A DNA stretch of 33,612 bases from contig CACFXF010000019.1 of the NCBI GenBank assembly GCA_902570265.1, positions 1 to 33,612 of the forward strand. Reading direction: 5' to 3'. The notes under the pieces are model-generated. The model ran no database searches and was not told the origin of the DNA. It saw nothing but the letters and a program-made list of their open reading frames with translations. Made by a program: the position numbers and the translations under genes. Shown here piece after piece: positions 1-33,612 of the stretch; position 1 is the first letter of the stretch, and each line of letters begins with the position of its first letter. Source of the DNA: an uncultured Alphaproteobacteria bacterium (GTDB lineage: Bacteria > Pseudomonadota > Alphaproteobacteria > Rhodobacterales > Rhodobacteraceae).

Positions 1-591
1 TTCAATATTATCATTTCTAAAATCATCTAAAGCTAATCTAATTTTTGAATGACTCCAGTTCCACCAGGACAGATATAAAAGCTTTTCAATTATATTTTCA
101 CTAAATCTTTTTTTAATTGGTTTTGCTGGCACTCCAGCCACAATAGTATAAGGTTTTACATTTTTTGTTACTACTGATCCTGCACCCACCACAGCTCCAG
201 TTCCTATTTTGAGTTGAGGTTTGATAATTGCACCATGCCCGATCCAGGTATCATGCCCAATTTCAGTAACTTTAGATTTTCTTTGTATAAAAAAACTATC
301 ATCATGTTTACTATCATCCCAATAATCAGAAGATCGATATAAAAAATGGTGAAGACTCGCTTTTTCCATTGGATGATCAGTTGGTCCTATCCGAACAAAA
401 CTTGCAATATTAGAAAATTTACCAATTTTTGAATTGGCTATATCTGTATACCTATCACAATAAGAATAATCTCCAATTGTACAATTGTTAAGTCTACTTC
501 CATATCCTATTTCTACATATTTTCCAAAAGAAGTTTCATTAATTTCGCACTCATTATGAATCAGGGGTTTATCTTTACTTAACTTAACCAT
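1..591 (-). CDS. Phosphonate-associated hexapeptide-repeat acetyltransferase, C-terminus beyond the left edge
   Basis: An open frame runs from ATG at 591 to the left edge without a stop (197 codons), so the 3' end is missing. AGGA lies 7 nt before the ATG. The protein is a left-handed beta-helix acyltransferase: hexapeptide turns at about residues 25-65 and again around IGHDTWIGHGAII and GTGAVVGAGSVVTK, ending in the usual IVAGVPAKPI. The stretch HPMEKASLHHFLYRSS and the late WWNWSH segment match what I recall of the transferase family found in C-P lyase operons (TIGR03308 type), not chloramphenicol or serine acetyltransferases. Its exact substrate is unknown to me. With phnCDEE 5 kb away, it suggests that phosphonate catabolism genes lie just beyond the left edge. 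Family call confident; role inferred. Confidence 0.82.
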   Translation of the reverse strand, partial: MVKLSKDKPLIHNECEINETSFGKYVEIGYGSRLNNCTIGDYSYCDRYTDIANSKIGKFSNIASFVRIGPTDHPMEKASLHHFLYRSSDYWDDSKHDDSFFIQRKSKVTEIGHDTWIGHGAIIKPQLKIGTGAVVGAGSVVTKNVKPYTIVAGVPAKPIKKRFSENIIEKLLYLSWWNWSHSKIRLALDDFRNDNIE

Positions 592-788
592 TATAATTTC
601 CTTTCCCAGAACAGAATCCAATTCTTGAAACAAATCTGAAGTTTTGCATCATCTTAATCTGAAAGAAAGCTAAAAGCGATTAATAGACCTTATCTTCTAT
701 AGTGCACAAAAGCGGTCACATTGCATTGAAGATTGTAAGCGCCTATAAAGATATGTGCTATGTATAACTCTAGGATTACTTAGTAGAG

Positions 789-1184
789 TTACATCACTCC
801 TTTTGATGCCAAAACCTCTCCTCCCCATTTTAACATTTTTTTCAAATCTTCAATAGCTGACTCTAGTTCTTCTTTTTGGTTCATCATTACTTTAAGTCTC
901 TCGTTTGCAAGTTCATAAGTTTTTAATAATTGAGTTTTTTGTTGGTCACCTATATCATATAGATTTAGAAGTTGTCTGATTTCTTCCAAAGAAAATCCAA
1001 AACGCTTACCTTGTAAAATTAATTTTAATCTAGCTTGGTCCCTTCTTGTAAATAGTCTTCTTTTTCCTTCTCTAATTGGAAAAAGTAACTCCATAAATTC
1101 ATAAAATCTTAGTGTTCTTGGTGTAACTTTATATAGGTCACACATCTCTTTAATTGATCTAAATTCTACAGTTATTTTATTCAT
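789..1184 (-). CDS. MerR-family transcriptional regulator, LiuR-like
   Basis: This 131-residue protein has the MerR layout. A winged helix-turn-helix occupies about residues 10-75 (TPRTLRFYE, then KRRLFTRRDQARLKLI and FGFSLEEIRQLL), followed by a coiled-coil dimerisation helix at 80-118. There is no C-terminal cysteine cluster, so metal sensing like MerR or CueR is unlikely. The GFSLEEIRQLLNLYD stretch resembles the LiuR/AtuR-type regulators that control branched-chain acyl-CoA catabolism in proteobacteria. GAGG at 1192-1195 lies 7 nt before the ATG. No catabolic genes are adjacent in this window; the next gene downstream on the same strand is the acetyltransferase, 197 nt away. The target is therefore unknown. 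Confidence 0.85.
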   Translation of the reverse strand: MNKITVEFRSIKEMCDLYKVTPRTLRFYEFMELLFPIREGKRRLFTRRDQARLKLILQGKRFGFSLEEIRQLLNLYDIGDQQKTQLLKTYELANERLKVMMNQKEELESAIEDLKKMLKWGGEVLASKGVM

Positions 1185-1403
1185 AGTGTGACCTCAACCT
1201 TTGGAAAATCTAGGCGTTTAAACAGAGGAACTTTGTAATAAAGTCATAGAAATTTCCAAAGATTTTTGTAAGGCGTTTTGGTTAAGATAAACCTTATTAT
1301 ATTTTATTATTACTACATAAAGATGTGAAAATTTTATTACAGGAATGTGAAATAATTTCTGCTAAATAAATATTTTGGCATTACCTATGCAATCTTTGAG
1401 CAT

Positions 1404-1453
1404 AGCCTTTGGATTCTATGGATCTCTTATTCGTCAGAGATAATCCAAAGGCT
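1404..1453. other. Long structured inverted repeat
   Basis: A perfect 12-bp stem pairs AGCCTTTGGATT (1404-1415) with AATCCAAAGGCT (1442-1453). Nested inside, ATCTCT (1422-1427) pairs with AGAGAT (1436-1441). Neither strand has a T-run after the stem, so it is not a standard intrinsic terminator. The stem core recurs in the hairpin at 4904-4956. It could be a folded RNA, an mRNA end-processing site or a dispersed repeat. Confidence 0.55.
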
Positions 1454-1647
1454 TACATTATCCCTGCTATAGAATACTTTAATAAGTGAAGTTACTAAGT
1501 CTGGTCTTAAACTAAATTCAAAAATTATTCAAAATCCAAATCCGAAAAATCAAACTACAAGTATTTTGATGCATGATGAGAAAAATAAGAAGAACTGGAA
1601 ATTAGAAATCAGATTAATTATATTTTTGTCATTATTTTGTAATACTT

Positions 1648-1772
1648 TTGACAAAACTTAGGTGTATTTTAAATATATCGAATCTAAAAAATTATAAAAG
1701 AAACTAACACCAAATAAAACTCTATCTTAATGATTAAAGTCGGAACAACTTCTCTTTTGTTCTGACTTTTTT
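1648..1772 (+). ncRNA. Candidate small RNA or attenuated leader upstream of the 95-aa gene
   Basis: TTGACA at 1648-1653 is followed after 17 nt by AAATAT, a plausible sigma-70-type promoter with a start near 1683. About 55 nt later an 11-bp stem with one G-U pair (AGTCGGAACAA 1738-1748 with TTGTTCTGACT 1757-1767) closes an 8-nt pyrimidine loop. It is followed by T1768-1772, giving an intrinsic terminator. The result is an RNA of roughly 90 nt ending 35 nt before the ATG at 1807. It could be a free sRNA or an attenuator for that gene. Seen directly: promoter-like boxes and terminator. Inferred: that it is transcribed. Confidence 0.45.
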
Positions 1773-1806
1773 GTTTGAAGACAAAGATGATAAGGGAGTA
1801 TAAATA

Positions 1807-2094
1807 ATGTTTCAAAAAATCGGAAAATGGTTTGGAAGAGTTTCCATAAGTTTTAGTATCTTTGTCAATACTCTCTTTGGTGGGAAGAATAATCAAACTG
1901 TGAGTGCAAGACAGTACTTTCGTTTAACACAGAATAAATGGAACTTTTGTTTTTTAATTAATGGATTATTCTGGTGGGAAGAGGATCATTGTAGAAATAG
2001 TTATGAAAAGTGGGAAGTAATTAATAATGCTATGAAATATTATGAGGAATACAAAGAAAAGTACTCAGATAGAATAGGTTCTATGATGATATAA
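1807..2094 (+). CDS. Small conserved-looking protein, phage-like, unknown function
   Basis: This 95-residue protein starts at an ATG with GGGAG 10 nt upstream. The N-terminus is amphipathic to hydrophobic (IGKWFGRVSISFSIFVNTLFGG), then comes NNQTVSARQYF and an acidic aromatic segment with WWEEDHC. The pattern LGG-NNQTxSARxY...DHCxxSWxxW resembles, from memory, small proteins of unknown function in marine phages. I could not verify that here. The C-terminal third is lysine- and tyrosine-rich and helical. In the same frame, directly after the TAA, 23 protein-like codons follow up to 2166, so the gene may be stop-interrupted (see findings). A 70-codon frame on the other strand overlaps it and looks spurious. 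Confidence 0.6.
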   Translation: MFQKIGKWFGRVSISFSIFVNTLFGGKNNQTVSARQYFRLTQNKWNFCFLINGLFWWEEDHCRNSYEKWEVINNAMKYYEEYKEKYSDRIGSMMI

Positions 2095-2177
2095 AGGTCA
2101 AATAAGAAAAGTGAAGAAACTGGAACAGATCCATTACATGATTATTATCATCTAATGAATCAATAAAGGAGAAATAA

Positions 2178-2540
2178 ATGTCAAAATTACTGGTTCATAT
2201 TCACAGCGATTTAGAATTCAAAAATAAAGTAACATTAGGTTTGATGATTGCCCTTGCTGCAGAAAAAAAAGGGCACGAAGTAACACTTTTTCTCGCGGCA
2301 GATGGAGTAAATATACTGAATTGCAAAAGTGCTGGTGAAATAGTTGGTCAAGGAACTGGAGATTTACACGAACATCTTGAAAATTTAAAGAATACAAATG
2401 TTGCCATATTTGTCTCAGGAATGTCTGCTAAAGCAAGGGGTTACGATGAAACACTTCTAGATGGATATAAAGCAGAGTTTGCAATGCCTGATAAACTTGT
2501 TGAGGAATCAATTAAATCGGATAGTGTTCTCTGCTATTAA
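2178..2540 (+). CDS. DsrE/DsrF-family (YchN-like) protein
   Basis: This 120-residue protein fits the small alpha/beta DsrE/F sulfur-relay fold. Beta strand 1 is KLLVHIHSD, a helix with LGLMIALAAEKKGHEVTLFLAADGVN follows, and a late VAIFVSGMSAKARG strand-loop leads to a C-terminal helix. Members of this family move persulfide sulfur or are of unknown function. The cysteines here are few (in ILNCKSAG and the penultimate SVLCY), so a DsrE-type persulfide role is uncertain. An AAGGAGA ribosome binding site sits 5 nt before the ATG. The gene follows the 95-aa gene by 83 nt and ends at a hairpin terminator before convergent ybaK. Confidence 0.8.
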   Translation: MSKLLVHIHSDLEFKNKVTLGLMIALAAEKKGHEVTLFLAADGVNILNCKSAGEIVGQGTGDLHEHLENLKNTNVAIFVSGMSAKARGYDETLLDGYKAEFAMPDKLVEESIKSDSVLCY

Positions 2541-2563
2541 GAATATTGACCAAAGTCTTATTC

Positions 2564-2590
2564 GCATCATTATGATGCTATATAGTTTTT
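2564..2590 (+). terminator. Intrinsic terminator after the DsrE-family gene
   Basis: GCATCA (2564-2569) pairs with TGATGC (2573-2578) around a 3-nt loop, and TATATAG plus a run of T follow. The T-run is only on the plus strand, which suits the DsrE-family transcript rather than convergent ybaK. Confidence 0.6.
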
Positions 2591-3087
2591 TATTCTGTTA
2601 ATTTTTCGGTCTCCAAAGCACAAGTTATATCCTTTAATTGAGAGAAAGAAGCAGAAAAAACACAATGAGGATGTCCTGCTGCAGACCAAATTTTGTCAAA
2701 TCTCCTAAGTGAAGTATCAATTATCAATTTTATACTTTTGGATAATCCAATAGGAGAAACTCCCCCAATGGAATATCCAGTAATTTTTTTTACTTCTTCA
2801 GCATTAGGTCTTCTTACAGTTCCACTAACACCTAAAACTTTAGATATTAATTCTATTCTACATTTCTTATCACCTGCTATTAAGGTAACGACTGGGATTT
2901 CTTTGTTATCATTATTAATAATAAACAATAGAGACTTAACAATTGCACCCACAGGAACTTGTAGAGCATTTGCAGCATCTTGCGCTGTTCTTGCAGTTTC
3001 AGATAATTCAATCACCATTTCAGTATGACAGATATTCTTAAGAAAATCAGAAACTTTTCTTACTGTTTTCTTTTCTAAATTACTCAT
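2590..3087 (-). CDS. ybaK: YbaK/ProX-type aminoacyl-tRNA deacylase
   Basis: This 165-residue protein is a single-domain YbaK/EbsC-family trans-editing enzyme, which hydrolyses misacylated tRNA (Cys- or Ala-tRNA(Pro) in known members). Family hallmarks seen: the lysine in VGAIVKSLLF, ALIxG-like VVTLIAGDKKCRIEL, the glycine-rich GYSIGGVSPIG loop and the C-terminal AGHPHCVF strand. Length is normal. The ATG at 3087 has only a weak Shine-Dalgarno. It converges on the DsrE-family gene with 49 nt between stops. Whether it edits Cys or Ala cannot be told from the sequence. Confidence 0.88.
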   Translation of the reverse strand: MSNLEKKTVRKVSDFLKNICHTEMVIELSETARTAQDAANALQVPVGAIVKSLLFIINNDNKEIPVVTLIAGDKKCRIELISKVLGVSGTVRRPNAEEVKKITGYSIGGVSPIGLSKSIKLIIDTSLRRFDKIWSAAGHPHCVFSASFSQLKDITCALETEKLTE

Positions 3088-3305
3088 ATTTCAAATATTA
3101 AAATGATTGATTATAGTTTTTTCATTAAATTATAATATCTTAATTTTTAGTTTACCAACTACAAATACTCAAACAATTTTCAATTATTCTAAAAGAAAGG
3201 CAAACTTACAAAAAAGTTTAACCTATCACTCTGCAAGGTATGAAACTCATGATAAAATTAATAAATTACCACAGTGAACGATTTTAAAAGTAGTGTGGGT
3301 TTTTC

Positions 3306-3590
3306 TTAGTTTGGTATCCCCTCAACAACTCTCCAGTAAGGGAAATTAACATCATCTTTATTCTGTTCTATCGCCATTCTCAGAAATATCCCAGTTGTTA
3401 CTGGACATGTCTTATCTGCTCCTGCCTTTAGTGCTAGACCTCTCCTTAGTTCTTTGATGGTAAAAAAAGAACCCTTCGGTATTGCATAAATAAAATCTGC
3501 AATTTTCTCTGGAGAAGAGATAAGCATTTTGTCTCCAGCAGAAATATCGGAAAACTCTTTGTCTAGAACTTTTATGATATTTCTACTCAA
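3306..3590 (-). CDS. MGMT-like DNA-binding-domain protein lacking the alkyl-acceptor motif
   Basis: This 94-residue protein starts with TTG; AGGAGA (3597-3602) lies 6 nt upstream, which decides the start. From about residue 20 (SSPEKIADFIYAIPKG, then FTIKELRRGLALKAGADKTCPVTTGIFLRMA) it resembles the winged-helix domain of O6-alkylguanine-DNA alkyltransferases. The PCHR active site is absent; YWRVVEG stands near its position. Related stand-alone MGMT-family proteins that I recall continue some 15-20 residues past this point. This one stops at WRVVEGIPN, so it may be slightly truncated. A role in binding damaged DNA (ATL-like) is possible but inferred. Its neighbours give no context. Confidence 0.6.
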   Translation of the reverse strand: MSRNIIKVLDKEFSDISAGDKMLISSPEKIADFIYAIPKGSFFTIKELRRGLALKAGADKTCPVTTGIFLRMAIEQNKDDVNFPYWRVVEGIPN

Positions 3591-4145
3591 TAACTATCTC
3601 CTGAAACCCACGATGATTTTTTTCAATCTATCAGATTAACAAAATATTATTTTTTGAACATTAAAAATTATTTTTGACTCAATATTAATCAAAATTCCCA
3701 ACTTACGTAAGGTAGTTTTTTCTAAGAAATTCCGATCTTCTTATTAGTGTATATAACAGAGTAATCGTTAAGTAGTTTTGACGAAAAAATAAAAATTCTT
3801 TCTCCAATATAATAGTCGAGATAATTCCTCCCTTTCATTATCTCGACATTCTTTTAAGGCCGATTTCCTTCCAAAGTAATCGGACTTATTTTTTTTGTCT
3901 TAAAACAAAGATATTTGAGATAAAATCATATTATCAAAATTTATATTCAACCAACAAGTATTATTTTTTTCATCTTACCGATAAACATTTCTCTACCTTG
4001 ATTGCATTTATAGATTAGAAAACCTTTGTTAGTTTTAGTGAAGGGGCATTATTACAAATATGTCCTATGTGATTCATATTTTGTTTCTATTAAATGTGAG
4101 TTGTCGGGCAGACATAGGATTATTAAAAAAAGTTAAAGAATAAAA
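3591..4145. other. Gene-free gap with a candidate sRNA
   Basis: About 555 bases without a convincing reading frame. The main content is the double-hairpin RNA candidate at 3815-3896. An 8-bp inverted repeat (TCCTATGT 4063-4070, ACATAGGA 4112-4119) lies upstream of the DUF2905 gene; its meaning is unclear. Confidence 0.6.
3815..3896 (+). ncRNA. Candidate sRNA with anti-Shine-Dalgarno loop and intrinsic terminator
   Basis: Hairpin 1 is a perfect 11-bp stem (GTCGAGATAAT 3815-3825 with ATTATCTCGAC 3837-3847) with loop TCCTCCCTTTC. Hairpin 2 pairs 3855-3865 with 3878-3888 (10 of 11 pairs, one G-A mismatch), has TTCC in its loop, and is followed by eight T (3889-3896), a strong plus-strand terminator. 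CCUCCC loops that can pair with Shine-Dalgarno sequences are a hallmark of several alphaproteobacterial sRNAs. A TATAAT at 3808-3813 and a TTGACG at 3778-3783 exist but are too far apart (24 nt), so the promoter is unresolved and the RNA may begin further upstream. Confidence 0.6.
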
Positions 4146-4343
4146 ATGCAAAAAATATTAATCATTATTGGTATAGTTATTTTAATTATAGGATTATTTT
4201 ATCCTCTTTTGAAAAAACTTGGACTAGGAAAATTACCAGGGGATATAATTTTGAAAGGAGAAAATTCTTCTTTTTATTTTCCAATTATTACTTGTATTGT
4301 CATAAGCATAATTTTGTCACTTATCATAAATTTTCTACGATAA
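4146..4343 (+). CDS. DUF2905-family small membrane protein
   Basis: This 65-residue protein has two transmembrane helices: 2-22 (ILIIIGIVILIIGLFYPLL) and 42-64 (YFPIITCIVISIILSLIINFL). Between them lies the family's typical GLGKLPGDIILKGENSSFYFPI segment, where the glycine-rich LPGDI motif is diagnostic. Function is unknown across the family. There is no strong ribosome binding site, but the start is fixed by the length and N-terminal helix of the family. It stands alone between two sRNA-bearing gaps. Confidence 0.85.
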   Translation: MQKILIIIGIVILIIGLFYPLLKKLGLGKLPGDIILKGENSSFYFPIITCIVISIILSLIINFLR

Positions 4344-4442
4344 ATGATAATAATTGAAAAAAATCATTATAATTTCTTCATGTTTTATTTTTTTAAATAT
4401 TTTGTCATAATTTTGATAATACTTAAATATAAATGATTATTT

Positions 4443-4540
4443 ATATGAAATTAGTTTCATATTTCCTCTCTGGTCTATGTGTGAGATTAGGAAATTCTCC
4501 CTCCTCTAATCTCACACAAGACTTTTGAAGTTTTGTTTTT
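4443..4540 (+). ncRNA. Candidate three-hairpin sRNA with CUCCCUCCU loop
   Basis: Three adjacent stems are seen. ATATGAAA (4443-4450) pairs with TTTCATAT (4455-4462). A perfect 13-bp stem pairs 4478-4490 with 4506-4518 around a 15-nt loop ending CTCCCTCCT. A 9-bp stem with one G-U pair (4516-4524 with 4528-4536, loop TTG) is followed by four T and acts as a likely terminator. The linker 4463-4472 is also pyrimidine-rich (TTCCTCTC). TTGTCA (4402-4407) and TAAATA (4424-4429), 16 nt apart, form a plausible promoter with a start near 4437. Stem 2 and stem 3 share three bases, so they may compete slightly. Confidence 0.6.
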
Positions 4541-4903
4541 ACTGACTAGATCATAGCTGGAGTAGGCTCTAAGGATATGTACCCATGTAGATAAAATAAA
4601 TACTGCTGACTTATGATAGATTAGTAAGGTATATGTTGCTACAAAAATATGATAATCATAACATCCACCCCTCAGACAAATACTTGAGGGTACCAAAAAA
4701 AACATTCTATATATTGGTAATTAGTAAGAATCTATACCAGAAGCAAAACCAGAGCACCTTTCAATAAAAGCCATTGCACCAAATTCATTCTTTTAGATTA
4801 CCAAATGGCTATCTTTTCTTGATTCAATTAACTTAAAAAAGATTCATAAAATTGTCATAATATTTTAATAAATTTTTGAATAATAAACAATTTTCTATTT
4901 CTG

Positions 4904-4956
4904 GGGTTAGTCTTTGGGTTCTTCAAACTTTTAACTCTGTTACCAAAGGCTAGCCT
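4904..4956. other. Hairpin sharing its stem core with the 1404 element
   Basis: GGTTAGTCTTTGG (about 4904-4916) pairs with CCAAAGGCTAGCC (4943-4955), 13 pairs including two G-U when read as plus-strand RNA, around a loop of about 26 nt. No T-run follows on either strand. On the minus strand it reads TAGCCTTTGG, the same ten bases as the left arm at 1404. Confidence 0.45.
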
Positions 4957-5101
4957 CGAAAATAATATTGCTTGAGATATATTCCAGCGTTGTTAAATCT
5001 TTATTTAAAAAGATTAATGTAAATATAAAACATATTTCATTGTCAAAAAACAATAGTGCGAATACAGTTTGTTTGATAGGTTTTTCAAATAATTTTTATA
5101 A

Positions 5102-5752
5102 TTAAATCTTATTTGAGCTAATTATTTTAAAAAGGAATAAAGCTAATAATCCGCCTACAAACTGACAAAAAATAAAAGGGAAAGTATCCCCATAGTTAAT
5201 ACCTGAAAATGTATCACTTAAAGTTCTAGCGATTGTAACTGCTGGATTAGCAAAACTAGTTGATGAGGTAAACCAATATGCTGAGGTTATATATAAGCCT
5301 ACTAAAATTGGAATTTTGTCTGGATTATATTTTTCACTCATTAAAATAACAAAAATAAGGCCAAAAGTTGCTAAAATTTCTGAAGAATACTGTGGAATGC
5401 CAGTCCTGATATTAGATGATAGCTGCAGTATCTCTAGTTCAAATATATAATGTATCGTCCAAACTCCTAAAATGCCTCCCAAAATTTGAACACTAATGAA
5501 AAAGATTGTTTGATTAAATTTAATTTTGTTCCTTAAATACATAATTATTGAAACTACAGGATTAAAATGAGCTCCTGAGATATTTATAAAAATGCTTATA
5601 AAAACTATCAAAGTAGCACCTGTAGCAATTGCATTTGCTAAAAGGGCAATTGCATCATTTCCCATAGATAACCTTTCTGCCATTATTCCTGATCCAACCA
5701 CTGTGGATAAAAGAAAATAGGTACCTATAAATTCAGCAAAATATTTTTTCAT
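5102..5752 (-). CDS. MIP-family channel, AqpS-like aquaglyceroporin
   Basis: This 216-residue protein has six transmembrane helices and the two pore half-helices of the aquaporin family. The first is NPV (64-66 in SGAHFNPVVS) and the second NPA (169-171 in TSFANPAVTIAR), with R176 as the selectivity-filter arginine. The first motif is NPV rather than the canonical NPA. TVVGSGIMAERL near the N-terminus and SAYWFTSSTSFANPAV match AqpS-type channels, which in rhizobia sit in ars operons and conduct arsenite or methylarsenite. The gene lies 147 nt beyond the end of phnE2 on the same strand, so it may share read-through. Family certain; arsenic role inferred from family and from the ArsJ locus. 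Confidence 0.88.
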   Translation of the reverse strand: MKKYFAEFIGTYFLLSTVVGSGIMAERLSMGNDAIALLANAIATGATLIVFISIFINISGAHFNPVVSIIMYLRNKIKFNQTIFFISVQILGGILGVWTIHYIFELEILQLSSNIRTGIPQYSSEILATFGLIFVILMSEKYNPDKIPILVGLYITSAYWFTSSTSFANPAVTIARTLSDTFSGINYGDTFPFIFCQFVGGLLALFLFKIISSNKI

Positions 5753-5899
5753 ATTCAGATACTGTAAAAAAACATAAAAAAAAGAAAGTTTTTTTTAAAT
5801 AGCAACCTTTAAGAGTGTTGGATATAACAATCATGACACCCACACCTAAGACATATCATTGATGGCACCCCAAAACCAAAGCCTATTATTATTCAATAT

Positions 5900-7207
5900 T
5901 CAATTGTTAAGTGAACCTTTGATTAATCGCTGACGCAATTTCCCTGATAGCCAATCAGTAGCTGTGACGAGTAATATTATCAATATAATGTAATAAGTAA
6001 CTTCTTCCCAGTTACTTTGAGTAATAATTGCCTGAGTAAGCATCAAGCCTATACCCCCGCCTACCATCGCACCGATGACAGTTGCACCACGAATATTTGA
6101 TTCGAAGTAATATAAAATTTGACTTAGCAAAACTGGGGTAATTTGGGGAATAACTCCGAAACGATAGCGTTGAATATTTCGTGCTCCAGTTGATTGTACT
6201 CCGTCTATCTGTTTTTTATCTACATTTTCTATTGCCTCTGAAAATAGCTTTCCAAATGTTCCTGTGTCAGTAACTACCATAGCTAAGGCTCCTGTTAGTG
6301 GTCCCGGCCCGAAAGCTCGTGCTAAGATTATCGTCCATAGCAAATGATCTAAGCCTCTGGTAAAATCAAAAATACGACGGAAGAAAAACCTGACGGGTGC
6401 TAAGGGCGTAATGTTTTTTGCTGCCAAGAACGCAAGAGGGAATGCTACCAAGGCAGCTCCAAATGTTCCCAAAAAAGCCATTAGGATAGTTTCACCTATC
6501 GCCCAAGCAACATCGCTGTGTCTCCACATCTTATTATACCAAAAGTCTCTCATTATCTTTGGTAGCTCGCCATTAAATGCTAGTGAGGTTAATTCAGATA
6601 TACTTTTCCCATGATATTGGCTGTCCAGTGTAAAGAAGAATAATTCCCAGCCATAAAAATATCTGAATACTTCTGTACGATTTCGGGTAATTGTGAGGCG
6701 ACCTGCTTCTGTTGTAATAGTAACTCGGTTTTTTGACTGATTTATCCATTCTGGCAACGGCCCATTGGGGTATTCCGCCTCTACACCACCTAAACCGGGT
6801 TCAGCCCAAATTCTACCGTAATTAGGTACCTCATATACAACATCTTTTTCACCAAAATAGATCAAATGCCCGTTGCCGAGATTTATTTTACTTGTGCTAC
6901 CTAATTCTATCCATTCCGGTGCTTCTCCCGATGGATATCTACCTTTTTTTTCACCTTCAATTGAGATAGAAATATCGCCTTTTCGGTTATCACGAGTGAC
7001 ATGCACTTTATGGCTATACATGTCCCCAACTAAGCTTTTTGCGTTTTTTAGGGACCCTCGCTCACTCAGGCCTAAGATATCGAAGGAAATAAAAACATAC
7101 GTGAAGTATGCTAAAATAGCTATTGGAATACCAAATGCCCAAGCACGTTTAAAATAAAAAAGCTTGTTAACATTCGATTTGAGGGTCTCTATATTATTTG
7201 TACTCAT
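5900..7207 (-). CDS. phnE: Phosphonate ABC transporter permease PhnE2
   Basis: This 435-residue inner-membrane permease has one N-terminal transmembrane helix (about 22-48). A soluble extracytoplasmic stretch of about 180 residues follows, then the permease core from about 235. The EAA-loop is visible as GTFGKLFSEAIENVDKKQIDGVQSTGA, typical of the PhnE/PtxC family. The long form with the inserted domain is usual for the second PhnE of alphaproteobacteria. ATG overlaps the phnE1 stop as ATGA (7204-7207), so the two are translationally coupled and probably form a heterodimer. The final gene of the phn unit. Confidence 0.93.
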   Translation of the reverse strand: MSTNNIETLKSNVNKLFYFKRAWAFGIPIAILAYFTYVFISFDILGLSERGSLKNAKSLVGDMYSHKVHVTRDNRKGDISISIEGEKKGRYPSGEAPEWIELGSTSKINLGNGHLIYFGEKDVVYEVPNYGRIWAEPGLGGVEAEYPNGPLPEWINQSKNRVTITTEAGRLTITRNRTEVFRYFYGWELFFFTLDSQYHGKSISELTSLAFNGELPKIMRDFWYNKMWRHSDVAWAIGETILMAFLGTFGAALVAFPLAFLAAKNITPLAPVRFFFRRIFDFTRGLDHLLWTIILARAFGPGPLTGALAMVVTDTGTFGKLFSEAIENVDKKQIDGVQSTGARNIQRYRFGVIPQITPVLLSQILYYFESNIRGATVIGAMVGGGIGLMLTQAIITQSNWEEVTYYIILIILLVTATDWLSGKLRQRLIKGSLNN

Positions 7208-8073
7208 AGCAAGCCCTCAGATTTTTTCCCGTGTGTCAAACGATCTCGAAATATACCAGACAGCTGATCAACAATAACAATGGTTACAAATAAAAGTATG
7301 AAAATAGCTCCAGCTTCGTCATACCGACCTTTACCCCACGAGATAGCATTTTTTAAATCATACCCAATTCCACCGGCACCAACAAAACCTAGAATAGCAG
7401 ATATACGAATGTTGATTTCAAACCGTAATAGGGCATAACTAAAATAGTTTGGAGATACTTGAGGGAGGATGCCGAGTAGCATTTTTTGCATCCAACTAGC
7501 ACCCACTGAGGATAATCCATCAAGGGGTTGAAGTGATGCATTTTCGTTGACTTCTGAAAATAATTTTCCAAGCGCTCCTGACGTATGAAAGGTAATGGCA
7601 ATCATGGCGGGGACCGGGCCACCACCAAGTATAAAAATTAATATAAGTGCTATCACAAAATCAGGAATGGCTCTCATTATATCTAAGATACGTCTAAAAA
7701 CAGGAATGAGCCGAGGCCACTTAGCCATGCCCTGTGTGGCGAGCATTGACAAAAATATAGCGAATATTGATGCTGCCAAAGTTGCCGCAGCGGCGATGTT
7801 AATCGTCTCTATTAGGGATGGAAAGAACTTTACAAAAAGGCCAGGAATTTTTTCTATTTTTTCACTAGCTTCTAAAATCACTTCTCTGGGAAAGTCGAAG
7901 ATACTTGTAATACCCGCCCAAAAGCTGCCTGCATTTCTATCGTCTACAACATTAAAGCCGGATATCATAAGAACGATAAAAACGCCAAGTAGAATAGCGC
8001 TATATGTGCGGCGTTTTTTTATAAGCTCGAAATATTCTGCTTCGTATTTTTGAGTTGAGGTTATTTCAGACAT
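7204..8073 (-). CDS. phnE: Phosphonate ABC transporter permease PhnE1
   Basis: This 289-residue permease has about six transmembrane helices. The EAA-type cytoplasmic loop reads SGALGKLFSEVNENASLQPLDGLSSVGAS, and a GFVGAGGIGYDL motif follows, both typical of PhnE. It has the ordinary short PhnE length. Start at 8073 has AGGA 6 nt upstream. A 12-bp hairpin lies in the 60-nt spacer from phnD. With PhnE2 it should form the channel fed by PhnD and driven by PhnC. The substrate (2-aminoethylphosphonate, methylphosphonate, phosphite) cannot be told from the permease. Confidence 0.93.
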   Translation of the reverse strand: MSEITSTQKYEAEYFELIKKRRTYSAILLGVFIVLMISGFNVVDDRNAGSFWAGITSIFDFPREVILEASEKIEKIPGLFVKFFPSLIETINIAAAATLAASIFAIFLSMLATQGMAKWPRLIPVFRRILDIMRAIPDFVIALILIFILGGGPVPAMIAITFHTSGALGKLFSEVNENASLQPLDGLSSVGASWMQKMLLGILPQVSPNYFSYALLRFEINIRISAILGFVGAGGIGYDLKNAISWGKGRYDEAGAIFILLFVTIVIVDQLSGIFRDRLTHGKKSEGLL

Positions 8074-8087
8074 TACATTCCTAAAGA

Positions 8088-8120
8088 ATCGGTAGGCCTC
8101 ATTAAAGTAGGCCTACCGAT
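8088..8120 (-). other. Perfect intercistronic hairpin between phnD and phnE1
   Basis: ATCGGTAGGCCT (8088-8099) and AGGCCTACCGAT (8109-8120) form a perfect 12-bp stem with a 9-nt loop. On the transcribed (minus) strand no T-run follows, so it is more likely an mRNA-stabilising or processing stem at the 3' end of phnD than an efficient terminator. It would raise PhnD relative to PhnE, as hairpins between malE and malF do. Confidence 0.7.
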
Positions 8121-8133
8121 AAAATTTTACTTT

Positions 8134-9042
8134 TTACTTAGATTTTAACTTACGTGCTTCCACGATGATTTCGTATGCCTCATGACCTATAGGCATAACT
8201 CCTAATCTTTCACCGGCAAATACCCCGTAAGCGCATTCAGGATCCATTGAATGTAAACTCGCTGTTAGAGCTGTAATCTTAACCTTTACGTCTGCTGGAA
8301 GATCTTTTCTTAAAACAACTGGCCCCTCTGGAATTGGCTTTGACTTCCAAATCTGGACCATATCATTCATATCTACCAGACCAGCATCTACCGCTTTCCT
8401 TAATGCACCAGCATTGTAACCGTCTTCCCAATCACCAAGCCCATCAGCCCAGGTAACACCTCCGTCTACATCGCCATTATTTACTGCAACAATTGTCTGC
8501 TCATGGCCACCGGTAAACTTAACTTCACCAAAATAGTCACCAGAGTCCATGGTTGCACCGGTGGCTTGTGGTATTTCAATAGATGGTATTAAGTACCCCG
8601 ATGTAGAATTTGGATCACCAAAACCAAAAACTTTTCCCTTCATATCATCAAGTGACTTTATCCCGCTATCCTTTCTTGCAAAACCAACTGAGTAATAACC
8701 ATAGCCACCGTCCATATTTACTGCAACTACGATTGGTTCTACTGCTTCTGGATCTGAAATATAGGTTTTAGCATAACCTGATGCACCCAGCCAAGCCATA
8801 TCAATAGTACCTCCTAAAAGACCTTGAATCACCCCATCGTAATCAGCTGGTGCAAATATTTTTGATGGAACGCCCAGCAAATCTTCAGCTTTTTGACGAA
8901 AACATTCATTATTTGTCATACGGTCTTGTGCGTTTTCACCTCCAAGGATCCCAATACGAAACTCAGATATTGAATGACCGCCTGAAAATGCAGCGGTTGA
9001 TAACACTGTAGAAGCAATAATTGCTGATAGTAATTTTTTCAT
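8134..9042 (-). CDS. phnD: Phosphonate-binding periplasmic protein PhnD
   Basis: This 302-residue type-2 periplasmic binding protein has a signal peptide (1-20, KK then LLSAIIASTVLSTAAF). The family features are visible: EFRIGILGGENAQDRM, ADYDGVIQGLLGGTIDMAWLGASGYA around 65-90, and GFGDPNSTSGYLIPS followed by GGHEQTIVAVNNGDVDGG, which line the phosphonate pocket. AGGAGA lies 6 nt before the ATG. It is second in phnC-phnD-phnE1-phnE2. PhnD homologues bind 2-AEP, other phosphonates or phosphite; the ligand is not decided here. Confidence 0.93.
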   Translation of the reverse strand: MKKLLSAIIASTVLSTAAFSGGHSISEFRIGILGGENAQDRMTNNECFRQKAEDLLGVPSKIFAPADYDGVIQGLLGGTIDMAWLGASGYAKTYISDPEAVEPIVVAVNMDGGYGYYSVGFARKDSGIKSLDDMKGKVFGFGDPNSTSGYLIPSIEIPQATGATMDSGDYFGEVKFTGGHEQTIVAVNNGDVDGGVTWADGLGDWEDGYNAGALRKAVDAGLVDMNDMVQIWKSKPIPEGPVVLRKDLPADVKVKITALTASLHSMDPECAYGVFAGERLGVMPIGHEAYEIIVEARKLKSK

Positions 9043-9106
9043 AGTTTATCTCCTATATTGCCCTCTGTATTTTTCATGGGCTGATTGAAATTAAACTGAA
9101 ACAAGA

Positions 9107-9886
9107 TTAAGCTACTCTTATTTCAGTTGATGTTGCTGCCTCGGAAAAATCAGAGCCAGCACCATACACTTTGCGGGCTACTTCTGTTGTTAGTTCAGAA
9201 GGTGTCCCGTCAAAAACTAAATGGCCATTTCGCATGCCAATCACACGATCACAGTATTTTCTCGCAGTATCTAAGGTGTGAAGGTTCGCAATCACAGTTC
9301 GTCCATCTTCGTCATGTATGCGGCGAAGAGTTTCCATAACGATTTGGGCATTCATTGGATCTAGAGAGGCAATTGGTTCATCAGCTAAGATTATTTTTGG
9401 GTCTTGCATCAGTGCTCTTGCTATCGCAACTCTTTGTTGCTGCCCACCAGAAAGAGCTTCGGCTCTTTTGGCGGCGTGCTCTGCAACTCCAAGACGACCC
9501 AAAATTTCAATGGCGGTGTTTATATCAGATTTCGGATATAAATTGAAAAATGTGGTGAAAGTAGATCTTTTATTCAATGTTCCATGAAGCACATTGCTTA
9601 CGACATCCATTCGGGGAACTAAATTGAATTGTTGAAAGATCATTGCACAATTTGATTGCCATCTTGATATTGCTGCACCTTTTAAATCGGATATTGATAA
9701 ACCTTCGAAGGAAATATTCCCGGATGTTTCTGTCTCCAATCGGTTTATCATTCGTAAAAGAGTAGATTTTCCTGCTCCAGAAGCACCAATTATGCCAAGC
9801 ATTATTGGCTTCCCCACCTCTATTGAGACAGAATTGACAGCAATATTAGAACCAAATTTTTTTGTCAGGTTATTTATTTTGAGCAT
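9107..9886 (-). CDS. phnC: Phosphonate ABC transporter ATP-binding protein PhnC
   Basis: This 259-residue ABC ATPase has Walker [10 protein letters not shown] (34-42), a Q-loop at FQQFN (85-86), signature LSGGQQQRV (145-153), Walker B IILADEP (165-171) and a switch histidine at about 203 (NLHTLD). The [27 protein letters not shown] tail and [20 protein letters not shown] are typical of PhnC, not PstB. GAGGG lies 4 nt before the ATG. First gene of the phn unit, with a Pho-box-like array 48-75 nt upstream. Base composition in this gene is clearly richer in G and C than in the flanking genes. Confidence 0.93.
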
Positions 9887-9933
9887 TATACCCTCTTTTT
9901 TTTCATGGGATAGCTCAACGATGTTGTGTTTTT

Positions 9934-9961
9934 ATGAAAATTTTGTGAAAATTGCATGACA
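9934..9961 (-). promoter_or_regulatory. Pho-box-like triple half-site upstream of phnC
   Basis: On the transcribed strand TGTCAT (9961-9956), TTTCAC (9950-9945) and TTTCAT (9939-9934) are direct repeats exactly 11 bp apart, the spacing of PhoB half-sites (consensus TGTCA plus A/T). The set lies 48-75 nt upstream of the phnC ATG. The -10 is weak: TAAAAA sits 10 nt after the second half-site. Confidence 0.65.
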
Positions 9962-10364
9962 TCTTGACGACGTTTTTTTGTTCATTTTTCACTTGAATAC
10001 AAGGCATCCGCAGACAGGAAAATATAGTCTTTTATAGAAACTCATATAGGGTGTTTGGAATGTTAACAAAAGGCAACTTTGAAATTGGTCTATAAACACG
10101 TTTTTTCGCAAAATTCAAATACGATGCTCTTAAATATTATAGATTTGTAGAAATAATTTGTGGAACGCTAAAAACAGAATATTATATAAAATTTTTGCCA
10201 ATCTTTATTAATAAAATTGTCTGGTTCAAATCATTGGTCAATGTTTAATATTTTTGCTTTTATTTTGAGACCTACTTTTGCTTGGGATTAGTTTTTTTAA
10301 AATGATTTATTGAAAACCTTACACATAATATTTTGATAGAGCTCCTTTAGTTCTTGGAATAAAA
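9962..10364. other. Gene-free stretch upstream of the phn operon
   Basis: About 400 AT-rich bases. Apart from the neighbouring Pho-box array at the phnC end, I see no gene, RNA or repeat in it. Confidence 0.5.
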
Positions 10365-10616
10365 TTAATGGAGAATATCATTTTGCTCCCCTTTATCGAG
10401 TTCAAAGTAGGCCAATTCTTCTGGAAATCTATCACCATAAAGAAACCCATATTCATCTGGTCTTTCGTTTTGAAATTTCGAGTAACAATCGCATAAATAT
10501 TGAAAGTATTCCGCTGAAGTACAATACTCTATGTCTTCATTTAACTGCTCGTTATTTACAACCCTTAACAAAGAATAGTTTTTTTTCATTAAAACTGCCT
10601 CATTTATATAATTCAT
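10365..10616 (-). CDS. Small hypothetical acidic protein
   Basis: This frame encodes 83 residues from ATG 10616, or 74 from ATG 10589. The latter has GAGG 8 nt upstream and is the better start by ribosome binding site. The sequence is soluble, acidic and aromatic-rich (YCTSAEYFQYLCDCYSKFQ, then PDEYGFLYGDRFPEELAYFELD), with a CDC pair. I recognise no family. Composition is protein-like rather than random AT translation, so I keep it as a probable gene. It stands alone, downstream of a 378-nt gap. Confidence 0.5.
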   Translation of the reverse strand: MNYINEAVLMKKNYSLLRVVNNEQLNEDIEYCTSAEYFQYLCDCYSKFQNERPDEYGFLYGDRFPEELAYFELDKGEQNDILH

Positions 10617-11000
10617 TTCTACTAATGTTTATTTAAGTATCATTAAAATATTACAAAAATGCGACTATCAAAAAAAGCCTTTATTTGCTTTCTTTTGAAA
10701 CTGATTATTTTCAAAAAAAGGATTTCACAAAACTTTTCACTTTCCAACTTTTTCCATTTCGAAAGTTGACATTAGCATTGACTCGACTTGAATTAGAAGC
10801 TTAGTTACTCTGTTGGGTTGTTCCTTTAATGATTCTAGCTGGATTTATCACTTCACTTCCTTATAATTATTGGAGACTTAAAGCTTCAGGAAAGTCTTGC
10901 CATTAATATTTTTTTCTATCACAAAATAAATCCTTATTTTCATCACAATTTTTTTTAAAAAGCCTAGTCAAAATATTACATTTAATTATACTTTTTGATT
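10617..11000. other. Gap with a possible gene remnant
   Basis: These 384 bases hold a short protein-like fragment (10805-10906, listed separately) and an isolated TTGACA (10766-10771) without a good -10. A 36-codon frame at 10659-10769 has no protein character. Nothing else is recognisable. Confidence 0.45.
10805..10906 (+). pseudogene. Possible remnant of a small membrane protein C-terminus
   Basis: An open stretch of 33 codons, bounded by TAG at 10802 and TAA at 10904, reads WVVPLMILAGFITSLPYNYW followed by RLKASGKSCH. This is one hydrophobic helix ending in a positively charged, W/Y-rich tail, the look of a membrane-protein C-terminus. It is loosely reminiscent of DUF4396 ends. There is an internal ATG at 10829 but no convincing start or N-terminus. 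It could be a decayed gene or chance. Confidence 0.25.
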
Positions 11001-11492
11001 ATGCTCTCAATATCTTGGATACCAATAGAAAACAAAAACTTACTAGGAGTAAGTCAATTCCCAGGTAAAAATTCAAACAATTTTTTTGACTTAACTTTAT
11101 TCGCCAAAGATCTTGAAATCATCAGTAAACAAAAGATTAAACTTATTGTTTCTTTGTTACCTGATTTAGAGTTAAATAAACTAGGATTTGATGATTTTAT
11201 CTGGTCTAAGGAAGAAATAGAGTATATCAAATTTCCTATAGATGATTTTGGGGTACCATCAAATAATAAGTTTGATGAATTAAAAGAATTAATTTCAACT
11301 ATTAAAAATAATCTAATACTTTCAAATCCTGTACTTATACATTGCAATGGTGGAAAAGGACGATCTGGAATGATTGCTGCTTTAGTTTTAAAAGCCATGA
11401 AAGAAAAAGATACTGTAAAAAAGGTAAGAAAAAACGTAGTTGGAGCTATAGAGACTGAAGAACAAGAAACCTTTGTAGAAAATTGGATTTAA
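11001..11492 (+). CDS. Dual-specificity/tyrosine-phosphatase-like protein
   Basis: This 163-residue protein (ATG 11001; a TTG two codons earlier is less likely) carries the cysteine-phosphatase P-loop HCNGGKGRSG, that is HC-x5-R, at about 112-121. A candidate general-acid aspartate is in IDDFGVPS about 30 residues upstream. The fold resembles CDKN3-like or cyclin-dependent-kinase-inhibitor-type phosphatases found as stand-alone bacterial proteins. Substrate is unknown: phosphotyrosine, phospho-sugar or phosphoinositide-like. It is not an ArsC-type arsenate reductase, since its CX5R lies in the C-terminal half. It converges with chrA; the stops overlap by 4 nt. Confidence 0.8.
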   Translation: MLSISWIPIENKNLLGVSQFPGKNSNNFFDLTLFAKDLEIISKQKIKLIVSLLPDLELNKLGFDDFIWSKEEIEYIKFPIDDFGVPSNNKFDELKELISTIKNNLILSNPVLIHCNGGKGRSGMIAALVLKAMKEKDTVKKVRKNVVGAIETEEQETFVENWI

Positions 11493-12721
11493 AAGCTATA
11501 CATGAAATAACCAATTGGACCCATAATTAGTACACTTAGCCATGATGGAAATTTTAAAAATGCTATCAGTAAAGTGCTAATTATAATGAGTAAAATACCA
11601 TTTATATTTCCTAAATAATTACTCAACAATATATCAACAAAAGTTAAACATAATAATCCAACGACTGATGCGTTAACACCCTGAATCCCATTATAAACCC
11701 AATTAAATTTCATTAATCTATCCCAATAATTAATTGCTAATGTAGCTATAATTAAACCAGGAAAAAAAATAAAAATAAGTGAAGCTATTCCCAAAAACAA
11801 AGCATGGTATATCCCATTAGATGCTCCAATCACCGTTCCTATATATGACGCAAAAGTAAATAAAGGTCCTGGCAAAGCCTGAGCTAATCCATAACCACCA
11901 TTAAATAATTCTTTACTAATTAGATTATTAAAAACAAATTCCTTTTCTAAATAAGGCAAAACAACATGACCACCACCAAAAACCAATGAGCCACTTTTAT
12001 ATAGTCCACTAAAAATTTGGAGATATAAAATATCGTTATATACATTGATTATAGGGAGTAAAATTAGAAAGATAATTGAAACTAAAATAAATATTAAAAA
12101 TAAAAGGTTTAAATTTTTTTTTGAAATTATTATTTCCACAATATGAGGTCTTGCATCTTTAGTTGCTTTATCTTTTAAATTAAAAAAAACGCCTAAGACA
12201 AAACCAAGAGATATTATAATTACTTGTTCAAAAGGAAATTCCCAAATTAAAAGTGTAAAGAATGAGATAAAGAATATTAATAATCTTTTTATTTCAAAAC
12301 AAAAATTTTTACCCATATTAATCAATGCTGCTGCAATTATTGGTATTGCCACGCTTGCAAAACCGTTGAGAAACTTCACAGCTTCATTCATTCCGTTCGT
12401 ATTGGTATAACTTACTATTATTAAAGCACTTAAAATCATTAAAAAAGCTGACGGAATAGTAAAACCAAGCCAAGCTGCTAATCCACCCCAATAGCTACCA
12501 TTCTGAAGACCAATCAGGAAACCCACCTGACTAGAACTTGGACCTGGCAGAAATTGACTTAATGACACAAATTCCATGAATTTTTTTTCAGACAACCATT
12601 TTTTCCTTTTAACAAAGTTCTCTTGAAAAAAACCAATATGTGCAGTTGGCCCACCGAATGAATAAAGGCCAAGGATAAAAAACTCACTAAATATTTTATA
12701 AAATGAAAACTCTTTTTGCAT
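11489..12721 (-). CDS. chrA: Chromate transporter ChrA, two-domain
   Basis: This 410-residue inner-membrane protein has the two homologous CHR domains of long-chain ChrA. The first contains LGLYSFGGPTAHIGFF and LSQFLPGPSSSQVGFLIG (about 17-72). The second contains SLVFGGGHVVLPYLE and ALPGPLFTFASYIG (about 245-300). PGP and FGGG motifs are retained in both halves. Family members export chromate by sulfate-like antiport or take part in oxyanion transport. No ChrB regulator is adjacent. It is divergent from the PHP gene (132 nt) and convergent with the phosphatase. Confidence 0.92.
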   Translation of the reverse strand: MQKEFSFYKIFSEFFILGLYSFGGPTAHIGFFQENFVKRKKWLSEKKFMEFVSLSQFLPGPSSSQVGFLIGLQNGSYWGGLAAWLGFTIPSAFLMILSALIIVSYTNTNGMNEAVKFLNGFASVAIPIIAAALINMGKNFCFEIKRLLIFFISFFTLLIWEFPFEQVIIISLGFVLGVFFNLKDKATKDARPHIVEIIISKKNLNLLFLIFILVSIIFLILLPIINVYNDILYLQIFSGLYKSGSLVFGGGHVVLPYLEKEFVFNNLISKELFNGGYGLAQALPGPLFTFASYIGTVIGASNGIYHALFLGIASLIFIFFPGLIIATLAINYWDRLMKFNWVYNGIQGVNASVVGLLCLTFVDILLSNYLGNINGILLIIISTLLIAFLKFPSWLSVLIMGPIGYFMYSF

Positions 12722-12853
12722 TTATTTAAAAGTAAATTTTGTCTCTGATAAAATAAAACAAGTTATTATAACATCTTATTGTAATTATAATTTAAATCTT
12801 TTAATCAAATACTACTAAACTTTAATTTTATATATATTAAATGGATTTATATT

Positions 12854-13771
12854 ATGAAGCCTAGTGTTTTTTCCTTAGGTGGAAATTTTTACAAAGGGAA
12901 TTTGCATACCCATTCTAATAAATCTGATGGCAAGTTGGATCCTAAAGAAGTTTGCCTTCGATATAAAAATGCAGGATATGATTTTATATCACTTACAGAT
13001 CATTTGATTGGTAAATATGATTATCCTATCGTCGATACTTCTGATTGCCGGGATGATAAATTTACTACTTTAATTGGTGCAGAAATTCATACTGGAGCAA
13101 TGTCTAATGGTGAACTTTGGCATATGGTTGCGGTTGGACTGCCCTTGGATTTCACACCCCCAGATGTTTGGGATTTCAATTTTGTAGAAGGAATGGAAAC
13201 AGCTAATGACGCGGCTCAAAGATGTATGGATTCTGGGGCCTTTGTTACAATTGCTCACCCTCAGTGGTCAGGAGTCACCTTAAAGGATGCATTATCTATA
13301 AAAAATGTTGATGCTGTTGAATGTTATAATCATGGCTCTGCCTTTCAAGAAAGAGGTGATGGTTTCGCTATTTTAGATTCACTTTTAAATAACGGAAGAA
13401 AATTAAACATAATGGCAACTGATGATGCTCACTTTAAAGTTCGAGATTATTTTGGTGCATGGGTTATGGTAAAATGTGATGAAAATTCACCAGATAAAAT
13501 CTTAGAAGGATTAAAACTTGGAAATTACTATTGTTCACAAGGTCCAATAATAGAAGATATTATAATAGATAATGGCTCGGTCCATGTTGCTTCTTCTCCA
13601 ATTGAAAGGTTAGTTATATGTGGGGAAGGTACTGCCTCAAAATACATAATTTGTGATAATAATAATCGAAATGAAATTCCATTTGGCAGATGTGAGGGAA
13701 GTCCTTGGATCAGGGTTACTATAATAGATCAAAAAGGAAATCGCGCATGGACCAATCCAATTTGGTTATAA
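12854..13771 (+). CDS. PHP-domain metallohydrolase, CehA/McbA-like
   Basis: This 305-residue protein has a PHP phosphoesterase domain. Metal-binding motifs are visible in order: NLHTHS (H18, H20), LTDH (D49, H50), GAEIHTG (E77), H90, AHPQWSG (about H158) and TDDAHF (about D193, H195). The C-terminal 80 residues form a beta-rich extension, as in CehA/McbA-family hydrolases. No polymerase or HisK features are present. It probably hydrolyses phosphoesters or carbamate-type bonds with a trinuclear metal centre. It converges on phoB with 9 nt between stops, a place that suggests but does not prove a phosphorus-scavenging role. I see no Pho box in its 132-nt upstream gap. Confidence 0.83.
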   Translation: MKPSVFSLGGNFYKGNLHTHSNKSDGKLDPKEVCLRYKNAGYDFISLTDHLIGKYDYPIVDTSDCRDDKFTTLIGAEIHTGAMSNGELWHMVAVGLPLDFTPPDVWDFNFVEGMETANDAAQRCMDSGAFVTIAHPQWSGVTLKDALSIKNVDAVECYNHGSAFQERGDGFAILDSLLNNGRKLNIMATDDAHFKVRDYFGAWVMVKCDENSPDKILEGLKLGNYYCSQGPIIEDIIIDNGSVHVASSPIERLVICGEGTASKYIICDNNNRNEIPFGRCEGSPWIRVTIIDQKGNRAWTNPIWL

Positions 13772-13780
13772 TTTTCAAAA

Positions 13781-14479
13781 TTATTTTTTCTTATACGTTT
13801 CATCTAGAGAATAACCAACTCCGTGTACTGTTCTAATAGGATCTGCATCCTTACCTCTATTCAAGGCTTTTCTTAAGCGACCTATATGAACATCTACTGT
13901 TCTTTCTTCTACATAAATTTCCTTACCCCAAATAATATCTAACAATTGAGACCTATCGTAAACTCTTCCAGGACGACTGATGAATAACTCAAGTAATTTA
14001 TATTCCATTGGTCCTAACTTTACAGTTCTCTTTCCTCTGTTAACTCTTCTTTTTTCTGTATTTAAAGTTATATCGTGGAAAATAATAATCTCAGTATCTT
14101 CCTGAAATTTATTCCTTTTAAGTAAAGATCTAGTCCTTGCTAATAATTCGGCAGTTGAGAAAGGTTTAGTTAAGTAATCATCAGCACCTATCTCAAAAGC
14201 CCTTAATTTATCAGGCTCTTCACTTTTTGCTGTTAACATAATTATAGGAATTTTATTAGTATTTTTATTAATTTTTAATTGTCTTATAATTTCAATTCCT
14301 GAAATATTAGGTAACATCCAATCAAGTAAGATTAGATCAGGAATATTGTCTCTAATTTGATAAACTACTTCTTCTCCGTCACTTATAGTGTCAATTTTAA
14401 AACCCTCTTTTTTGAAATTATAAGTAATTAGTTGTTGCAGAGATTTATCATCTTCAACTAAAAGAATTTTTTTTTTCAT
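13781..14479 (-). CDS. phoB: Phosphate regulon response regulator PhoB
   Basis: This 232-residue OmpR-family regulator has an N-terminal receiver with D10-D11, phospho-acceptor D53 (LLDWMLP), T83 and K105. A C-terminal winged helix follows (about 130-228) with GPMEYKLLELF, the VDVHIGRLRKAL recognition helix and the GVGYSLD wing. It is the last gene of the leftward cluster, 16 nt after phoU. PhoR at the other end of the cluster is the presumed kinase. It should bind the 11-bp repeats seen upstream of phoR, phnC and the GAPDH gene. Confidence 0.95.
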   Translation of the reverse strand: MKKKILLVEDDKSLQQLITYNFKKEGFKIDTISDGEEVVYQIRDNIPDLILLDWMLPNISGIEIIRQLKINKNTNKIPIIMLTAKSEEPDKLRAFEIGADDYLTKPFSTAELLARTRSLLKRNKFQEDTEIIIFHDITLNTEKRRVNRGKRTVKLGPMEYKLLELFISRPGRVYDRSQLLDIIWGKEIYVEERTVDVHIGRLRKALNRGKDADPIRTVHGVGYSLDETYKKK

Positions 14480-14495
14480 ATTTTACAATCCATAA

Positions 14496-15176
14496 TTAAA
14501 AGCTTTTTTTAGGTCTGGCACTTTTATCCATTTGCTGTCCTGTGAGTACATAATAAACCATCTCAGCAATTTCAGTAGTATGATCACCTATTCTTTCAAG
14601 ATTTTTGGCTATGAAAAGCAGATGTGATCCAACTTCAACTTGTTTCTTTTTTCTTAATGCAGCAACCAGATCTATAGTTAAAGAATTATAAATTTTATCA
14701 ATTTCAATATCACTATTCCAGACTTCTAGTGCTAGCTTAGAATCTTTAGTTGTATGAGAGTTTACTGCTTTAGTTAATTGTAGATTTACTTTTTTACCAA
14801 GGTCAGAAATGGGAGCTTTTAATTTTAAGGGCTCTTCCTCTGATATAGATAAAGTTCTTTTTCCAATATTTTTTGTTAGGTCTCCAATCCTTTCGAAAGC
14901 AGCAGCTATTTTAATAGCTGCGAAGAGTAAGCGTAAATCGTCCGCTACAGGTTGCCTTAGAGCAATAGTTTTTATAACTACATCATCAATTTGGTTTTCT
15001 ATTTGATCTAATTCTTCGTCTTTACTTATAATTTGTTCAGCGAGTTTAGAATCATTTTTTGTCATAGCCTTTATTGCTTTTTTCAAATTATCTTCACAAA
15101 TTCCTCCCATTTTGGTCAAATTTGAATTTATAAACATAATATCATTATTAAATTGAGAAGAAATATGATCTGACAT
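14496..15176 (-). CDS. phoU: Phosphate signalling protein PhoU
   Basis: PhoU is a helical cytoplasmic protein that links PstB to PhoR and keeps the kinase quiet when phosphate is ample. I start it at ATG 15176 (226 residues, MSDHISSQF), not the longer frame to 15302, because that extension would lie inside pstB, whereas 226 residues is the normal length. The preceding AGGGAG is also well placed. Two PhoU repeats are seen, each with an ExxD-type helix: DEELDQIENQIDDVVIKTIALRQPVADDLRLL then RIGDLTKNI, and NSDIEIDKIYN then RIGDHTTEIAEM. The pstB stop is 1 nt upstream, so the two are coupled. Confidence 0.94.
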   Translation of the reverse strand: MSDHISSQFNNDIMFINSNLTKMGGICEDNLKKAIKAMTKNDSKLAEQIISKDEELDQIENQIDDVVIKTIALRQPVADDLRLLFAAIKIAAAFERIGDLTKNIGKRTLSISEEEPLKLKAPISDLGKKVNLQLTKAVNSHTTKDSKLALEVWNSDIEIDKIYNSLTIDLVAALRKKKQVEVGSHLLFIAKNLERIGDHTTEIAEMVYYVLTGQQMDKSARPKKSF

Positions 15177-15177
15177 T

Positions 15178-15951
15178 TTATCCAAATCTCCCTGTAATGT
15201 AATCTTGAGTTTTCTGTTGATCAGGTTGTGTAAATATTTTGGGAGTCTCTCCATATTCAATGAGATCACCCATATGAAAAAAGGCAGTTTTTTGCGAAAC
15301 ACGACCTGCTTGTTGCATCGAATGTGTAACTATAATAATGGTATAGGATTTTGATAGACTACTCATTAATTCTTCAATTTTAGCAGTTGCAATAGGATCT
15401 AATGCAGAACAAGGTTCATCCATTAATATGACATCTGGATTGACAGCTATAGCGCGCGCAATACAAATTCTCTGCTGTTGTCCACCAGATAAACCTGTTG
15501 CAATATCATCTAATCTGTCTTTTACTTCATCTATTAATCCAGCTTGCTCTAAACTATGATGTACTAAATCAGTAAGTTCGGCTCTATTGTTACCAATACC
15601 ATGAATTCTTGGTCCATAAGCAATATTTTCAAAAATAGATTTTGGAAATGGGTTTGGCTTTTGAAAAACCATTCCAACTTTTGCTCTCAATAAGACAGGA
15701 TCAATTTCATCACTGTATATATTGTTCCCATCTAGAAGTATTTTACCATTAACTGAACAATTTGATATAACATCGTTCATTCTGTTAAGGCACCTTAGGA
15801 ATGTAGATTTTCCACATCCAGAAGGACCAATTAATGCAGTAATTTGTTTTTCTTCTATATCCAAGCTTATTTTGTTTATCGCTTGTTTAGATCCGTAAAA
15901 AACGCTTACATTCTTTGTTTTAAATTTAAGGTTATTTTTTTTATCTACCAT
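15178..15951 (-). CDS. pstB: Phosphate ABC transporter ATP-binding protein PstB
   Basis: This 257-residue ATPase has Walker [10 protein letters not shown] (42-50), the PstB-specific RCLNRMND and [11 protein letters not shown] stretches, signature [14 protein letters not shown] and Walker [21 protein letters not shown] is the usual C-terminus. The ATG overlaps the end of pstA by 7 nt. It powers uptake through PstC/PstA and, with PhoU, reports phosphate status to PhoR. Confidence 0.96.
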
Positions 15952-17225
15952 TTTTTTTCAAACTTTCTCCTTAAAAATACTGCTAACGAGTTCATGATTA
16001 TTAAAAAACCAACCAAGAATAAAATAGCTAAGGAGCTCCTCTCATAAAAAGCTCTTTCTGCACTGTCTGACCACATAAATATTTGGACTGGCATTGCCGT
16101 AGCTGCTGAAGTAAAACTATCTGGTGTTTCGATTATAAAAGCAACCATTCCAATCATTAAAAGTGGAGCAGTCTCACCAAGAGCTTGTGCCATTCCAATT
16201 ATAGTTCCTGTTAAAATGCCAGGCGCTGCTAAAGGTAAAACATGATGTAGAGCGGCTTGCATCCTAGATGCACCCAATGCCAAAGCAGCGTCTTTTATAG
16301 AGGGTGGTACAGCTCTTATTGATGCCCGTGATGCAATAATGATTGTTGGTATTGTCATTAAGCCTAAACAAAGCCCCCCGACTAAAGGAGCGGATCTCGG
16401 GAGACCAAAAAAACCTAAAAAAACAGATAAACCCAGGAGACCAAAAACTATGGATGGGATTGCAGCTAAATTATTTATATTGACTTCAATAAAATCTGTG
16501 AGTCGTCCTGGTTTAGCAAAATATTCAAGATAAACAGAAGCCATAACAGCAAGTGGTAATGCAAATAAAATCGTAATAGTTAGAGTTAAAGTAGATCCTA
16601 CTACAGCGCCTAAAATACCTGCGCTTTCGGGTTCTCTAGAATCGGCGTTAACGAAGAAACTGGTATTAAATTTCAACTTTGATATTTTTTCCATGGCTAA
16701 AAAATCAATCCACTTTAATTGTTGATTGCTTAACCTTCGATCTTTTTCGTCAACTGATGTATTAAACCGACCCTTCATATATTGATCAAAATCATCTGAA
16801 GCACTTAGCCAAATAGTAATATTTTCATCTAAGTCATCAGGATTTTTTTGAAAATACTGTCTTAGTTCATAACCTGCATTTGAAGACATTAATGCTCTTA
16901 AGGATCTTTTTTCAGATCTTTTGGTAATTTCTGGGAAATTAGTAATAAAAGAGTTACTTACAATCCCATCCCAATTTACTAAGAGGGCTTTTTGATTAGA
17001 AAAACCACCTTTTTCATCCAGAACTTTTTTGCTATCTACATTAATTTCCAACTTCACATAAGCTTGTTGTAAAGCTGAATAACCACTTAAACCAATAGAT
17101 ATCATTAAAGTTGATAGCATAATTAAAGCTAATGATATTGATAAAATACCATAAACTTTTAATCTCATTTCTGCATTTTTCCTAAGTTTAAGTCTCTTAA
17201 GTTGATCTATATTTTTATCAATCAT
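15945..17225 (-). CDS. pstA: Phosphate ABC transporter permease PstA, long alphaproteobacterial form
   Basis: I take ATG 17225 (426 residues); a GTG at 17237 would add four residues but leaves no room for AGGTG (17235-17239) as ribosome binding site. One transmembrane helix at about 30-55 is followed by an extracytoplasmic region of about 150 residues (the DUF3333-type N-terminal domain of alphaproteobacterial PstA). The permease core follows from about 205, with the loop [33 protein letters not shown]. The C-terminal [16 protein letters not shown] stretch is typical. Its stop is inside the pstB start. Confidence 0.94.
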
Positions 17226-17240
17226 AATGAAAAGCACCTA

Positions 17241-18617
17241 TTAATCATATTGTTCAGATAATCTTCTAGAAACAACTAAAGCAATCACATTCAAAATTAA
17301 TGTAAAAGCAAATAGAGCTAAACCTAAGCCAAATGCAGAAAGGGTTTTAATATCATCAAATTCAGTATCACCTGTTAACAGTGAAACAATTTGAACTGTA
17401 ACAGTGGTAACTGTTTCTAGGGGGTTAATCGTAAGATTAGCACTTAGACCGGCTGCCATTACTACTATCATTGTTTCTCCAATAGCCCTACTAACAGCTA
17501 AAAGAAAAGCACCAACTAGACCTGGAAATGCTGCGGGCAATACAACTTTAATAGTTGTTTCTGCTTTTGTTGCACCAAGTCCTAAGGACCCATCCCTCAA
17601 CGATTGAGGGACAGAATTAATTATATCATCAGATAGTGATGATATAAAAGGTATTATCATTATACCCATAACTGCTCCTGCCGCTAGAGCAGATTCAGAG
17701 CTAACGTCTAATCCTAATGTCATTCCTATTTTTCTTATAAATGGAGCTGCTGTTAAGGCAGCAAAATAACCATAAACAACTGTTGGAATACCTGCTAAAA
17801 CCTCTAAAGTTGGTTTAATAATATCTCGCACTCTTTTTGATGCAAATTCAGCCAAATATATAGCGGAAAATAGACCTATTGGTAAAGCCACAATCATAGC
17901 TATAAGAGCAACTAATATTGTACCTAGTAGCACTGGTAACATTCCAAACGAACCTTGTGCTGCAACCTGGTCAGATCTAATTGCAATATTAGGAGCCCAA
18001 TGTAAACCGAATAAAAAATCAAAAAATGGGTACAGGGCAAAAAATCTCAATGATTCATATAGTAGAGATGCAATAATGCCTACAGTTGTAAAAATTGCTA
18101 TTACAGCGCTTACAAAAAATAAAATTCTATAAAATGTTTCGACTTTAACTCTAGAATTTTTTAAAATATTTATGTTAGAAGATATAATTATACCTAATAT
18201 TGAAGAAAGTAATAAGACTGATAAGGTTCTAAATAAATAAATTTTAGAAAGATAATTACTATATTCGTCAGCTAATTTTAATATTTTGGGTTCATCACTT
18301 GATATAGATCCATTAGAAATATTCTTAATCATGGCTAAAACTAATTCAATTTTAGCTTTATCATAACTGGCTTCTGTTAAGGCAATTTGTTGTTTGAAAA
18401 AATTGTCAACATAAATTGGGCCGATGATTGTAAAAACTATTAGTAATAAAAATGCTGGAAATAGGGTCCAAGCTAAAGAATATTGTCCATAGTGCTTAGG
18501 AAGAGCAGAAGGTCTACTTGTAGCAGACTTAATTTTCTTGAATGCTGAACTAGATGAAAAAAAGAAGCTACACAAAGAAAATGCAATTATTAGCAAAAGA
18601 AGTGTAGAAAATGACAT
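17241..18617 (-). CDS. pstC: Phosphate ABC transporter permease PstC, long form
   Basis: This 458-residue permease starts at ATG 18617 with AGGA about 7 nt before. An N-terminal transmembrane segment, a second helix at about 50-72 and a soluble region precede the core. The core, from about 225, carries VLAGIPTVVYGYFAA, then SVPQSLRDGSLGLGATKAETTIKVVLPAAFPG and AVSRAIGETMIVVMAAG. The extended N-terminus (DUF3708-type) is usual in alphaproteobacteria. It is separated from pstS by 106 nt containing a terminator, and from pstA by 15 nt. Confidence 0.94.
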   Translation of the reverse strand: MSFSTLLLLIIAFSLCSFFFSSSSAFKKIKSATSRPSALPKHYGQYSLAWTLFPAFLLLIVFTIIGPIYVDNFFKQQIALTEASYDKAKIELVLAMIKNISNGSISSDEPKILKLADEYSNYLSKIYLFRTLSVLLLSSILGIIISSNINILKNSRVKVETFYRILFFVSAVIAIFTTVGIIASLLYESLRFFALYPFFDFLFGLHWAPNIAIRSDQVAAQGSFGMLPVLLGTILVALIAMIVALPIGLFSAIYLAEFASKRVRDIIKPTLEVLAGIPTVVYGYFAALTAAPFIRKIGMTLGLDVSSESALAAGAVMGIMIIPFISSLSDDIINSVPQSLRDGSLGLGATKAETTIKVVLPAAFPGLVGAFLLAVSRAIGETMIVVMAAGLSANLTINPLETVTTVTVQIVSLLTGDTEFDDIKTLSAFGLGLALFAFTLILNVIALVVSRRLSEQYD

Positions 18618-18644
18618 TTAGATTTCCTAATATTTTAGACTTAC

Positions 18645-18683
18645 AAAAAAATAGAGCCACAATCTTTTTTAACTGCGGCTCTA
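18645..18683 (-). terminator. Internal terminator between pstS and pstC
   Basis: Read on the minus strand, TAGAGCCGCA (18683-18674) pairs with TGTGGCTCTA (18661-18652), 10 bp with one G-U, loop 12 nt. Seven T (18651-18645) follow directly. This is a strong intrinsic terminator inside the pst operon. Partial read-through would give much more PstS than PstCAB. Confidence 0.8.
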
Positions 18684-18723
18684 AATTAATCAATAGTATT
18701 TTATATAATTAATATAAAATATA

Positions 18724-19686
18724 TTAGTTTGGTATCAAGCCAGCAGCTTCTAAAGGACTGCCCTCTACAGCTAAACTCATGAAATAATCTGCATATTCTT
18801 GAATTCCAGGTACTACACCAATATGCTCTTTTTTAACATAAAAAAACAAAGGTCTACTTACCTTATAGCTCCCGTCCGCAATAGTATCCATAGATGGTCC
18901 TACTCCATCTACTATTGAACCCTGCACACGATCTCTATTTTGATCAAGGAATGAATAACCAAAAATACCGAAACGAGATGAGTTATCCGCAAGCTTTTCA
19001 ATAATAAGATTATCATTTTCACCTACTTCTGTTACTGCTCCATCTTCTCTTAAGGCAGAACAATTAGCTTTATATGTTTTTTTATCCATTTCATATTTTT
19101 TCTTACAAACACTATGCATAACTAATTCAACAAATGCATCTCTTGTACCTGATGAAGGTGGTGGAGCTAATACATCAATTTCAACAGCTGGAAGTGATGA
19201 ATTTATATCACTCCATTTATTGTATGGATTATCTATCATGTCGCCATTTTTATAAACTTTTGCTGAAACTGCATTGAATATATCTTCTTTAGTTAATGAG
19301 AGCTGTTTAACAGCATTACTATTAGAGAAAGTAATCCCGTCATATCCAATTAAATATTCAACTGGTGTAATACCATTTTTTTCACAAGTCTCCTTTTCAC
19401 TAGATTTAATTGCGCGACTTGCATTAGTTACGTCTGGATGCTCCAGACCAATTCCAGCGCAGAAAAGTTTTAAACCCCCACCAGATCCGGTAGATTCTAT
19501 AACTGGTGCTTTGAAATTTGTATTTTTTGCAAATCTTTCTGCTACTATAGTAGCAAAAGGAAATACGGTAGAAGAACCTACTATAGATATTTGATTACCC
19601 TCTCTAGCATTCAATGAAGAAATAGAGAATATTGAGAATATACAAATACTGAAAATACTAAAAACTAATTTAATTGTTTTAATCAT
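18724..19686 (-). CDS. pstS: Phosphate-binding periplasmic protein PstS
   Basis: I start at ATG 19686 (320 residues, MIKTIKLVFSIF), which gives a proper signal peptide ending near LNA-REG and has AGGAG 7 nt upstream; the frame extended to 19734 has neither. The mature protein shows the PstS pocket: ISIVGSSTVFPFA, ESTGSGGGLKLFCAG and the PPSSGTRDAFVELV loop. The long insertion and the YFMSLAVEGSPLEAAGLIPN C-terminus match alphaproteobacterial PstS. It is followed by an intrinsic terminator, so monocistronic pstS mRNA is likely. A lone TGTCAT Pho half-site lies upstream at 19803-19808. Confidence 0.94.
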   Translation of the reverse strand: MIKTIKLVFSIFSICIFSIFSISSLNAREGNQISIVGSSTVFPFATIVAERFAKNTNFKAPVIESTGSGGGLKLFCAGIGLEHPDVTNASRAIKSSEKETCEKNGITPVEYLIGYDGITFSNSNAVKQLSLTKEDIFNAVSAKVYKNGDMIDNPYNKWSDINSSLPAVEIDVLAPPPSSGTRDAFVELVMHSVCKKKYEMDKKTYKANCSALREDGAVTEVGENDNLIIEKLADNSSRFGIFGYSFLDQNRDRVQGSIVDGVGPSMDTIADGSYKVSRPLFFYVKKEHIGVVPGIQEYADYFMSLAVEGSPLEAAGLIPN

Positions 19687-19717
19687 AAAATTACTCCTAT
19701 TTATGAATATAATTTTG

Positions 19718-19784
19718 TTAATGCCACTATACAAATCGGCAATTTGTTGGCTGAAGCCAAACGTAATATGACATTTGGCATTAA
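19718..19784 (-). other. Inverted repeat in the phoR-pstS spacer
   Basis: On the minus strand TTAATGCCA (19784-19776) pairs perfectly with TGGCATTAA (19726-19718). Inside, TTGGCT (19760-19755) pairs with AGCCAA (19752-19747). A phoR read-through transcript would form a closed two-stem structure upstream of the pstS ribosome binding site. It may be a processing or stabilising element at the 5' end of pstS mRNA. Confidence 0.45.
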
Positions 19785-19791
19785 AAAAAAT

Positions 19792-19808
19792 GTTAAAATT
19801 TTATGACA
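19792..19808 (-). promoter_or_regulatory. Weak Pho-box-like site upstream of pstS
   Basis: TGTCAT (19808-19803) is followed at 11 bp by TTTAAC (19797-19792), which matches only partly. A second TGTCAT is at 19773-19768 but off the 11-bp phase. No good -10 follows at the expected distance. Kept because pstS is the gene most expected to be PhoB-driven. Confidence 0.35.
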
Positions 19809-19854
19809 AAAATTTATTTTATAACTTACTGTAATTATGAATAATATTTAAAAA

Positions 19855-21168
19855 TTAAGCAGCTTTATCTCTCTTAATTAGTTTAAAATCTGTTTTACTT
19901 ACTGGTAACCAAGTAGTAAAAATACTTCCTTTCTCGGGAACAGATTCAATTTCTAATTCACCTTTATGTCTGTTAAGAATATGTTTAACTATAGATAACC
20001 CAAGACCAGTTCCTTGTCGTTCTCTGCTCAAATCAGCATTTACTCTATAAAATCTTTCTGTGAGCCTATAAATATGCTCAGTTGGAATTCCTTTACCATT
20101 ATCTATTATTTGGATACCCATCATATTACTCTCTGATTTTCTATTTTTTTGTTTTTTGACTAGCTCAATTTTTACATTTGAACTTTCACCAGAATATTTC
20201 AAAGCATTTTCGATAAGGTTTGAAAATAATTGTTGCATTTGAACTTCATCCCCAACAATATTTGATAAGTTCAAAGGCAAATTATTAGTTAATTTAACTT
20301 TATATTTTTTAGCCAAAGGTAGAAAACTTTTAACAATTTTATCTATTACTTCGAATACGTCACAATTAGATGAAGGAGGAGAATTTTCCTGTAGTTCTAA
20401 TTTAGATAGAGAAAGTAAATCGTCTACTAATCTTTGCATCCTTACAGCTTGATCATGCATCATGGATAAAAAAAGCTCTCTATTGGCTTTATCATTTTTC
20501 GCATGACCTTGTATTGTTTCTATAAAACCAATAATCGAAGCTAGTGGTGTTCTTAACTCATGGCTTGCATTTGAAATAAAATCACTTCTCATTTGTTCAA
20601 TCATTATATTCTTTGATTGGTCTGAAAATTTCAAAAGAATATGACCTTCACTAGCTGAAAAACTATCTTTAGGCATTTGTACAAAGTGTACTCTAATATG
20701 TTGAAATAATGGTATTGGAGAATCAAATGTTATTTTTATATTTTTCCTATCAGCAATTGCCCTATCAACGGCTTCTAAAAAAACTGGGGATCTAAAAATT
20801 GTAGATATATGATTGCCGACTTTAAGTATTCCTGGCATCAGAATTTCTGATCCTGTATTTGTGAATGTAATTTTACCAGTTTTATCAATAATAATTATTG
20901 CAGATGGAATAGCTTCCAAAATATATTCTATACTATCAGACAAATCAGTTTTGTCTTCTTTTTTTAATGGCTCATTTTTGTTTTTTGTATTAATTTTTTC
21001 TTCAAACAAAATTGAGGATTTTATGTATAACCAAAATATCGTACATGAAAAAAAAACAAATAAGGGGATTAGATAACTTGGTTTATCAACAAAAGCAAAC
21101 ATTGTGCTTGAAGCTATTAAGAAGCTAGCAAATAAAAAAAATGGAAATACTAAATCACGTGTTCTCAT
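19855..21168 (-). CDS. phoR: Phosphate regulon sensor histidine kinase PhoR
   Basis: This 437-residue membrane kinase has two N-terminal transmembrane helices (about 7-27 and 31-50) with almost no periplasmic loop, as in PhoR proteins that sense through PstSCAB-PhoU. A PAS domain (about 78-175, ILEAIPSAIIIIDKTGKITFTN) follows. Next come the HisKA helix with H203 in SHELRTPLASIIGF, and a HATPase with N-box LIENALKY, G1 DNGKGI and G2 GTGLGLSIV. It is the first gene of the cluster, with a Pho-box-like promoter 85-101 nt upstream, which suggests autoregulation. Confidence 0.95.
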   Translation of the reverse strand: MRTRDLVFPFFLFASFLIASSTMFAFVDKPSYLIPLFVFFSCTIFWLYIKSSILFEEKINTKNKNEPLKKEDKTDLSDSIEYILEAIPSAIIIIDKTGKITFTNTGSEILMPGILKVGNHISTIFRSPVFLEAVDRAIADRKNIKITFDSPIPLFQHIRVHFVQMPKDSFSASEGHILLKFSDQSKNIMIEQMRSDFISNASHELRTPLASIIGFIETIQGHAKNDKANRELFLSMMHDQAVRMQRLVDDLLSLSKLELQENSPPSSNCDVFEVIDKIVKSFLPLAKKYKVKLTNNLPLNLSNIVGDEVQMQQLFSNLIENALKYSGESSNVKIELVKKQKNRKSESNMMGIQIIDNGKGIPTEHIYRLTERFYRVNADLSRERQGTGLGLSIVKHILNRHKGELEIESVPEKGSIFTTWLPVSKTDFKLIKRDKAA

Positions 21169-21236
21169 AGCCTGTACCTTTTGTTGAAGTTTCTTTATGA
21201 TTATATGATTTTTAGAAACTTTATCTTGCTTTTAAC

Positions 21237-21269
21237 ATAATATAATCAAAATGTGAAATTAATATGAAG
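21237..21269 (-). promoter_or_regulatory. Pho-box promoter upstream of phoR
   Basis: On the minus strand CTTCAT (21269-21264) and TTTCAC (21258-21253) are 11 bp apart. Exactly 10 nt after the second comes TATTAT (21242-21237) as -10, the geometry of PhoB-activated promoters. It would drive phoR and by read-through pstS. Confidence 0.6.
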
Positions 21270-21292
21270 ATTTGTCATTTTTAAGATCTTTA

Positions 21293-22570
21293 TTATTTCA
21301 GTATGATTTTTTGCGAAAAAATTAGGCATAAAATTAACATCAAAGAGCAGATAGCAAGACATGTAGTTAAACCTCCAATTTGAAAACTAATTCCAGATAG
21401 AAGTGTCCCTAACAATCTCCCAGCGGCATTGGACATATAATAAAATCCAACATTTAAGGTTACTGTATCCTTTGAACTAAATAACAATATTAAGTATGAA
21501 TGTAAGCTTGAATTTAAAGCAAAGAAAAAACCAAAAAATAGTAAAAGTGCAACAATGGAAATTGTGAGAAAAAAAGTTGGTTGTGATCCATTATAATAAG
21601 ATAGTAATACAATAATAGCTGGAAAAATAATAAGTATTGAAATAAGTTTTCTAATTGTTTTTGCAGGTTTCAGTTCTATTTGTTTTGATATCATGCGAGG
21701 GGCTAAGACTTGTGAAATTCCGTATAGAATTATCCAACAAGCCATAAAAATACCTATTAACAAAAAAGCGGTATCTTCTGAAAATCTTTCTCCAAAAGTT
21801 AATGCACTTGTAAAGTATAAAGGTATTCCTACCACAAACCAAACGTCTCTAGCACCAAATAAAAATAGACGAGCTATAGATAAATAATTTATTCTAGTAT
21901 CCGTAGATAATGAAAATATTGATTTAAGTTTTGTGGTTCCTTTTCTTTCCTCTTTTATTTGTGGCATCTTAATTATAATGCAGAGGAAAAGTAAGGCGAG
22001 TATAGAAGATAGAATAAGGACTGAATTTTTAAAATCGAAAAATACAAGTAATAAACAACCCAAAAAGAATCCTAATCCTTTTATTGAATTTTTGGATCCA
22101 GTGAGCCACGAAGTCCAATGAAATAAGGTAGAGCTTTTATTTACAGGAGCCAATATTCTAATTGCTGACTTGCTACTAACTTTAGTGAGGTCTTTAGCTA
22201 TTCCAGATAGTCCTTGGCAAATTATTACAGTTAAGATTCCTCTATATGAGTTCCAATCAACTGCAGTATATGAAAGAAAAAAAAGCACCAAAATTTGCAA
22301 GGTCATTCCAGAATATAATATTGATTTCAAACCAAAATTTTTAGCTATCCAACCTGCACTTAAATTAGTGATCATACCAAGAAATTCATAGAGTAAAAAA
22401 ATATATGCTAATGTAATGGGTGAAAATCCTAATTTATAAAAATAAAGGAGAATTAGCATTCTTAAAGCTCCATCGGAGAGCATAAAAAACCAATAACTAG
22501 TTGTTATTAATATTAGTGTGATAAAATTATTTTTTTTTTGATAAGAAGTAGCCTCATTTATATTTTTCAA
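21293..22570 (-). CDS. arsJ: Organoarsenical efflux MFS transporter ArsJ
   Basis: This 425-residue protein is a 12-helix major facilitator. Family-specific stretches are GLSGIAKDLTKVSSKSAIR, LFHWTSWLTGSKNSIKG and RLFLFGARDVWFVVGIPLY, all hallmarks of ArsJ. ArsJ exports 1-arseno-3-phosphoglycerate made by its partner GAPDH; the compound then breaks down outside to release arsenate. The start is TTG 22570 with GGAGA about 6 nt before; it lies within the GAPDH gene, whose stop overlaps by 17 nt. An ATG at 22557 in a frame one off would join the ArsJ frame if the A10 run (22530-22539) had one more A. No ArsR gene is near. Confidence 0.93.
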   Translation of the reverse strand: MKNINEATSYQKKNNFITLILITTSYWFFMLSDGALRMLILLYFYKLGFSPITLAYIFLLYEFLGMITNLSAGWIAKNFGLKSILYSGMTLQILVLFFLSYTAVDWNSYRGILTVIICQGLSGIAKDLTKVSSKSAIRILAPVNKSSTLFHWTSWLTGSKNSIKGLGFFLGCLLLVFFDFKNSVLILSSILALLFLCIIIKMPQIKEERKGTTKLKSIFSLSTDTRINYLSIARLFLFGARDVWFVVGIPLYFTSALTFGERFSEDTAFLLIGIFMACWIILYGISQVLAPRMISKQIELKPAKTIRKLISILIIFPAIIVLLSYYNGSQPTFFLTISIVALLLFFGFFFALNSSLHSYLILLFSSKDTVTLNVGFYYMSNAAGRLLGTLLSGISFQIGGLTTCLAICSLMLILCLIFSQKIILK

Positions 22571-23564
22571 TAATCATCTCCACTAAGTCAATAAGCCTTA
22601 AACTGTAAGCCCACTCATTATCGTACCAAGCGTATACTTTGAGCATTTTTTTATTAATTACCATTGTAGAAGTTCCATCAATAATTGCTGAATTAGGATT
22701 ATTGACAAAGTCATTAGAAACTAATGGTTTTTCTTCAAAATTTAAAATGCCTTTTAAATATGTTTTTGAAGCTATCTTGAAATAATTATTTACTTCTTCT
22801 CGATTGGTGGTTTTTTTTAAATCGAATACACAGTCAGTTAAAGAACTATTTAAAACAGGTACTCTTACTGCATAGCCATCTAATTTACCTTTTAAGTTTG
22901 GATAAATTAAAGAAATTGCCTTAGCAGATCCTGTACTTGTTGGGATCAGCGAATTGAAAGCAGATCTTGATCTTCTAATGTCAGTTCCTGGTTTATCTAA
23001 AATTATCTGTGAATTTGTTGAATTATGTATTGTTGTAATAGAACCCCTTAAAATACCTAATTTTTCTTCTATGACTTTTACAATAGGAGCAAGACAATTT
23101 GTCGTACAACTTGCTCCTGTTATTATATCTAAATCACTATTTTTAAATAAGTGGGAATTGATACCATATACTAAATTTAAGGCCCTATCATCATGAACTG
23201 GAGCTGAAATTAAGACTTTTTTTACGCCTTGTTTTAAATATTTAGAGATCTGATCAAATTGTTTAAATGATCCAGTGCAGTCTATAACCAAGTCAATTTT
23301 ATTTTTTCGTAATGGTATATTTTCAATAGTACTAAAATTAAAAAATTTTATTTTTTTATTTTTGAATTTTATTTCTTCAGCTTTAATTCGAATATTTTTG
23401 TCCCATATCCCATGTATACTATCATATTTAATTAAATGAGCGTTTTCTGAAATAGAACCATTTTTTTCATTAATCAATATAAGTTTTTTATGCAAATTCT
23501 TATCAAGAAGATGCCTAAAAACTAATTTTCCAATTCTACCAAGCCCATTTATTGCTATTCTCAT
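22554..23564 (-). CDS. ArsJ-associated glyceraldehyde-3-phosphate dehydrogenase
   Basis: This 336-residue GAPDH has the Rossmann motif NGLGRIG (6-12) and the catalytic cysteine C153 in GASCTTNCLAP. H180 lies in TIHNSTNSQ, and the YDNEWAYSLR C-terminal motif is complete. In the ArsJ system GAPDH uses arsenate in place of phosphate to form 1-arseno-3-phosphoglycerate. Directly upstream of and overlapping arsJ, it is taken as that dedicated enzyme rather than the glycolytic copy. A second housekeeping gap gene should exist elsewhere. AAGGAA precedes the ATG by 6 nt; a Pho-box-like pair lies 44-58 nt upstream. Confidence 0.92.
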   Translation of the reverse strand: MRIAINGLGRIGKLVFRHLLDKNLHKKLILINEKNGSISENAHLIKYDSIHGIWDKNIRIKAEEIKFKNKKIKFFNFSTIENIPLRKNKIDLVIDCTGSFKQFDQISKYLKQGVKKVLISAPVHDDRALNLVYGINSHLFKNSDLDIITGASCTTNCLAPIVKVIEEKLGILRGSITTIHNSTNSQIILDKPGTDIRRSRSAFNSLIPTSTGSAKAISLIYPNLKGKLDGYAVRVPVLNSSLTDCVFDLKKTTNREEVNNYFKIASKTYLKGILNFEEKPLVSNDFVNNPNSAIIDGTSTMVINKKMLKVYAWYDNEWAYSLRLIDLVEMIIEKYK

Positions 23565-23606
23565 ATATTTGTTTCCTTAAAAAAAAAAGTAGTAAAATAT
23601 ATTAAT

Positions 23607-23622
23607 GTGACAAAATTATGAA
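23607..23622 (-). promoter_or_regulatory. Pho-box-like pair upstream of the GAPDH-arsJ operon
   Basis: On the minus strand TTCAT (23622-23618) and TGTCAC (23612-23607) carry TCA cores exactly 11 bp apart, 43-58 nt before the ATG. This is the same layout as at phoR (TTCAT then TTTCAC). The -10 is not clear: several TA-rich hexamers follow. In AT-rich DNA such pairs arise by chance, so this is moderate evidence. Confidence 0.4.
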
Positions 23623-23702
23623 TTTTTTATTTATTTTTTATTTTACTTTTATATCTAATTAAAAATATCGCTGAAAGAAAATAATACTAATTATAGTTAA
23701 TT

Positions 23703-23726
23703 CTGTTCCCAAAATTTTAGGAACAG
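23703..23726. promoter_or_regulatory. 24-bp near-perfect dyad, candidate operator
   Basis: CTGTTCC (23703-23709) and GGAACAG (23720-23726) flank a centre of C, AAAATTTT, A. Of the 24 positions 22 obey the dyad. It lies between the divergent GAPDH and eamA genes, 139 nt from the former and 82 nt from the latter. Length and symmetry suit a dimeric repressor site. It does not match the direct-repeat LexA box of alphaproteobacteria. Confidence 0.5.
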
Positions 23727-23808
23727 TAAATGTTTAGTTAACAAATTTCTTGACTTATTTTAGAGATCAATTAGCTGATTACTATATCTTAAATGAATAG
23801 AAATCATC

Positions 23809-24711
23809 TTGAAAAATTATATTTATAAATCAAATCTAGCACTTTTTTTCTCAATGTTTTTCTTTGCATCAGGTTTTGTTGCAGTTGAATTTCTATTGAA
23901 CGAGGGATGGCATCCAGTACAGCTAAATTTCTTAAGACATATTTTGGTAGTATTAATATTAGTACCTATTTGGATTTATTTTGATAGTTTAGATGCTGTA
24001 TTAAAAGCAAATTGGAAGTGGGGAATATTTGTTGGAGGATTAGGTTTTGGCTGTGGTAGTATTCTTTTATTGTATGGTCAAATTTTTTCAGATCCTGTTA
24101 CAATAACTATTATTATTGCAGTATTTCCAGCAGTCTCAGTTGTTTTTGAGGTTATATTAGATAAAAGAATCCTAAATAAGGAATTAGTAATAGGTATTTT
24201 AATTTCAATAATAGGAGGTTGTATTGCAGTATTAGGTTCTCAAGATTTAATTAAAGTTTCTTGGGGTGCTATTCTTGCTGTTACTGCTGTTTTTTTATTT
24301 GCTTGGGCATCAAGGGCCAATGTAGTTGATTTTCCTAATCTATCAACTCTTGGCCAAACAGCTATTTGTATGATTGGTTCATTAACATTTATTTCAGCGA
24401 TTTTCTTAATATTAATAATTTCTGATAAAATGATGGATAGTTTTATTATAAAAGCATCCATAAAAGAATACTTACAATTAACAGTATATGCATTTTTAGG
24501 AATGGCATTTTCGCAATTTCTTTGGCTTCTAGGAATAAAGAAAATAGGTCTAGGTTTGGCATCTATTCATATGAATGCTACCGCTTTCTATGTTATGATT
24601 ATTCTTGCTTTTTTTGGAGGTAGCTGGAATAATTATCAGTTAGTTGGTGCCTTAATAGTTGGAATTGGGGTTTTTATATCTCAAATCTCTAAAAAAAGTT
24701 TTATTACCTAA
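23809..24711 (+). CDS. EamA/DMT-family permease
   Basis: This 300-residue protein has ten predicted transmembrane helices in two EamA repeats (about 8-135 and 150-292). It opens with LFFSMFFFASGFVAVEFLLNEGWHP and has GALIVGIGVFISQ near the end, typical of drug/metabolite transporters. The start is TTG 23809 without a clear ribosome binding site; the ATG at 23793 is in another frame and stops early. A later ATG at 23854 would cut the first helix. The substrate is unknown. It is divergent from the GAPDH-arsJ unit and convergent with the GST gene (4-nt overlap of ends). Confidence 0.85.
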   Translation: MKNYIYKSNLALFFSMFFFASGFVAVEFLLNEGWHPVQLNFLRHILVVLILVPIWIYFDSLDAVLKANWKWGIFVGGLGFGCGSILLLYGQIFSDPVTITIIIAVFPAVSVVFEVILDKRILNKELVIGILISIIGGCIAVLGSQDLIKVSWGAILAVTAVFLFAWASRANVVDFPNLSTLGQTAICMIGSLTFISAIFLILIISDKMMDSFIIKASIKEYLQLTVYAFLGMAFSQFLWLLGIKKIGLGLASIHMNATAFYVMIILAFFGGSWNNYQLVGALIVGIGVFISQISKKSFIT

Positions 24712-25343
24712 AGAGGTATCTCTTCTTCAAAATGGGGAATATGATATCCTTTTTGAACTGCAGGACGGTCATAAATTTCCTTGTACCATCGTAATACTCC
24801 TGGATAATCGTTTAAATTAATTTGGTGCCGCTTATGTCTTGCAATCCATGGCCAAATTGCAATATCAGCAATTGTATATTCTCCATTATTTGCACCTGAC
24901 ACGTACTGAAATTTTTCGAGGCGGTTATTGAGAATTTTGTATAAATTTTCTGTAGTTTGTTTAAACCGATTTTCAGAATACTCAGATTTTCCTGGATTAT
25001 AGTATAGAAAGTGATGGGCTTGTCCGCAAATAGGACCTAATGTACTCATCTGCCACATAAGCCATTGAAGGGTATCAAATCTATTTTCATCAGAAGGCAA
25101 AAATCTCTTATACTTCTCAGCCAGATAAATTAAGATAATACCACTTTCTCTAATATAAACTTTTTCCTCATAATCAAAAATAATAGGTATTTTATTATCA
25201 ATGGAAATAGTTTTAAACTTTCCTAAAAATTGATCTCCCTTTGAAATATTAATTGGGATAGCACTATATTTCACTTCTAATTCTTCAAAAAGAATAGAGA
25301 CTTTTCTTCCATTTGGAGTGGGCCATGTATATAGATCAAACAT
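24708..25343 (-). CDS. Glutathione S-transferase, Nu-class (YfcG/YghU-like)
   Basis: This 211-residue protein has an N-terminal thioredoxin-like domain, FDLYTWPTPNGRKVSILFEEL then NKIPIIFD and RESGIILIYLAEKY. An all-helical C-terminal domain follows, with MWQMSTLGPICGQAHHFLYY and ADIAIWPWIARH. TPNGRKV and the GxxxGQAHHF segment are typical of Nu-class enzymes, which act as glutathione-dependent disulfide reductases more than conjugating enzymes. AGGG precedes the ATG. The end overlaps convergent eamA by 4 nt. Confidence 0.9.
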   Translation of the reverse strand: MFDLYTWPTPNGRKVSILFEELEVKYSAIPINISKGDQFLGKFKTISIDNKIPIIFDYEEKVYIRESGIILIYLAEKYKRFLPSDENRFDTLQWLMWQMSTLGPICGQAHHFLYYNPGKSEYSENRFKQTTENLYKILNNRLEKFQYVSGANNGEYTIADIAIWPWIARHKRHQINLNDYPGVLRWYKEIYDRPAVQKGYHIPHFEEEIPL

Positions 25344-25369
25344 TTCAAACCCTGTTTTTTTTAAAAAAT

Positions 25370-26125
25370 TTATATTAAATCTTTTATTGCTTCTACAGGA
25401 TCTGCTGTTATTTTTGAAAAGATTTTTTTTATTATTGATTTGTCATTTTTTGAAAATTCAAAGTTCGTACCCAGTACTATATCAGTTCCAGGTTTGGTTT
25501 TTTTAAGAAATTTACCTAATTCGATGCAATCATCCATAGTAGTATTACACGACATAGATATTCCAAATAATTTAAAATCAATAGAATTGATTAAATCAAT
25601 TAATTTATTCTCTGAATACCCTAAAGCTAAGAAAGGATTAACTCCATTTTTTTTCATAATCATGGATGCTGTTATAATTCCTAAGCTGTGTGTTTCAGTT
25701 TGAGGTAAAACTAAAAGAATAGGAGGACCCTTAAAGTCTAAATAAAGAGGTCCTAAGTATTTTTTTTCATAAATACGAAGTAATTTTTGTAATCGATCCA
25801 CTCCAAAGGAAACATCTATAAAAGAAACCTGATCTTGTTTCCACATATTTCCAAGTTTATCTGCTGTTTTTGGGATTAACTCTTCTATTAATAGATCTGT
25901 AGATTTACTTTGATTACATAAATTATTTATTAGTTGTATTTGCTTCTCTTCGCTTCTAGAGAGAATTAAATTACAAAACACATCAAGATCATCCTCTAAA
26001 AGGATGATACTTCTTGATTTTAACTTCTTAGTGGCTACCTCGCTTAAAGCGTAAATCGCAAGGCTTAGCTTTTCAGATTCTTCTGAAGTGCTTTTACCCA
26101 AAATAACTCCCCCCATACTCACCAT
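25370..26125 (-). CDS. Cobalamin (B12)-binding domain protein, AerR/PpaA-like
   Basis: The protein has 251 residues from ATG 26125; ATG 26116 (residue 4) is an alternative. The N-terminal half (about 55-115) is helical with the B12-2 cap features TDLLIEELIPKTADKLGNMWKQDQVSFIDVSFGVDRLQ. The C-terminal half is a Rossmann-like B12 domain: ILLVLPQTETHSLGIITASMIMKKNGV keeps the His-x2-Gly of the DxHxxG motif, though the Asp is Glu. Then come GISMSCNT and LGTNF. No HTH or kinase is fused. Relatives such as AerR/PpaA are light- or redox-responsive antirepressors in alphaproteobacteria; this role is inferred only. It follows coaBC after a gap of 63 nt with an A21 run. Confidence 0.78.
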   Translation of the reverse strand: MVSMGGVILGKSTSEESEKLSLAIYALSEVATKKLKSRSIILLEDDLDVFCNLILSRSEEKQIQLINNLCNQSKSTDLLIEELIPKTADKLGNMWKQDQVSFIDVSFGVDRLQKLLRIYEKKYLGPLYLDFKGPPILLVLPQTETHSLGIITASMIMKKNGVNPFLALGYSENKLIDLINSIDFKLFGISMSCNTTMDDCIELGKFLKKTKPGTDIVLGTNFEFSKNDKSIIKKIFSKITADPVEAIKDLI

Positions 26126-26159
26126 GACAGAATTTTAGATAAAAGATAGTAAAAAGTGA

Positions 26160-26180
26160 TTTTTTTTTTTTTTTTTTTTT
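26160..26180. repeat. 21-nt homopolymer T tract
   Basis: An unbroken run of 21 T (A on the transcribed strand) sits between coaBC and the B12-binding gene, about 35 nt before the latter's ATG. Its length is likely to vary by slippage or be poorly called by sequencing. Confidence 0.85.
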
Positions 26181-26188
26181 AATATTGA

Positions 26189-27373
26189 TTAATTAGTCAA
26201 GTTTTCAATTAAATCTGATAATTTATTGCCTATTTCAACTTTAGATATTTTAGGCCAATGTATAGTTTTTTTATTTGAAATGATTGAAACTTTATTTTCT
26301 GCATTACCAAAAACAGTAGACTTTTTATCTATTTTATTAGCCACTATTATATCACAACCCTTTTTAGTTAATTTTTTTTCAGCGTTTTTAATAAGCTCAT
26401 CAGTTTCAGCTGCAAAGCCAACAACAAGCTCAGGTCTATTTTTTGATTTTGATAGTTCAGATAAAATATCTGGGTTTTCTCTAAGTGAAATTTGAGGCGG
26501 GTTCGAGGATTTCTTTTTTATTTTATAAGAGTTTTTATTTTCGACGTACCAGTCAGAAACTGCAGCAGCACATATTGCTATATTATAAGGTCCATTTTTA
26601 AATACTGCGTCGTACATTTCTCGTGCTGTTTCTACATTAATTATTTTTGCTCCCACTGGTTTTTCAATGTTAGATGGTCCAGTTATAAAAGTTACCTTTG
26701 CTCCTTTTCTTAATAGAGCATTTGCTATTGAGGTACCTTGTAATCCACTAGAATCATTTGAAATATATCTTACAGGATCTATTCTTTCTCTAGTTGCTCC
26801 CGATGTAACAAGGATTTTTTTGTTTGAAAGATTACTAATTTTGAATGTATTCATCACCTTATTCTTTATCTCAAGGGGTTCAGCCATTCTCCCCAATCCA
26901 AACTCTCCACAAGCCATTTCCCCTGAATTAGGACCAACAAATTGAAAGCCATAATTCTTTAATTTTTTAATATTTTCTTTTGTTGCAAAATGGTTCCACA
27001 TCCGAACATTCATAGACGGAGCTAATAAAACTTTTTTATCTGTAGCCAATATTAATGTAGTGGCCAAATCATCTGCAATTCCATTAGCAAATTTTGCGAT
27101 TAAATTTGCAGTAGCTGGCGCCACTATTATAAGCTCTGAAATTCTAGATAATTGTATATGGCCCATTTCTGATTCATCATTAAGATCAAATAAATCAGTA
27201 TAAACTTTATTTTTTGAAATAGCAGAAATCGACAAAGAGGTAATGAAATTTGATGCACTTTTTGTTAAAACAGGAATTACTTCAAAATTTTCAGATTGAA
27301 GATGTCTAATAAGCTCTAGGCTTTTATAGGCAGCTATACCTCCTCCAATTATGATTGTAATTTTCTTTTTCAA
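26189..27373 (-). CDS. coaBC: Bifunctional phosphopantothenoylcysteine decarboxylase/synthetase CoaBC
   Basis: This 394-residue two-domain enzyme makes 4'-phosphopantetheine for coenzyme A. The N-terminal FMN decarboxylase (CoaC, 1-180) has GGGIAAYKSLELIRHL, APATANLIAKFANGIADDL, LLAPSMNVRMW and the active-site cysteine of SGEMACGEFGLGRM. The C-terminal synthetase (CoaB, 185-394) has ILVTSGATRERIDPVRYISNDSSG and the AAVSDWYV...KIKK segment. It starts at TTG 27373, the only in-frame start near the first strand, with GGAA upstream. coaX is 28 nt upstream on the same strand: a CoA-biosynthesis pair. Confidence 0.94.
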   Translation of the reverse strand: MKKKITIIIGGGIAAYKSLELIRHLQSENFEVIPVLTKSASNFITSLSISAISKNKVYTDLFDLNDESEMGHIQLSRISELIIVAPATANLIAKFANGIADDLATTLILATDKKVLLAPSMNVRMWNHFATKENIKKLKNYGFQFVGPNSGEMACGEFGLGRMAEPLEIKNKVMNTFKISNLSNKKILVTSGATRERIDPVRYISNDSSGLQGTSIANALLRKGAKVTFITGPSNIEKPVGAKIINVETAREMYDAVFKNGPYNIAICAAAVSDWYVENKNSYKIKKKSSNPPQISLRENPDILSELSKSKNRPELVVGFAAETDELIKNAEKKLTKKGCDIIVANKIDKKSTVFGNAENKVSIISNKKTIHWPKISKVEIGNKLSDLIENLTN

Positions 27374-27401
27374 TTTTATAATTCCATAAATTATTCTTAA
27401 A

Positions 27402-28175
27402 TTATTTTTTTTGATTAAAGTTATATATTACATTTAATCCATGCATTGTTATATCAAGATCAATATAATTAAACATTTTAGTTTCTCTCCCAAATAACGG
27501 TGCTAATCCACCCGTTGCTATAGTCGTCATTTTATGTGAAACATCAGATCTAATTTTACTAATAATTCCTTCTATAAGTCCTATATAACCCCAGAAAAAA
27601 CCCGATTGAATACAATCCTTAGTATTTTTCCCAATAACATTTTTTGGTCTTCGGATATCAACATATGGAAGAGCAGCAGCAGCGTCATGGAGTGCTTTAT
27701 TAGAAACACTTACTCCAGGTGCTATTGCACCTCCAAGATAAGCTCCATCTTTTCCGACAATATCAAAAGTTGTTGCAGTACCAAAATCAATAATTATTAA
27801 ATTACCTTTATATAAATCAAATGCCCCTGCAGTATTCACAATTCGGTCAGAACCTACGTTTGTCCCTTCGTCTACTTTTACTTTGATTGGAAGTTTACAC
27901 CCATCTTTACCAACGGCTAATGGTTTGCATTTGAAATATCTGTCAGATAATATTCGTAAGTTAAATCCAACTTTGGGTACAACTGAACTAAAAATCATAC
28001 CATCTATTTTTTTTAAATTGAAATTGTTTAAATCCATAAGAGATTTAAGCCAAACAAAATATTCGTCTGCTGTTCTTTCTTCAGATGTAGAGCAGCGCCA
28101 TTGAGCTAATTTTTTATTTTTTTCAAAAATTGCAAAGACAGTATTTGTATTTCCAACGTCGATAGCTAACAGCAT
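27402..28175 (-). CDS. coaX: Type III pantothenate kinase CoaX
   Basis: This 257-residue ASKHA-fold kinase phosphorylates pantothenate, the first step of CoA synthesis. Motifs seen: LLAIDVGNTNTVFAIF (phosphate 1, D6), GSDRIVNTAGAFDLY, IIDFGTATTFDIV (phosphate 2), and GGAIAPGVSVSNKALHDAAAALPYVD. Length is normal. It is followed by coaBC after 28 nt. The roughly 450-nt gap upstream carries no obvious promoter but has the DnaA boxes described separately. Confidence 0.95.
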   Translation of the reverse strand: MLLAIDVGNTNTVFAIFEKNKKLAQWRCSTSEERTADEYFVWLKSLMDLNNFNLKKIDGMIFSSVVPKVGFNLRILSDRYFKCKPLAVGKDGCKLPIKVKVDEGTNVGSDRIVNTAGAFDLYKGNLIIIDFGTATTFDIVGKDGAYLGGAIAPGVSVSNKALHDAAAALPYVDIRRPKNVIGKNTKDCIQSGFFWGYIGLIEGIISKIRSDVSHKMTTIATGGLAPLFGRETKMFNYIDLDITMHGLNVIYNFNQKK

Positions 28176-28629
28176 TTATATTCACTTATGTTTAATTCAA
28201 AAACAAAAAAACTCAAAATCTATTAATTAAATATCATACTATAATAATAAATACATGTTTATTATTTGGCATAAATAACTGACTTTATGCACAAAAAGGT
28301 TTTTGTGATATTTTTGCATAATTTATTTGGAATAAATGACAAATAATCTAAAAAATAGCTATACAAAAAAAAAAAATCAATAAAAACAATAGTTTATAGT
28401 GTGGCAGATTAAAGCAGGCTGTTTTTGGGTTTTTTTTTTGAATTTTATTCAATTTTAGAGTAATAAAATATCCCCAGTTTTATCCACAGGCTAAATTATA
28501 TCGTTTTATTTTTTTCAATGATTTCAATGGTCTTTTGTTATTTATTGTTCAATATAAAAAAAAACAAGACTTTTATTTATGAAAAATTAAATATTTTTAA
28601 GTATTGATTAGAAAAAAATATATGAAATA
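28176..28629. other. AT-rich gap with two DnaA-box matches and a direct repeat
   Basis: These 454 bases hold no gene. TTATGCACA (28285-28293) and TTATCCACA (28480-28488) both fit the DnaA box TTATNCACA on the plus strand. An 18-nt direct repeat with 16 matches (28262-28279 and 28323-28340, core TTATTTGG) flanks the first box. Long A and T runs follow (for example at 28367-28377 and 28430-28440). It could be a replication origin or a DnaA-titrating/regulatory site; the neighbours (coaX, a histidine phosphatase) are not classical oriC neighbours. Confidence 0.35.
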
Positions 28630-29247
28630 CTATTTATCAATACCTGCATATCTAGTGATTGAGAATGAATTTTCTGAATTCAATAAAACAATATTGTGCG
28701 AGCAATTATCCATAAATGGTGGGTTCCAAATTTCTTCTATTTGTTTTTGATCAATATACGTCATAAATGATTTTATAAATGCACCATGACTTACAATGGC
28801 TATCCTTCCGCCTATATTATTCTTAGATAATTCAGTAATGATTTTGAATGAACGGTTTGTAAGTTCTTTAAAATTTTCAGCACCTTCTACAGAAAATAAA
28901 TGGGGTTTATTAAAGAAGTGGTCATATGACGTAAAATCATTTTCTTTAATATCAGAATATAATTTGCCTTCCAGTCTTCCTAATCTTATTTCAACTAACT
29001 CATCTATAAATCGTATTTTATCTTTTTTATTTGGCCAGATGTTGTAAGCAGTTTGTTTTGTTCTTAAACTAGGACTAGAGTAAATATTATCAAATTTTAT
29101 CATTTTTAATTTATTTCCAAGTTTTTTTGCTTGTAAAACCCCTTTTTCTGTAAGCTTTGATACTTCAATACCTTGGAACCTTCCTTCCACGTTCCAGTCA
29201 GTTTCGCCATGTCTAAAAAGATGTATTTCTGTATTTTTTGATGTCAT
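28630..29247 (-). CDS. Histidine phosphatase (phosphoglycerate mutase-like) family protein
   Basis: This 205-residue protein has the catalytic RHG motif LFRHGETDWN (H13 is the phospho-acceptor), then YSSPSLRTKQTAYNI with the second arginine. E87-type acid is in LVEIRLGRLEGK, and the second histidine is in IAIVSHGAFIKSFM. This is the branch 1 layout of small broad phosphatases (CobC/GpmB-like). A specific substrate cannot be assigned; alpha-ribazole phosphatase is possible but no cobalamin synthesis genes are adjacent. It is divergent from the methyltransferase gene with a 90-nt gap. Confidence 0.9.
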   Translation of the reverse strand: MTSKNTEIHLFRHGETDWNVEGRFQGIEVSKLTEKGVLQAKKLGNKLKMIKFDNIYSSPSLRTKQTAYNIWPNKKDKIRFIDELVEIRLGRLEGKLYSDIKENDFTSYDHFFNKPHLFSVEGAENFKELTNRSFKIITELSKNNIGGRIAIVSHGAFIKSFMTYIDQKQIEEIWNPPFMDNCSHNIVLLNSENSFSITRYAGIDK

Positions 29248-29337
29248 TTTTGAATAAATAGTGTTTTAAATTTTTTAAATACAATTATGAATTTAATGTT
29301 TAAGATTATGATAAACATTAAGTCTGGACACTAGTTG

Positions 29338-30183
29338 ATGAAAATTATTAATCAAGAACAAAAAGAATTTTGGAACGAAAAAAAAGGAGATATTTGGGTT
29401 TCCTTAGAACACAACATTGATAAGATGTTAGGTCCTTTAGGTGATCAAGCTATTAAAATACTTAAACCTAAACTAGGAGAAAAAATTCTAGATATTGGGT
29501 GTGGTACGGGGTCTACTAGTCAAACATTATCAAAGTTGGTTGGGGAAAGTGGCTTAGTTACAGGAATTGATATTTCAAAACCCATACTTAATTTTGCAGA
29601 AAAGGAAAGAGAAAGCAAAAAGATAAAAAACATAAACTTTATAAAAGCAGATGCACAAAATCATCAATTTTCTAATTTAAATTATGATGCAATTTTTAGT
29701 AGATTTGGAGTTATGTTTTTTGAAGATCCTATTGCTGCTTTTAAAAATATTAAGAAAAGCTTGGTTGGAAATGGTAGGCTCACATTTGTTTGTTGGTCTA
29801 AAAGAGAGGAAAATGACTGGATAAATCTTTCTTCAAATGTTGCAAGCCAATTCTTGGAATTACCCCCTAAAGCTAATCCTAAGGACCCAGGTCCATTCGC
29901 ATTTGAAGATTATTTTTATATAAAAGAAATTTTAATTAAAGCTGGTTGGAGTAATATAAAAATTCAATCATATAATGAAAACATTATTATTGGAGATACT
30001 CTTGATAGAGCGGCAGATTTCTTAAGTAGGATGGGCCCAATGTCTGTTCCTTTTGAAAATGCTAATGAGCAAACAAAAGAAAAAGTAGTATCTGCATTAA
30101 AGGAATGTTATTCAAAATATTTTACTCCAAAAGGAGTAGAATTTCATTTTTCTAGTTGGATTGTATCTGCTTTAAATAATTAG
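29338..30183 (+). CDS. Class I SAM-dependent methyltransferase
   Basis: This 281-residue protein starts at ATG 29338; the TTG just before it is less likely. The SAM fold is clear: motif I ILDIGCGTGSTSQTL (about 51-65), acidic loop GIDISKPIL, motif II KADAQNHQF with NYDAIFSRFGVMFFEDP, and post-motif GRLTFVCW. It resembles UbiE/arsenite-type methyltransferases in general outline, but the conserved cysteines of ArsM are absent, so I do not call an arsenic role. Substrate unknown. The end lies 2 nt from the end of the convergent aminotransferase. Confidence 0.88.
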   Translation: MKIINQEQKEFWNEKKGDIWVSLEHNIDKMLGPLGDQAIKILKPKLGEKILDIGCGTGSTSQTLSKLVGESGLVTGIDISKPILNFAEKERESKKIKNINFIKADAQNHQFSNLNYDAIFSRFGVMFFEDPIAAFKNIKKSLVGNGRLTFVCWSKREENDWINLSSNVASQFLELPPKANPKDPGPFAFEDYFYIKEILIKAGWSNIKIQSYNENIIIGDTLDRAADFLSRMGPMSVPFENANEQTKEKVVSALKECYSKYFTPKGVEFHFSSWIVSALNN

Positions 30184-30185
30184 GA

Positions 30186-31463
30186 TTAGTTTCTAATTTC
30201 AGAAGCTGCCTTTTCAATTGCAAATTCTGTTTGAGAAAAATCATCTTCAGTCAGAGAAAGTGATATATACATTTTTCCTATGGGTTTAAAAACACCATTT
30301 TCTTTAAGTAACTGATTAAATTTAGAATAATTTTTTATATTATTTTTTTGAACATCCCTGTAATTTAAAACTTCCTCATTTGTGAAAATGATTTCAAAAA
30401 GAGTTTGGTCACCCACTACTTTAAAATCAACATTACTCTCATTAAGCTTCTTTGAAGCAAAATCCATTATTCTTTGACCGTTTTGACGTAATTTCTCATA
30501 ACTTCTAGGTCGTTTCAATATTTCTAAAGTTTTAAGTCCTGCCACAGAAGCAATTGGATTTCCTGATAAAGTACCTATCTGCATTAAGAAACCGTCACTA
30601 CCAACTTTTTCTTTATCAAAATGGTCCATAATTTCTTTTTTACCAGCTATCGCAGCTAAAGGAAAACCTCCTCCGATTATTTTTCCTAAAGTGCAAATAT
30701 CAGGGGTAACGCCATAGTATTCTTGTGCACCTCCATAAGAAAATCGATAACCTGTTACTACTTCGTCAAAAATAAGTAATATATTATATTTGGTACATAG
30801 TTTTCTTAGGGTAGGAAGAAAATTTTTAATTGGAGGAATTAGTCTTTGTAAAGGTTCTACAATTATTCCAGCAATTTCGGAGCTTTCTTCTGCTAAAATA
30901 TTTTCAATAAATGCTATGTCATTAAAGGGTGCAACTAAAACTTCAGATTTTACACTTTCTGGAATACCAGCACTGTCAGGTACTGCTTGTGGAAAATTAC
31001 TTAGCTTTGCTGGAGCTAAGCTCATTTGTGCTTCTGAACACATACCGTGATAACCACCTTCAAATTTAAGAATTTTACTTCTTCCTGTATATGCACGTGC
31101 TAATCTCATAGCATACATATCTGCTTCACCACCAGTAGACACATAACGAATTTGTTCTGCACATTTAACGCTGTTACAAATCTCCTCAGCTAATTCAACA
31201 CCAAAAGTATTATTTGCAAAAAAAGTAGTCCCTTTTGAAATTTGTGACAAAACTGCTTCTTCAACTTCAGGGTTACTATGACCAATTAACATAGGTCCAG
31301 ATCCAATTAAATAATCCACATATTCATTTCCATCTTCGTCCCAAACTCTAGATCCTCTACCTTCTCGAATAAATATAGATGGATCAAAATTTCCAAATCC
31401 TCCTGCTGGTAGAACTTCTTTTGCTCTTTCAATCCATTCAGATTGATTGGTTAGTTTTTCCAT
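30186..31463 (-). CDS. Class III aminotransferase, glutamate-1-semialdehyde-mutase-like
   Basis: This 425-residue PLP enzyme shows the GSA-aminomutase branch: WDEDGNEYVDYLIGSGPMLIGHSNPEV, STGGEADMYAMRLARAYTGR, KFEGGYHG, IFDEVVTGYR (D233) and the Schiff-base lysine K261 in LGKIIGGGFPLAA. It is not a canonical HemL: STGGEADMYA replaces the STGSEA-type HemL motif (N-S-G-T-E-A), so it is probably a specialised aminotransferase or 2,1-aminomutase. Substrate unknown. It diverges from the class V enzyme across 116 nt, a shared control region suggesting a common pathway. Confidence 0.87.
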   Translation of the reverse strand: MEKLTNQSEWIERAKEVLPAGGFGNFDPSIFIREGRGSRVWDEDGNEYVDYLIGSGPMLIGHSNPEVEEAVLSQISKGTTFFANNTFGVELAEEICNSVKCAEQIRYVSTGGEADMYAMRLARAYTGRSKILKFEGGYHGMCSEAQMSLAPAKLSNFPQAVPDSAGIPESVKSEVLVAPFNDIAFIENILAEESSEIAGIIVEPLQRLIPPIKNFLPTLRKLCTKYNILLIFDEVVTGYRFSYGGAQEYYGVTPDICTLGKIIGGGFPLAAIAGKKEIMDHFDKEKVGSDGFLMQIGTLSGNPIASVAGLKTLEILKRPRSYEKLRQNGQRIMDFASKKLNESNVDFKVVGDQTLFEIIFTNEEVLNYRDVQKNNIKNYSKFNQLLKENGVFKPIGKMYISLSLTEDDFSQTEFAIEKAASEIRN

Positions 31464-31579
31464 CCTCTTGCCTTTCTAAACACATTATCTTATTTAAATT
31501 ACACTCGAAATTGTCCATTGTCATTTAAAAGATATTATTAATTGATATTATTATTAGTGCTAAGGTTTTGGAATAGAAA

Positions 31580-32830
31580 ATGAAAGAAAAAGAATTAATA
31601 AAAGAAATAAGGGAAAAATTTTGTCATGTAGAGGAATGCCCATATTCAGGAAAAAGAATTTTTTTTGAGAATGCTGGGGGGTCTCTGACTCTTAAATCTG
31701 TTGTTGATCGTTCTTCTTTAATGGCTTCAATACCTGACAACCAAGGAAGAGATAACTTAGCATCTTCTTCAATAATGGATATTATTAGCAAATCTAAATT
31801 ACAAACCCTAAACTTTTTTAATACAAAAAGTGGATCAATTTTAATTGGAGAAAGTGGTACAGAACTTCTATTTAGACTCATAAGAACTGCAATTTTATCA
31901 AGTGGTAAAGGTTCTATAGTTGGAAGTACTCTTGAGCATCCAGCGTCAAGATCAGCAACAGCTAAGTGGTCTAAAATAGCTTCTAAAGAATTAATTATGG
32001 TTCCACACTGTAATGAAACTGGCACAGTAGATATTGATAAATATCTTGATCAAATCAATTCTAATGTAGTTGTAGCTACCATTGTTCATACATCGCCAGT
32101 TACTGGAATTGGGGTTGACATAAAAAATCTAACTAATGGAATAAAAGATAAAAATCCAGATTGCTTAGTAATTGTTGATGGTATTCAACATGCAGCTCAT
32201 GGAGATATAAACATTTCAGATTATAAAATAGATGGTTATGTAATATCACCATATAAAGTTTTTTCTCGACACGGGTATGGACTTGCGTGGATATCTGATC
32301 GATTAAGAAATTTACCTCATGAAAATTTGATAAAAGGGCCTGAAGAAAACTGGGATTTAGGCACAAGAGATGTGGGTTCATATGCAACATTTTCTGATGT
32401 TATAGATTATTTTGAATGGTTAGGATCAAAATTTTCAAAAATTGAAACTACACGACATAAAAAATTTTTAAATGCTGCAAGATTTATTCATAAACAAGAA
32501 AATCATCTTGTTGATATAATGCTGTTCGGAAAAGATAACATAAAAGGTCTTTCTAGTTACCCAAATATAAAAATTATCGGAGGTGTTGAAAACAAGCTTA
32601 GAGAAGGTTTAGTTTCCTTTTCTTTACATGATTTACCTTCTGAAATTATTGTTAAAGAATTAAACAATAAAGGGGTCAGAACCCATATTAGAAAATCAGA
32701 TCATTATTCTGGTAATATTTTAGACCCACTTGGTTTAAAAAATTGTGTCAGAGTTTCAATGTGCCATTATAATACTGAAGAGGAAGTACTTCAATTTTTA
32801 ACTGGTATAAATGAAATTATTCATCATTGA
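31580..32830 (+). CDS. Class V aminotransferase (cysteine-desulfurase-like)
   Basis: This 416-residue PLP enzyme of fold type I has FENAGGSLTLKSVVD near the N-terminus, LIGESGTELLFRL, STLEHPASRSATAKW, IVHTSPVTGIGVDI, IVDGIQHAAHGDINI (D200) and the PLP lysine K226 in SPYKVFSRHGYG. It belongs to the NifS/CsdA-like group, but no obvious active-site sulfur cysteine loop is seen. It is therefore more likely a lyase, epimerase or aminotransferase (isopenicillin-N-epimerase-like) than a desulfurase. GGAA precedes the ATG. It converges on the epimerase with 2 nt between ends. Confidence 0.86.
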   Translation: MKEKELIKEIREKFCHVEECPYSGKRIFFENAGGSLTLKSVVDRSSLMASIPDNQGRDNLASSSIMDIISKSKLQTLNFFNTKSGSILIGESGTELLFRLIRTAILSSGKGSIVGSTLEHPASRSATAKWSKIASKELIMVPHCNETGTVDIDKYLDQINSNVVVATIVHTSPVTGIGVDIKNLTNGIKDKNPDCLVIVDGIQHAAHGDINISDYKIDGYVISPYKVFSRHGYGLAWISDRLRNLPHENLIKGPEENWDLGTRDVGSYATFSDVIDYFEWLGSKFSKIETTRHKKFLNAARFIHKQENHLVDIMLFGKDNIKGLSSYPNIKIIGGVENKLREGLVSFSLHDLPSEIIVKELNNKGVRTHIRKSDHYSGNILDPLGLKNCVRVSMCHYNTEEEVLQFLTGINEIIHH

Positions 32831-32832
32831 AT

Positions 32833-33612
32833 TTAAACGCCCCATAAGCCTTCGGAAATTGGAAAAGCTAAAAAGTCATCATATCTTATTGGATTTGGTC
32901 TATCTTTTTTTAATAATAATGGACCATCAAGGTCTACAATATCACATTCACCTGACAAAAGTAATGCTGGAGCCATCGCTAGTGAGGAACCAACCATACA
33001 TCCAAGCATTATTTTAAAGCCACTTTTTTTTGCAGCCTGTAGAAGATTAACTGCCTCAGTTAATCCACCTGTCTTATCTAATTTTATATTTATATAATCA
33101 TAAAGCCCCATTAATTTCTCAAGACTCTTTACATCATGACAACTTTCATCAGCACAAATTGGTATTTTTCTGTCTAGGTTTTTGAGTAGATGATCTTTAT
33201 TTGAGGGGAAAGGCTGTTCAATAAGTTCAACACCAATACATTTAAAAATAGGTACTAAATAATTATAGGTTTCAACGTTCCATCCTTCATTTGCATCTAC
33301 AATAATTCTCGAATTTGGAGATCCTTCACGAACTGCTTTTATACATTTTTCATCATCTTGGCCACCAAGTTTAATCTTTAGAATAGGATAATCACTCTTG
33401 GATTTAGCATCCTGCATCATTTTTTCTGGATTTGATAATGAAATTGTGTATGCCGTAATTGTAGGTTTAGGTTCTTTTAAATTAAGCAGTTGCCATACAG
33501 GTTTACCTTCTTTTTTTGCTTCTAAATCCCAAAGGGCACAGTCTAAGGCATTTCTAGCAGCACCCGGTTTTAAAACTTTCTGCAAAATTTGATTATTTAC
33601 TGGTAAAGAAAT
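32833..33612 (-). CDS. Enolase-superfamily dipeptide (L-Ala-D/L-Glu type) epimerase, N-terminus beyond the right edge
   Basis: The frame is open to the window edge (260 residues visible); the start and part of the capping domain lie outside. The barrel carries the muconate-lactonising/epimerase catalytic set: KxK in LKIKLGG, metal ligands in IVDANEGW (D), LIEQPF (E) and CADES (D), and the second-side lysine in INIKLDKTGG. GCMVGSSLAMAPA and IVDLDGPLLL complete the C-terminal part. This matches L-Ala-D/L-Glu epimerases and other dipeptide epimerases of murein-peptide recycling. Substrate specificity in this group cannot be read reliably without modelling. Confidence 0.85.
   Translation of the reverse strand: MSLPVNNQILQKVLKPGAARNALDCALWDLEAKKEGKPVWQLLNLKEPKPTITAYTISLSNPEKMMQDAKSKSDYPILKIKLGGQDDEKCIKAVREGSPNSRIIVDANEGWNVETYNYLVPIFKCIGVELIEQPFPSNKDHLLKNLDRKIPICADESCHDVKSLEKLMGLYDYINIKLDKTGGLTEAVNLLQAAKKSGFKIMLGCMVGSSLAMAPALLLSGECDIVDLDGPLLLKKDRPNPIRYDDFLAFPISEGLWGV

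Follow-up and report, generated by a model that had tools for sequence, protein, structure and literature searches.

The window analysed here, a stretch of 33,612 nt with a GC content of 31.3%, carries a conserved non-coding unit between a 94-codon minus-strand frame, which starts at 3590, runs away from the unit and gives no match in Pfam, and a DUF2905 gene whose start lies at 4146. The nearest leftward open reading frame on the plus strand with a Pfam family ends at 2540; a 111-codon plus-strand frame at 2693-3028 was taken as spurious, being antisense to a Pfam-identified gene. With this layout of flanking genes, no identified plus-strand gene therefore reads into the terminator of the unit. 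The features of the locus are as follows.

3634..3897, plus strand: whole conserved unit, found in copies with differing gene neighbours; its left edge is approximate and its right edge is mostly the T-tract
3669..3725, plus strand: upstream block, conserved and carrying the palindrome CTTACGTAAG; invariant at 39 of 57 columns across 9 copies
3748..3756, plus strand: possible extended -10 element TGTATATAA; TGTAT (3748-3752) invariant in 9/9 copies
3796..3805, plus strand: possible third, unpaired anti-Shine-Dalgarno (anti-SD) element TTCTTTCTCC, 5' of hairpin 1
3815..3847, plus strand: hairpin 1, 11 bp, with loop UCCUCCCUUUC at 3826-3836, from fold and conservation
3856..3887, plus strand: hairpin 2, the putative terminator stem, with loop UCCUUCCAAAGU at 3866-3877
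3889..3896, plus strand: run of eight T by direct reading, the predicted transcript end; T-rich in the 8 two-hairpin copies

An earlier note on this DNA had described a perfect 11-bp hairpin followed by a second hairpin ending in eight U, and direct reading and folding confirmed both. Hairpin 1 reads GTCGAGATAAT-TCCTCCCTTTC-ATTATCTCGAC, with 11 Watson-Crick pairs, and the loop of hairpin 2 reads TCCTTCCAAAGT in the window copy. The 84-nt stretch folds with a minimum free energy of -22.6 kcal/mol against a shuffle mean of -9.6 (sd 2.55; z -5.1), a value equalled by none of 200 shuffles. Perfect stems of at least 11 bp with loops of 3-14 nt occur three times in the 33.6-kb window compared to a mean of 0.47 in 60 dinucleotide shuffles of it, and no hairpin of at least 10 bp from these shuffles carried CCTCC in its loop. 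The complementary strand of the 84-nt stretch folds equally well (z -5.0) and the model of this locus (locus 1) also scores weakly on the opposite strand; the predicted direction of the unit is given only by the T-run, which is weakest in copy G011:C16 (TTTGTTTA). Hairpin 1 has no T-run of its own. The anti-SD core UCCYUCC is also present in loop 2, where UCCCUCC replaces UCCUUCC in 4 of the 8 two-hairpin copies. At position 3859 the window copy has G and the other seven two-hairpin copies have T, so that stem 2 of the window is weaker than the perfect 10-bp stem of which it is a variant. A terminator scan found nothing at the unit, its loop limit being 8 nt and the loops of the unit being 11-12 nt long. 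No tRNA or tmRNA was detected in the window, and Rfam gave no gathering-level match there and none at E ≤ 1 in five related loci. At 3600-4000, 12 Rfam matches were listed at E ≤ 10, all far below gathering scores and none from an alphaproteobacterial sRNA family.

The distribution of the unit was followed in 12 genomes of the genus including the source genome (G000; 2.16 Mb, 87 contigs, 81% complete), 11 of the 12 being less than 90% complete. Five genomes carry the unit, at ten places. Hairpin 1 is complete at nine of them (G000:C19, G001:C2, G002:C1, G002:C5, G008:C21, G008:C28, G011:C16, G011:C44 and G011:C53), and a tenth copy, in G008:C28, is truncated where that contig ends. A sixth genome, G009, holds a decayed copy (model E 6.7e-6), and the other six (60-97% complete) gave only chance-level matches, so that an intact copy is absent from the matches in 7/12 genomes. 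A family-wide model search with stricter filters, covering 248 genomes from 247 genera of which only two genomes belong to this genus, returned only the source genome. We also scanned a collection of 84,980 genomes, one per species, with a strict 18-base pattern that sees only near-identical loops and inner stems; the source genome itself may lie outside this collection. Eight of the 25 stretches found belong to the family of the unit, all in AG-404-G18, AG-359-I23, AG-911-F16 and AG-910-B21, which are titled uncultured Alphaproteobacteria and which, by their names, we take to be single-cell genomes from the ocean. The other 17 stretches, with best stems of 2-7 bp, were taken as chance, and among 31 pattern stretches from viral contigs none had a stem of at least 7.

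Shorter motifs were less discriminating. Among 29 of the 30 places of CCTCCCTT in the source genome that were evaluated (L252 was left out), the longest stems were 14, at the second locus described below, and 11, at the window unit; place L237 reaches 11 when G-U pairs are allowed and lies near a start-like ATG, and the other places reach at most 7. TTCCTCCCTT occurs at 57 places in the genus, 30 of which were examined, and CCTCCTCCC is present in 58 of the 61 genomes counted, with a reversed control at comparable rates. A loop match in G005:C26 was rejected since it lies inside a coding region, as judged by eye from a comparison with a frame in G011 that is presumably dnaE.

The copies G000:C19, G001:C2, G002:C1 and G011:C53 occupy the same genomic place, and the remaining copies lie elsewhere. 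In pairwise blastn comparisons, the non-syntenic copies have about 260 bp in common with the window copy, from about -190 to +72 around the loop (-182 to 72 for both G008:C21 and G008:C28, -191 to 71 for G011:C16). Similarity stops at the T-tract in these three comparisons; G011:C44 loses it at that point and regains it after another 152 nt. The exception is G002:C5, where similarity extends to +316. G008 and G011:C44 have about 25 nt more in common with each other. Within the unit, the linker, spacer and arms vary while loop 1 stays identical in 9/9 copies with a complete hairpin 1: all 11 loop columns are invariant, compared to 7 of 11 in each arm and 20 of 84 in the spacer after the upstream block. 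Loop 2 has 10 of 12 invariant columns among the eight copies carrying hairpin 2; G002:C5 has no hairpin 2 and no clear terminator.

The arms of stem 1 change in step, GTCGAGATAAT/ATTATCTCGAC being replaced by GTCGGAATAAT/ATTATTCCGAC and CCGATT/AATCGG by CCTATT/AATAGG. Alignments A1-A3 leave out both the decayed copy of G009 and the second, truncated copy of G008:C28; A2 additionally omits G002:C5, which is without hairpin 2, and A3 omits G001:C2, whose hairpin 1 is that of G011:C53. Across the seven distinct two-hairpin rows, 98.0% of cells are paired, as high as in none of 500 shuffles, and three pairs are changed on both sides, a number reached by 3/500 shuffles, as is the covariation score. 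For hairpin 1 alone with G002:C5 included, the cells paired (2/500) and the covariation score (11/500) stand out, while the two double-changed pairs are equalled by 231/500 shuffles and the four further pair types by 449/500. The individual copies also fold stably, with z values of -4.9 to -9.8 in 8 of 9 copies (G001:C2 left out). Both fold stability and the slid controls thus give good support for stem pairing. The covariation appears suggestive rather than strong, because there are few distinct sequences and few independent events. The earlier note had named in advance, as support for an sRNA-like unit, an invariant loop on stems that vary yet remain paired in relatives, and the aligned copies show this picture: CCTCCC is unchanged in the nine with a complete hairpin 1, and a few compensatory changes are found in the stems.

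Upstream of the hairpins, the conserved block at 3669-3725 is probably a control region. If TGTATATAA acts as a -10 element, it would possibly place the start of transcription near 3762; a promoter scan found no plus-strand site at the unit. TATAAT at 3808-3813 was disfavoured as a promoter because a start some 7 nt further on would land inside stem 1, and the motif reads AATAAC in G002:C5. The possible third element 5' of hairpin 1 has a counterpart elsewhere, as TTCTTCTCC is found ahead of the second-locus hairpin as well; the element is diverged in G011:C16.

Directly 3' of the unit, a second conserved non-coding block (3898-4141) is common to G002:C5 (68% identity over a joint 504-nt stretch) and contains TTGTCGNNCAGACATAGGA in both. 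In G011:C44 this block is split in two and no DUF2905 gene was seen adjoining it. The insertion behind the unit in G011:C44 carries an extra hairpin, GTGTGGATACTT-TTACTCCATT-AAGTATCCACAC, with ACUCC in its loop (L060, about 7855-7905, minus strand). The wider surroundings of the copies (L057, L058, L060 and L061) contain small hypothetical genes, nearby resolvase/recombinase, NYN and Sel1 domains and a gene with repeats of 69-bp period; L061 has a MeaB gene, and L060 and L061 share a gene that we take to be glmS-like. A repeat of about 245 nt (79% identity) flanks the unit on different sides in two copies, upstream in G002:C5 and downstream in G011:C16 (L059, about 6560-6805, and L058, about 8275-8515, both minus strand) and carries the long inverted repeat GGTGTGAGATTAG ... 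CTAATCTCACACC. For the neighbouring PhnE, the nearest among plasmid-borne copies are from Tritonibacter and Ruegeria (~65% identity).

The locus-1 model also matched a second locus in three genomes (G000, G002 and G008; E 0.0008-0.002), at G000:C20:28442-28497 (L206), in G008:C5 (L212) and at G002:C5:11337 (L213). These sites are orthologous and lie just ahead of one gene, presumably encoding a CoA-transferase; in G002 the gene behind the locus is amdase-like by Pfam, on the same strand and just under 200 nt away. The stem is unrelated to that of locus 1 and reads TGTCCAAATA/TATTTGGACA or TGTTCAAATA/TATTTGAACA, variants that differ by a compensatory C-G to U-A change. Its loop contains CCTCCCTTT and thus the same CCUCCCUU loop as locus 1, a T-run is present, and the 5' element GAAGAT(A/T)ATTCTTCTCCTA (RNA: GAAGAUWAUUCUUCUCCUA) is found in 3/3 genomes. 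The folds have z values of -5.4, -4.3 (1/200 shuffles equal) and -5.4. The matches listed for the locus-1 upstream block include none of L206, L212 and L213. At the second-locus site of G006 and G007, which are more distant, no such hairpin was seen by eye in 440 nt, and the contig of G001 begins behind that site. No other single observation argues as strongly for the importance of the loop as its recurrence on unrelated stems.

Taken together, these data suggest that the window holds a real, conserved and probably transcribed sRNA unit of a restricted clade, for which an anti-SD mechanism is plausible. We consider it the best explanation, with a probability of roughly 0.7, that the unit is a gene for a trans-acting anti-SD sRNA of about 85-135 nt that represses translation. 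Much the same hairpins could serve only to end read-through transcripts, as a transcription terminator or processing element whose CU-rich loop is incidental, and hairpin 2 with its T8 does look like an intrinsic terminator; the second locus in G002 could likewise terminate the nearby amdase-like gene. However, locus 1 has no identified plus-strand gene upstream, its hairpin 1 comes without a T-run, the conserved unit extends about 190 bp upstream, and in the nine copies loop 1 is more conserved than the arms that hold it and recurs on an unrelated stem, which makes a pure terminator unlikely.

Conservation through recent copying would be expected if the unit were mobile or repeated DNA of hypervariable islands, either MITE- or cassette-like or a protein-binding inverted repeat. 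With up to three copies per genome, three copies at contig ends and several near resolvase/recombinase-like and small hypothetical genes, the setting would suit such an element, but the copies are unevenly diverged and combine compensatory changes with an invariant loop, the common part mostly stops at the terminator, and the upstream block is missing from the second-locus matches; we regard this explanation, too, as improbable. Hardly any weight falls on a minus-strand gene for a small protein that would start with ATGAAAGGGAGG in the loop: the frame reaches 81 codons in G002:C1 and 56 in G011:C16, but only 25-44 codons in 7/9 copies, with indel frameshifts and in-frame stops, and given this decay (25-81 codons across copies) we largely rejected it.

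Under the preferred reading as an anti-SD sRNA, transcription on the plus strand would begin at a promoter in or below the conserved block 3669-3756 and end at the hairpin-2/T8 terminator as read from the sequence. Two stable hairpins would keep the pyrimidine loops UUCCUCCCUUUC and UCCYUCCAAAG open; both are complementary to Shine-Dalgarno (SD) sequences, and loop 1 resembles the 3' tail of 16S rRNA (CCUCCUUUC). The loops could then base-pair with SD segments immediately ahead of start codons, for example GGGAGG or GAAAGGGAGG, and keep the 30S subunit off, so that some mRNAs would be translated less and would probably also be less stable. As the stems would only present the loop, they may drift, and scattered gene copies may raise the dose or separate control. 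We infer this mechanism of repression from the loops and from known RNAs of the same design.

The earlier note had predicted many target mRNAs with GGAGG-type sites; the source genome makes modest use of SD sites. A 4-base SD core is in place in 30/114 sampled open reading frames of at least 150 codons compared to 4/114 further upstream, and GGAGG or AGGAG in 10/114, in a sample biased towards SD sites because CCTCCCTT or AGGGAGG had served to retrieve many of its loci. In the same biased sample, loop 1 scored -5.42 against the start regions, which is not better than the best of 50 shuffled loops (-5.43; mean -4.89). A general preference of loop 1 is thus not seen here, and the RNA may target only a minority of mRNAs, those whose SDs are strong. 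AGGGAGG-N3-10-ATG gave 11 matches in the source genome and 9 in a reversed control, so that no target enrichment is seen. Two of the 11 lead long frames that Pfam assigns to ABC transporters, at G000:C1:149415 and G000:C4:98561. These frames have 360 and 492 codons; one encodes a permease for branched-chain amino acids and one a solute-binding protein of family 5. ABC-transporter mRNAs are predicted targets of NfeR1 and reported ones of AbcR, but two cases prove nothing; a third match, L183 with a 153-codon frame, was taken as internal to a longer gene.

More tentatively, and as a scenario that we ourselves doubt, the unit may represent an sRNA family that is still young and expanding. In this picture, a self-contained stretch of 260 bp, made up of a control region, two anti-SD hairpins and a terminator, would have been copied between the hypervariable islands of a single marine subclade that gave no DUF1127 match. 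Together with the second hairpin behind a metabolic gene, which would have arisen independently although its loop is the same, this would amount to convergent cuckoo-like control rebuilt around a loop resembling the 16S tail during genome reduction.

The earlier note had linked the loop to those of known alphaproteobacterial riboregulators, described in larger genomes, and had expected such an RNA to be new in a streamlined marine lineage. The link holds for the anti-SD hairpin design but not for the motif, as the loop is UUCCUCCCUUUC and not CUCCUCCC/CCUCCUCCC, and DUF1127 was not found in the 12 genomes. Genomes of the family to which the genus belongs are mostly larger (2.3-5.6 Mb among 25 listed, from other genera); this family is probably Rhodobacteraceae and, if so, already known for such RNAs. 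Anti-SD loop RNAs have been described in R. sphaeroides and in rhizobia (PMC3927594, PMC10746234). None of the best-ranked literature matches concerned this RNA or anti-SD sRNAs in such a lineage, and the main text of a Ruegeria pomeroyi sRNA paper (PMC4809877) contains no occurrence of CCUCC, CcsR, Shine or loop.

Cuckoo RNAs, as introduced by Reinkensmeier & Giegerich (2015) and described in PMC4504443 and PMC3927594, have the loop CCUCCUCCC; the unit has the same design with the loops UUCCUCCCUUUC and UCCYUCC. Cuckoo RNAs comprise two to four hairpins on a short transcript, and the predicted RNA of the unit has two in 8/9 copies and one in G002:C5. Where cuckoo helices are paired without sequence conservation, the stems of the unit show moderate variation among the locus-1 copies and are entirely different at locus 2, and where each cuckoo hairpin carries CCUCCUCCC, loop 1 of the unit has only CCUCCC and loop 2 only CCYUCC. 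NfeR1/alpha-r14 of rhizobia, from another order of bacteria, similarly presents anti-SD loops on stems of free sequence, but with CCUCCUCCC in each of three hairpins, compared to two hairpins with other loops in the unit; it has its own promoter with a conserved upstream stretch, as is proposed for the unit, and predicted ABC-transporter targets (PMC10746234). AbcR1/AbcR2 (alpha-r15) share CU-rich anti-SD motifs in unpaired regions and ABC-transporter mRNA targets, but have three stem-loops and partial homology to SuhB (RF00519), as described in PMC7143759; SuhB was not among the Rfam matches of the window, of 3600-4000 or of the five related loci.

A similar layout is found in CcsR1-4 and RSs0680a of Rhodobacter sphaeroides, which probably belongs to the same bacterial family as the host of the unit: RS0680a (RSs0680a) has two stem-loops with an anti-SD motif in each (PMC3927594), and several homologous copies occur (PMC10253847, PMC8625941). 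Processing of a transcript shared with the DUF1127 gene ccaF1 yields the CcsR RNAs (PMC10253847). Loci of the CcsR/CIN1 type have the DUF1127 gene upstream, an RpoHI/RpoHII promoter and induction by stress. The unit, in contrast, occurs as dispersed single units, and PF06568 (DUF1127) gave no match in the 12 mostly incomplete genus genomes or among the nine window proteins scanned, while E. coli was matched among 14 control genomes. A multi-copy RNA that has a different loop and for which no DUF1127 partner was detected, in an AT-rich lineage of roughly 2 Mb, would point to broad translational riboregulation being kept or rebuilt in small-genome ocean bacteria, and the unit offers a concrete sequence to seek in ocean metatranscriptomes. 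The best reading of the unit is a clade-specific, multi-copy anti-SD sRNA that would work like the cuckoo RNAs; it shares the design of the cuckoo, alpha-r14 and CcsR RNAs but not their full motif and, if it works, would work like them without being an established member of their families.
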